A stretch of 64,000 nt of DNA from contig NC_037254.1 of the NCBI RefSeq assembly GCF_000002425.4, forward strand, positions 6,616,144-6,680,143. Reading direction: 5' to 3'. Of the stretch, positions 1-64,000 are shown one piece after another. Under the pieces are notes generated by a model, which saw only the letters and a list, made by a program, of their open reading frames with translations, ran no database searches and was not told the origin of the DNA. A program made the translations under genes and the position numbers. Source of the DNA: Physcomitrium patens. Lineage: Eukaryota; Streptophyta; Bryopsida; Funariales; Funariaceae. Every line of letters begins with the position of its first letter. Within the stretch, counting starts at the first letter, position 1.

Positions 1-128
1 CACTACAAAGACAATATAAATAAGTATTCCAATCTCATCTTCTCTTATGAATCCTAATAAAGACACTTCATTACAAGGCAAGCAAACCTACCAAAATATA
101 AACCTACACATATGTGTATACACACACT

Positions 129-169
<41 letters not shown>

Positions 170-563
170 CAATAGAATACAAGCTACTTTTATACCAAAT
201 TTTTTTTAGTTTTATAAAAACCTATGAATAATAATTTTTAATTTTTAATTTTTTTTATATCATATAAAAATAAAAAGTAGAAATTTTAGATTCTCTTTTC
301 AACCATAAGAAGTTAGAATCAAATATTTCTATGCTTTCTTTAAACTGCTACAAAAACACTTGTTTTAGAAATTTAATTAAATAATATATATATAATTTTA
401 TTTTTACCATATGTTGTAATTATTTTTAAAAATAAAATAATTTTGTATAATTTATATATCATTTGTCAATTCTTTATAATAAAATATTTTGTACTATAAG
501 ATTTATAATGAAGTTTATTATTCTTTCTAATAGAGAGCTATTATCAATCACTTGTGCTTCTTG

Positions 564-598
<35 letters not shown>

Positions 599-2535
599 TA
601 AATATAATATATTATTATTATTATATATATATTTTATATCTTATTTTAATTCTATATAATATTGTATATTATATTCTATAGTATAGTTTCTTTTACTCTC
701 TTCTAATAAGGAGGCATTGCAATCAACTACTTGTATCCATCTATAGAATTATCATGAGGGTAATTGATCACATAGTAATCAAGTGTATTGCTGTATCATG
801 TAAAGTTTACTTTGAGAATATACAAAGCATTTAGCTTTAAAAGAAAATTCAAATAGTCTAAAGTCATCTTATAATTAAAAAAATAAAAATGAGATGGTTA
901 AAAATACCCTTCATAAACAAGCTTAGCCTACTTAAGAATTTTATATCTACACAATCTCATATTTTATGTTCTATATTATATCAATTCAAAAACCTAAATC
1001 TTATCAAATTCCAAATTTTGAATCTTATTAAATCTTAGATTGAAATTTCTTAAGTTCTAAAATAATTCCAATAGTTTTTAAAAATATTTAAAAAATTAAA
1101 AAAGAACCTAAATATATCTTAAAATTTATTTAAAATAAAAGATTAGAGACAATCTTTAATTAGATTATTAGTTTAATCTTAAAATCTATAAATTCATTCC
1201 TCATTTAGTTATATTTATAATAACTAAATATGAAAATATCTAATTTAAAAATTAATAAATATTATAATAAAATTACTATTGATGTTATATGGCTTTATAT
1301 TCTAACATTATTGAAGGATTTTAATAGTTAGGTCATGTAATTCAACCATTAAATCTCATTCAAAACTAAAAAAAGGCTAAATTGTGACATATTATATTAA
1401 TACTTTAAGTTTATATTTTATTCAATTTCTAAATCTTAAAATATATTAAAAAACTTAAAATTAATCTTAAATTTTTCATTTATTTTTCTTCTTTATTCTA
1501 TTCAATACATCTTCTTTTTTTTAGTAAAACTTTCAATGTTGTAAATTAAGCTTGACAATCTTTCTAAGTATCTCCTCGAGTATCTTCTATGCTTGATATT
1601 GTACCAATATATTTTAAATAATCATCTATTTGTGCCATCTTATTTAAATATCTTTGCTTCCAAATATAAAATAGGAATCTTTGAATTAAAATATATTTCT
1701 TAACTAGCTCTAAAATATAAGCCTTAAAGATTTTTTTTCCAAATATTTTAATTTTATCCTATTATAATCTAATCATATATTAGTTTTATATTATTATTTA
1801 AAAATATTTATTTTATACTCTTCTTAGTATATTAATAAAAATGCTTCTATGTCCTACATACTTAGCATCTCATCTTAAAAATATACTTTTAACCATACAT
1901 AATTTTAAAATTAATATTTAATCAATATACATAATTATTTTATTTTATGATGATAATTGTAAAAATAAAATTTATTTATAAAGCCAAATTATAAGATGGC
2001 CTCAATTAAAAGTTTCTTATAATTGCTGGTATAAAGTAGAAGAAGTAATAAACAAGAACAAAAAGAAAAACAACACAAAATAAGTGAAATAAGGGAAATC
2101 AAGCAATTTCATACTACAAAATTAGTCACAATTTGCTCATTAGATTTTTATCCAATTAGAGTAAAAATTAAAATTAAAAATATTTTTTTGAATATATAAT
2201 TTTTTTATCTTTTTAATGACATAAAAAACATATAAATTCAAGTGACTAAAAATAAATTATGGTAGTTTAAAGTGTAAATAATAGAAAAATGAAGTCATTA
2301 AATTTTATTATAAGGATAATTAAAGAGAAGTAAGTTTGACTTGCCTTTGACCTTACTTGGGCCTTATCTTGTAGTAGTGGAAAATTTTCTTTCTTGTTGA
2401 TGTATTCTTCTACTATAACTTTAATTTGATATTTTTTTCATTTTTTCATTTTTTTTCCTAGCTTTGCCAAAGCCTTCCTTTAATTTTCATGATAAAACAT
2501 CAAGTAAATATTGAGACGTCTTTACAATCTCAAAA

Positions 2536-2570
<35 letters not shown>

Positions 2571-2818
2571 CATTTATATTTACTCTTTAAAATATATTAC
2601 ATAAGACTAATGCATCAATCTTTAGTACTATAACAAAATAATACAACCCACAATAACATCACATTATAATATCTCTATAACAATGTTACTTCAAGATTTG
2701 ACATTCAAGTTGAGATTTAAAACAATATAAAATATCTAAGTAAAGATTATTATCATAAAACTTATAATTCTCTATAATTGTACTATAGGTATTCTATGGT
2801 ATTATATTAACTTAATTA
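1..2818. other. AT-rich intergenic DNA, no gene seen
   Basis: Very AT-rich sequence with stop codons in all frames. It holds (TA)n runs near 131-167, 570-593 and 2538-2566 and long A or T tracts. No domain, RNA gene or clear element end could be recognised. It is probably old transposon sequence decayed beyond reading. Confidence 0.6.
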
Positions 2819-3250
2819 TTATCATAATCATGTATATTTATTCTAAAAATTATCAATGTAATATGAATAGATAGAAGTAGATAAAAATAGATTAATTTTG
2901 TAATATCTTTTATAGAAGCTTCATAGACACGACTTCACCTTTAGACTTGTCTATAGGCAATTGATAGATTAGAAACTTGGCCAACAAGTTAGCCACATGT
3001 TGCATGTATTAATAGCTTATAATAAAATCTAATAATATGGCACACATATAAAAAAACTTACCTTGCAAGTTAAGACATGTTTCCTGCAAATTGAACATTT
3101 ATTAGAGGTCCTTATAGAATGTTGACATGTAGCTTTTAGGTAGATAGTATATATAGAGATAATAATGAAGTTTTTTTCATTCTTATCAATTCTTCACTTC
3201 TTTATTTGCCTTTATTGAGTTCTTATTCTTGAAAAATTGACAAGAATGCA
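2819..3250 (+). repeat. Ty3/gypsy chromovirus LTR, left copy of the split plus-strand element
   Basis: This stretch is clearly related to 9714-10260, 17243-17690 and 51924-52385. Shared blocks in the same order are a start near TATCAT/TGATAG, a block around TAATATCTTTTATAGAAGC, a block around TTAGAGGTCCTATA, and a TATA-like GATAGTATATATAGAG near the likely transcription start. It is followed at about 3256-3270 by a degenerate initiator-Met-tRNA primer-binding site (ATTAGAGCTTTG), so it is the 5' LTR of a plus-strand element. Exact ends are uncertain. Confidence 0.7.
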
Positions 3251-3560
3251 CTTATAATATTAGAGCTTTGTCTCTTTTTGATTAAATATGGATAATCTTA
3301 TTTTTTAAGATATAAGCATATAAATAATTATGGATTTTATACTTTTAATTTTATATTATTTTTGAAATTTATTTTATTTTTTAGTCTTCTCTTTTACTTA
3401 TCTTCAGAAATATTAGACATCTTCTTTTTTTATTATGTAATTATGGCAGAGCTTGCTAAAATGAAGTGTGCAATGGCACAAATCCAAGAGTAATTTAGGA
3501 TATTAATGCTTGCTATGCATCAATACAATTTATTACCACAAAAAGTAATAAGATTGGTAG
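3251..3560 (+). pseudogene. Start of a decayed gypsy gag region
   Basis: After the primer-binding site, a reading frame begins near 3443 with a Met-Ala-Glu-Leu-Ala-Lys-Met start and a short Gln/Met/Ala-rich stretch, the usual look of plant gypsy gag starts. It meets a stop after about 16 codons. The sequence is then interrupted at 3561 by a second, minus-strand gypsy element. The rest of this element resumes at 8856. Confidence 0.5.
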
Positions 3561-4060
3561 TGAAATAGAACCAGATTATCTCAGAAATCCAAGTTCCTTC
3601 TAATCTACTAAAACATAGAGCCCCATCACAAAATAGGACAAAATAGACTAAAAAAAATTGAATGGAATTAAATAAAATAGGACATAAAAGATAAAACTGA
3701 GCAAATAGAAACAAAACAAAATTAAACTGAATAAAAAGATATAAAACCAAATTTTACTAAAACAAAGGATTCTACGCCATACTTGATCAGATGCCCTAGA
3801 AGGCCTTGGCTAGTCCTATTTATACCTTATCTTACCACCTTGGACTTTCTAGAATGTTCTTAAGTAGTAGATTCTACCTAGATAATCATCCTAAACTTTT
3901 TTTAGAAGGTTTTATAATAGGCCCTATCTAAATAACCATCCTAAATTCTCTTTAGAATGTTCTATGGTAGATCTTGTCTAGTTCAAGAACCTAACTCCAA
4001 TTCTAAAAACTTCTATGGTTCTAATTATTTATACAATTATCTTTTCTATACCCTATTACA
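3561..4060 (-). repeat. 3' LTR of the nested minus-strand gypsy element
   Basis: About 500 bp, starting TGAAATAGAACC and ending CCCTATTACA on the plus strand. On the minus strand it therefore runs TG...CA. It contains an internal repeated block (CTAGATAATCATCCTAAA and CTAAATAACCATCCTAAA, near 3876 and 3935). The purine-rich tract lies immediately inside it at about 4061-4082. Confidence 0.75.
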
Positions 4061-4578
4061 ATTGACTCCCCTCCACTAATGGAAAACGTCCTCATTTTGT
4101 TCTAGATGGTATCTCCAGATTGTCTCTCGATAATACATGAGATTTTGTGCAGGTTCCTATATTGCATAATAGTGGGATAATCTTTTCAAATAACTTTGTA
4201 CTAAAGTTATGGACGTCCACTACCATGACAAAGATAACAATGCTTCAAAATGCCATCCACTTCATATTCTTGTTAGTCATCAACTACAACTAGTGGTGGT
4301 GGTGGTTGGTATCGAGCCGGAAAGTGCTTTGGCTTGGTATGAAATTCCTTCAATTCTGAAATATGAAAGACTATATGGACCTAAATATGTGGTAGAAGCT
4401 CGAGATAGTATGCGACATCAAAAATTACTACAGAAATGTGGAAGGGTCTAAACCACCAAGGTACTAGTTTACAAATTTGGATTGATGTAACAAGTGGTAA
4501 GTTGGCATTGGAGAGTAATATTTGAACACCATCTTGGAAAGTCTTATATTGCCAATAGTTATCTTCATATTACTTTTG

Positions 4579-4788
4579 TCAATTCTGTGCACTAAAAAGA
4601 CTGTGTTGTGTCTCTTGTAAGGCTATTGTAAGTCGTTGTATAAATTCTTCCATTGTTAGATTGTTGATGTTGATGAGACAAAAGAGAGTTACTCGCATAA
4701 TTGGATATTGATCAATATTAAAAAAAAATGGTAAATGACTGATATTTGCTTGAAAACTATCATTATAAGCAAACTCCAAGGGCATCAA
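4579..4788 (-). pseudogene. Integrase remnant of the nested gypsy element
   Basis: The minus-strand translation contains PLEFAYNDSFQANIS followed by an LPFFF block. This matches the conserved block of Ty3/gypsy integrases after the catalytic core. Downstream on the minus strand, near 4260-4100, is an EYEVDGILKH stretch followed by a decayed chromodomain. It is interrupted by stops, so it is a remnant. Confidence 0.75.
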
Positions 4789-5970
4789 GTATTCATCTCA
4801 ATCATTATGATGAACCACTACAAATATCCATAGCATATCCTCTAAGGTCTGATTTGCATACTCTATTTGTCCATTTGTTTGGAGATAGAAGGCTATAGAT
4901 ATGGCAAGTTGTGTACTTAGTAGCTTGAACTAGGCTTGCCAAAAACTTCTCGTGAAGCATGGATTTGAAATGATGACATAAAGTAATCCATGGTGAAAAA
5001 AGATGGTATCAAAGAAGATTCATATAAGCATTGGAGCATCAATATTCAAGCGTACCACAACCAAGTAAAATTACTTCAAGAATCAATCTACAAAGATGGC
5101 AACTACGGTATGATTATGAGGCCTCTATGGCAAATACATAATGAGATCCATAGTCATTTGCTCTCAACGTATCATAGATAGTGGAATTGGCCGTAATAGT
5201 CTAAGAGACGTTATGTTGCATGCTTTATTACATTGACATGACTAATAGGAGTATACAAAGGTTCGAACATCATAATCCAAACTTGCCCAAAACCATGTCT
5301 TTGAGATCTATTTTAGAGTCTACACTCATCTTAGATGTCCAGATATTTGAATGTCATGTCCTTCTTAAAGTATGCGTGCCTAGAGTTTAACATTTTTGGA
5401 TACTTAAATATGCTTCTTGAAATACAACAAGCCATTACTGAGAGTGTAATCCTGATATTGTATATTATCTATCTTTAGTTGATTGCTAACTATTTTGAAA
5501 TAAGTATCCTAATACGTAGCTTCTTTTTATTCTGTCTCTTTGGTTAGATCTGATATGATACTATTAATGGTAGTGACTTCTACCTTGTTTCTCGATTTGT
5601 CCTTCAAGTTTGATCTTTGTAATCAATTATCTAGTACAATATGTTATTGCCCTTGCTTGTATTTAAGTTTGATATTACAAAGTTATAACTGTTCTTTTCA
5701 AAAATGATGCCGTGATTACATATTTTTTAAATACAAATTATATAGCAAGGATTGATGGTCAATCCAAATAACCATTGGCTTCTTCAATAGATAGTGTCAC
5801 CACACCTTTGTGGCATGTACAATCACTAATTGCTCTCCATTATGTACAGAGTAATTGTGCTATGTCCTTCTAAGTATGCATGATTTATATGCCACAAATT
5901 GAAGGTTCCTACCAAAGTCTTGTTGAAGGACTGCTCCAATAACAAAGTTAGAAGCATCAATGTTAGGTGT

Positions 5971-6264
5971 TCAAGGAAGATTAGGATCATACAGTTGCAA
6001 TATTGGAGTAGTAATGAGTCCTTCCTTCAACTTATCAAAGGTATTTTGTTGCTCTAATTTCCATTCAAATGATACACCTTTCTTTAATAGATTTGTCAAT
6101 GAAGCAGTAATGTGAGCAAATATCCAAATAAAATAGTGATAGTATCCAACAAGGCTTAAAAATGACTGAACTTCAAAAGCATCCTTGGGAGTTGGCCAAT
6201 CTTCCACTGCTTTTACCTTATCTTGTTTCATATGCACGGCTTTGAAGGACACCTCATATTCCAA
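5971..6264 (-). pseudogene. Reverse transcriptase/RNase H connection of the nested gypsy element
   Basis: About 97 codons stay open on the minus strand. They contain VEDWPTPKDAFEVQSFLSLV followed by a YYHYFI block, then FEWKLEQQNTFDKLK and a TPILQLYDP block. This is the standard order where gypsy reverse transcriptase passes into RNase H. An FIDD catalytic motif lies upstream on the minus strand near 6390-6410 in a different frame, so frameshifts separate the parts. Confidence 0.8.
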
Positions 6265-8640
6265 AAAGGTGACCTCCGACTTCCAAAATTTATATTTTAA
6301 TTGCTTGCAATAGAAGTGACTATCTTGTAGCCAACGTAGTACTTCTTACAGGTATTATTCATGCTCTTCAGGGATTTTATTATATATTACAATATCATCA
6401 ATGAAGACAACTACATGCTTGTCCAAAAGGTCTCAAAACAATCTATTTATCTGACCTATGAAAGATGCTAGAGCATTGGTGAGGCCAAAAGATAAAATTA
6501 GCTATTCAAGATGTTAATAGTACATACAAAATGTCATCTTTTCTTCATCCTTTCTTACAATAGGTATTTGCCAATAGCTACTTTGAAGTTCGAATTTATT
6601 AAAGATGGTCGCACCTCAAAGTTAGTTACGAAGATCATCTATGCATAGAAGTGGATATGCATTTTTAACAATTTATTTATTAAAGCCTTAATAGTCAATG
6701 CAAAGGCAAAGTCCACCATCTTTCTTGGGTGTAAAGAATATATGTGCTCTCTATGATAATGTATTTTTTAAAATGAGGCCTTTCTCAAAAAGTTCACCTA
6801 ATGTCTTTTGTAATTCTTCAAGTTCTTCTAGTGTTAGACAATAAATTGGTCGACTTACTAGTTTGGCTCCAAGCAATAATTCTATTTGAAAGGAGGCACC
6901 TCAATTAGGAGGTATGCCACTAGATAGGTCGATTGGAAAGACATCTTGATATTCTTATATGAGCTGCTGAATCTGTTCTATTCCTTTAGCTATCTTTTCC
7001 ACCATTGATGCAAGATTGGGAACTACCATATATATATCGATTGCTCATGTTGTATTTGCTTCTTGATAAAAGTCAATCCTACGAGTAGTTTTTTGATTGC
7101 AGATTATCTTTTGTTTTTACTTGATGTAAAGGTGCAAAGACTCACCTTGCAGCGTCCATCTTTAAAAGATATTATCTTTGCTATCCAATCAACTTGCTCA
7201 TTTTCTATCTCTAATCATGTCATATTTTAACTTTATCACCTTGAATCTCTTTCTTAAGCCATAGGCATCTATCAATCTCATGGTTTTTTCTTCATACGTC
7301 TTACTCAATACATTCTCTTGGTCATCTATAAGGTATATAATTCCTCCTTTCATTTCTTTGGTTTTAATTCCAACTTGGTTGGTAATTTTAGTTGATATGC
7401 AATTTTTTGTAAAGCCACAATCTATAAGTACTTAACATGGTTGCCCTTTTAGTAGTTCCATAAGAAATACTAGTCAATTCTTTTTATAGTTATTTGAGGC
7501 TATACCATTTATCTCTGAGAGATAATAGCTACCTTCAATATTGCCCCCAGTGTCTTTATTAGGAAGCTCAATTTTCCTACTCTAACTCATTATTGACTTA
7601 GTATGTTTTGAGACTATGAACTCACCTTGTCTTGCTAATACTTGCACTTTGACGATTTAGACAACTTCCAATCTAATAACTTGGCTCTTGATAATAGAAA
7701 CTTAATCCCTTTTGTATGAATATTTATCATCTTTGTGGTATCAATGATCCTTGTAATGCATCAATCTCCATTGCTATTGATTGTTGTGCCATAATGTTAG
7801 ATAGTGGCATAGGACTTTGTATTATAGGTTGGGCTCTACAATTTTTGAAATCTATAAAATAGATCTTCTCTGCAATCCAAACTACATCTTCAAATATTTG
7901 TTGATCCTTTATCTCTACTTCTTGCTAGATCCCAGGTTTCAAACCTTGTAAGAATTGATCCATCATCTTTGCCTTCAAAACATTACTAATTTGGAGATAT
8001 AGGAACTTGAATCAAGAGACATAATCTTGCACCACCTAGCTTGTGTAAGATTTGTCAATTGATTGCGTGTTATCTTCTCTGCATTGATGGACCAAAATTG
8101 ATTTCTAAACTCGGTTTCAAACTCTTCTTAGTTACAAAATCTACCTTGAGCTCCATAGCTTTAAACTTGATGTGGCTACCAAATAGCTACCACATCTTTC
8201 AAATAGCTAGCTTCATATATAATTCTTTTAGCATTATTTGCCTCAAATAATTGAAGGTATTATTGCATGTTGAAGAACCATTGACATACATCTTCTTGTC
8301 TTAAAGTCCCAAAGTATGTACTAGGCTTATTCAATTTCAACCTAGCAAATGTTGACTCTCTTATCTTTAAGGCTTTTATTTGGCCTTACAAAGTAGCTAT
8401 CTGGCTTTAAAAGTATTGTATTTGAACCTCCATCTAAAGCCTCCGTATCTCTCATATTGTAATTTCTCCACTAGATTCTATTATTGTAATACCTTTTCAC
8501 CTCGCAATTGACTTTTTAAGAGTAGATTGTGATAGTCTCAATATAAGATCCTTTATGACCACAACAATTGACCTTAGGCTAGATGGTAATTATTGACATG
8601 CTATCAAAAGTAAGTAGTCTAATACTCGCTCTAATACCAA

Positions 8641-8855
8641 TGAAACAAGACTAGACTATCTCAAAAATCCAAAATTCTTCTACCTTCAGCTTTTTTTAAA
8701 AAAATTCTTTGATAGGACCTACCTAAATAACCGTCCTAAATTCTTTCTAGAATATTCTATGGAGGATCTTACTTAATCTACTAACCTAATTCCATTTCTA
8801 GAAACTTCTATGGTCCTAATTATCTATATAATTATCTTATCTATATCATGTTATA
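8641..8855 (-). repeat. 5' LTR of the nested minus-strand gypsy element, internally deleted
   Basis: It begins TGAAACAAGACTAGACTATCTCA, closely matching the start of the 3561 LTR. Its distal part matches the CTAAATAACC...TAATTATCT part of the other copy. It is about 215 bp against about 500 bp, so roughly 285 bp is missing from the middle. The primer-binding site is directly adjacent at about 8624-8639. Confidence 0.75.
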
Positions 8856-9713
8856 GGTAAGTAGTGAAGATATAGAGATGATTGGTAGGTAATAAAGATA
8901 TAGAGATGATTGGAGGTACTTCAACATCTTATACCAAATCATGCTACTCTTCTTATATAAATGGATAATAATTAAGAGTTTGAGGTGGAAGAAGTTTCAG
9001 GTTTAAAGTGGTGTTGAAATAGATTGGAATATTTTTTTTATTAGCATGGATATAATATTAGTGAATTCACATGAGAGCCAATAAAGAATCTTGCAAATAC
9101 AACAGAGAAGGTTAAAACTTTTCATCAATGAAATCCATCAAAATTAAGATGAAGAATCAAGTAATTTCTTTACTATAAAATAAAGAATATTCAATGGAGA
9201 TTATATTCTATCTTCTATCTTTTATTGTGAATTCTTTGTATTTTGTGATGCTAACAAGATGGAGAATTTATAACCAACACATTCAATTTAAAATTCATTC
9301 TTTATTGACTTATTAAACAAGGCATTACAATTGTCAAGACAATATAATTGAGATAAAAATCCTTAAGAACAATATATTTTTCATCAAATAGATGGTGAGA
9401 TACAATGAGTTTGATATCACAACCTTGGAAGAGACTTTCAATGTATAGTGATTTTATTAAAGATATAAATGACTCTTAATGGTATAACAAATGATTTGTT
9501 TGAAGGAAATTATAAAGTCCTCAATAATAATCAAATAAGAAGGTGGTCTTCTCGCCTCGAAATAGGACATTATCAGTGGCTAAGAAGACCTATCAACTAC
9601 CTTCAAAGGAAACAATAATGAGAATATATAGCAAATATAATTTGTCACATTTTCGACTTCATCAACATATAATCACTACTTCTTATGGAATTCATCTCTA
9701 GAACGGGAGATAA
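8856..9713 (+). pseudogene. 3' internal part of the split plus-strand gypsy: chromodomain remnant
   Basis: At about 8990-9150 the plus strand carries the same sequence as 51700-51850, which reads as a chromodomain (LEYLVHW-GYDISE, then EPSKNLVNA). Here it is more decayed. An LTR follows at 9714. Together with the LTR and gag start at 2819-3560 this is one plus-strand element. The 3' part lacks readable reverse transcriptase, so it had an internal deletion as well as the nested insertion. Confidence 0.65.
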
Positions 9714-10260
9714 TATCATGAACATACATATTTATTCTAATAATTACTTAGGTAATATGAATAGATAGAAGTAGATAAAAATATATTAATTTTATAATAT
9801 CTTTTACAAAAGCTTCCTTGAAGCTTTATAGATGCAATTTCTTCTTTATATATGTCTATAGGTCATTGATAGATTAGAAATTTGAGCAATAAGTTAGTGA
9901 CATCTTGCAAATATTATTAGCTTGTAATACAAACTAATGATGTGGTACACATATAAAAAACTTATCTTGTAAGTTAAGACATGTATCTTGCAAATTGGAG
10001 ATGTGTTAGAGGTCCTATATAATGTTGTCATGTAGCTCTTAAGTAGATAGTATATATAGAGGTAAAAATGAAGTCTTTTTTAATTCTTCACAACTCTTTT
10101 CTTGATTTTAGTCTAATTTCAAGGATCTCTAGTTTTTTATCTTTTAAGAATAGCCATCATAGTTTTTTTTTGAATATACATACTTTCTTTTTTTCTTTTT
10201 TATTTTTTTCTTTTGAAAAAAGTTTCATTTATTTATTTTTCTTTATTGAGTTTTTGTCGT
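9714..10260 (+). repeat. Ty3/gypsy chromovirus LTR, right copy
   Basis: It is related along its length to 2819-3250, 17243-17690 and 51924-52385. It begins TATCATGAACATACATATTT and carries TAATATCTTTTACAAAAGC, TTAGAGGTCCTATATAATG and the TATA-like GATAGTATATATAGAG near 10046. It ends in a T-rich tract. An open stretch at 10068-10325 here is a Phe-rich translation of T-rich LTR, not a gene. Confidence 0.75.
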
Positions 10261-10373
10261 TTATAATTTTTTATTTAATAATTTTTCTTATTCTTTTGTA
10301 TCTCATGTCTTCAATAGCTATTTAAGAGCCATCAAAACTTCTACTTTCACATGTAATCTAGAACATGACTTTT

Positions 10374-10526
10374 TATTGAATATCCTATATTCTATGTATC
10401 AAAAGCTGTGACTTATCTAGCTCTTAACTAAGACATTAGAAGTATCCATCTCTTGGCTTTAAGCACCTTTTATTAACAATAAATAATTTCCATCTTGCTT
10501 TCATGATTTTATCATGGTTTTGTAAC
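10374..10526 (+). repeat. Left LTR of the copia element
   Basis: It begins TATTGAATATCCTATATTC and matches 14934-15086 through AGCTCTTAACTAAGACATTA and CCATCTTGCTTTCATG. The primer-binding site starts two bases after it. The usual TG start has decayed to TA in both copies. Confidence 0.7.
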
Positions 10527-10879
10527 TTGGTATCACAACTGAATAAACATCAATTTAGATGAATAATATTATGAATGAATATCAATCTGAATAAATAATA
10601 CTATGGATGAATGTCAATTTGGATGAAACTATTGCTAAACTATTACCAAAGCCAAAGAGTTCTTAGAACCCTGTTGGAATTGCTAGAACTGGAATTTAAA
10701 CTCTATTAATGCTGATTTTTACTTAATTAAAACCTATTTGTTGCTCGTGGTGAAGATGAGTCTTTTTGCTTTAATATAGCTTGGTACTTCTATTCTCCAA
10801 ATATTACATTTTATAGATTTTTTTTAATTATTTTCTTATATTTATTTATTGCTATTGCATTAAATGTATTTGGTAATGG

Positions 10880-11190
10880 CATCTTCAATAGATCATTGCA
10901 TTGATCAATTAGATGAGAAAAACTATGGCACATGGACATTTGTTATAAAATACTTGATGCATATTTGTAAGCTCTAAATGTATGTAAAAGGGAAATTAAA
11001 ATATCCTATAGATATTGATGAAAAATTAAAATGGAAATCAAGTAAAGCAAAAGTACAAGTATTGATTGGACTTAATATTAAACCTTTTCAATTAACTCAT
11101 ATATGTAAATGTAATATTGCAAAGAAGATGTGGAATATATTGACTAAGACCTACAAGCCCTCAAGAATTATTATTGAAATATTTTAATGA
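10880..11190 (+). pseudogene. Copia gag remnant
   Basis: The frame begins MASSIDHCIDQLDEKNYGTW, the LDGxNYxxW-type start of copia gag. After one stop it continues at 10978-11187 with KYPIDIDEKLKWKSSKAKVQ, HICKCNIAKKMWNILTKTY and similar gag blocks. Further stops follow. Confidence 0.75.
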
Positions 11191-12084
11191 AGAAATTATA
11201 TAATCTTTGATGTATAGATTAAGAATTTATGGAAAAAAAAATTAAAAGATTTTTGATCTTTGAAATCAATATATTAAAGCCAATAGTGAAATAGAAAAAT
11301 AGAGCTTGAAATTTCTTATACTTACTATATTATTAGAATCTTAAAATCTAAATATTCAGTTGATTGCATTAAAGAAAAAAGAAGAGATTATAGAAGAAGT
11401 AATACAATCTATTTTTCTTGAAAAAGAGAAGGAAAAGACTAATTCTTTATTTTTTGTTTTAATAGTACATGCAAGAAAAAAACAAGTCTTAAAGAAGCAC
11501 CATCTACAACAAAAACAGATAACTTTAGAAGTACTTATAAGGCTTATCGACAAAAAAGACATTGACAAGGTGATGCAGAATGTCCTAAAACAAATAACAA
11601 TGATGTAGTAAATGCTAGCATTGTTGTTGTTCTATCAATTCAAGAGATATCATTTAATTCAAAAATAATGATTGCATTATTATCTCAATTATGACATTAT
11701 GTATGCATGGATAATACAACAGATGTACACATCTAAGATAAGAGTGAGCTTCTCAATTTTGATTAAAATGCAACTATCTAATTTCAAGTCTATGATGGTA
11801 GCATTGGCAAATCACAAGGCTCAAGTGAGTTGCATCTCATACTTTTAGACCTTATAGAAAAATGCATTCCTATGGTTATGAAGGATGTCCATTGAATTCC
11901 TAGAGCACGTAATACTTTGTTATTAGCTGCAAATTTATACAAGAAAGATTGTAAATTTAATTTAAATGTCAATGAAGTCAATTGGATTCTATTTTCAAGT
12001 GACTTACTTACACCAAGCACGCTAGCAAGTAAAGCTTATTTTATACCTTGTAAAATTTAAGAAGTTGCTACAATTTATAATTCA

Positions 12085-12370
12085 TCTATTTTAAGTCATA
12101 CACTTATTGAATGGCATCAAGCATTAGTACATGCTTCAATACACACAATGAAAGAGGCAGAGCAGATAAATTGTATTGAAGGATTAAAGATCAAGAGGGA
12201 GAAGGATAAAATATCTATATGTGAATCATGCATTATTGGCAAGGCCCATAGGCAACCTTTCTCATACAAGCATAAACATATCAATAATATTTTAGATGTA
12301 ATAATGTTTGATCTTAATTATTCTAATACAGCTAACTTTTATAGCACCAAATGGTTAGTTATATAAATTA
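12085..12370 (+). pseudogene. Copia GAG-pre-integrase zinc-binding region
   Basis: The translation has WHQALVHASIHTM, then CIEGLKI, then CESCIIGKAHRQPF. This is the H-H-C-C zinc-binding block that precedes copia integrase. A pure run of about 33 adenines at about 12479-12511 interrupts the integrase core downstream. Confidence 0.75.
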
Positions 12371-12477
12371 ATAAATATTTTGGATATTTTAGCCTTGTAT
12401 TTCTTTAAACTAAGGACCAAGTATATGTTGCTTATAAGACTTAGAAAGTGGAGACATAAAAAAGAATTAGAAGAAAG

Positions 12478-12513
<36 letters not shown>

Positions 12514-13299
12514 ATTGTTTAAGGTACTAAATTCTTGAATAATAAGCTTGGTTCTCACTTAAAAACTAAAGGTATTTAGGACATGGTCGCTCTTGCATAT
12601 ATACATGAAGTTTTCAACATAGCAAAGCATAAGATACAGACTATTTTTGAAGGAGCACAAACCCTTCTAAACAATGTGAAGTTGGATTGTTAGTATTGGG
12701 CATTTGTAGTAAAATTTGTGATTTGGACTTGCAATCACCTTTCACTGGTAAGACTCAATAGTAAGATACCACATGAAATTTTTTATGATAAAAAAATATT
12801 TTCTTTAAAATGCTCATTGCTTTGGTTTTTCTACTTAGTATCATAGATTAAAGAAAAAACGTCAAAAAATCAATTCAAAGGCAAGGAAGGAGTTTTCTGT
12901 TGGATTTTAAAAGTAAAAATAAGATATGAAATTTTTCTATATAAGAAAAAAAAGATGATTCTTAATCAAGATGTGATATTTCTTAATAATAAAGATGGAT
13001 TATTTGGTGAGCCACTAACTTCTCAAGAAAAAAATTAGAAAAGATATAGATGATAGAATTTTTTTTGATATACTAAATTTTCAACATCCAAATGAATTAA
13101 AAATATTCCAATTTCAAGCTTTAAGATTACATAAGTAGAATGGATTGAATAGAAAAATAGAAGTGGAGGCAACCACTCAAGCTCTACCACCAAGATGTCA
13201 TTATATAGGTAGCATTGACATAACAAATATTATAAGTAGTAGTAGGATGTGTCGCACGCCTTGAAAAAAAGACAAAAAATTTATTTGAAGAGAATAAGA

Positions 13300-14250
13300 C
13301 TTACTGATAAAAACAATGGATGAAATTCATATTGATGAATATATAAAATCAAAGATTTTTGAGCAAGCCATGAATTCACTTTTTTACAAAGAATGGAGTC
13401 ATCCCATGAAAGAAAAACTTGATTTTTTGAAAGATTATGGTATATGGAAATTTTTATTTTTATCCAATGGTAGAAAGGCTATAGATTCAAAATAGATTTT
13501 TAAGCAAAAGCTTGCTAGCAATGGTTCTATTGAACATTTTAAAGTATAATTGGTTGCAAAAAAATTTATACAAGTGAAAGGTCTTAATTACTAAGAAACT
13601 TTTGCACTAATTGCTGGGCTTGCAACAATTTATGTACTTTTTGCAAGTGAAGCTATCATTAATTGGAATATGTTGTAATTTGATATTGTTTTAGCTTATT
13701 TAAATGGTAAACTTAAAGAGAAGGATATTTATATGAAAATTCGAGAAGATTTGGAAATTCCATAAGAATACAAAGGCAAGGTATTGCAATTGATAAAGAC
13801 TTTATATAGTTTGAAGCAATATAAACATGGATAGAATAAGAGTTTGGATAAAATTTTATTCAATTTTTGTTGGAAGTACTCAAAATCAGACACTTATTTA
13901 TGTACAATGTACACAGAAGGATTAATTCTTGTACTAATTATCTATATTGATGATGTACTTATTAGTGACAAGAACTTTGAGATTCTTATAAAATATAAGA
14001 ATGAATTATAAGAGTGCTACAAGATGAAAGATCTTAGTGAACCTAGTGATTTTCTTTGCATTGATTTTTTACAAGATAATAAAAATAGTACAATTAATTT
14101 AAGCTAAATTAAGTATATTTGTCAAAAATTAGATAAATATGCGATAAAAGATGCAAAGGTAGTTGCTACACCAATAGTACAAAGTCATATCACTAAGCAT
14201 GAAAATATTAATTTTTTGAATGCAAAAAATATAAAGCTTTATTAAAAGAC
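13300..14250 (+). pseudogene. Copia reverse transcriptase remnant
   Basis: Readable blocks in order are a HFKV-LVAKKFIQVKG-type start, FDIVLAYLNGKLKEKDIYMK, LIKTLYSLKQ and YIDDVLISDKNFE (catalytic YIDD near 13943-13954). KDLSEPSDFLCID and DAKVVATPI follow. Several in-frame stops fall where CAA, CAG or CGA codons are expected. Confidence 0.8.
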
Positions 14251-14449
14251 TTTAAGTTCATTATTGTACCTTACAAATGGTACAAGGTATGACATTATAT
14301 TTGTTTATTAATACTTTAATCAATACATGGTATATCTACATGTTTCACATTGATAAGGAATCAAAAAAATATTTTTTTTCCTAAAAGAAATAAAATATTT
14401 GGTAATACAATATGGAAGAAATAAAATAAATTTATAACTTATAGGCTAC

Positions 14450-14905
14450 AATGACATAGATGGAGTAGATTGTATAGAGATGCACTGTTTAATAGGAGGT
14501 TATGTATTTATATTGAGTAAGGTGATTATCATTTGATAAAGCAAGAAGCAATATTTAGTTTTTGTTTTATCAACAAAAAAAAATATGTACCTTTGATTGC
14601 TACAGTAAGGGAGACTTTGTGGCTCTATAAAATATTTAGGAATTATAACATTACAAAAATAAATAAAAATATTTTTATTTAAGAGGATAATGAGAATACC
14701 ATTGCTATTGCCAAGAATCCAGCATACCATGGTCGTACAAAGCATTGAAATTTAGAATATCTTTTATTAAATAATATATTGAGAAAGAATAAATTGATTT
14801 GAAGTATTGTCCCACAAAGTAAATAGTTGCAAATATCTTTACTAAATCTCTTTTTAGAGATAAGTTTCTAGCTTTTTCAAATATGTTAGATCTTATTTCA
14901 ATAAA
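14450..14905 (+). pseudogene. Copia RNase H remnant
   Basis: The translation shows ATVRETLWLY, then DNENTIAIAKNPAYHGRTKH and a final SLFRDKF block. These are conserved copia RNase H motifs near the 3' end of pol. Stops interrupt it. The right LTR starts 29 bases further on. Confidence 0.75.
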
Positions 14906-14933
14906 GAATTAAATCCCACTTCCAAAAAAAGAA

Positions 14934-15086
14934 TATTAAATATCTCATATTATATATATGAAAAGCTATGATTTATCAAGCTCTTAACTAAGACATCACA
15001 AGTACCTTTTTTTGGGCTTTTGGAACCTTTTATTAGCAACAAATAATATCCATCTTACTTTCATGCTTTCATCCTATTTTTATAAT
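14934..15086 (+). repeat. Right LTR of the copia element
   Basis: It begins TATTAAATATCTCATATT after an A-rich purine tract. It shares AGCTCTTAACTAAGACATCA and CCATCTTACTTTCATGC with the left LTR. The two copies have diverged clearly by eye, which means an old insertion. Confidence 0.7.
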
Positions 15087-17242
15087 GTTTTTATATATTA
15101 ATAAGGACAAGATATAGATTATGATGTTTAAATTGCTTCTTGTAGATCTTTCCTACTACTTGACAAGACTTCTTATTCTTATGTATTGCTTGCTTCCAAA
15201 GTCTTTAGAAAGATACAAAAAAGATTAAAAGGTGACTTCTCTAATTATATTAATTGCTACTTGGCTTGTAATTGTCTTCTTATTATCTATTCAAAGAGAT
15301 CTCAACTAATAGGAGAAGACATCCTCTACCTCTCTTTAGCAGTTTGCTTCTTTTAAATACTATAAATTATTACAAAGTCAACTAGCAATATACTCAAGTT
15401 GTACCACTGACTTTTCTTATTGAATTGACATCCTATAATTAATACCATTAATAGATAAAAAATACCATATTATATTCATCACCATAACTACAACACAATA
15501 TTTCTACAAAATCTATAATATTAAGGTCATGAATCTCAATAATTATATTATCATCTTATTTCAAAATTATAAATTTCTAAAAATTTGATAGCAAGAATTC
15601 AAAAAATGCATAGAGTCTCCACTTAACATTGCCTTTTAATATAAATATTATATTGATTTCTAAATATAAATTTAATTTACTTGTTAATTTTTTTGTTATT
15701 TGATGTACTTTGATCTTCATAGCATAAGAGGCTATGCTATGAAGTGTTCAACTTAATAGTTTAATAATCACTTGAATTATGCAATAGGCCTATTTTTGAG
15801 CCTTATTTCCTTCTACATATGGAAACTTAGGCTTGATTGGTGTTTTAGTCTTAAGTATGTGAGGTTATTTAGCTATAAAAAATAATTGAATCAATTAAAT
15901 TGTATTGGTACAATTATAAGTATTATGATGTCGTCATTTAATAATAAGATTGAAGTTCTCACATCCTCTTTTTTTTTGTATTTAACACATCCTCTTTTTC
16001 TTCTTTGATGTTTAAATCTCTTTTAAGTCCAAATTGTCTTCTTTTGATAGTAGTACTCAGAATTGCTTTGACTTGATTAAAAACTTTGCATTTACAAAAC
16101 ATAGAGTTATGATAATAACCTTCACTATTTATTTTATCAATTCTTTGGTAGTCTTTTATGCTTTTGATGTCTAACAAATAAAATTGGCTATTATTTTAAT
16201 TATGTGATTTATTAATGAAGATTTATGTTATTGTATTGATAAAATCTAAAGTTCTATATTTTTCAAAAATTTTGGATTAATATTCCAAAACTCTTATATC
16301 TCTTTGATTTGAAATTCTTTTTTGGATAAAAAAATAATACGTGCATCAAATCCTTAATTAGCTTTCTATATATTTATTTAATTTATCAAATTTCTTCTTT
16401 AGCATACATATTCTTCTCCTTTGCTATATAAATTTTATCTTTGGCCTTTCGAAGATTATATTGGATTTATTTTGACTCTTCTTAAATTTGACCAATTTTG
16501 TATTTTTTTTCTTTTTTTTCCTAAACATTGAATTTGTGTCTTAGATATAAATATCTTTTAGTAAAATATATCTTGATAATAGAATTTTTAAAGTAACTTA
16601 AAATAGTAGCTAGGTTGATTTTTTTCTTTGACCATTATGTGTGATCAAACAAAGATTTTTATTTTACTAAAATAATATCTTTGTTTTTACTGTAAATGAT
16701 TCAAGATCATTTACAATTGAATCTAATTTTATTTTTTTAGAAATTTTATATTCAATTCTTTATTTTTTATTCTAAAAATAAAATAAAAATAAAATATACA
16801 AGAAATTAAAAATAATAATAGTGAAGATGATAAGAATCTATTTTCAAATTGAAAAGGCTAAACTATAATATTGATTTTGTTAATCTCAAAATAATATTAC
16901 AAATAGACTATTTGAATACAAGAAGTTTTTAAGATTTAAAAAAATTAAATAAAAAGATATTTATTATATATTACAAACAAAAAACTACAACAAGGTACAA
17001 AAAAAGACTAAAAGGCTTAGCCAAAGCTACAAGGATTGTATTATTGACACTAAAGATTTCTTTAACTTTGTCTCTTATATTTATTAGATGCAAGTGACTT
17101 CTTTTGGAAAAATAAATTGATGCTTAGAAGTGAATTAAATCTCTAAGAATCTTCTATAACTATTTAAGATTCTTTAAAATCTTCTATGATCTTTTGAAAG
17201 CTTCTAAAAAACCTACTAGAATCTATTGATGATTTTTCTAAA
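15087..17242. other. AT-rich intergenic DNA, no gene seen
   Basis: Short reading frames only. The longest, on the minus strand at 15959-16177, has no recognisable domain. The stretch 17125-17170 resembles 17790-17840 (AGAATCTTCTATAAC with neighbours), so the LTR between them may have inserted into an older repeat. Confidence 0.5.
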
Positions 17243-17690
17243 TATCATAGACATACACATTTAAATCAATAATTACCTCTATGATTAAATAAAAGTAAAT
17301 AAAAATAGGTTAATTCTATAATATCTTTTATAGAAGCTTTTTAGAAGCTTTATAGATGCTGCTTTGGTTTTATAGATGTCTATAATTGACTTTTTAGGTT
17401 AGAAATGTAATCAATAAGTTGGCCATGTGCCACACATATTGAAAGCTTGAAGAATAAGCTAACTATGTGGCCCACACATAGAAAACTTGCCTTATAAGCT
17501 AATACATGTGTCTTGCAAAGTCAACACATTTTAGAGGTCCTATAGAACATTGCCACATATCTCTTAGTTAGATAGTATATATAGAGACAAGAATGAAGCT
17601 CTTTTTACTCTTATCAACTTTTTTCTTACTTCTAGTCTAGATTTAAGAGTCTCTAGTTTCCTTGTTTTTTGGCAATAACCATTCTATTTT
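17243..17690 (+). repeat. Solo Ty3/gypsy LTR
   Basis: It matches the family at 2819, 9714 and 51924 through TAATATCTTTTATAGAAGC (near 17320), AACTTGCCTTATAAGCTAA, TTTTAGAGGTCCTATAGAA and the TATA-like GATAGTATATATAGAG (near 17570). No gag, primer-binding site or integrase sequence is recognisable on either side, so it is most simply a solo LTR. Confidence 0.7.
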
Positions 17691-20600
17691 CTTATTAATA
17701 CATATACTACTTTATTGCTATTTTCTCACTTTTCTTTTGATACAAATTTTCCAAATTTATGCATCTTCTTCTATTTCATGTCCTTGACACTAAATCATTG
17801 AGAATCTTCTATAACCATCCAAAAACTTCTTCCATCATATGTTTGTGATACTTTTTCTACTACCATAACACAATCAACAAGAAGTATGTGAAAATTATGC
17901 TTGTATATGATGTAAAATCTTGAATCATTAATCTCATCTTTGTCTAATGTTACACAACTCAAAATTCACCACCATATTAGAAACTATGTTGCTTACAAAC
18001 CACAACAATAATCCACCTATTAATGTAATTAATTTTTTTTTATATTAATCCAATAATTTGTAGACAAAATAATTTTGTATCAACTCTTGACATATCAAAG
18101 GATGACTTGTAAAAATCACATAAAAAAAAATACATATATGTCTAATTCCAACCATTTTTTATTTCAAATATCAATGATTGTAGTATGATTTTTATAATAT
18201 AGAAAATATTGGATCTTGATTGTTTTATAGATAAAATCTTGAAAAATAAGTAAGTTCCTGATTCTTTATTAATTCTCACACCAAAGCCATCTTTTATTTT
18301 GTTTGGCTCAACAATTCTAATTGGCCATCACTTTTTAATGATTAAGATCCAAATTGGTAATCAATATTTAATCATATCATCCTAAATAGTAGATTAAGAG
18401 TTAATGTTATTACCATACAAGTTTTTGACTAATTCAAACTTGTTGCATAATTATATGTATCCTTTAACATCAAGATATCAAACAAATCAATCCTCTACCT
18501 TCTTGGATTAATTTAAGATACATAAATTTCTATCCATACAATGTCTTATATTGTCATGTTAATCACAAGTTTGTACCAAAGATATAATAATGTAAGTCTC
18601 ATCAATATATCTTAATTGGTAATTTTTTTAATATATATATAATATTAATATTAAAATATCTATTTTATTATTTAAATATTTATTAAAATTTAGAAAGATT
18701 TATAAGTCATAAGAATTGTACTAGAAAAAATATCATAAAAATAGACTTAGTAAGTCTTTAAAGCGATTATCTTAATTGGTTTGGTATTTATTTTTTAATG
18801 TAAAAATAAATATTTAATTATTGAGACTAATATTTACTTTGGTTCTATATCTATATGATATACTTATTCATAATCTATACTTGCTAGTTAGTAGGTAGAA
18901 GATGCACAAAAAAGAACTTCATGCCTTTTCAATTATATCTTAGTTTGGAATCTTTAAAATTCAAGGATGGAAATATTGGCCACCTTTTTCTTTTACGTAT
19001 TATGTCATACATATTTGAGGTCTTGAAGATTTTTTTGGTCAAGATTTGTTCTTTTTAGTTAATATACAAATTTACAATAACTTTTCATTAAGTTTTATAA
19101 TTGACTTTGGTTTTTTATTTTTTCTTTTAATATTTATAATAAAATCTTTAAAGAATTGATAAAAAATATAATTTTTTGTTGTATTTTTTTAGGAATAAAA
19201 TCTTAATACTTAAAGTTTAAATAAGAGAGAAATCTTTAATTTTAGTAAAGAGTGGCATACTCTCTTTATAATTTAGTAGGTCAATTTTGAGAGCCTCTTT
19301 CTTGTTATTCATAAGTTAAAAAGTTATAAGTATTTTTTTTTTTTTTAAATTGATAAAGTTTAATTTTCAAAATAATAAGAATAAATTATATTAGAATTAG
19401 GAAGTAATTAGAGTTTTGATTATTGTAGAAAAATATTTGTTACTTTTAATTCAAGTAATTAAAAAAAAGACACAACTTTGGAAGACAAAATGAAGATGAT
19501 AAAGGCAACAATAAGGCACAAGTTTTAGAAGAAGATGCCATTTATAATCTTGTAGAATTTTTTTTATACAACACCTTGAGTTATCATTAAAATATTTGTC
19601 TTTATTTTGAACAATCTTATTGACCTTCACTTCTAAAGCCTTATTTTTTAAACCTTCTTTGCAAAAATTATTCTATTATTGTTGTATAAATATAAAAAAT
19701 ATTCAAACTTGCTCACAAATTTCTCAACAAAATATATATCTTATCTTCTAAACATACTTCTACTTATAATTCTACTTAAAGCTCTAAATGAAGCTCCATC
19801 CATTGCTATATCTTCAATTTTTTTTTCTTTCTTTTTATAAACTTCATATAAACAAAAAAAATACAAAACACTTCTATATTAAAAAAATTATGTTGGAATC
19901 ACCAAATATATTATGTTCTATAAAAATCAACATGGAAATATATTATATATCTAATTATAGAAGGATTCGATCTTTCTTTAAAGGTTGAATTATAATACAA
20001 AAACAATACATGTAGTGTCGTGATGTAATACGACTATATAGTGAAACTAAAATCAAAATTTAATTTTTAATTAATATCTAATTATCTTGATCCAATAATA
20101 ACTCAAAGTATCTAAATATGGCTTTTATGAAAGCCTCTTAGGTTATTTTCTTATCTTAATAGTTAGTAGGTTGAAGGTTGGTTAGTACCTTTACCTCATA
20201 GGCTATAGAGACTCTTTTTTTACCCTAGAAAAACCATAAATTGATAAAATGAGGTTACAAGAGATAAATAATTAATATGGTTGATACTAGGATTAAGTTG
20301 AAGATAAGGTTGGGCTAAAAAATCCTTAGGATAGATTAGATTAATACTCAAGGATCAACGATTTGTGAGATAGGATCAAAATCAGACCTCTAGCTATTAA
20401 AACGATCACCTAGGGTAAAATAGGGTCTCATTTGAAGATCAAAGATTAGGATTTGAGAGTTAGGTTAGAGCTTCTTTTAGAGACATAAGACTATTTTTGA
20501 TAGGATTTTTTTGGACTTGGCAATTGTTGTTGAAAATTAGGATTTGTATTGGCAACTTGGAATTTATGCAATGAAATTAGGACTAGCACTCTTGACTAAT

Positions 20601-22640
20601 TTGTAAAATTGGTATTACATCTATAGTTCAAATTTTGATAGTGCTTGATTAATTAGGTGTTCTAAGTGTATGTAAAATTTTGTGATAATTTAATATTATA
20701 ATTGAGAGATATCTGGATTTTGGTTTAAGAACATAGCAATAGTTAGTAGCTTGGAGTTGGATAGGATTTCTATGATATTTGGAGATTTACTAGTCGGATC
20801 AAAGTGAAACTTGGCATGGTATTGGAAGACTTGAAGATTAAGCTATACACCAATTTTGAGTTGAAGTTTATAATTGAAGAAGGAGAAATCACTACTAGAA
20901 CTTATGCATCATCTTTCAAGTTAGTGGCCGAGTGACATCAGTGCAGTTTTTGGATGTTTTCTCACAATATGTAAGTTGGATTGAGCTGATATTTCTTGAG
21001 CATATAGAAGACTTATATTGACAATTGCATGATAAACTTCACATCAAGTGGAGAGTCACATTAGAAGTTATACCTTGTCAAAGCTAATTGATTATGCTTA
21101 GGGCTTGCAAGAAAAATCTAAATTACTTAAATATGAAAGTAATAAGGTAATTGGGTTTTATGTATGATTGAAGCTACTAAGAAGTGTGTTTTTTAGCACT
21201 TTTGAATTGAAATTTGGATTATATTCTTGTCATATGGGTAAAACCTATTAGGATTTCTTGGATACTTGTGAAACACAACCTCACCTTCCTTAGTTAGGTG
21301 CCCGGTGCATTTCCAAACAAGATAACACTTAATACGACAATGGTATTTAGAAATGTCTTCTTAGCAATCTTGAATAATCTAAATAAGCTTCCAATTGTGC
21401 TAAGTATTATTTATCAATTTTAGAAAAATCCTAAAAACTCCTTATTATATTGTAAATAATTCCAAATAAAAAAATTATTATATATGACTAAAAGAAGTGT
21501 TTACATAATCTTAGGGATGTATCCACCTAGTAGTTACTAAAAATAAATACTAAAAATTCTAATACATATCATTTTTCATATTTTTTATTATATCATTTTT
21601 TTTCTATTAAACATTTATAACTCAATTTATCAAAACACTTCTAGAGTTTTAAATAAAACATTTAAAATACATGCACAAATATATATATATATATATATAT
21701 GTATATATCTTTTGTGACAAAAAATCCAATGAATCTTTACATATCATATATTCCAACAAATAAACAAAAATTATTCTATTTTATGGACCAAAAAAAAACA
21801 ACAAAAAAAAAAAAAACAAACAAACAAACAAACAAACTTACAATTAGAAGCAAAACAGGCAAAAATATATTATAAATACATTCATTAAAAATATATAGAT
21901 CTGTATCAATGATTGACCACACATTTCTATCATGCAATACATATAAAAACTTAACCAAAAAAAATTATGTTTCAGAAATCCTGTGGAGGTTTGATAAGAA
22001 ATATTTGATTTATTTATTTTTGTTTGATTTTGGCACGACAGGTTTGATTACTCTATTTTATAATACATATATGTATATATAACTTATCAAAAAAAAAAAA
22101 AAAATCAGAATAATTTATCATAATCAGCCACTACATCAAATCACAGTAATTCATTGCAATTCAAAATAATCCATCATAACAATTTAGGATAATTCATTAG
22201 GTTGTATCAAAGATGATTTTTCTTTTTCAAAATTACAATATTTTGATAATTATGTATTTTAATTTTTTTTATTACAATCTACAAAAATAAAAAAAAAACA
22301 ATGATAAAAATAAAACCATCGGGAAATAGATTATAAAATTATGAAATCGGCCAAGATTATTTTCGACATCATTATATGATGTTCATAACATTTATTTCAA
22401 GCCATACCAGTGTATTATTAATACTCTCCTTAAAATAAAATAAAAAGTGAAAAGTAAATAAAAGATGCTCAATCAAGTTTTAATTTGATAAAATAGAATC
22501 ACAAAGTTAAGTTGGGTACAGACAACCGATTCATTCATTAATGCATTCTATTAGTTTATCCAATCAACTATAACACCCACTAATCCATTCACACATCCAA
22601 CCCATATTTTTAAATAAACACATTTCATTATGGAAAGTAA
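17691..22640. other. AT-rich intergenic DNA, no gene seen
   Basis: About 5 kb of AT-rich sequence with (TA)n at 21678-21701, a CAAA-type tract near 21790-21838 and only short reading frames. The part 20150-21330 is less monotonous and could be the decayed inside of a transposon, but no domain is readable. A G-rich tract at 22648-22663 marks the change to the gene island that follows. Confidence 0.5.
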
Positions 22641-23059
22641 GATTAGTGGGGGAGGGGGGGGTGGGGACCATGGGTGCGGGCACGTTCAAGCACTTCACTT
22701 TTTACTTTTTCCAGGGCTTTTTACCACACCCATGTACTTTTCCGATGGATAAAGCGCGCAGTAGTTACTATAAAAAAGTTCATCGTCACCTTCCTCTTTC
22801 GAGATGAGAAAAGTGCCAAAATGTGCGATCCGCGAGATGCCGCTCGTCGTTCCCCGCACGCTCCAACGAATAAAGTGCAGGCGAGGGCCACAGCCTGTTT
22901 GAGGTCAGCACCTCACTGCCGGACTCCGCCCAGGTTTCGCACGCGGTTCACCGCGCTTTTCACCGACAGAAGCGCCGGTCGCAGCACGGGTGGAGCAGGT
23001 TAGCCAGCCGCACCCGGCCCAGCCCAGCCCTACTCCCACCACCAATCGGAACCCCACTA

Positions 23060-23455
23060 ATGGGCAATGGGCGGCTGTCGCGACGGGGCTGTTGTTGTTG
23101 TGGAGCTCCTCTTGTGCTCCTCCTTCCTGCTCACGGCCTTCGTTACTCCTCTCTTCTTCTCCTGCTCTTCCTGCTTCCTTCCTCTTCGCTTAGGGTTATT
23201 CCATTACTTCATCGCAATGCGACGCTAATTTGCTTTCGTCGCGCGTTCGGTTCCTTCCCCCGAGTTATTGCTGACACGTTTTTTAAAGGAATTTTTGATG
23301 ATCGTCATCGGCGACTGTGGGGATTGATTGATGGTTTTGGTTGGCCGTGTGGAGGGGTGCAGCTAGGTAGTAGCGCGGTGCCTGCGATGGGGTTTGCGTT
23401 CGGGAGTGCTTGTCACGGGATGGTTTCTACTCGGTGCCGGTGGTGGTGGTGGTAG
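23060..23455 (+). other. Possible upstream ORF in the HSFA leader
   Basis: An ATG-initiated frame of 131 codons lies in the GC-rich stretch upstream of the HSFA start. It is Leu/Cys-rich with no recognisable domain. If transcription begins in the GC-rich region from about 22.7 kb, it would be an upstream ORF in a long leader and could reduce translation of the main frame. If transcription starts later, it means nothing. Confidence 0.25.
23190..23197 (-). promoter_or_regulatory. Telo-box upstream of HSFA
   Basis: TTAGGGTT, the reverse complement of AACCCTAA, lies about 700 bp before the HSFA start codon. This motif is common in promoters and leaders of growth-related plant genes. Its role here is inferred. 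Confidence 0.35.
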
Positions 23456-23895
23456 AGCTTGAGGGAGGTTTTTTCAGAGGCGAGGAGGGGAGCGTTGTTG
23501 TAACGGATAGGTTGAGGATTGTCGAGGGTGGCGTGATCTTGGATTAGGAGAGTGAAATCGGGATAGGTTGCGGGAGGACCGAGGTGTAGGGATTTTTGTT
23601 TTTTGGGTAGTGTTTTTGTTTCTTCGGAACAGTTGATCGGTGTTTGGTGCCCTTGTGGCCTTCCAGCTGCAAGGACTCCGTACTTATTTATTTATTTACT
23701 TATTCTTGCTTCCCCTCCCCTTATGTTTTGTATTCATTTCATTTTCATTATCATTTATTTGAAATTTTAGAGGGGGGGGAGTTGGTGGTCTGTACACTTT
23801 TGTCATTTTTGTGTGGTATCGCGGAGGGGGACCTGGTGAGAGGCGGAGGGATTATGCGAGTGAGGGATAGTGAGTGAGATCGGTGGCAGAGAGAA

Positions 23896-26800
23896 ATGGT
23901 GTCGCAGGTGGTGAAGACGGATCCGCATTGGCCTCCTTTGGAAGAGAGTATGGGACAGGAGAGGTATTCATTGAATTCGGATGTCGTGCCGTCGTCTTCC
24001 GTTCCCGGTTTTCATAACTTGTCGGCGCCCCAGCCTATGGATGGCTTGCAGAGTACCGCGCCCCCGCCGTTTCTGACGAAGACATATGACATGGTGGATG
24101 ATCCTGCCACTGATCCCGTAGTCTCTTGGAGTACTGGTCACAACAGCTTCATAGTGTGGAACCCTCCTGATTTCGCTCAGGAGTTGTTGCCGAAGTATTT
24201 TAAGCACAACAACTTTTCCAGCTTCGTTCGGCAACTGAACACTTACGTAAGTTTCAAGCATTAATATCTGAGCCCAGCTATCAAAGTACTGGGAAGAATT
24301 AATGATACCCTGCTTGTTATTGTAAGGTCGGAGTGTTGCAAATCTCCTCTTCAATCTTGACGCGGCTGAATTCGTGGTATATAAGTAGTTTTATCATTTC
24401 TTACAAGCAAAGCATTTTACCTCCAAATCATTCAGCCCGAGGAGGCAATTTCGTAATTTAATCACGTGGACATCTCCACAATTGTGCGTGGAGTTGTTTG
24501 ACAAGCTAATTCGTGTAGAATTGTTTTCCAACCTTACACACATATCTACGAGTTTGATTTGACCTTTTTGTAGTTATGGTTCAAAAGAAATTGGCAAGTT
24601 CGTGACTTCTTGACGCAAATTTGGATGAATTTTGTTCAGGGATTCCGTAAGGTTGATCCGGATCGTTGGGAGTTTGCTAACGAGGGTTTCTTGCGTGGAA
24701 GACGAGATCTTTTGAGGACTATTCATCGGCGCAAACCAGCGACGCACTCTCAGCAATCAGCGCAACAGCAACAGCAGCACCAGCAAACCGACCAGGGTTC
24801 TGTGGGACCCTGTGTAGAAGTTGGGAAATTTGGGCTTGAAGGTGAAATTGAAAGGCTGAAGAGGGACAAAAACGTGTTGATGATGGAACTGGTGCGATTA
24901 CGGCAACAGCAGCAGAATACAGAGCGAGATTTGCAGGTACTTGAATTTTCCGCACAGTTTTCTTTTTGCATATGTTATTTGGCATGCGTCTGTTTTGGTG
25001 GATCTTTTCAAGCGGATGTGGAGATGAGTTTGGACAAGTTTCTGTTGCCTCACTGGATGTGCAGATGCTGCGTAGCCGTGAGAAAGTCCAGTTCAGCAAT
25101 AAAATGTGGCATCAATTCCCATTTCATCGGCGCAAGGATTGCTTAAAGTGATAGTTTCTGTCACTGTTTGGTCTAAATTGTTTAAGCATATCCTTGTAAG
25201 TTGGGGTTTATAAAGTTCATGTTAGTGAGAGAAAGCTGTGACAACGTCGACCCCGTCGACCGTATGGGAAAGGAATTTGGCAAACTTATAACTGGGATTT
25301 AGATCTTCCAGCGGATCGCTTAGTCTCGTTTTCCTTTTTGATAGTTGTTCCTAATCACAACCTCGAATTTCTTAATAGAGATGTAATCGCACTGCGAGAG
25401 TCATGTTCTCGGAGCTTATCTCTCAAAATTTTACGAGTAGGTCTGTATATGTGTTAACGAAACGGATGCTCTTTTACTAGGATCATCAACCGTAAAGGAT
25501 CTCCGGTGTGATGGTGATTCTAGTTTTGTGCTTAGTAAAATATTAATACTCGGTTCTCAACAAGCAGATTGGCAGACTTGTTCGTAAATGCTTGCTGAAG
25601 ACTGCAAGTCGTTTGTGCAGGCAATGGGTCAACGGCTGCTTACAACAGAGAATCGGCAGCAACATATGATGTCTTTTCTTGCCAAAGCTATGCAGAATCC
25701 AAGCTTTTTGGCTCAACTTATGCAACAATCAGAGAATAAGAGACTTGCTGCAACCGTTCGGAAGAAACGGCGTCTTCCTAAACAGGATTCTAGTGCAGAT
25801 GATTCAGTTAGCTCAGATTCCCCAGCTGATAATCAAATTGTGGCTTTCCATTCTAATGGAAATGCAGATGCTAATGGAGCTCGGGCTATGATTATGCAGT
25901 TTTTCAACTCAACAGATGCTGCATCCGCACCTAGTCTTGATAGTGGTCCCCTTGAAGCCTTGTTTAGGGATCTAGGCTCCGCCCCTTCTGGTCCTGACGC
26001 ACTGAATCGACAATCTGGCGTCACGCTCACTGAAATGAATATATCCGGCCTTGGTGATGCTTTACCTGGACCGGCTGTCATGGATGCTTCAACTGAAGTT
26101 CCTGACCTGCCAATGCCCCAACATCTGACAAGTCGAATTCCAAGACTAGAAGGTTTGTACTTGTTCCACCGTTTAGGAAGGTTGCATCTGCGGAAGAGCT
26201 TTATTTGATTATTGTCTTTTACGAGAATTGTCCATTTTGTCGTGTAATTGACACCCAACGGTTCCTTTTTGTACGAATTGGTGTTGAGATGATGATTTTA
26301 ACCGTCAATTCTTTTGCTATAATTGAGGCATCGAGTCTTCTGGATAATTAAAAATCCTTTGAAGTTTATTTAATGTCTGAGTATGTTTGGTTTAGGGGCT
26401 TATATAATGCCATACAGGAATCAGAATATACCAAACATCTAATAGGTCTATTAGTGAACTTTGTGAGACATAATGTGGAATGTCCGTATGGATTAGGACT
26501 TACTTGTTCATGGGAACTAGTTCTTATTTTCTAAAGCAATTTTTTCATCTTGGACCAGGTGCCCTAAGTATGAACAAAGGGAGTATTCACTCTGGTGCAG
26601 AAATCAAGCCCGAGGATATCACTGGAGAGTCCATGGAATTTGCCTCAGAAGGAGGCAGAACTTCATTAGAGGGAGATGAAGTGATATCGAACCTCGGCAG
26701 CCCAGCCGTATCAGCTGCTAACGATATATTTTGGGAGCAATTCTTGAGTGAGACTCCATCAGGAGTAGATCACGAACTAGATGGTGATTTAGATTTAGGT

Positions 26801-26956
26801 CCTCATGACAAAGAGGCTGATGGAGATGAGATTGTGGGGGATTCAGTTGAAATTTTAGCTGGTGACGAACATGGTGGGGAAGTGAAAAATTGGTGGAGTA
26901 AGAAGCCTAGTGTCGAGCAGTTGTCTGTTCAAATGGGACAGCTAGCACCTGGGTAG
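23896..26956 (+). CDS. HSFA: Class A heat shock transcription factor
   Basis: Likely a nuclear activator binding heat shock elements as a trimer. Four exons join in frame: 23896-24246, 24640-24936, 25621-26152 and 26559-26956, giving 525 residues. The DNA-binding domain spans about residues 56-148 ([11 protein letters not shown] to LRTIHRRK), and its intron falls after FVRQLNTY, the usual HSF position. The coiled HR-A region is about 180-216. HR-B follows at about 217-252 ([18 protein letters not shown]), with the long A/B spacing of class A. A basic nuclear localisation signal VRKKRRLPK lies at 262-270, an AHA activation motif DIFWEQFL at 449-456 and a Leu-rich export-like tail at 512-523. 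The start gives the first Met of the open frame. Two introns lie outside the DNA-binding domain, more than most seed-plant HSFs have. The A1-type subclass is not certain. Confidence 0.95.
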
Positions 26957-28297
26957 GGACTAAGGGTTGTTTCAGGGCAAACATCTTAATGTATGAAGCA
27001 TGGGTAAATAGAGGCGTTTCTTGTTGGCTCAATATTCGCTAAGGCACTGCATACTGGACATTGCTACGACCATTATTGTAGGTAATTTAAGATGGTCTGA
27101 TCATGCATCCAAGTGTACATTCACGCTGAAGTTTCTGGTATAGTTCGTAGTGGGAGATGGTGGGTGTTCTCCAGGGGAGATCAGAACTACCTGGATTTGT
27201 ATCAAGTAGAGCCCAAGCTGTAATCGATCATTTTGCACTCAGCTGAGTGTGTATGTCCAGATCTCCTCTTGCTTTTAAGCGCTACAGAACCCAAAACACG
27301 TAACTGTTTTGTCTCAGGGATCTGACATCACTACATTCTCGTTTTAATGCTTAAAAAACTGCCTTATGGGAAACGAATATCGAGTATTTTATTCAATTGC
27401 AAATCATGGAAAAGTGGATGGGGTTTTCCAAATAAAATGTACGAAACTAGTTATTGCATCACAAAGAATTTAGTGTTTGTGTCACCAAGAAAATCAGTAT
27501 TTGGGCACAAGAGTGCCGAGGGTGGAAAATAGACCGGAACATTATAATCGTCCAATGATGTGGTTATGTAGAGAGTAAAATGACCACTTGAAGTGACTTT
27601 GTGACTTTGTAAAGACACAAATGTACTAGAGGGGATGATTAACATTTCATAATGTTTTTATTGACCATCTTATAATGATAAAAGTTTGTTAAACATACTT
27701 TATTATGTTTTTGGTATGTCTTGTTGGTCTTTGCTTGTGGGTTTCACAACATTGTTGTAGCCAATTTTCTTATATAGTAGTTTTGTCCATCTATTTTTAA
27801 TCTTGAGTAGTTCTAAGCTCATTCATTAGATAGGTTTTGTTGGTCAGACAGTTTATATTGCAAAATTATTTCACATTAATTCTGGTGTGTTGTATAACTA
27901 TTTTTTGCTTGTTAGATTGTGTTACATAAGTAATTTTGGAAATAATTTATTGAAATTAGAACTCATTATGGTAGAACTTGAAGATTAAATATATTTAATT
28001 ATTGTTTAGAGTCTAACTCTTTATTAATCAATCTGTTTAAGTAAGTAAGGCGAGCATTTATTTGCAATATGTGATTTAATAAAGAAAGTATTATATTTTG
28101 ATTTACTTTGATTGATGCGACATTCAATGACAAAAAAGTAAAAGAAAGTGTGAAGCATTATAAATGTTTCAACAATAAAATAAAATAAAAATAAAATAAA
28201 TTCTACTACAATTTAAACTTGAGTCCTTAACTTTCTTATAATGTTTAAATAATTTAAATTACTCATGTTAATTTATACTTTAATTTCGTAGTAGTAG

Positions 28298-28341
<44 letters not shown>

Positions 28342-28800
28342 TCATGAAAAAAATCAAAAATAAAAATGGTAATAATAATTTTTATTTATATTTTTTTAAT
28401 TAATTAATATTAAGCAACATGCTTAAATGAGTGTATTTGTGTATTTTGTTAAGTACATAAAATACATCTATTTATCTATTAAAATCTACAAATTTATTTT
28501 GAATAAATAAAAATTAATTTTGAATAAATAAAAATTAATTTTGAATAAATAAAAATTAACTTAAATAAAATAAAAATTAATTTAAATAAATAAAATATAA
28601 TTAATTCAAACTCCAAAAATATTTAAATGCAGAAAATTCATCCTTTCGTGTATACATCCGAATAGGGCTCAAATATCCAAACTGTATTCCTTCCCAATGC
28701 AATGGGGCACGACACAACCCGGCCATTTGGATGAGAGAAACCCAAACAGAACCCCTCATCCTTCATTCGTCAACAGAACACTACATCCATACATTCATCC
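26957..28800. other. HSFA 3' flank and AT-rich spacer, no gene seen
   Basis: The first few hundred bases after the stop are probably HSFA 3' untranslated sequence. From about 27650 the sequence becomes AT-rich and holds (TA)n at about 28302-28334 and a short tandem repeat near 28501. No coding frame with a recognisable domain was found. Confidence 0.55.
28501..28610. repeat. Tandem repeat of a 21-bp AT-rich unit
   Basis: The unit GAATAAATAAAAATTAATTTT is repeated almost exactly at 28501, 28522 and 28543. Degenerate copies follow to about 28610. Confidence 0.8.
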
Positions 28801-28860
28801 AAACGCATCCATGAGCGCACATCATCCATCCATGGTGACGATGAAGGAGAACGGGGGCTA

Positions 28861-28869
28861 AAACCCTAA
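28861..28869 (+). promoter_or_regulatory. Telo-box in the RPL32 promoter or leader
   Basis: AAACCCTAA lies 167 bases before the RPL32 start codon. Telo-boxes are typical of plant ribosomal protein gene promoters, which fits the gene downstream. Confidence 0.5.
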
Positions 28870-29035
28870 TCTAAGGGCGGAAACGACAGAGAGCTCAAAG
28901 CAGGGCCAGGCCTGTCTCTGAAGCCCTCTTTGGAAGAGTAATCACACCCTTCTCTCTCTCTGTGTCGTGTTGAGTTGTGTTGCGCCGCTGCTGCTGCAGA
29001 CCCTTTTGTTCCGCAGCCGCGCCCAGTCCGTCGCC

Positions 29036-30234
29036 ATGGTGACCCCTCTCGTCAAGCGCGATGTCATCAAGAAGCGCGTCAAGAAGTTCAAGCGCATGCA
29101 GTCTGACCGCAAGATTTGCGTCAAGGTACAGTCTCTACACTCTCACTTTGGGTCCTCTGGGTCCTCGGGAATCTCCATGGTTTGTTCGTAGTGGTTGGCA
29201 ATTTACCCATTCGGGTTCCTCTTGTGTTTATTCTTCGTGGATTCCTGCAGTTCCTGTGAAGGGTTCATGAGAGCACCATGCTGTTTTAGGGTTTTTTTTT
29301 GTGTCTGCAGTGCGTGTGTTCTGCTGTTTCGATGCTCCGTGCTGTGTTGTTTTTGGGTGGCTGTTTGTTTAATATGCATGTGAAGAGACCCAGCTCCAGT
29401 TGTCCTTTCATCACGTGCTTTATTCCTCTCGCTGTTTGTGAATATGGTGACTTGGAGGTGGATTCAGTCTCCATGGATTGAGTTCTGATTTTGTCGGTCG
29501 ATGTGTGTTTGTTTTTCTTTTCAGACGAACTGGAGGAGGCCGAAGGGAATTGACTCTAGGGTGCGTCGTAAGTTCAAGGGAACTACTTTGATGCCCAACA
29601 TTGGTTACGGATCCAACAAGAAGACGAGACATGTGCTGCCCAGCGGTTTCGTTAAGTTTTTGGTTCACAATGTGAAGGACGTCGAGTTGTTGTTGATGCA
29701 CAACAGGTGAGTGGCTTGCCGAAACTCCCCGTTTTATCTTACCCGCTGTAGGAATTATGTGTTGATACACATTTTGGATATTGTTAAAAAGATGTAGTCA
29801 CTTAATGATTTGATGTGTATGTGTGTGTTAACACACTGAATTGTAAGCTGATTGGAAGGTAAACAGGAAGATGGTACATGTAGTCAGAGTCGATGAGGTA
29901 CCCTGGGAATCTCTGTGAACACCCGTCTATAGTCATTGCCCATAGAACTAAGTAGGATTCTTAGATTGCGGTGAGATTCAGTAAGTGTTTCAAATACCAG
30001 AGGTTATTGGTTACATTTCAGATTTTATGTCGTCTTTCAGTGGCGCACACATTAGATATGTATCGATGGTTAAATTTGTGAAAATGGTTTACATGTCAAT
30101 GCAGGAAGTACAGCGCTGAAATCGCACACAACGTCTCCACCTTGAAAAGGAAGGCGATTGTGGAGCGCGCAGCACAGTTGAACATTGCGTTGACCAACGG
30201 AAGTGCCCGTCTTCGCAGCCAGGAGGACGAATAG
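29036..30234 (+). CDS. RPL32: 60S ribosomal protein eL32
   Basis: A structural protein of the cytosolic large ribosomal subunit. Three exons join in frame: 29036-29125, 29525-29706 and 30105-30234, giving 133 residues, the normal family length. The amino-terminus is basic. Exon 2 opens [19 protein letters not shown] and continues with [10 protein letters not shown] and [10 protein letters not shown]. Exon 3 has [19 protein letters not shown] and ends LRSQEDE. All introns have GT-AG ends. The start ATG lies in a GCCATGG context. An upstream in-frame start at 28967 would add 23 residues foreign to the family. A telo-box sits upstream. Confidence 0.97.
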
Positions 30235-32278
30235 ATGTGATAGTTTTCCTCTCGAAACTCTCTTTTTCTATTTTGTCCGAGTTGATGTATTTCACTAATA
30301 CTACATCAATGACGATCCGATATCCTGGGAACCCCTGCGGAATGATTTGTATCTTTTGCGATGTTTTTGATTATTTGATTTGCGACTGTTATTGAGTGGG
30401 TCCAGTCTAAATTTATTTCGAGTTGGTTGTAGTTAACGAGTTCAGAGAACAGTCATTGCCATGACATGGTTATGCACCAATTAATGATAAAATACAACCT
30501 TACAATAACTTTGATATTGAGGGTAGCTATGTTCATCAATGTACCTCCTTAGTTCTATTCATTTTCTCATCCCATATTCCAATACTTGGGAAGTGCCATA
30601 CGAGTGAAGGGTTCTGTTGAAAATTGCGAAACCGTTCTACTAAATGGAACTTTTGGGCTCTTTATATCAAAGTTCTGCGTATTTGGAACCCTGTAATTGC
30701 AGAATAAGAGGAGTAAAAATTCTAAAGCTTTATTCCCTTGTGCTATTGCGAACCTTCGATCTCCATATTGGTACATCAAAATATCCCCAACCCAATATTG
30801 AAACTGTCATCTTGAAACTTACCTGGCAAACTGACGTCATTGGATCACCTTGATAAGGCGACCACGATGTGCAAAATCTGCCCCACAAGAAATATTTGCA
30901 GTCTTCACGATAATGTATGCATGGACACCAATCTATCACAGTTTCCAATCTTTGCGCAACTACAACTTTCTTGAATACCCTGAGTAGTTAGTCGAGATGC
31001 TTTTGGAAGAATTCTATCTGGAAGCCTTAATCTGCATGTATTCTGAGACCTTTCTAGATGGATCATCGTGCGTGTAACCATAAATAAAGTCAATTAACAT
31101 TTTCAGAGCGAGATGGTAGAAATGGAACAAGGTTGAAATTATTCTCTATTTTGGGAACTTTTTCAAAATAGTCTTGGTGCTGTTCGACTCAAAAGTTGTA
31201 TTAAGCATTCTAAGATTTTCGATATCTCTGAATATTATTGCACCCAAACGCAACAATCCCATCTTTGAAAAAGTGTGTTATATAAATTCTTAATTAACCC
31301 CTTTATCAAGGTATTGTTTTTATCAGAATTGTTGATATTTTTGAAAGAATATTTTTAATCAAAAATACATTTACCAACGTATGTACAATGGCGTCTTTTC
31401 TTGGGACATTGAGTAAAAAACAAAAAATAATTTTTTAAAAAATGGAAATGAATACTGAATAGAACTGATATTGCACATCAAACACAATGCACCCATGATA
31501 ATAAAATTTATTAAATGTTGTTTCTTAATGTGTAGAATATTTTTAGTTATTAATTATCTAAATCTAACATCTTTATGAAAACATTGGCTAGCAATATTTA
31601 CTCAAGGTCTGTGGTAGAAAATATGATAATGAATTCCACATAATAATTACTTAGCATATTTAATATTGCAATCAACCACATGTATGTCCTCACAGATGTA
31701 TAATCCACTTCATCACTGATATACTTTGGATGACAGAAACATTTAATACTAATGCCATCAGTTCTGACGCACAATTAAAGGTCCAAGATTTTCTTCAAAT
31801 CAAACATCATATCTTGAAAGTACTATTAAAACCATAAAAATATAAAAATAATAAGTACAATTTTCTTCAAAAATGAAATGTTAATTTTTGCACTCAATAT
31901 GGCATATATTACAAGCCATATTTTGTACTTTGTATAATGGATCTTATATGTTTCTTCAATTGTCATTAAAATTTTCCATTTATAAACATTATTAATTTAA
32001 TTTAGCATTAAGAAGCGTTTTAATAGCTTTTTGTTCTTCTGTCTCAAGTGCTTCTTTGATATGCTTCTTTTGGTTCACGATAGTAATGAAGTTGGTTCAA
32101 TGTACTCAAAATTCCTCTCACAAAAATAATAAAACTCTTGCATCATTTATTTTGACTTTTCTTCATTTGGTGCAATACAATGTTTGTAGTAGTTATTTGA
32201 GTCAATAATAATAAATAAATAAATAAACAATGAACTTGGTATAAAAAATGATCATTATATATATATATATATATATAT
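30235..32278. other. RPL32 3' flank and spacer, no gene recognised
   Basis: The first stretch is probably RPL32 3' untranslated sequence. Several frames of 60-72 codons overlap on both strands at about 30570-31090. They have no recognisable domain and no clear splice partners. Beyond about 31300 the sequence is AT-rich, ending in (TA)n at 32257-32278. Confidence 0.5.
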
Positions 32279-32550
32279 AGAAAAATGATAAAAGCAACCC
32301 AAATTTTTACTAAATCAACCCACATGTTTAAACCATTATTGTATCCTTTCAACCCCATCTATGTTCCCAACGGTCCCTATGTTCCCAATTGTTGCCCCTA
32401 TTTCGACGATCCTAGTCCCTTGCCCCTGTCCTTAGCAATGGATGGAAATGGGGAACAACTAGGAATAGGGATGGGGGTTGCAAGGATGCAATGATGGTTA
32501 AGATAAATAAATTGCTTTAATAAAAATTTGGGTCGCTTTATCATTCCTCT
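32279..32550. mobile_element. MITE with terminal inverted repeats
   Basis: The ends are inverted repeats. The left begins AGAAAAATGATAAAAGCAAC, and the reverse complement of the right begins AGAGGAATGATAAAGCGACC. Similarity continues through CCCAAATTTTTA and, with gaps, for most of each arm. The 272-bp interior has no coding frame. Both sides are TA-repeat sequence, so the target duplication is TA-type and its length cannot be fixed. The family was not identified. Confidence 0.75.
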
Positions 32551-32560
32551 ATATATATGG

Positions 32561-34841
32561 ACTTGTTAAAGCCACACCCCCATTTTGTTAAAACTACAAC
32601 ACTAAACCATGTGATGATTAATTTAGTCCAATGTCACTCCACCCCCACACTCCATCATCTTCATCCTCCATCACTTCATAGGGCATAAATGTGATGTTGA
32701 GGCGGAGCTTGGATGTACCAGTTTTGAGAATCACCTCAGCCCCGCAGAAGCACCTCGATCGATTAACTTTCTTCTTGATTATTCTCGCTTCACCTGATGC
32801 GATTCAGTTCTTATTTAATTATTTCCACGGACTGCACTTCAATGTCACAATGACCATGTCGCCTGCAAATTTATGTTTTTTGTTTTCTAGTTTTTAAACT
32901 TTGTTCGTTCTGGACTTGTTTTGCAAATGTATGAATCTAATTGTTCTGCTTTGGATCTCTTGCAGGAAGTGCCTGAGAACAAGCACAGGGTGTCTCGACT
33001 GAGAGGTATCGTCATTTCACGCCACAATGCATGAACCACTCCTGCTGTTACACAAGACACGGTTGCCCACCACTGGTTTGCACGGGTACTCAGACTAGCC
33101 TGCAAAAAAGACAATTCACGCTTTGATGAAATCAGGCTCACATACATTTAAGGCATGGTTCTTTAAGAATATTTCCAACTCAGAGGTGCAGTCAAGAAAG
33201 CGTCGCCAGTCAGCTCCCATACGATCAATTTAACACATACCAGCACCACTTAGTTTGGGGAGTGTCATAAGAAGAAAACAGGCTCAATTGTGCAAGAATG
33301 CAGGGTCATAAAGTAGAGGGGAGACTTCAAGAAATATATTCAGAAGACTAAGTTTATCGCAAATATTGGCTGGTGAGCACATTTTGATGCTTGTCGACCA
33401 GTACTATTCAGCCGTTAACTGCAGCATCGCGGTCTCAAGTATTGACAGTGAAGATTTCAACAACAACAATACGAATAATAATAATCGCAATCGCAAACCT
33501 AGATGATTCGTGACTGCTTCATTAAGCGCCAACCTGAATCTGCAGAAGTAATATCGCGCATCATCTCTTCAACATGAAGCTTGGTATGACCATATGGATT
33601 CGGAACAAATAGACGGGAACAAATAAACCCGGATTGACGCTACAGAGATTGTATGTGTTTCTCACCTTCGCAGGCATTATGTGTACTCATAACGGGTACA
33701 CACGGTTTATTGATTAGTTCCTGGAGCTTCTTTCGTCCTGTTTAGCTTCTTCGGATTCAGAATTTTCAAAAGTAGCTAATTGGAAGATTCTCAACTATTA
33801 CCGGAACCAATTAATCGCGAGGATCTTCTTAATCTGTATACCAACTTTCAACTCGCTCTTTCGATGCAGTTCTGTATTGGCACAATCAAAGACAACTTTC
33901 TTGGACTTATTGGTGATCCTAGAGGTGCAACCTGAGGACTCTTCATAGGTTTCTCATGAACAAAATTATTGCTTGAATAGCCTCCTTTTAAAAATGGTTT
34001 AGATGTAGATTTATTGGACACGAGCTTAAGACACTTTTTGGACAGAAGCATCCGCTTGAAGGCCCTAGGGAAAGATGAAACACCGTTATGAAACCTGTGA
34101 AGCATGAGAGATACTCTAACCTGAGCGACATCGTAATGTTGTCATTCCAACCATGGTTAAGCGTTTATAGCTTGATATCCTCGGTAGAAATTTTTACTTT
34201 CCACGACACCGCACTGGGCATCAAAGCCTGTGATTGACTGTAATGCCCAAGCCCGAATTCCTCTGTGCAATAAAACTGAAGTCAAAACTAGGCTGAGGTA
34301 CTGCGTGTATTTGTACCCCACCAAGTAATGCGCATTCACCAAAATATGTTCCAGGAGAAGGTAAAAATCTTGTCTTGCCCTTCTTTCAACAAAGTATGAT
34401 TCCTTCATGCCTCAAACTATGCATTACCGCAGATATTCTCCTCTCTTTTTCTCTCGCTCGGAGCGCGATCATAAGGAACCTCATACTGCAAAATGACATA
34501 CAAAATAGCCTCGAACGCCCGCGGTAGACAACACTCTAACAACCTTAGACTGCACCAATTCGTCAAACACTTCCACAACAGCAAGCAGATTGGCCGATCC
34601 CGAGGGAAGAGGCGACCTCTCACTCGCAAGCCAAACGAGCAAGGATGAATTGGCCTGATCGGCAGGGCTGCCCTCCACATTCTTGGGCAGTGCTTTGGGC
34701 ACAGAATTGATTCCTCAGGCACAAAGGACGGGCTGCCCTTTGCACTGATGAAGGATGATGATGGAGTGTGGGGGTGGAGTGAAATTGGACTAAATTAATC
34801 ATCACTTGGTTTAGTGGGGTGGTTTTAACAATGGCTTTAAC

Positions 34842-34845
<4 letters not shown>
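32561..34845. mobile_element. 2.3-kb TIR element with captured gene-like sequence (Pack-MULE-like)
   Basis: Inverted terminal repeats of about 110-125 bp lie at 32561-32685 and about 34735-34845. Both read ACTTGTTAAAGCC at the tip and share GTGATGATTAATTTAGTCCA and TCACTCCACCCCCACACTCC inside. Long TIRs fit Mutator-like elements, but no transposase is readable, so it is non-autonomous. The interior has gene-like base composition unlike the AT-rich flanks, including a fragment with splice-like borders at 32966-33007. A minus-strand frame at 34481-34702 is discussed in its own entry. CTCTATATATAT occurs at 32547-32558 and again beyond the CT repeat at 34868, a possible target duplication blurred by repeat growth. 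Confidence 0.75.
34481..34702 (-). pseudogene. Open frame inside the TIR element, possible captured gene fragment
   Basis: A 73-codon frame contains NSSLLVWLASERSPLPSG and VVEVFDELVQSKVVRVLS. It looks like a piece of a folded protein rather than random sequence. No family was recognised. An overlapping frame at 34417-34722 is a shadow. It probably came from a host gene captured by the element, but the donor is unknown. Confidence 0.35.
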
Positions 34846-34846
<1 letters not shown>

Positions 34847-34896
<50 letters not shown>

Positions 34897-34898
34897 AT
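34847..34898. repeat. (CT)n(TA)n microsatellite at the TIR element's right end
   Basis: About 16 CT units are followed by (TA)n, directly outside the right terminal repeat. The left flank has a short CCTCTATATATAT counterpart, so the repeat probably grew from the target site. Confidence 0.8.
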
Positions 34899-35332
34899 AT
34901 AACATGATTCTGGGTCAGAAGCATAACTAATTACGGATATAAAGCATTCAAATCAATGATCATATGGATATTTTCCACACTAGAACTGTCATCAAATTTC
35001 CATAGATGTAGAATTAAACAGCACACTGAAAGAGGTTTACGAGTTAAGTCCGCTCACTGGCGTGACGTTCAGAATTTCTCAATTGGTGGAATAACGATTG
35101 CATACAATTACGATCAAAACATTTGAACTGCATAGAATTCTACCTCAACTAGAACCAGTACTGAGCAAGCCTTAGAACCTCTTAGCTATGCAGCTTAATA
35201 AGAATTGGTGTGCTAAATTCCAGTGTCTCAAGAGCGCATTCCGAGCTTCAGAGCTGAAATGAATCATCAATGCTAAGCGGAGGATTTAACTGTTGTGGTG
35301 CTGCACCAGGATAGCATCAGACCATGGATACT
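34899..35332. other. Spacer after the TIR element, probable bTHXm 3' flank
   Basis: No coding frame was recognised. It lies downstream of the minus-strand bTHXm gene and probably includes its 3' untranslated sequence. Confidence 0.4.
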
Positions 35333-35704
35333 CTACGCAAGCATGGGAGGAAAGGGTTGAGCATGCACAGGTAGGAGAGGGTCGTATGAAAGTTCCCAAT
35401 TTTTGCGAAGCCGCCGTGTGGTTGTTCCTCTCTTCTCCCTGGGGTTTCCGAAAGAGCCCTTAAATCGCTTCCCACGCTTGGTCTTCTTATCTCCTCTCCC
35501 ACAGACGACTGCGTCTAAGCCATCCTCTGAGCTCGCCATAACCTGCGACCCTGATTCAGGTCCAACCAACCTTGGAGCAAGACCGCTTGTATCCATAACG
35601 GACTGTGAAAAAGAGGAATGTAAACGCCACCAAACTGGTACAAATTCCAGCTGTGGTGTACGAGTTAAGGACTTCCCAAGCTGAAGGAGGCGACCCCACG
35701 CCAT
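35333..35704 (-). CDS. Mitochondrial small-subunit ribosomal protein bTHX (S31)
   Basis: A small basic protein of the mitochondrial ribosome small subunit. The 123-residue frame carries the family core CGRGDKKTKRGKRFKGSFGN followed by PR at residues 68-89. Residues 1-36 are basic and hydrophobic with Trp and Ser (MAWGRLLQLGKSLTR), like a mitochondrial presequence. The ATG at 35704 is the first Met. The frame stays open upstream to 35761, but there it meets TTTGTGTGCAG, a likely acceptor of a leader intron ending at 35752. The tail after the core does not resemble the conserved tail of seed-plant bTHXm, and no splice donor was found to replace it. A chloroplast paralogue (PSRP4) is less likely from the core wording. 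Confidence 0.85.
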   Translation of the reverse strand: MAWGRLLQLGKSLTRTPQLEFVPVWWRLHSSFSQSVMDTSGLAPRLVGPESGSQVMASSEDGLDAVVCGRGDKKTKRGKRFKGSFGNPREKRGTTTRRLRKNWELSYDPLLPVHAQPFPPMLA

Positions 35705-35812
35705 AGCAGCGCGTCTTGCAAACAACAATTTCGCAACCCTAGAAGCTAAATCTGCACACAAAAACGATCAGCTCATGAAGTAAAAAAACAAAAAAAAACA
35801 AAAAAACAAAAA

Positions 35813-35844
<32 letters not shown>

Positions 35845-36330
35845 AACGTTTGAAATCACCCTGAAAGAACCCAACACTACAGAAGAACGATCACCAAAAT
35901 CCTGATCGACAATGTTCACAGAGAACACAGAATTTTCCCAAACCCTACAGAACGCAAGCAGAAAACCTACAAACATTCGACGTCTCCCTAAAACCCTAAT
36001 TAAAAAATATGCGGTATGTAGCAAGAAAAAGCCGAATCTGCAGAAGAAAAAACAAGACCTGTAACCAGAAAACGAGCCTTCTTGAAGATCCCTGAAACCC
36101 CAAAAGAAGTTGTGAAGGGTTAGCAACAAATCTCTGCATTCAAACGCGAAGAGATTAATTGAAATCCCGAAGTCCGCACCGCAGCGTGAATGAATACAAG
36201 CGACACAAAGTGAAGCGGACCAGAATCCGAAACCTGCAGTGTGAAAGGAAGAGTCCGCGAACTTGCTATCGTCGGTCTAGTGTGACCGTCTAACTGGTGG
36301 TAGCCGGTTCTCATCTAGTCTGAAGTGTCG
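35705..36330 (-). promoter_or_regulatory. bTHXm leader, probable leader intron and promoter
   Basis: On the minus strand this leads into the bTHXm start. A pyrimidine-rich run with GTTTT repeats (35783-35846 on the plus strand) precedes the probable acceptor at 35753-35752. A donor upstream was not fixed. A telo-box AAACCCTAA lies at 35991-35999 and AACCCTAC at 35941. Confidence 0.45.
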
Positions 36331-37095
36331 TGGACCCGAATTTTTAGTCCCCACGTTTAGTTTTTTTATGCACCTCTTGAGCCCAATGGTAGTGGTGAAG
36401 TGTTTTTTTTAATTACTTATTTTTATGATATTAAATAAAAAAAATTATGTTGTGTTGGGAGGAGAAATTGGAGAAGATACATTTTTTGGGGAATATGTGC
36501 ACTAGAATGATACTGTAAGTAATTTGACAAAACCAAAAGGTCATCAAATTAGGAGTTGTGAATATAATTTTGAGAATTTCTCAAAAACTCTAGATAATTA
36601 TTCTTTCTTGATATCAAGTGTGACAAAAGAGCAGCTTCAAATGCCTCTTGTTATGAAAGGAGCTAAACAAATTGCATTTAGAGGGGGTGATTAAATTTGC
36701 TTTTATAGTAAAATAAAAGCAACCAATATTGCAAAAATATTGTCAAAGGAAAATGATATGTTGTTACTTTTGCTAATATAGATTGATATAGGTTGTTGCT
36801 ATTTCATTTTTGAGATGTTTAGATATCATTGCATCAATAATACACAATCCAAATAGATAATTTTAAGAAAATATGTATTTATTTGTCTTCTTAGAACATT
36901 ATTTATAATATAAACTTTTTGAAATATATTTCATTTCTTCCCTTTAATAATCATAAAATTCCTTTGAATTACAATAGAAATATAATGTCCATCACTTTTT
37001 GTTATGTTTTTTATTTTTTATTTTATTTTTGTAACATTATGCCAAAAAAATAATCTATAGAAACAATTCTAAGTTCTACAAACAATTTTTAAATG

Positions 37096-37136
<41 letters not shown>

Positions 37137-40100
37137 TTAAAAAAATCAACCAATTTTTTTGTACAAAATAAAAAAACGAAATAGAGTATATAATTATAAA
37201 AAAATAAAACACGATATAAAATTCTTACAAACTCATTGTAGATCTAAAATAGAATCTTTTTCATCATCTTTAATCTAATAATGCTTTGAAGACATTCAAA
37301 AAAATATATTTAATTTTTTTAAAAGATTGATAGACCATATTAGCGTTAAATATCTAATGACATATACCTATATAATTATCTTGAGGATATAAATATATGT
37401 ATATTCTTTGATATGTAACATATAAGAAAAAATAAATAAGACGAGTTGAGAATAACTTAAGAAAAGTCTTCTTATGTTTGAATTCTCAACGTAAAGATTT
37501 CTTACATTAACAAAATTTCTAAAAATATATTAAAATATTAATTTTAAAAACTAAGATTAAATTATAATAGCATAATATGTATTCATACTACTTGCTAGAG
37601 CCTTATAATTTACATTTAAAATCATATATTTATAATAACTTATTTTAATAAAAAAATTGTATAAAAAAACCTAGTATTTTAAAAGAATGCATCAATATTT
37701 TAAATAAGAAATACATATTTCTAAAATTTTAAATTTTATTTTTTTATATTTATTTGACAACTAATAGTAAGAAAAAAATATATAATTCGCCTTCAAAAGC
37801 CATTTTTTTTTCTAATTTTTCATTTACTTAAATGCTTATATTCCATTTCTTATGGTGATCTTACAAAATTCAATTAAAGATGTACTACATCCAAAATTAT
37901 AAATATCAAGGGCCTTTTGATCCAAAATAATGTATTTTCTAAAAACTAAATAATTACAATGAGTAACAATCTTTGTTTTAAACTCCTATTCATTAAGAAT
38001 TAAGTTCAATACTACAAAAGAATGTGTTGTACATATTGTACTGAGTTCATTGTTATGTTTTAGAAGTTATACAATAAATTGAAATAAATGATTAGTTAAT
38101 ATTATTTAACTATCTATTGGTACATATTAGATTTTTAATTTACAAATAAGAGAATTTTTAAAAATTCATTTAAAAAATACCTATGTTTACTATTTTAAAA
38201 GTATACAAATTGTTAATATGATAAGGTGTAGATTATTTGACCTATTTTGTTTAATTAGATGTCAACCTAAACATTTTCAACTGATGCAACTATCTCTTTC
38301 ATGTAAAATCTTATATTTGAAGAAATTATTCATATATTGGTCAAAGTGAACACCTTCTATGTATAATTCATTTTAATTTGAAATATAGGCAAATGTTTGT
38401 AGATTTGACAAAACTGTAATGAAAAAACTGTATGCAATACAAATTTGCTAGAGCAGTTTTTAAACTATAATATTTGAATTATTAAGAAAGAATTTACAGG
38501 AGAACAAAAAAGGAATTAAATTAAATAAACTATGGTTGATCATGCAAGTAGTAGAACTTACACAAACAAATGTCTTTGAATATTTTAAAAAATAATAATA
38601 TTTTACTATTTATCTATATGCAAAAAAATATAGTATTAAATATAATCTGATAAAAATAATAAAAATTTATAAAAAAATATAATCTAAAATATGAATAATA
38701 AAATATGAATAGTAGCATATTGATAACAAGGGACTTCCAAGTAGCATTGAAACTAATAAATTTTATTTACAAGTTTAATTATTTCTTAAAACATATTACA
38801 AACAACAATTGGTATAATTTCTCAAAATTTGGAATGATTATTTATTTAGATATTCATAATGTATGTATGTATATTTAGATACATACAAACATACTGTTGT
38901 AATAAAATTTAAATCATTAGCTTATTCTAAAAGATACTCTATTCTATTTGAAAACTATATCTGGATTTTTAAATATACTGCACTGTATTAGTTTTTTGTA
39001 TTTCACCTAAATATTTCATAATACAAAAAATACAAGCAACTTAAGCTCTTAAATTAACATAAGATTCAAAATTATTTTTACTTTATTTATTGCATTTCAA
39101 GTGTTTTGATGCATCAAATTTTAAATTACAGTGACAAAAATATTTGAAATATGTTACTTAATTTATTTTAAAAAATTTTATGTATGTTTCTTTTTGTATT
39201 AGAATATTGGGACATAAGTCTTAGAATATATGTGATTTCTAGACTCTTGTAAGAATAGATCTTGAATTTGAAGAACCTTATATATTGGAAAGTTCAATGA
39301 CAACTAGAACTCAAGACATGATTTATATATAGTTTTTGCTTGTGCTGCTCATCACTATTAAATAATGTAGTGAATCAACATGAGAATTGTCTAGAAGGGT
39401 TCAAAAATTATTATGTAAGTTTTTATATTCAAGTCTTTTATACTTTGCATTAAGAAAACACTAGTATTACAAATAATTTATACTTATACAGTGGAGTTAT
39501 TTAATTTGTTAACATATTGGTTGCTTGGTGCAAAATAATACATACTTACAACTTCTTTTTTCTAACAAAAAAAATAATTAAACAAGTTACAGCTTGTAAG
39601 TATTACTACATGACTCTAAAGGTTTTCTAAAAACATAATCAATAAATTATACAAACATATGACATTTATTCTACCTGGTCAAGGGTCTTCAAATTTATTT
39701 TGCAACAGACTTAGCAAATGCAATATACACTTTATATGTATATGCAACATCACACTATAACCCTTCTGCAAAACATTCTTGTATAAAGCACTCAAGAATA
39801 GAATACAATTTGTATAAAAAAAATGGTGAATTTTTAATACAATAGATTAAAATAGATAAAATATATGTTATAAAGTTATGCATTAATACTTTTTTTAAGC
39901 TGTCTACAAATTTGACATGATTTATCTTGTTTCTTTTCTTTTCTTTTCTTATATAGTTTAAACATCACTTTAATATTTTCCATACACAAACAAACATCAT
40001 ATTCACAAAATAATCCGTCTGCATTGCAATCCCTACCACAAAATCAAATTCTATCATGTATTTTGTAGAACTCTTTTTTGGTTGCTAAAAACAATTCAAA

Positions 40101-40920
40101 AATTGGAAACACAACTTTAGTTATAGATTGCAAAGTTGTATATCAATTCACCAAAAAAAAAAAAAACAAAACAAAACAAAACAAAACAATTTAAATTAAC
40201 ACAAAAAAAAATATTTTTTTAAAATGTGCTTTGAACATGCATTACATTAACAAAATGATCTATTTTCCACATAGTGTTTAAAAATGCACTGAATCACATT
40301 AATAATCAACTTTTTTTTTTCAATATTATATAATTTTTTTCCTAATTAGTTTTGCAATCCATTACACTTGTACACCAAATCAACTCTCCACCTTTTCCAA
40401 TTTCTCACATATCACTTTATTTCACTTTTACTACAATTCTACAACAATTCAACATTTTGTGACACTTTTGTTTATCGATCCGAATAGAAACAAACACACA
40501 CACATCCATGTTTGTATCTTCCAATCTCTTATGTAATACAAACTAAAGGGAGATAAACCAATGAAGTAAACTAAAGGGAGATAAACCAATGAGATAAACT
40601 AAAGGAGAAAAAAAACCATCTTTGATTGGCTGCACATCTCATTATTTTCATCAAAAATAAAGCAATAACTAAACCTTTCATCAACCTCAAATCAAAATCT
40701 GCATGTTGTTGCAGATTGTCTAGAGTAGCACCGCAAGATCACTAGGCACTAAGCTCAAAAACACCCAACAAATGAATAAACCAACAAATATTTGCAATTG
40801 ACCACCTTGTTTGTGGCCAATAGCACAGGTTTCCACTAGTCTATATATAAATGTAAAAATGAGAGAATCACACATTTCATTGTTGATGTTCATATTTATT
40901 TTATTTTATTTTATTTCATA
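36331..40920. other. AT-rich intergenic DNA, no gene seen
   Basis: About 4.6 kb with stops in all frames, (TA)n at about 37096-37134, an AAAAC repeat near 40155-40188 and a TTTTC repeat near 39930. No transposon domain or end was readable. Confidence 0.55.
40538..40611. repeat. Tandem repeat of a 26-27-bp unit
   Basis: AAACTAAAGGGAGATAAACC followed by AATGA occurs at 40540 and 40568, with a partial third copy near 40596. Confidence 0.8.
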
Positions 40921-42199
40921 ATCCTCAAACCCCGAAGGTATCAGCTCTGAGTCTGAGCTCGACTGTTTTGTCGTCTTCATACACTGCTAACAAGACCTCC
41001 AACGGCATTCTAAGTCGGCAGCGGATCGAGGGGACTTGCGGCGGCGAGATCACGAAACATGGCTTCCAAATAGCAACGCAGAATTGTGTGCTACCCCACC
41101 CCCAACGTGAAAGAGGAGGAGGAGATGGAGAAGGTGACTGGTGGGGCATGCGGCGAAAATCTGCAGGGATTTCCATGGCTCGGCAACCAACGCTAATCCA
41201 CAGCTGCTATTGCAGTGCCACCACCCAAATCCCCACCGCCCCCGCACGAGTGGGAATCCTGCAACTGGGTCCGTTTCCTTTTTTAAAAAATTTACTGGGT
41301 CCGACCTCTTCGCAGAGCCGTTGCGTCACGCGCGGTTTTTTATGGTAGAGAGAAACGACGCTAGGTCGTTCCTCTTCCTCGCCCCCTCTCCCGGTGCATC
41401 ATATTTGTCGATTGTTTCCGTTGCACTCCTAGCTTACAATTCTGTCATCCTGTAGTCGATGTCCCTCGAGCTGCCATCCAGAAAGCTCTTCAGTCTTATA
41501 CTCGACCTGTTCGGATTGCTGTCGACGCATCTCGTTACGATTGAGCCGTGCCTGCGGTGTCCCGGGCACTTGTGTCATCTTTTTTCAGGTCTCTCTAGAG
41601 AACCTTCCTCGTGAACGCGTAATGTCTCAAGGTTGATAGTGTGGGGGTGTCAGCTTTTTCGTCCCTGGGAGCATCGTTTGGAGCGTCAGCTGTGACTTCC
41701 TGTCGAGATCCTTGGTAACCACTTTTAATTGTTTTCGAAGTTTTGGTTGGTCAGCGGATTTGCTCCCTCGAGGCGTCTGGTAGTGGTCCTTATTGGGAGC
41801 CAGGAATTTTTACGGATGTTTCTAGATGTGTGAAAGTCAAGAACAGGATCAAAAGAATTGAAACGGACATTCCCAATGTCAAGTTACAGCACAATGCTTC
41901 ATCTTTCTCTCGTGCATCGATTCCCGACTACGTCGATTCCATGCATACTCGATGTGTGTAACGCTAAGTGGGCTTGACGACGTAGTTGGTTCATGTATTG
42001 TAGAAAAATTGCTCTGCTGATCTCGCTTGTCACACATTGGATGCAGTTCTGCAGGGCACTCCTCTTTGAGTAAACTAGATCTAGGATCTGTAGCATATGA
42101 AGAGTTGCGATCGAACGAATTGAGGGGCGCAAGTGTTAGGAAGGTCTAGGAGCGCAGTGGGCAGATACAGAAGTTGTGGGGGAAGATAGTGGATACGAG
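40921..42199. other. Gene-like base composition upstream of the MYND gene, no gene assigned
   Basis: The sequence has balanced base composition, so it may be promoter, leader or an unrecognised gene. Frames of 65-126 codons overlap on both strands between 40925 and 41455 and at 41743-41961. None shows a domain, and some lack an ATG. It is the likely promoter and leader of the gene at 42200. Confidence 0.4.
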
Positions 42200-43218
42200 A
42201 TGTGGGAGATTTTAAGTTTCTCCATACCCGCTGCACTCCTAATACCTATGCTAGGAGCTATGTTCGCAGCGTGGTTCTTTTTGCAACAGAATGCGAAGTC
42301 TAGCGATATTCGCAGGGCTGAACTCCAGCGACTCCAGCGTAAGGCAATCGAGGAGCTCGAAAGGGCTGAAAGAGAGTTGGAAAACGACCACGCGCTTAAC
42401 ACATGGGATGGATCACGTGGCAGAGGAGGAAATTTCCGTACTAGAGGAGTACCAGGATATGGATATGCCGACAGGACTGAAAGAGAGTCGGAAAACGATA
42501 ATGGGCGTAACAAGCAGGATGAATCTCGTGGCGAAGGAGTGAATCGCAGTGCCACAGGAGCACCAGGGCATGAGTACGGAAAGGACCGCGTTGGTTTTGG
42601 TGATGTTGGAGGATGGAGAGATCTTGAGGTCGATACTCCCAAAACTAAGCGAGCTGAAGTCATGGAGTATCGCAGGAGTATCGTAGGAAACAACGATGCA
42701 CCTGAAACGGAGTTCAACCGTAGAAGTAAAGCCGAAAGTGAAGATTACATTGACAAGAAACACGATGAGGTGAGAAGAGTAAAGGATAAGCAGGAATGGG
42801 AGAAGAGAAGGCCGGATCTTGAAACTCAGGCAAGGAGAGAGGCGGAGGAAGAACGGAAGAGACAATCAGCGGCATCTGAAAATGAGAAACGAAGGAGGTG
42901 GGTAAATGAAGATACCCAGGAGTCTGTGAGACAAACGCAATCTTCGTCGACACCGAGATGTGCCGTCTGTCAGAAGCCTACAAGAAGACGATGCGCACGG
43001 TGCAAAGTTAGCAGTTACTGGTACTTTCCACCCCTGTCCACTTTAGCATTTTACATCCCTGGTTGAATGTAATTGAGCCTTTCGATGTAACATCAATTGA
43101 TGTATTCAGCTCTCGGGAATGCCAAGTGAAGCACTGGATCGATGGGCACAAGTATGAGTGTCATGTGGCTGACACTAGCATCAGCCCAAGAAGCTTCGGC
43201 GGCGACGACACTTTCTGA
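42200..43218 (+). CDS. Membrane-anchored MYND zinc finger protein, UBP15-19 amino-terminus without the peptidase
   Basis: Two exons, 42200-43020 and 43110-43218, give 309 residues. Residues 3-28 form a hydrophobic segment. A basic helix rich in Arg, Glu and Lys follows, then two copies of a 37-residue repeat, then a long charged region. A complete MYND zinc finger is built across the intron: C254, C257, C265, C268, C274, C278, H287 and C291. The Cys274 codon is split by splicing (TG|C), which supports the junction. An amino-terminal membrane segment plus MYND is the layout of plant ubiquitin proteases UBP15-19, but the frame stops 27 codons after the finger. No USP catalytic Cys or His box was found in the next kilobase. 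It may be a truncated paralogue, a pseudogene, or a real short protein. Confidence 0.75.
42366..42587 (+). repeat. 111-bp in-frame tandem duplication within the MYND gene
   Basis: The segment from 42366 (GCTGAAAGAGAGTTGGAAAA) is repeated from 42477 (ACTGAAAGAGAGTCGGAAAA). The protein shows two 37-residue copies, starting AERELENDHAL and TERESENDNGR and ending GYGYADR and GHEYGKDR. The period is a multiple of three, so the frame is kept. Confidence 0.8.
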
Positions 43219-45109
43219 TTCAATATTCTCAGTAGCCGCACCAGCAACATTTGTGGTATAATCGCACTCACACATTATTCCTTTTGATACGAAATCCCAA
43301 GTGTCCCCTTTCGTCACTGTTAGCACGTTTCCACACTATCAACTCCTCTAGTTTCATGTTTTGTTGCCGTCTCTTGACAATTGCAGAATTTTAGGAAAGC
43401 GTATCGAGAAGCGTTGCTGGGGTCCGAGGCGCATCTTGCACGGATTTCACAGCTTCACGTCCCCACTAACTTCTAAAAGCCTCCTCCTGTTATTTGGTTG
43501 CATTTAAACAAGAGCTAGGGCTAAGTGCAAGCTAGAGAGATTAGCCTGTTGGCCTCTCGCTTCGAAGGAAAAAAGCATCAACCGATCCGCATTGTACCTT
43601 CTACCAGATAGTCCTCCCCAAAAGCAATGGCTCAAAGTTCTTGATGATGATCCGTTACTCCAGCGTAGTACAAGACGCAGAAATTGCCCATTGGACTTCA
43701 TGAAGCTGAACTGCACAGTCTCTCCTTTCGGTGCCAGACTGTCAGCCAGTTGGGACATCGATTCGGCACCGAAGGAGTTACTGATTCTTGTCATTGAATT
43801 AGACAATGTGATTCAAGTACCCACAACCCCGAAACCAAACATCAGTAAAAAGTGCGGTCAGAGGTATTTCGGAGTGTATAGGATTGCGTTAATCAGAATC
43901 CTGTAATATATCACTGAGGCGATGTAGGTTCTGCGTCCGAACAGTTTTCAGCAGATCTTCTCATGACATTCGAATTCAACCGAAGAGTAGTGTTGGATTG
44001 CTTGTAGTATATTTCCATGGTCTACCATCACTCAATTGGGATCAATTAAGAACCTTTGTTTTGTGTCTTTTCCATTTTGCATCTGTGGCACACTATCTGA
44101 TCGACTACTGCTCTATTGAATCAATCGTTCATCATCGGCACCGTCGTCTCAGTTATCGTTTTTGTAGACAGATTTTTCAACTTGTGCTTAATCATTTATA
44201 AGTTGATGCTTATCCACGTGTGACCTAGTGCAAGTTAAGCACTTGTTGTGTTAAATTAGAAGTGGAATTTGCAATTGGGTTCATAAATTGTTGTTGCCAA
44301 ATTGTTTATAATTTGACAATGCACCGAAATTCTAAACCACTAAGTTTTTATGTACTGTTTACTTCTACATTCAATAAGATATCAATTTAATAACATGTGA
44401 CCAACCTTACTTCGGTGTTGAATTGGTACAGCGGATAGACAATTAATTCCAGCAGTAAGTCAGTATACACGTTAACTAGACTAAACTAGGTCGTTCTAGG
44501 TTTGAGGTTGTTGGCATACATTGTTAATTAACAAAGATCTTCAATAATAATATAATAAGCTATAAATGATATAATATCAAAAACAAATATGCAATATTAA
44601 TTGATTAAAAATAACTTATGTAATGTAGTATATATACACACAGAACTATACATAACGGCCTCAAATATGATGTATCTTTTATTTATTAAAGTTATTTTAA
44701 TATTATAAACAACTTTATAGTATAAATTATATTCATGTACCAATACATCATACAAGTAGTACTCTTTGGAACATGTACTAAGAACGTGGTTCTTGCCCAG
44801 AAGCATAACTACTCTCAAGTAGCAAGTATTCAAACTTGATCACATCGACATTTAATTCATGTGACTTCAGATCAAAGTTTGGATTTTGTAATTTTACAAA
44901 TATAAATATCAAAATAAAAATTATACATTTAATTGATCCTAGATACATGTATATGCATCTTCTAAATTTTAATGTTGTTATTATGATTATTATTATTATT
45001 ATTCACATGGGATGAGTTTTACAATGCTAGAGAAGTGGAAAGGACTATTCTAATGCTCAGAAATATATGGATATCCAAGGATAAATAAAATGCATACGTA
45101 ATTTTATGG

Positions 45110-45142
<33 letters not shown>

Positions 45143-45690
45143 CACATACAGTATATTGATTATTAAGAAAAAAATTATTTATAAACTAAGTGGTAAAGAT
45201 TTTTTTCAAAGATACTACAATATGTACTTGCACTCATTCTAAGATACAACAATGTCATGAAATACTCAATAAATCATTTTGTACCAAAAGAATAACATAT
45301 ATATAGACATATATATATATATGTTTGTATATATGTCTATGTCTATATCTATACATATCTATATATGTAAATATAACAACAAAAATGTGAAGGTTTAATA
45401 TCAATCTCTTAATCACATTTCGTCCAAAATAAAGAAATCATCTTATTTGTTAAGTAGGAAGAATATCAGGTACAATGTAGCTCTAGCTGAACATTACTCT
45501 ACATAGCCAGCAGAGTAATAGAAAAAACCCAAAAATTAAATCTTATCGAAACACTGAATATGGAAGTGAAGCAGAACAAGTGGGTTGCCCTTTCATACGA
45601 TGTCAAGTAGTAGTTCATCCACGAAGAATGCGCCGACGACATCCAACGGATTAATGAAAATAGTCGATTTAGGGCTTAGATGGGAGAAGG
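43219..45690. other. Spacer between the MYND gene and RPL36, no gene recognised
   Basis: The first part, to about 44200, has gene-like composition. A frame at 43592-43906 is open but shows no USP or other domain. From about 44260 the sequence is AT-rich with (TA)n at about 45111-45135 and around 45296-45375. Confidence 0.45.
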
Positions 45691-45820
45691 GGCCAGGAGG
45701 AGGACAAAGCCTAGGGTTGAGGAGCATGAGGCTCTTTTGACGTTGCCTTGCTTGCATTCCAATCCCTTCTCGGTGTGAGTGAGCGAGCTGCTGCTGTTGC
45801 CCCACCATCGTCGTCGCAGC

Positions 45821-46153
45821 ATGGCCCCCTCCGTGGTTAGCAACGGCATCGCCGTCGGTCTGCACCGGGGTCACCAAGTTACCAAGCGAGACATCGCCAA
45901 GCGCCCCTCCGCCAGCAAAGGCAAGCTCGGCAAGCGCACCTCCATGGTCCGCAACCTCATCCGCGAGGTCGCTGGGTTCGCTCCGTACGAGAAGCGGATC
46001 ACGGAGCTGCTTAAGGTCGGCAAGGACAAGCGTGCTCTTAAGGTCGCCAAGAGGAAACTCGGCACCCATTTGCGTGCCAAGCGCAAGAGAGAGGAGATGA
46101 CGACCGTTTTGCGCAAGATGCGTGCTGGTGGTCACGCCGAGAAGAAGAAGTAA
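45821..46153 (+). CDS. RPL36: 60S ribosomal protein eL36
   Basis: A structural protein of the cytosolic large ribosomal subunit. One uninterrupted exon encodes 110 residues, the normal length. It contains [20 protein letters not shown], then [20 protein letters not shown], then RAKRKREEM and a Lys-rich carboxy-terminus (GGHAEKKK). The start is the first Met that gives the family amino-terminus. An in-frame start at 45779 would add 14 foreign residues. The absence of introns is unusual, since seed-plant RPL36 genes usually have them, but there is no poly-A tail or target duplication to prove retroposition. Confidence 0.97.
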
Positions 46154-48585
46154 CGGAAGTCCCTTTAGGTTTTCATTCTGGATAGCAGGGTTGCGCTTCG
46201 GGGTTTTTTTGACTGGGGTTGTAGTTGCCTAGCTGTGCCTAATCCGGCAGCCAGGTATTGAAGAGCTTCTGTCAATTCACTTCCTACGTTTTCCCTCTGG
46301 TGTTAGGGTTAACCGCTTTTCTAATACTTGGGTATGCCTTACCTGCTTACATCTCTCTTTGCCTTTGCCAAAATGTTCTGTGTTTCTGATCTGATAGTAT
46401 GTACTTGCCTTTTTTTTATTCATCTTCAATCCAAGTCTATGTTCTTCGGGATACCGCATTGGTTATTGTTGATTGCATGACGAATTGTATGTCAACGGTT
46501 GTGTCATATTGGTTTTTGATAGGTGAATTGAATTTTGGAATGGTGCGTCTACTGACGCGCCTCATTGTGTGCGATTGGATGGATCGGTCAATCATCCACA
46601 TCGAGTGTTTCGTTTCTCTTTTTTTCGTATTTCTTCCGCTTTATAATTTTAGCATTCATATTGGTATATGCATGTTGATGTTTTATTATTATCCAAGTGG
46701 GCGAATTATACGAGCATGATGAGACGTTAAGGGCATAGTGGTCTTGAAAAATCTCCAAAGCTGCAAAGGATAATTCGCATGTCTTAATGTCTACACATCG
46801 TGGAGTATACTTCTCTTCTTAGTCATGGCACTGACCTTTTTCGTGCATCACCACTCTTCTTGGGTTGTATCATTCTATGCAGCGCACTGATAGTTTGAAT
46901 CTGATCCACATGTTGATAGTACATTGTGTCTTGAACTACTAGCTTCGCCATGGTTTTTGTGGCTTTCTCCGTTGTGCAGCGAACCTTACACCACAGCACT
47001 TGACTATTATCACCTTTTATGATACTCTCTACAGCGAAAAACCACCTGTCATTAGTGACTTCGCCGTGTGCGTGTGTTAAGTCACATTCATGCTTCAACC
47101 CGCCATGTGAACTTGGTTGCAGTGCAGCTTTGGATGAGTACCCTCGTTCAATCCATCGATCTTCTCTTGTGTCTCAGCAGCTTTTTCCTCACACCACGTA
47201 TGTTTCTGCTAACTGCCTCCGTTCCCTTGGAAACCCACAGTGGGTACCTATCTTGTTACGCTCTGAGTGCTTTACAAGCCCATTCCATTTGCCCCTGTGG
47301 TTGACAAAGAGTGAGTTACTGATCTACATTCCTCTTCAGTCCCTACTTGCTTGACAGTTGTACAGTCTTTCAGTACATACATTTACCTCAAACCTTCTTC
47401 ACGAGAATGCCATGAAAGTTTCACGTGTAAAGACACTCTTGGGACCGCTTGAAGGAAACGCTTACCAATTCTTGAAATACGAAGGTATATGTTGAGTTTC
47501 AGTAAATTGCGGAGCGCATTATGAATACCTTCGAAACGAAGCACACAAGTAACAGTAAGTGCCAGATTCTGCATTGGAGACGACACACTACCTTCTTGAA
47601 AAAGTGAGTGCATGCACCCAATCTACCTGGAAGTACTGAAAGTGGTAGCTCTTCATGCTTTCATACAAAACTTAACAACCTTGAATAGAAACGATGTACA
47701 AGTAAAAGGACATATATTAAGCTATTCTACTCTATTAAGATATCTGATAGAAAGTATCATGTATGAAAGCTTACACTTGAGAAATGAACAAGAGTATACA
47801 AAGAATTTGATGAGATTGGTGATCATACTCCATTCGATATGAGTTGCAAGCTTAACAATCAAAGTTCTAAATAATCAAACTTCTAATAGTTGGTTACATA
47901 TTCTATTAATTTCTTATTTTAAATCATAACAATAATTTTCAAGTCTTCAAAATCATCACAATTCTTTTTGATAATGCCACCAAATCAAAGCAATTGTTAT
48001 GGATGATCAATTTCATACATGTTAAACACATTTAAAATAAATATTAAAGAATATTCCATTTTTTTTGCTATAATTTTACATATTGCAAAATTTTACATTT
48101 TTTAGATCAATACCTTAATTTTTTATTTAGTGAGTAGTCAAATATAAAGTTTTATTATTAGATGCATCTATAGAAATCTATGTGAGCTAATAATATGCCA
48201 AAAGATTTGAAGTATATTGCTCATTGCTTATCAAAAAAATATTAGCCAAAGTTGGTAAGGAAGTTTTTCCAATAGTAATCAAAATGAAAATTATATCTAA
48301 ACACTAAATCAATGCATGGAAGAAGCTAGGATAAACCCACCTCCATACTAGGCAATAGGAGGGTATGATTTTTTGAAATGATTTTTCATCCAATTCTATG
48401 GCTTTGGATAAGAGATAAATTTAATTTTTTAAAGAGTTAAACAATTGGTTTAGTTGTGGTTATGAATTTAGCTTAAGGACTTAAGGGCATAAGAGTTAAG
48501 AGTAGACAAATTATTCAGTTTGTTATTTGCATCATCATCATGAAGAAAAGAACATAATAAAGTATAACATAATTTTTTTGAATAT
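46154..48585. other. RPL36 3' flank and spacer, no gene recognised
   Basis: The first few hundred bases are probably the RPL36 3' untranslated region. Between 46820 and 47610 the composition is gene-like and minus-strand frames at 46823-47098 and 47383-47613 are open. They show no domain and were not joined. Beyond 47850 the sequence is AT-rich. Confidence 0.45.
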
Positions 48586-48589
48586 CAAA

Positions 48590-50040
48590 ATTGGATTCAA
48601 GAAATAAATGTATTATTGAAAGAAAAATGCATATTAAACAAGAATCAATGTACAAGTTTATATATGAAACTTATTCTTGCCACAAAAGTATTTAAAAAGT
48701 TGAAAACTTCTATTAATGACCTTAAAAATTGTAGGTTCATATTTGATGAATTATATTTGAAATGAGCAAAATCTACTTGTTGATAAAAAAAATTGTGGAG
48801 ATGACAAATGGTACAAAGAAGCTATCTTTCAAATTAAGAACAAAGAAAATTTTAGAGACTTCTTTTGAATTTGAAGCATTGTTGTAATGCATCAAGTGAT
48901 GTATTGTCAAAGTACTATTTAGAAGAATTTGGAGACTATGAACCTATTGTATTTGATGAAGTTGATAGAGATAATGAATACCTTTGTGAGAGATTAAATA
49001 GAATCCAAGATCTAAGAATTATAGATTGTAGATTAGCTAAATATATACTATAAAGTTAGAAAGACTTGTAGCACATTGAAAGTGGAAAATTGAATAATTT
49101 GAAACTTTTAAACAATATTGAAAGCTTACAAATTGGTGATGGTATATGCAAGGATGATTGTGAAGGTGTTTAAAAATCTGAGTATTTTGGGCTCATATGC
49201 ACTACAAAGAAAATAATTGGTACTTTTAAAAAATATTTTCCTATTGAAGTAGATATTTTAGCTAATTTTAGCCATATCAATCTTGTTAGGTATTTTTCTT
49301 GCAACAAAAGAAAATAAAAAAAAATATGGTAGAACAAATAATATAGAAGGCAATGATGAAACTTTGTATATAGTAATAGAGTTGATGGATATGGATTTGC
49401 AAAAATTATTAAAGAAGATAAAATCAATGATATACAATTTTTTTATTGATATTATGTATTAAGTTGCAAAAAAGATGTATTATTTGCATGACTTGCATCA
49501 TCTAATAATATAAAATCTATTGCATCATCTAATCATTCTTAAGCCAAAGAATGTGTTTATTAGTTTTAGTATTAAAAAAAAAAAAAAAAAAAAACAAAAA
49601 ACAAAAAACAACTATAATGCTTTATAACATGTATTTATCAAAATTGGTGATTTTTTCACTTCTAAATTTGATGTGGGAAGGAATTGAAGAGCTAAAACTA
49701 AACAAATTATGAATGGTAAATCAAAGTATGTAGCTCCTAAGTAACAATAAAGCAATAAAAACATATCTTTCAGAAGTATTTTTATTTTTATTTTTTTCAT
49801 TTGCAATGGTAATTTTTGAGATTCTTTCAGAAAAGGGTCATTTTGTAGAATTGAAAAGTCAATTGAAAATAAAAAAGAATAAGAAAAGGAGAAAAATCAA
49901 ACTTACCATCAAATTGTGATGAATTGAGTGTATTGATTGTAAAATATTAGAGTCCAAATTCTTAGCAACGTCCAAAGTTAGAGGTATTTGTGACTAACTT
50001 GAAAGATAGAAAACACAATTTCTAATTGGATGTTATAAAG
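48590..50040 (+). pseudogene. Protein kinase (TKL-like) pseudogene
   Basis: Although broken by stops and frameshifts, the plus strand reads as a whole kinase domain. Upstream lies KYYLEEFGDYEPIVFDEVDR (48915 on). The glycine loop is near 49138 (IGDGICKDDCEGV-KSEYFG), with the Lys region TTKKIIG near 49200. The helix C and beta strand region reads EVDILANFSHINLVRYFSC, the hinge LYIVIELMDMDL and the catalytic-loop approach VAKKMYYLHDL. A damaged HRDLK (ILKPKNV) follows, then DFF in place of DFG (49649-49657) and a KYVAPK block in place of APE. SFAMVIFEILS (49798 on) and a Trp-less subdomain XI (SPNS-QRPKLE) end the domain. Kinase order is intact, so this is a dead gene copy. Lack of introns could reflect retroposition or an intronless parent. 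Confidence 0.8.
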
Positions 50041-50131
50041 CTAAATTTTCTTTCTTGGTGTACTACTAAAAAAAAAATCTTTCAAATAATAATTATAATA
50101 AAAAACGATGATAATTAAAAGATATATATAC

Positions 50132-50184
<53 letters not shown>

Positions 50185-50649
50185 ATTAGGATTTTATTTC
50201 TTTAATTGATTGCTTTAAAAATAAAATTAATTTGATTGATTAGATGATGTATATATTTCATAAGTATATTTGTAATTTAATATTAAATTATAACATTTAA
50301 ATTATATAAAATTTAAGCTTTCATTATTAATTTTTTTTTATCAAATATATTAAAATTTTTAATATAATAATTATAAAATTTACAATGGTCGACTATTAAA
50401 AAATGTACAAACTTATCATTTTTTTGAAATATTTTTAGTAGTCTCACATCTTTAATAAGCCTTGATATATGTAGGTACAAAAATTAAAATCTTTGCCAAA
50501 TAAATAGAGAAGCTTCACATCTTTGATAAGATTTAATTTTATTAAATGCAAGAACTTGATATCATTGCCAAAAGTGTTAATATTACATACATAAACATTT
50601 ACATTAGTAATTACATAGATTAGAAGAATTAGAAAATAAATAAATAAAT
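50041..50649. other. AT-rich spacer with (TA)n, no gene seen
   Basis: (TA)n occupies about 50120-50180. No coding frame with a domain was found. Confidence 0.5.
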
Positions 50650-50835
50650 TTAATAGTATTTTATAGAAAAGCTTCTTAGAAGCTCTATACACTCGGATTT
50701 GATTTTTAAAGTGATTACAAGTAATTGAAAAGTTAAAAACTTGACTGATAAGTTGGCCACATATTATATATGTTGGTCATTTATTATATAAGTTGGCAAT
50801 GTGACACACATATTAGGAACTTCAAATCTTAGATT
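50650..50835 (+). repeat. Fragment of the gypsy LTR family
   Basis: GAAAAGCTTCTTAGAAGCT and AGTTGGCCACATATTATA match the middle of the LTR family at 2819, 9714, 17243 and 51924. The rest of the LTR is absent, and integrase sequence follows directly. The arrangement points to a deletion that removed the gag and reverse transcriptase. Confidence 0.55.
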
Positions 50836-51923
50836 CGTATGATTTTATATTTGTGATAGTAAATCTTTTTATCAAGATGGTATGTTTTGTACCATGTATA
50901 AAATCTATCACAAGTGAAGAAAGAATTGAGTTTTTTCTTGACAATGTCTATTGCTATCATAAATTGTCCAAGGATATTATATCAAATAAGAAGACTCAAT
51001 TTAAATCAAAATTTTGGAAAATCCTTTTTAAGATTTTAAAGATAGATATAAAGCTCTCTTTGGCGTTTCATCCTCAAACAAATGGATAAAAAAAATAAGT
51101 GAATTAAGTTTTGAAGTAGTATTTGAGACATACCATCAACTATCATCAAGATGATTCGACAACTAATTTATCATTAGCGAAATTTGTGTACAATAATTTG
51201 ATATATTCTTCTACTCAATAAATACCTTTTTTTACTAATTATGGTTATTATTCATAACTTGATACTTTTTATTTTTTAAATGTTAATAATTATGCAAAAA
51301 AAGATTCGACAAATCATTTGTCAAAGTTACATATAACAATAAAGACTCAATTAAAGGAAACTTAAGAACAAAAAAAATGAAAAAAATCAATGCGGATGCT
51401 TATTGCAAGAAACAACTATAATTCAATGTGGGTGACAAGTTATGATTACTTTATTGCAATAGTAAGACTACTTATCTTTGTGACAAATTGGACTATTGTA
51501 GGCTTTGAACTTTTTCTATTTGTGAACAAGTCAATCATGTTGCTTATTGATTATATCTACCAAAATCTATGAAGATCCATTCTATTTTTCATGTGTCTCT
51601 TCTTAAGCCATATAAGACAATAAATATCTTAAAAAGGAGATAAATGCCACTTCTTCTTATAGAAATAGATAATAACCAAGAGTTTGAAGTTGAAGAAGTC
51701 TTAGATTCAAGGTAGTACCAAAATAGGTTGGAATATCTTGTTCATTGGTGTGGATATGATATTAGTGAATGCACATAAGAGCCATCAAAGAATCTTGTAA
51801 ATGCAACAAAGAAGGTTAAGGCTTTTCATCAATAACATCCATCAAAATGAACATGAATAATTACAAGATCCATGAAAGATGATAATTTTTCTTCATAAAA
51901 TTTGTTCCTAAAAAGGATGGTAA
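50836..51923 (+). pseudogene. Gypsy integrase and chromodomain remnant
   Basis: The integrase core reads MVCFVPCIKSITSEERIEFF and, after LDNVYCYHKLSKDII, the FHPQTNG block at about 51069-51089. A chromodomain follows at about 51713-51850 (LEYLVHWCGYDISE, EPSKNLVNATKKVKAFHQ). Stops and frameshifts interrupt it. The LTR starts at 51924 after AAAAAGGATGG. The order identifies a chromovirus 3' end, the same family as the element split at 2819-10260. Confidence 0.8.
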
Positions 51924-52385
51924 TGATAGGAACATATATATTTATTCTAATAGTTATATATATATATATATATATATTATCAAATAAAAATAATTAAATA
52001 TATATTAATTTCATAATATCTTTTAGAAAAATTCCTAAAAGCTTTATAGACACAATTTTGACTTTATATGCATTTATAATTGATTCATAGATTAGAAACT
52101 TAGTTAACAAGTTAACCATGTACCACACATGTTGGTAGCTTGTAGAATAAACTAACTATATGTGCACATATAGATAACTTACATAACAAGTTAAAACATG
52201 TATCTAGAAAAATCAACACATATTAGAGGTCATATAGAAGATTATCACATAGCTCCTAGTTATAGCGTGTATATGGAAGTAAGAGTGAAGCCCTCTTCAC
52301 TTTTGTCAATGCCTTTTTAGTCCTAAGTCTTGTTTCAAGACTTTCTAGTCTTCTTGTTTTTGGCAATAGCCATTCTAATTCAATA
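51924..52385 (+). repeat. 3' LTR of the gypsy chromovirus fragment
   Basis: It begins TGATAGGAACATATATATTT. It carries TAATATCTTTTAGAAAAATT, TATTAGAGGTCATATAGAAG and a U5-like part ending GGCAATAGCCATTCTAATTC that is also seen near 17690. It is a full-length member of the LTR family. Confidence 0.75.
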
Positions 52386-52508
52386 TACTATCATTTTTGA
52401 ATTATTTTTTAGTCTTTTTAAGTGACATAAGAATGTATTGAATTTTCTTTCTTTGAGATTTATATCCTTGATAATTATCTAAAAAATTATTAATAAAAAA
52501 AATATTTT

Positions 52509-52546
<38 letters not shown>

Positions 52547-54670
52547 TAATAGCTTATAAATATTAATTTGAATATATTTGCCATTATTTTGACTCCACTA
52601 TTGGAACCAACAATGGATCTTTGTACTCTGTTTGGCTCCTTCAAATGATGGATTATATATGCGAGTTTCTTCCAAAGATATTGATTATCAATATATTTAT
52701 TTGAAGCTACATATCCCCTCACAACTTCACCCCATATTATAATTTTCTAATTCTCTTTATAGTAGATAAGTTCAAAGCATGGATGCAAATAAATAATTCA
52801 ATCTACCATATTTGCAATTCATCAAATCTAAGAATTACATGCCAACAACTCGATTTTAGATAAGCCTAGCCCTTCCTGATTTTGCTACCTTTTTTGTGAG
52901 ATTGGACTCAATTTGTACATGAAAGATGCCTCTAATCCTCATTGACTCCATCGTGCTCAAGGTACGTTGCCTACGCTTCTTTGAATGAAGCTCTGTTATT
53001 CCTTGCAAGCTCTTGCTAAACTTAGTATGTACAACTATGAAAGACTCTAAAGATGATACAAGAATTACATGCTTCTTCACATGCATGCTCATGTTCTTTA
53101 CTCAAGTTTTCTAAGATTGTAAACTTATGATAACAAACTCACATAACTTAGAAACTTTCTTACGCAATGTCTTTCATCAAAATTACAAATTGACATCAAA
53201 AGCACCACATCCAACTAAACATTCATGACTTCTCTCCACATATTTGCCTTCATGTGTAGAGCACATTTTTGTCAAATATGATACATGTGATATGCTAATA
53301 ACCGACATCCTTGGAAGAAACTCATATACACAGTTCAATGTTCAGAAGCTTTGGAACATGGGATAGGGGATGCAGGCTAGGGATGGGAATGGGAGACAAG
53401 TTTGGAAATGAGAACAGAGGATATGGGATTGGTATAAGAAATGGAGACCCATTGCTGGTTATCATGGTGGGATTGAAATAACAGCAGGTGGGGTTGATTT
53501 AATATTTTCCTAAAATTATTTTATTATCTTGCATGAATTTAGAATATAAGATACTCAAAAACTTAACAGTACATTAGTTTTTGTATGTTTGATGTACTAC
53601 TTTTTACATTTTTAATATGAAAAAGTACAAAGAATAACATTAAAGAAACAGATATTATAAAAATATTATTGCAATTACATAAAAACACTTAAAGAAAATA
53701 CTAAAACATGTTAATATTATTAGGTTAAAATGATTGCATTTGAACATATTGTAGATGACTGCAATGTGAACATACATAAAATATTATCATTTAGATGAAT
53801 TTTTAAATCAGATTTATAGACTTCTAAATTTAAAAAAGTATGAATGAAAATAAACAAGTTTGTTAGATTTTTTTTATATTTCGTAAAAGATTTAACAAAT
53901 GTGTTCTGCAAAAGAAATACAATTAGTTACTATTTTGTACATTTTTGACATTCCAACATATGTAAGTGTGTGTGCATGTATACATACACACACACTTACT
54001 GTGCCTAAATACTGAACTTTAAAATGATTAGTATATTCCATTATATATACTTGTTTTAAAATTTGTATATAATGCAATTTTTTGAAGTTGTTCAATAAAT
54101 ATACACCTTTTATTTGATTTATTTCAAAAATTTCAAAATCGAATCTATTTCATAATCAATTTAAATTTTAATGAAAAGAAAAACCATTACTAAGTTATAT
54201 ACATTGAATATCATTTTTCACTTAGTGCACACAGATAATTGTCCTGTATCAAAATGATTGTAAAATAATACAGTTTAATATAGTGGGTGAGCATACTGAA
54301 TTCACATAAATTTATTCCATTAATTTTAACTTATGCAACATAACATATGCCCATGTGTAACAAAAATAAACTTAATTTTTGTATAGATGTGATGTTACAT
54401 ATTGAGCTATGTATGTCAATACTAAAACAAGATATATTGTAAAATTGATGAAACACATCTTACCTTGAAGGTGGGTTTACCAATACCGTGTCATATACAT
54501 ATTTACTTTACCAATACCATGTCATATACAATTTTATATAAACACAATTAGATACAATTAAATCTTTGTCTTAAGCAAAGTTTTTGAGGTTATACAATGC
54601 ACAAAAAGCTTCCTACCCAATTGGCCAATTGTATCCCCAACCATGCAACCATCCCTCAAAAAACCATGAG
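52386..54670. other. AT-rich spacer with a possible old MITE
   Basis: (TA)n lies at about 52513-52543. The part 53340-53525 ends GGGGTTGATTTAATATTTT and is G-rich, resembling the reverse complement of one arm of the MITE at 32279. No second arm was found, so the relation is only possible. No gene was recognised. Confidence 0.4.
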
Positions 54671-54697
54671 TTTTAGGGTTTTAGGGTTTTAGGGTTT
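54671..54697 (+). repeat. Short telomere-like (TTTTAGGG)3
   Basis: Three exact TTTTAGGG units followed by TTT. It is too short for an interstitial telomere block. It sits where AT-rich DNA changes to gene-like composition and may act as a reversed telo-box in a promoter. Confidence 0.6.
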
Positions 54698-57516
54698 ATT
54701 ACTCTCTTTTTGTTTCCCTTCTTCTTATGATCGTTGGTTTTGGGGTTTGTCGTATTTGGTTGCGAATTGGAAGCGCACAGAGAGTGGATACGGTGAAACC
54801 TGTTGAGGTATAGTGCAGACAAACCAAACAAAGACCAGTTTATTAATGAAGAAGTTGAACTGGATCTGAAACCGTATGAGAGGAATTCAGCTGCGACTCT
54901 GCAACCCTCTCGTGTGCACATGAAACAAATAAATGCAGGTGCAGCTTCTGTTCACTATTGTGTCATTCTGCCGTGTGCAAAACCCATGCGAAATCCGACC
55001 CCATTGTGCATCATTGTCGTCATAACTAGGGCTGATGAAACTACAACGATGTGGCCCCACAGGAAGGGCGATAAATATCTGTTCCTGAACAACTCTCTAT
55101 GCCATGTGAGCAGCCGATGGAGTGAAATGCTATCAAGGTCGACGTGCAGGAGAGTACGATTGGAACTCAACTTGCAGACCATCATGGGAGTAAACTGAAG
55201 ACTGAAATGTTCAAATTCAAGCTTGGTGAGCTCATTCATCAGAACATGTCCAAAACAATACGAAAAGGGCAGCCTTGGTTCATGGTTCAACAAGCAGAAT
55301 TAGCGGTAGTGTATTAAACCCAAGTGTCTGACGTCCCGCAATCGTATAGTCATGTCACTGGCGAGCAAGTGAGAGAGAGAAAGACTAACCAATGAATATA
55401 TCCTGGTCCTCACGACTCATGAATCATGATGTTTACCAGCCATTCAGCGTGGCAATAGAACGTCTTCCCTTTCCGTTGCATTTACTGGTCTGACATAGAT
55501 CGTTGGTCATTGTTACTCTCACTGATCAACATGTATCTCACCACAGGCTACACATGTTTCGTACCTTTGTGAAGATTATAATTTTGATGCGGTTTGTGAA
55601 GCATTGCAGTGGAGTTTTTTTTACAGCTGGTCAGTGACGTTGTAGATTGTTCAGGTGTACAATAGTAGCTGGACAGGTGGGTGACAAACATGAAGTTGAG
55701 AGGAGGAGTTACATGAGATAATCCGCATTGACTTGCAATTGTCTGTACCACCGCAACTTCCAGGATACGACAATGAAGGAAAGGTAGCAAGGAAGGAGAC
55801 AACAGTGCCAGTGGCCAAGACCTGCACCGGAACCTTCACGACAGTTTTGGATTGTGAAAACAGGGGGAACTCTAGTGCCGCATCTCTCTCATCATGGTGT
55901 GTTCATGCATGATGTGCCTCATCCCATTCCACGCACACATCACGCACGACAGATTTTCTCTGATCTGTACCCTTCGACGATGAATTCGTAGGGGACAGAC
56001 TTCAGAACTATCCCTGCAGTTCCAGAAGGTACTGTGCTAACAACCACTGTGTGGGGGAGGATCATTCTTCCGCATCTGACACCGATTATCTGTTTTATTA
56101 TGGAACAGAGCTCCTAGACAATCGGTATATATGCCTCCGATTTCTAGACATGATTGGGGTTAGAACCCACGGGGAGTTTCCTGAGAGACCCACGCGTTGA
56201 TTATTGACCAGCCTATCCGTTCAAAAGTATAGTTTATTGGTTTACATTCCCTAGAAAGAGGTGACACGAGCGCCTAAATTGTTTTAAAAAGCAGTTGTTG
56301 CGACGCCAAAGTCGTCGAGCTACTATATCTGTACTTGAATCATGCCAAAAGAATCACGTTGGTTTTTGGGGAAATTATGTACTGTGCCCCACAAGCCATC
56401 CTCCGTAACCCCAAGTGAGTGCTTTCCTCTAGTAATGGGCTTACAAGATGCTTCAAATGTTGGGATTTGTCATTGATCGGTTTGAACGCTGTTATCCATT
56501 TACGCGCTGCGATCCGGTGGCCTCGAAGTGTGCGGGCAGTCGACACTTCAGTTGTGTTCTAATTTTCTTCAAGATTGGGGATCAAACGGCTGCTTGAGGG
56601 GCAATAAGAAAACGATTCATTAGGTGGTATATATGCATACGTATATATATTTAGTTTCATTTGGTTGTGAATGAATGGAAGTACATCTCGATGGGCTTGT
56701 AGAAGCACTTGTGATAAGCATTTGTGAACAGGTTCGGAGGAATGGAAGGGTTGCAGGGGGCGGAAAGTGTTTACTTTGCGAGGATGTGCGTTGACATGAG
56801 GTGCTTAGAAAGAAACTTGGGGGAGACACATGAGTGACAAGATGTTGTAGGCGCTGGAAGAATAGTTTTTCAAAGGCACAAGGTACATTTGTGTCTCCTG
56901 CCCTCTTCTTCAATGTGACATCTTCGCAATAAAAACAAAACAATATAAAACAAGACTCTGAGCTCTGAGCTCTACCATGCTGAAGAGGATTAAATACTTT
57001 TCCCTCTGATGAAGAGTGTTGAGAACTGCATGTGTAAGCACAATGGCAAAAACTTGCTTGCAGTACTCATGTCACCAACGATGAGCAAGGCGATCAACGA
57101 TATGATACTGCTTGATCAACCATTCGGTTCCTACACGATTCCCTCCCCCACACCCTCTGCAGTGAACTGGGTCAACAATGCTTTGCTGGGATAGTCTCCA
57201 CTGACATCGAAAGAATTGCGTGGTTCGTGTCTTATAAGAACTGTAATCTTACAATCGGTATTGTGTATTGTGCAACTTTTTCATGCAGATATTTACGGTG
57301 AGGTGCGGTACCATGAGGTTTCAGTTACAAGTGATCACCGGTCCTGACCTGGAGCTGGACCGAAGAATCATTCCTTGAAGGAGGAGCGATTGTTGGTCTT
57401 CAAAGAGTTCAGAATTGGAGGGGTTCCATCCTCAACTTGAAGTAGTACCGGTGCCTTACAGATAGCACTAATTGCCCCCCTTCTAGTTCTCGCCATTGGG
57501 TTGATCTGCCGGGCTT
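54698..57516. other. Gene-like sequence upstream of the WRKY gene, no gene assigned
   Basis: This has more balanced composition than the flanks. Frames of 60-131 codons overlap on both strands, some without an ATG (for example 54803-55198). No domain was recognised. The part nearest 57517 is the likely WRKY promoter and leader. GGTCAA at 57170-57175 is a W-box (TTGACC) on the minus strand, 342 bp before the start codon. It could mediate WRKY autoregulation, but such a short motif is also expected by chance. Confidence 0.4.
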
Positions 57517-59534
57517 ATGGACGCCGCAAGTTTAAGGTTAGACGTGCACAGAAACATGAGTCCTCTAGGAATAAGCCAATGGACATCGCCGGCGAATGCA
57601 GTAGAAAAGGTAGAAGAGATGTTGAGCAAAGCTATAAACTACCAGAAAGATCTTTGGGACATACTTGTAGTCCAATCGACCGAGAGTGATCCTACCAGGG
57701 AGATGAGGCAAGGAGATTTGATCCCTCCTCAACTCTTAAAATCCTTGAAGTCGAAGCTAGAGAACTCTATGGATTCGTGTAATTCAGCTCTCAATCGGCT
57801 AAAAGACATCATGGTCCAAACTACTTCTCTCCCATCACTTGCATCACCAGAGAATCTTGAATTGCAGAAGGAGTGGAATACGTACGTCGGAAGCTTCTTT
57901 CTAAACGAGCTCTCGCAGCTGTCATCTGGACCTCAAACCTGTAAGAGTGATCATTTTGCCATTAATTCTCCGGCTGCTTTAGCTGCCGCTGTTGCTAAAA
58001 AAACCGTTACCACCTTCTCAGACTTTTTCTGTGTCATGATCTTTGCCGAGTAAGTTCTACATTATCCCAAATCGATATTCTCTGCAGGTGACGATGAGGA
58101 GCTGCATGAACAGTCCATGAGCTTGTTAGTTTCTGAGGTAGAAACTCAACAAAACCAAGGAGTTTCGAGCTTACCAAGCTTAGAGTTAGTTTCAGACTGG
58201 AACATGCTGTCAGAAGCTCCGGTATCGGATCTGCCACCATCTCCTGGAGTTGCACTGATGGATCAAGGTCGGCAGAGCCCATCAACTTGCCATTTGCATA
58301 TACCAGAGGCCTCATGTAATGACAGCATTGCTAGTACAGATGTGCAAGACCTTGCAGACAACCCAAACGACCGAAGATTGATGACAAAGCTCAATAGTCG
58401 CGGACTTCGGCCGAGATGTGGGCCAAAACGAGACAGGTGCCCACAGTTCCTCGTCTACATCCCGCATTACTTGTAATTGGGACTTAGCCATGAACTTTGG
58501 CCTTTCAATGCTACTGTTGTGAGGTTCACCGTAGGTTAAGCTAGCTTCACAACTTCGCAGTTGTGAACTAATTGTGGTGCGTGGCTTCTCGAGCAAGGTA
58601 TTTCAGAGAGCAGACAGAAGAGAGGGGCGCCACCATGTCCGTTGTCTTCCAAGAGCTGAAGCCTGGAGATGACATGAAAAAGGGGATACCTGACGACGGC
58701 CATCGATGCTGGAAGAAATACGGCAACAAAGCAATCCAGAATTCAACCTTCTGCAGGTACGAGGAAGCATGCACAACATTGGATTTTCTAGGGCTGACAG
58801 TTTGATCTCCCCTTCGAGAAAGATGAAATTTCTCACTCTCAGTGCATGTGGCAATCAGAGGGTACTATAAGTGTAGTATGAAGGAATGCCGAGCAAAGAA
58901 GATGGTGCAACCCACAGACACAAACCCCAGCATCTTCGAGGTCACCTACCTCGGGAAACACACATGTTCCAGCACCTCTCGAAGAAGAATTCGATCTAGA
59001 CCAACTCCTGCCCATGCTCCAAAACCACAAGCAAACATCACCGAAACAAGGGTTGCAAGCCAATGCACGTCGACCCAAAACCCTAAATCCCAACACCCTC
59101 CCCACAAAACAAAACCTTCTGGAAACGACGAACAGAACACCACAACTGTCCAGAGAAAGAATACCCAACTGCCAAAACCCCGACAAACGACCTCAACAAT
59201 GAGATCAACAATCGGAGATCTCCGGGAGGGTGCAAATTCACAAAGAGAAGACAACAACTGGCCATCTGCAGGGCAACAAGAAGCAATTGAAAACGAAGGT
59301 AACATGGGAATGGATTCCGAGGGGACGAATTGCTCTCGTGAGGATGATGAAGATGATGAGCAAGAAGCCAGATTCCATTATCAAAGCTTGCGGCACCACC
59401 ATCACCACCCTCATCATCATCATCATCCTCAGTCCGGGTTCTCATTCCATACCGACACATTGCTGTGGTCGGAGATTCTGAACAGCAACCATCGGGAGGT
59501 TTGGAGCTCTGGAAACCTGCAGGTGGAGATTTAG
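57517..59534 (+). CDS. WRKY: WRKY transcription factor, group III-like with variant WKKYGNK and hybrid zinc finger
   Basis: Likely nuclear DNA-binding factor. Four exons join in frame: 57517-57940, 58088-58436, 58607-58756 and 58859-59534, giving 532 residues. The single WRKY domain reads DDGHRCWKKYGNK at 287-299, where the usual heptapeptide is WRKYGQK. The zinc ligands are C313, C318, H342 and C344. The HXC end is typical of group III, but Cys-Cys spacing is X4, typical of groups I and II, not X7. The intron splits the Arg codon before GYYKC (AG|A), the conserved WRKY intron site. A Gln/Asn/Thr-rich tail has an acidic patch and His runs at 487-497. The amino-terminal helices resemble those of group III. 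Binding to the normal W-box may be altered. Confidence 0.9.
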
Positions 59535-60378
59535 AAGCTCCTTCTTCCATCCATCCGCCATAGACATGCCCCATCTTTGTTTCTAGATCGCTTCTAGTTC
59601 TTTTAGCACTATTGTTTCTTTTTGGATCCAACAGTAGTAGACACAGATGATGTTTCCCTTCTCTTCTGCCCATCTTTGGAATTTGTTGTTGTTGTTGTTG
59701 TTGCAGTTTCGGTTTGTGTGATGTAGAAGCTACTTTGTTCGGCGATTCTCGCACTGCTCAAATTGTGGGTCAGGCTGCATTCGATTGTGTGCTTTTGTTC
59801 AATCGCCAACACGCTCTTGCCTCTTTGCTGATGTTGCCACTGGGTTTTGTTTTTGTCTTTTGCTCATGTTTGTTGCAAAGGTTCTTCTGATTCACTACTT
59901 TCTTCTTCTTCTTCTTCTTCTCCTTCTTTTCTTTTCTTTTTTTTTCTGATGCGTGCTCATTTGGAAATTTGTGGGTGAAAATAATTCAAACATGTGTGAG
60001 ATTGGAGTTTGTTTGTTCTTGTAGAAGCATAGGATTGTAGTAGGTTTTAGAGGAATGTTTGGGTTAGACTCTTAAGGTATCGAAACAAAGAATAATTATT
60101 AATTGTTACTACAATTTTGATTCGAGGGTGGCAACAAATACAATCACATAGATATATTTAAGAAAAGTTAGTAAATTTTAATACACTTTTTAATAGAAAA
60201 TATTCTTTAAATAAAATTATTTGTAACAAAAATATTTTATATTTTTTTCTGTTTTGGATGTTAATTTATTATTAATTTTAAAAAGCAGACTTTAGCCTAC
60301 TTACCTTAGTACAAGACCAATAAAATACCATATTATATATAAAAAAAATTAAATATAATTAACAAATTATTTTACAAA

Positions 60379-60415
<37 letters not shown>

Positions 60416-61512
60416 TTTTGTACTAAGAGATGTTTAGTATAGTAAAACCGTAGATAAAAACATAATCTCAAAATGTTAAATTTTCTATACCACGTTTAAT
60501 GTGTGTTGTAATTAATAAAAAAAATTCAATAGGAAATATATCAAAAATCATGTTACTCATGCAAAATTGTGAGTAAATAAGGTCATTGGTTTTAGTTTAT
60601 CTTGATGTCTTTATTATGCATAAGATAAGATGACTACAATCTTCAATTATATTATTAGATAATATTTTTTTAGCAATTTTTTACATAGATTTTTAAATTT
60701 TTGTAAAAACCACATGTTGATGTAGACCTATTGCTTCATCTAAAGAACAAAATTGATTATGCTAAGTAGGAAAAAAATGCATTCTACCTTATTTTTGCAT
60801 TTTAGGATTCACTTGATCTTCTTACATGTTAAGTCAACTAAATAAGACTTCTTGAGTTTAATCAATCAAAGGACTTAAAAGTTGTGTTCTTTCATCTTTT
60901 CTTCTAATTTTAAAGACTTCTCAAGACCTTTTGTAAATTTATGATATATATAAAAAAAGAAGAAATATTATATTATTTCTTTAAAATTATAACTAATTAG
61001 AAGAGCTTTAATTCTAGTATGCTATAAGCTTTTTTATTTTTATTTCTAAATGAGTACTTTTAAAACAAATTCTATAATCTTAATGTTCTAGAATGTTTCT
61101 TCCAAAATTTTATAATATTTATTATTTCTTTAAATAATAAAAGATTAGGTATATTATTAGTTTATAATTACTAAAACTTTATGAGTCTTGGATAATATTT
61201 TATTATTTTATTTGAAATTAAAAGACCTTAGTTTTTATTTTAGAACAAAACTATACTTATGCCAAAAAATAAAAAAATAAAAAAAATCGTTGATTTGTAT
61301 CTCTATAAAAACCTTTAATAATAATTTTTTTTATAAGTCTATTTATCACTAATTTATGTATTTACATTAACATTTATCAATAATACATTTTTTATGAGTT
61401 AATTTATTGCTAGACCAAATCAAATCCATTGTGGCAATTTAGGTGATGATTTGATAATTACACGATAGTGGTAATTTTAAAGTGTAAAACATAAATACAC
61501 CAATGAAAAGGT
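59535..61512. other. WRKY 3' flank and AT-rich spacer, no gene seen
   Basis: The first few hundred bases are probably WRKY 3' untranslated sequence, with a TTG repeat near 59687-59703 and a TTC repeat near 59903-59925. Beyond 60030 it is AT-rich with (TA)n near 60380-60412. Confidence 0.5.
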
Positions 61513-61728
61513 GATTAAAGTGGTTCAAGATGACCCTAAACTTTGGTCCAAGATTACTCTAAACTACCAGATAATGGCATAAGGTACCCAAAGCAAATGC
61601 AGTGGTTATGGGTTCGATCCCTTGCAGTAAAATCTTCTTCACACCTAATGGAACCTATGCCTCAAGTGGTCAACCCCCTTGATGTTCCAAAAAATAAAAA
61701 ATAAATAAAAAAAGAAGAAGATTAAAGT
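61513..61728 (+). mobile_element. tRNA-derived SINE with 9-bp target-site duplication
   Basis: A polymerase III A box (TGGCATAAGG, 61575-61584) and B box (GGTTCGATCC, 61611-61620) are spaced about as in tRNA-derived SINEs. An A-rich tail runs 61689-61719. GATTAAAGT is found at 61513-61521 just before the element and at 61720-61728 just after the tail, the sign of LINE-aided insertion. The body is about 198 bp (61522-61719). About 50 bp lie before the A box, longer than usual, so the 5' start may be an inherited head. The parental tRNA is not identified. Confidence 0.75.
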
Positions 61729-62460
61729 TACATTGTAAGATATGCATTTATGGTTTGAGATAAAATAAATTTATAAGATATGAGGTGCTGCTGAATTGTT
61801 TCAAAATCAATGACCAAAAGAGAAAAAGAGAAAAACCAAAAAGAAGTGATTTAATATGACAAAAATAAGATTTTCACAAAGTGAAACTACACTTTTAATG
61901 TGCATTGCTGAAGGGTGAATTATGCTTTGACCATATATATGATCAACACCATTTTATTTGAGAAATAGCACAAGATATCTTAACAGAAATCAAGCATGAC
62001 ACATATGGTGACTAAAGTTTGAAAAGAAAATAGTAATAATAAAAAAAATAAACCTAAAACAACAACACTAAATTTGGAAAAAAATATTCTTCGAAAGTTA
62101 TGAGTAAAGTACCAACATCTAATTTAAACAAGTACAGTGTCAAATCAAGTAAGAATACTGTTTTTTTTTTTTTATTTTATTTATTTGTGAATAATAAGTT
62201 TACAAACCTACAACAACAATAACAAAATGAATGATAAGCAACAAAACATGAAACACACACAAACACGAAATCCAGTTTAAAAAAAAAAGCAAGGATGAGA
62301 ATGACTATCCCTACAAGAATACAGCAGATATATTTTTTTTTTCTGATACGGGGAGAACTGAATTCATCATCTTGATACCATAATAAAGAACACCTTGACA
62401 ATGGTGATATCAGAGCTTGGCAAACAATATTGAATTCCACCCAGAAATGGAAAAAGAAGG
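61729..62460. other. AT-rich spacer leading to the OTU gene promoter
   Basis: No gene was recognised. A minus-strand frame at 62177-62545 is T-rich, Phe/Cys-rich and without a domain. A transition to gene-like composition begins near 62430. Confidence 0.45.
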
Positions 62461-62773
62461 CAGAGGTCCAGCAACAAACAAAAGCCTTGAGAGTTTGGAG
62501 GCAGGGAGTGAGTGAGGGAGCGGCATTGCAGAGCGGAGGAGCCACCTCCTCCTTTCTCCGGGAGAGAGATTGAGAGATCGGGGTTCATCTGATTTGCATT
62601 TCTATGGCTCTCTGATCCATGATTCTGCATTCTGTCTCAGCTGCTTGTCTTGTTGGAATTGTTGCTATCAACCCTCATTGCTTTTGCCATCTTGAATCCA
62701 CAAAACTTGTAGCTGGGCTAGTTGCCGATTCACGCCGTTGGTTGCAACGAAGTGTCTGAGTTGCGAGGGGTTC

Positions 62774-63352
62774 ATGGACGTCAGACGAGTGTTGTGTCCG
62801 TTCTGTAGGGCTCGAGGCAACCCTAGTGGCATTTGCCGAACTGGGTACTACTCAGACTATGTAAGTAAGATGTAGCCGACAATGTTTCTTGTGGGGTCCA
62901 TTTATTTCATGTGACTTGTGTTGTTGGATGATGGATCAGGGCATCCTTCGCAATTACGGCGAAGCGAGATGGATATTTTTGCTTTTTAAGGGTGTATGTT
63001 TTTGTTTTTTGGAGTTAAAGTGCTTACAGTGTTTGTGTGGCCGCAGAAATTTTGGTAATTTGGATGGTAAGGGATGTGATGATTTTGGAGAGAGACTGCA
63101 CATGGTGAAAAGTGGTGTGATTTTGGGGAGGCGGAGACGGGGGGTAGGAATGACAGAAGGTGTGAGGATTAGGGAGGGGCAGTGAGAGACACGATCGGAA
63201 CTGAGGAAGTCCGAAGGACATCTACGTTGCATTGAGCACTGTGTCATCGGGAAACTTGGATTCAGCTGAGGTAGCAGGACGCATTTTCGTATGTGAAACC
63301 TTCTATTGGTATTTGTTTAGGCAGGGCTTTTGTTCTGCAGATACCTAAATAA
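62774..63352 (+). other. Possible upstream ORF in the OTU gene leader, with CPxC motif
   Basis: ATG at 62774 opens 29 codons containing VLCPFCRARG and GICRTGYYSDY, ending at a strong donor GTAAGTAAG (62861). The acceptor TTCTGCAG ends at 63340. If these join, the frame runs on as Ile-Pro-Lys and then stops TAA, followed after GCG by the main ATG in the same frame. Frame and stop are read directly; transcription and splicing are inferred. Upstream of the ATG the same frame also has CLSC. Such a leader peptide could reduce translation of the OTU protein. Confidence 0.35.
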
Positions 63353-63355
63353 GCG

Positions 63356-63976
63356 ATGGGTAAGAAAGGGCAAAGCTTGAAGGTGAAAGTTCATCGGCAC
63401 AAGGTATTTCTCTTTTCGCGGTCTCGCTCTGTACAATTTTGTTCTCCATTGAGGAGTCTTCATTTCTGTGTCTTGGAACCTTCTGACCGAGAGGCACTTC
63501 CCCATTTCATACACTCGTCTAGTAGGCCATTTGATGAAGCATGCCACGTATTATTTTGTTCTGCATGCGTAGCATTTCTATCTCTTACTTTGTGTATTTT
63601 CCAGCTCCGAATAGTGTTGATTTACGGGCTAGAGAAGTATGTCTAATTTCCTCGAATTAGTGCTCACTCTACCAGCAGGTTCTTTTCGAATGAGCATAAA
63701 AGTAATAATAGTTTTTACTTTTATTACGTAGACAGAGAGCCATTATGGCGGTTTCAGTAATGCGAGCTGATCAGTAGTTGAATTTGTTGTTAGTTGTGCT
63801 TGGCTGGTGTCACCCTTGCTGGTTACAATGAAGCAAACTTACTGATTTTCTTTATTTTATTGTCTTGATTCTTGCGAGTAGGATAAGACGAAGGAGATTG
63901 CAAGTCTTAATCAACAATTAGGGTTATTGGATCTCAAAGTTGTTCTGGTTACAGCCGATGGCAATTGTTTTTTCAG
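63356..63976 (+). CDS. OTU-domain deubiquitinase, 5' part (cut by the window end)
   Basis: Cysteine protease of the OTU family that removes ubiquitin. Two exons are visible. 63356-63403 encodes MGKKGQSLKVKVHRHK. 63882-63976 encodes 31 codons and two bases, running through IASLNQQLGLLDLKVVLVTA and then DGNCFFR, with the catalytic Cys in DGNC. The GT donor at 63977 opens the next intron. A short basic start, then a Leu-rich helix, then the catalytic block is the layout of OTUD3-type proteins. The start is the only ATG giving this layout. The catalytic His and the rest of the fold lie beyond the window, so completeness is unknown. Confidence 0.85.
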
Positions 63977-64000
63977 GTATACTTGCATCTAGTTATTTTA

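Follow-up and report, generated by a model that had tools for sequence, protein, structure and literature searches.

A Physcomitrium patens WRKY gene with a WKKYGNK heptapeptide and a C-X4-C, H-X-C zinc finger, a probable member of a moss-type group III-like lineage

The closest described relatives of the gene reported here are probably WRKY proteins of the moss Physcomitrium patens itself. The Figure 4 legend of Rinerson et al. 2015 (PMC4350883) names WKKYGNK as the conserved heptapeptide shared by several group III proteins of P. patens, and section 9 of the same article describes the moss genes as group III-like, with features missing in later plants. The article is inconsistent on one point, as the legend has WKKYGNK as the moss motif and WKNNGNT as the fungal one, and section 9 has them the other way round; a plant gene with WKKYGNK, such as the one described below, is in line with the version of the legend. 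Section 7 of PMC5112548 lists WKKY in PpWRKY46-1, 46-2, 55-1 and 52-2, plus members from other plants, and a passage of PMC5453597 gives WKKYGNK as present in some members. The sunflower WKKY group, in the available text of PMC7714227, consists of WKKYGQK, WKKYGEK and WKKYGKK, without WKKYGNK. Variants of the heptapeptide are in any case accepted within the WRKY family in the relevant parts of PMC544883, PMC6956055 and PMC5112548. WKKYGNK is already known and is not a new heptapeptide, and since it is in print for P. patens, the discovery made here is modest.

The picture of WRKY groups in mosses has itself changed. A 2005 survey (PMC544883), as far as its available text goes, found group 3 only among ESTs of flowering plants and in none of the six P. 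patens EST WRKY genes, a picture of a moss without group 3 that was later altered by the moss genome (PMC4350883). The finger formula combining X4 with H-X-C is also printed, in the passages concerned, for the group III members of wild strawberry and of Arabis, and for C2HC fingers generally. It appears to be used loosely outside the single-protein case of peanut AhWRKY71, and we therefore give those mentions little weight.

The window, i.e. the whole stretch of 64,000 nucleotides of P. patens DNA that was analysed, has a G+C content of 32.7% and carries a WRKY gene at 57517-59534 on the forward strand. This low G+C suits a moss such as P. patens, whose genome has about 33-34%. In a gene model derived from the sequence, four exons are spliced in frame (Table 1) into a CDS of 1599 nt that encodes 532 amino acids plus a stop. 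An in-frame TGA starts 15 nt 5' of the ATG, and the donor of exon 1 reads CCT/GTAAGAGT. Intron 2 is required, because the frame of exon 2 ends in a stop finishing at 58476 and that of exon 3 is open from 58572. None of 20,000 mononucleotide shuffles of the exons of the gene retained the open frame. Intron 3 interrupts the Arg codon of FCR; it corresponds to the PR intron, the name given for group III to the domain intron that splits an Arg codon (PMC4350883, in the part available). This Arg is preceded by Cys, whereas Pro occupies the position in 10 of the 11 domains used for comparison.

Table 1. Parts of the WRKY gene and motifs of its encoded domain, in window coordinates.
Feature	Position	Strand	Description
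Exon 1	57517..57940	+	N-terminal region with the start codon; 141 codons + 1 nt; open frame, in-frame stop 5'
Intron 1	57941..58087	+	147 nt, GT-AG
Exon 2	58088..58436	+	part of the in-frame four-exon join
Intron 2	58437..58606	+	170 nt, GT-AG; donor GTGCCC weak-looking
Exon 3	58607..58756	+	first half of the WRKY domain
Heptapeptide WKKYGNK	58710..58730	+	wholly in exon 3
Intron 3	58757..58858	+	102 nt, GT-AG; splits the Arg codon (AG/A) of FCR; PR-type
Exon 4	58859..59534	+	second half of the WRKY domain, with the zinc finger; C-terminus polar and rich in His; ends in TAG
Zinc finger C-X4-C-X23-H-X-C	58872..58967	+	wholly in exon 4

The encoded protein contains one Pfam WRKY stretch (PF03106; 68.5 bits, E 5.8e-19, covering positions 2-58 of the 59 of the profile), which lies above the Pfam cut-off of 21 and so places the protein in the WRKY family, with the single domain that is typical of group III. 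No further WRKY heptapeptide turned up when all six frames of the window were scanned with a simple pattern. The domain carries WKKYGNK in place of the canonical WRKYGQK, i.e. two changes (R to K and Q to N), and one additional residue lies between Asp-Asp-Gly and Trp (DDGHRC-W). Its zinc finger ends in H-T-C, which is the C2HC type (H-X-C) of group III, whereas the spacing of the first ligand pair is C-X4-C rather than the C-X7-C of flowering plant group III; because of this spacing we file the gene as moss-type group III-like and not as classical group III. Groups I and II have a C2H2 finger ending in H-X-H, and membership of the gene in these groups was rejected on the H-T-C ending, a grouping with IId or group I domains being disfavoured as well (see below). 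A first-pass annotation of this DNA had reported the doubly changed heptapeptide, the hybrid finger and a real WRKY gene of four exons joined in frame with an intron at the Arg codon, and all of these are confirmed here; the novelty of the heptapeptide was not borne out, given its publication for P. patens group III in the Figure 4 legend of PMC4350883.

Outside the domain, the basic stretch RRRIRSR directly follows the finger and is a candidate nuclear signal. The N-terminal region was compared with a profile of three Arabidopsis group III N-termini (two-helix start), made from approximate sequences; the comparison reached 8.4 bits in an unexpected register, a score equalled by at least two of 2000 shuffles among the 1940 of 2001 rows listed.

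OsWRKY45 (PDB 6ir8) ranks first among 13 PDB matches (2.1e-13, 47% identity over 57 columns). Over aligned columns, the window domain is 46% identical to AtWRKY17 and AtWRKY11, 43% to RRS1 and 33-41% to the remaining seven domains. We take OsWRKY45 and RRS1 to belong to group III, and AtWRKY11 and AtWRKY17 to IId. Trees were built from 12 domains, 11 of them from solved structures, over 53-60 columns; groups IIb, IIc and IIe are absent from this set, and the window domain is its only representative from outside the flowering plants. A second tree was built without ten columns: those of the loop and of the two positions altered in the heptapeptide, that of the extra residue, that of the last ligand, and further gappy columns. 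The window domain joins OsWRKY45 and RRS1 with a support of 92/92 in the 12-domain tree with all columns and of 94/95 after removal of the trait columns (branch not starred in either), and both best trees place it inside group III, beside OsWRKY45 (94/88 and 90/84). Constraining the window domain to group with IId gave AU p-values of 0.011 with all columns and 0.013 without the trait columns; the corresponding values were 0.013 and 0.018 for a grouping with the C-terminal domains of group I, and 0.006 in both trees for a grouping with all of group I. Placement outside the two group III rows gave p = 0.049 with all columns and p = 0.12 without the trait columns. Among the compared domains, the nearest kin of the window domain thus appear to be those of group III. 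Pattern and tblastn scans of viral and genome contig collections, which detect close relatives only, found 2 and 55 stretches, respectively, that fit the pattern, none of them with tblastn support in the one scan made of each collection.

Taken together, the gene is very probably an intact nuclear gene for a single-domain WRKY factor of a moss-type group III-like lineage, being one of PpWRKY35-38 or a member of their lineage, as judged from its sequence. Most likely it is no novel type of protein but a regular member of an old branch that is already known. An unlikely alternative is a lineage lying between the groups, which branched off before group III left group I/II, kept C-X4-C and already had H-X-C. 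This would account for a first-pair spacing as in group I and for an identity to the IId domains (46%) close to that to OsWRKY45 (47%), and a position next to, but not within, the pair of group III rows is tolerated once the trait columns are removed (p = 0.12), less so when they are included (p = 0.049). However, the domain falls inside group III beside OsWRKY45 in both best trees, and proteins with the same signature are filed as group III or III-like in the relevant parts of Rinerson et al. (PMC4350883). The earlier suggestion of an early-diverged lineage between groups therefore survives in its first half, as the gene fits an early-diverged, moss-type lineage; it finds no support in its second, as the domain groups with III rather than between groups (92/92 and 94/95).

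It is far less probable that the unusual domain reflects a pseudogene, or a group III copy that degenerated recently, with drifted motifs. Such drift might be suggested by the single domain having an extra residue and three altered motif positions (R to K, Q to N and P to C), but there are 532 open codons and three GT-AG introns, the zinc ligands are retained and the domain scores far above the Pfam cut-off, so that a pseudogene was rejected; WKKYGNK is, moreover, conserved in several P. patens proteins according to the PMC4350883 legend. The first-pass annotation had held that a recent degenerate copy would count against its reading, and with the frame intact this objection finds no support. 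Least credible of all is a splicing or assembly artefact that conceals a true domain with WRKYGQK and X7. WKKYGNK and C-X4-C are each encoded by contiguous codons within one exon. In addition, we enumerated the GT-AG choices for intron 3 that keep the frame and contain no stop (donors at 58735-58899, exon starts up to 59000, introns of at least about 60 nt), and none of the 12 choices with GT-AG sites yields C-X7-C, while all 12 leave WKKYGNK unaltered. Splicing is therefore not the explanation, and restoration of WRKYGQK with X7 was ruled out among these 12 choices, in agreement with the earlier claim that there is no slip at the domain intron; the alternative splice site that had been named as a possible refutation fails when checked on the sequence.

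In solved WRKY domains, zinc holds a four-stranded sheet and the heptapeptide strand lies in the major groove of W-box-like (TTGAC) DNA. By comparison with these complexes, the C2HC zinc site of the moss-type protein would hold a four-stranded sheet, and its KKYGNK strand would enter the major groove at W-box-like DNA. As Lys in place of Arg preserves the charge and Asn in place of Gln preserves the amide, the contacts to DNA may shift rather than vanish. Simulations of pigeonpea WRKYs, in the available part of PMC6956055, gave a lower predicted affinity when the heptapeptide Gln was changed to Lys or Glu; replacement of Gln by Asn, as seen here, is a milder kind of change. Weaker or shifted binding to the W-box, or an altered site preference, is thus possible.

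By analogy with group III, the factor is likely to regulate transcription under stress or in defence. In the available text of PMC8401727, P. patens exposed to Colletotrichum showed no change in any WRKY gene at 8 and 24 h, which we count against our preferred explanation, and several P. patens WRKY genes were raised under Botrytis. We also consider a bolder idea, which we hold to be doubtful: that the moss-type lineage keeps an ancestral C-X4-C C2HC finger predating the X7 loop of vascular group III, and that KKYGNK reads a non-W-box site and so serves a moss WRKY regulon absent from flowering plants. If the DNA preference does differ, this would bear on the timing of the defence role of group III.

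Several other features were observed in the window. A heat shock factor gene lies at 23878-26953 (+), with the start of an HSF DNA-binding domain (PF00447, E 1e-20) and later exons recognised downstream by eye. At 29043-30231 (+) there is a gene for ribosomal protein eL32, with several exons joined by eye, whose six best PDB matches are 133-residue eL32 chains, which we take to be from plant ribosomes. A single-exon ORF at 45779-46150 (+) presumably encodes ribosomal protein eL36, judging by eye, and a domain like that of ribosomal protein S31e/THX is found at 35336-35767 (-; PF17067, 1.7e-08). The region 42140-43215 (+) encodes a charged protein and, after it, a Cys-rich finger that is MYND-like and split, which together resemble by eye the start of a UBP-type protease; it includes a 111-bp tandem duplication at 42358-42567, and 42140-43063 has no Pfam match. 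Retroelement remnants are found at 5974-6345 (-; RT/RNase H-like, under the curated cut-off) and 12061-12363 (+; gag_pre-integrs, at the cut-off). Searches of the window with Rfam, at gathering scores, and with a tRNA scan gave no matches.

The locus offers a clean genomic example of an apparent moss-type group III-like domain, and its position is best seen beside the named WRKY systems. With PpWRKY35-38, as described in the relevant parts of PMC4350883, it has in common the WKKYGNK signature in its WRKY domain, the filing as group III or III-like and the PR intron named for group III. Peanut AhWRKY71, in the passage of PMC7144997 that describes it, is a group III protein with the finger written C-X4-C-X23-H-X1-C, as in the window gene; unlike the latter it is an angiosperm protein with an LRR domain, and the two are compared by the published formula only. 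AtWRKY11 and AtWRKY17 (IId) share R-G-Y-Y-K-C-S and I-P at the domain start with the window domain, but differ in having C-X5-C with H-X-H, and a joint clade is disfavoured (p about 0.01). OsWRKY45 resembles the window domain in its C2HC finger ending in H-T-C and in K-x-I-Q-N-S at the end of the heptapeptide and beyond; it differs in having WRKYGQK for WKKYGNK, X7 for X4 and HPK for FCR, and in lacking the extra residue before Trp. The most instructive case is RRS1/AtWRKY52 (PDB 5w3x), whose WRKY domain we assume to be of group III and whose spacing and last ligand likewise depart from the textbook pair: it combines C-X7-C with H-N-H, the mirror image of the hybrid in the window. Finger spacing and last zinc ligand can thus separate among group III relatives, so that group assignment by the finger formula alone can mislead.
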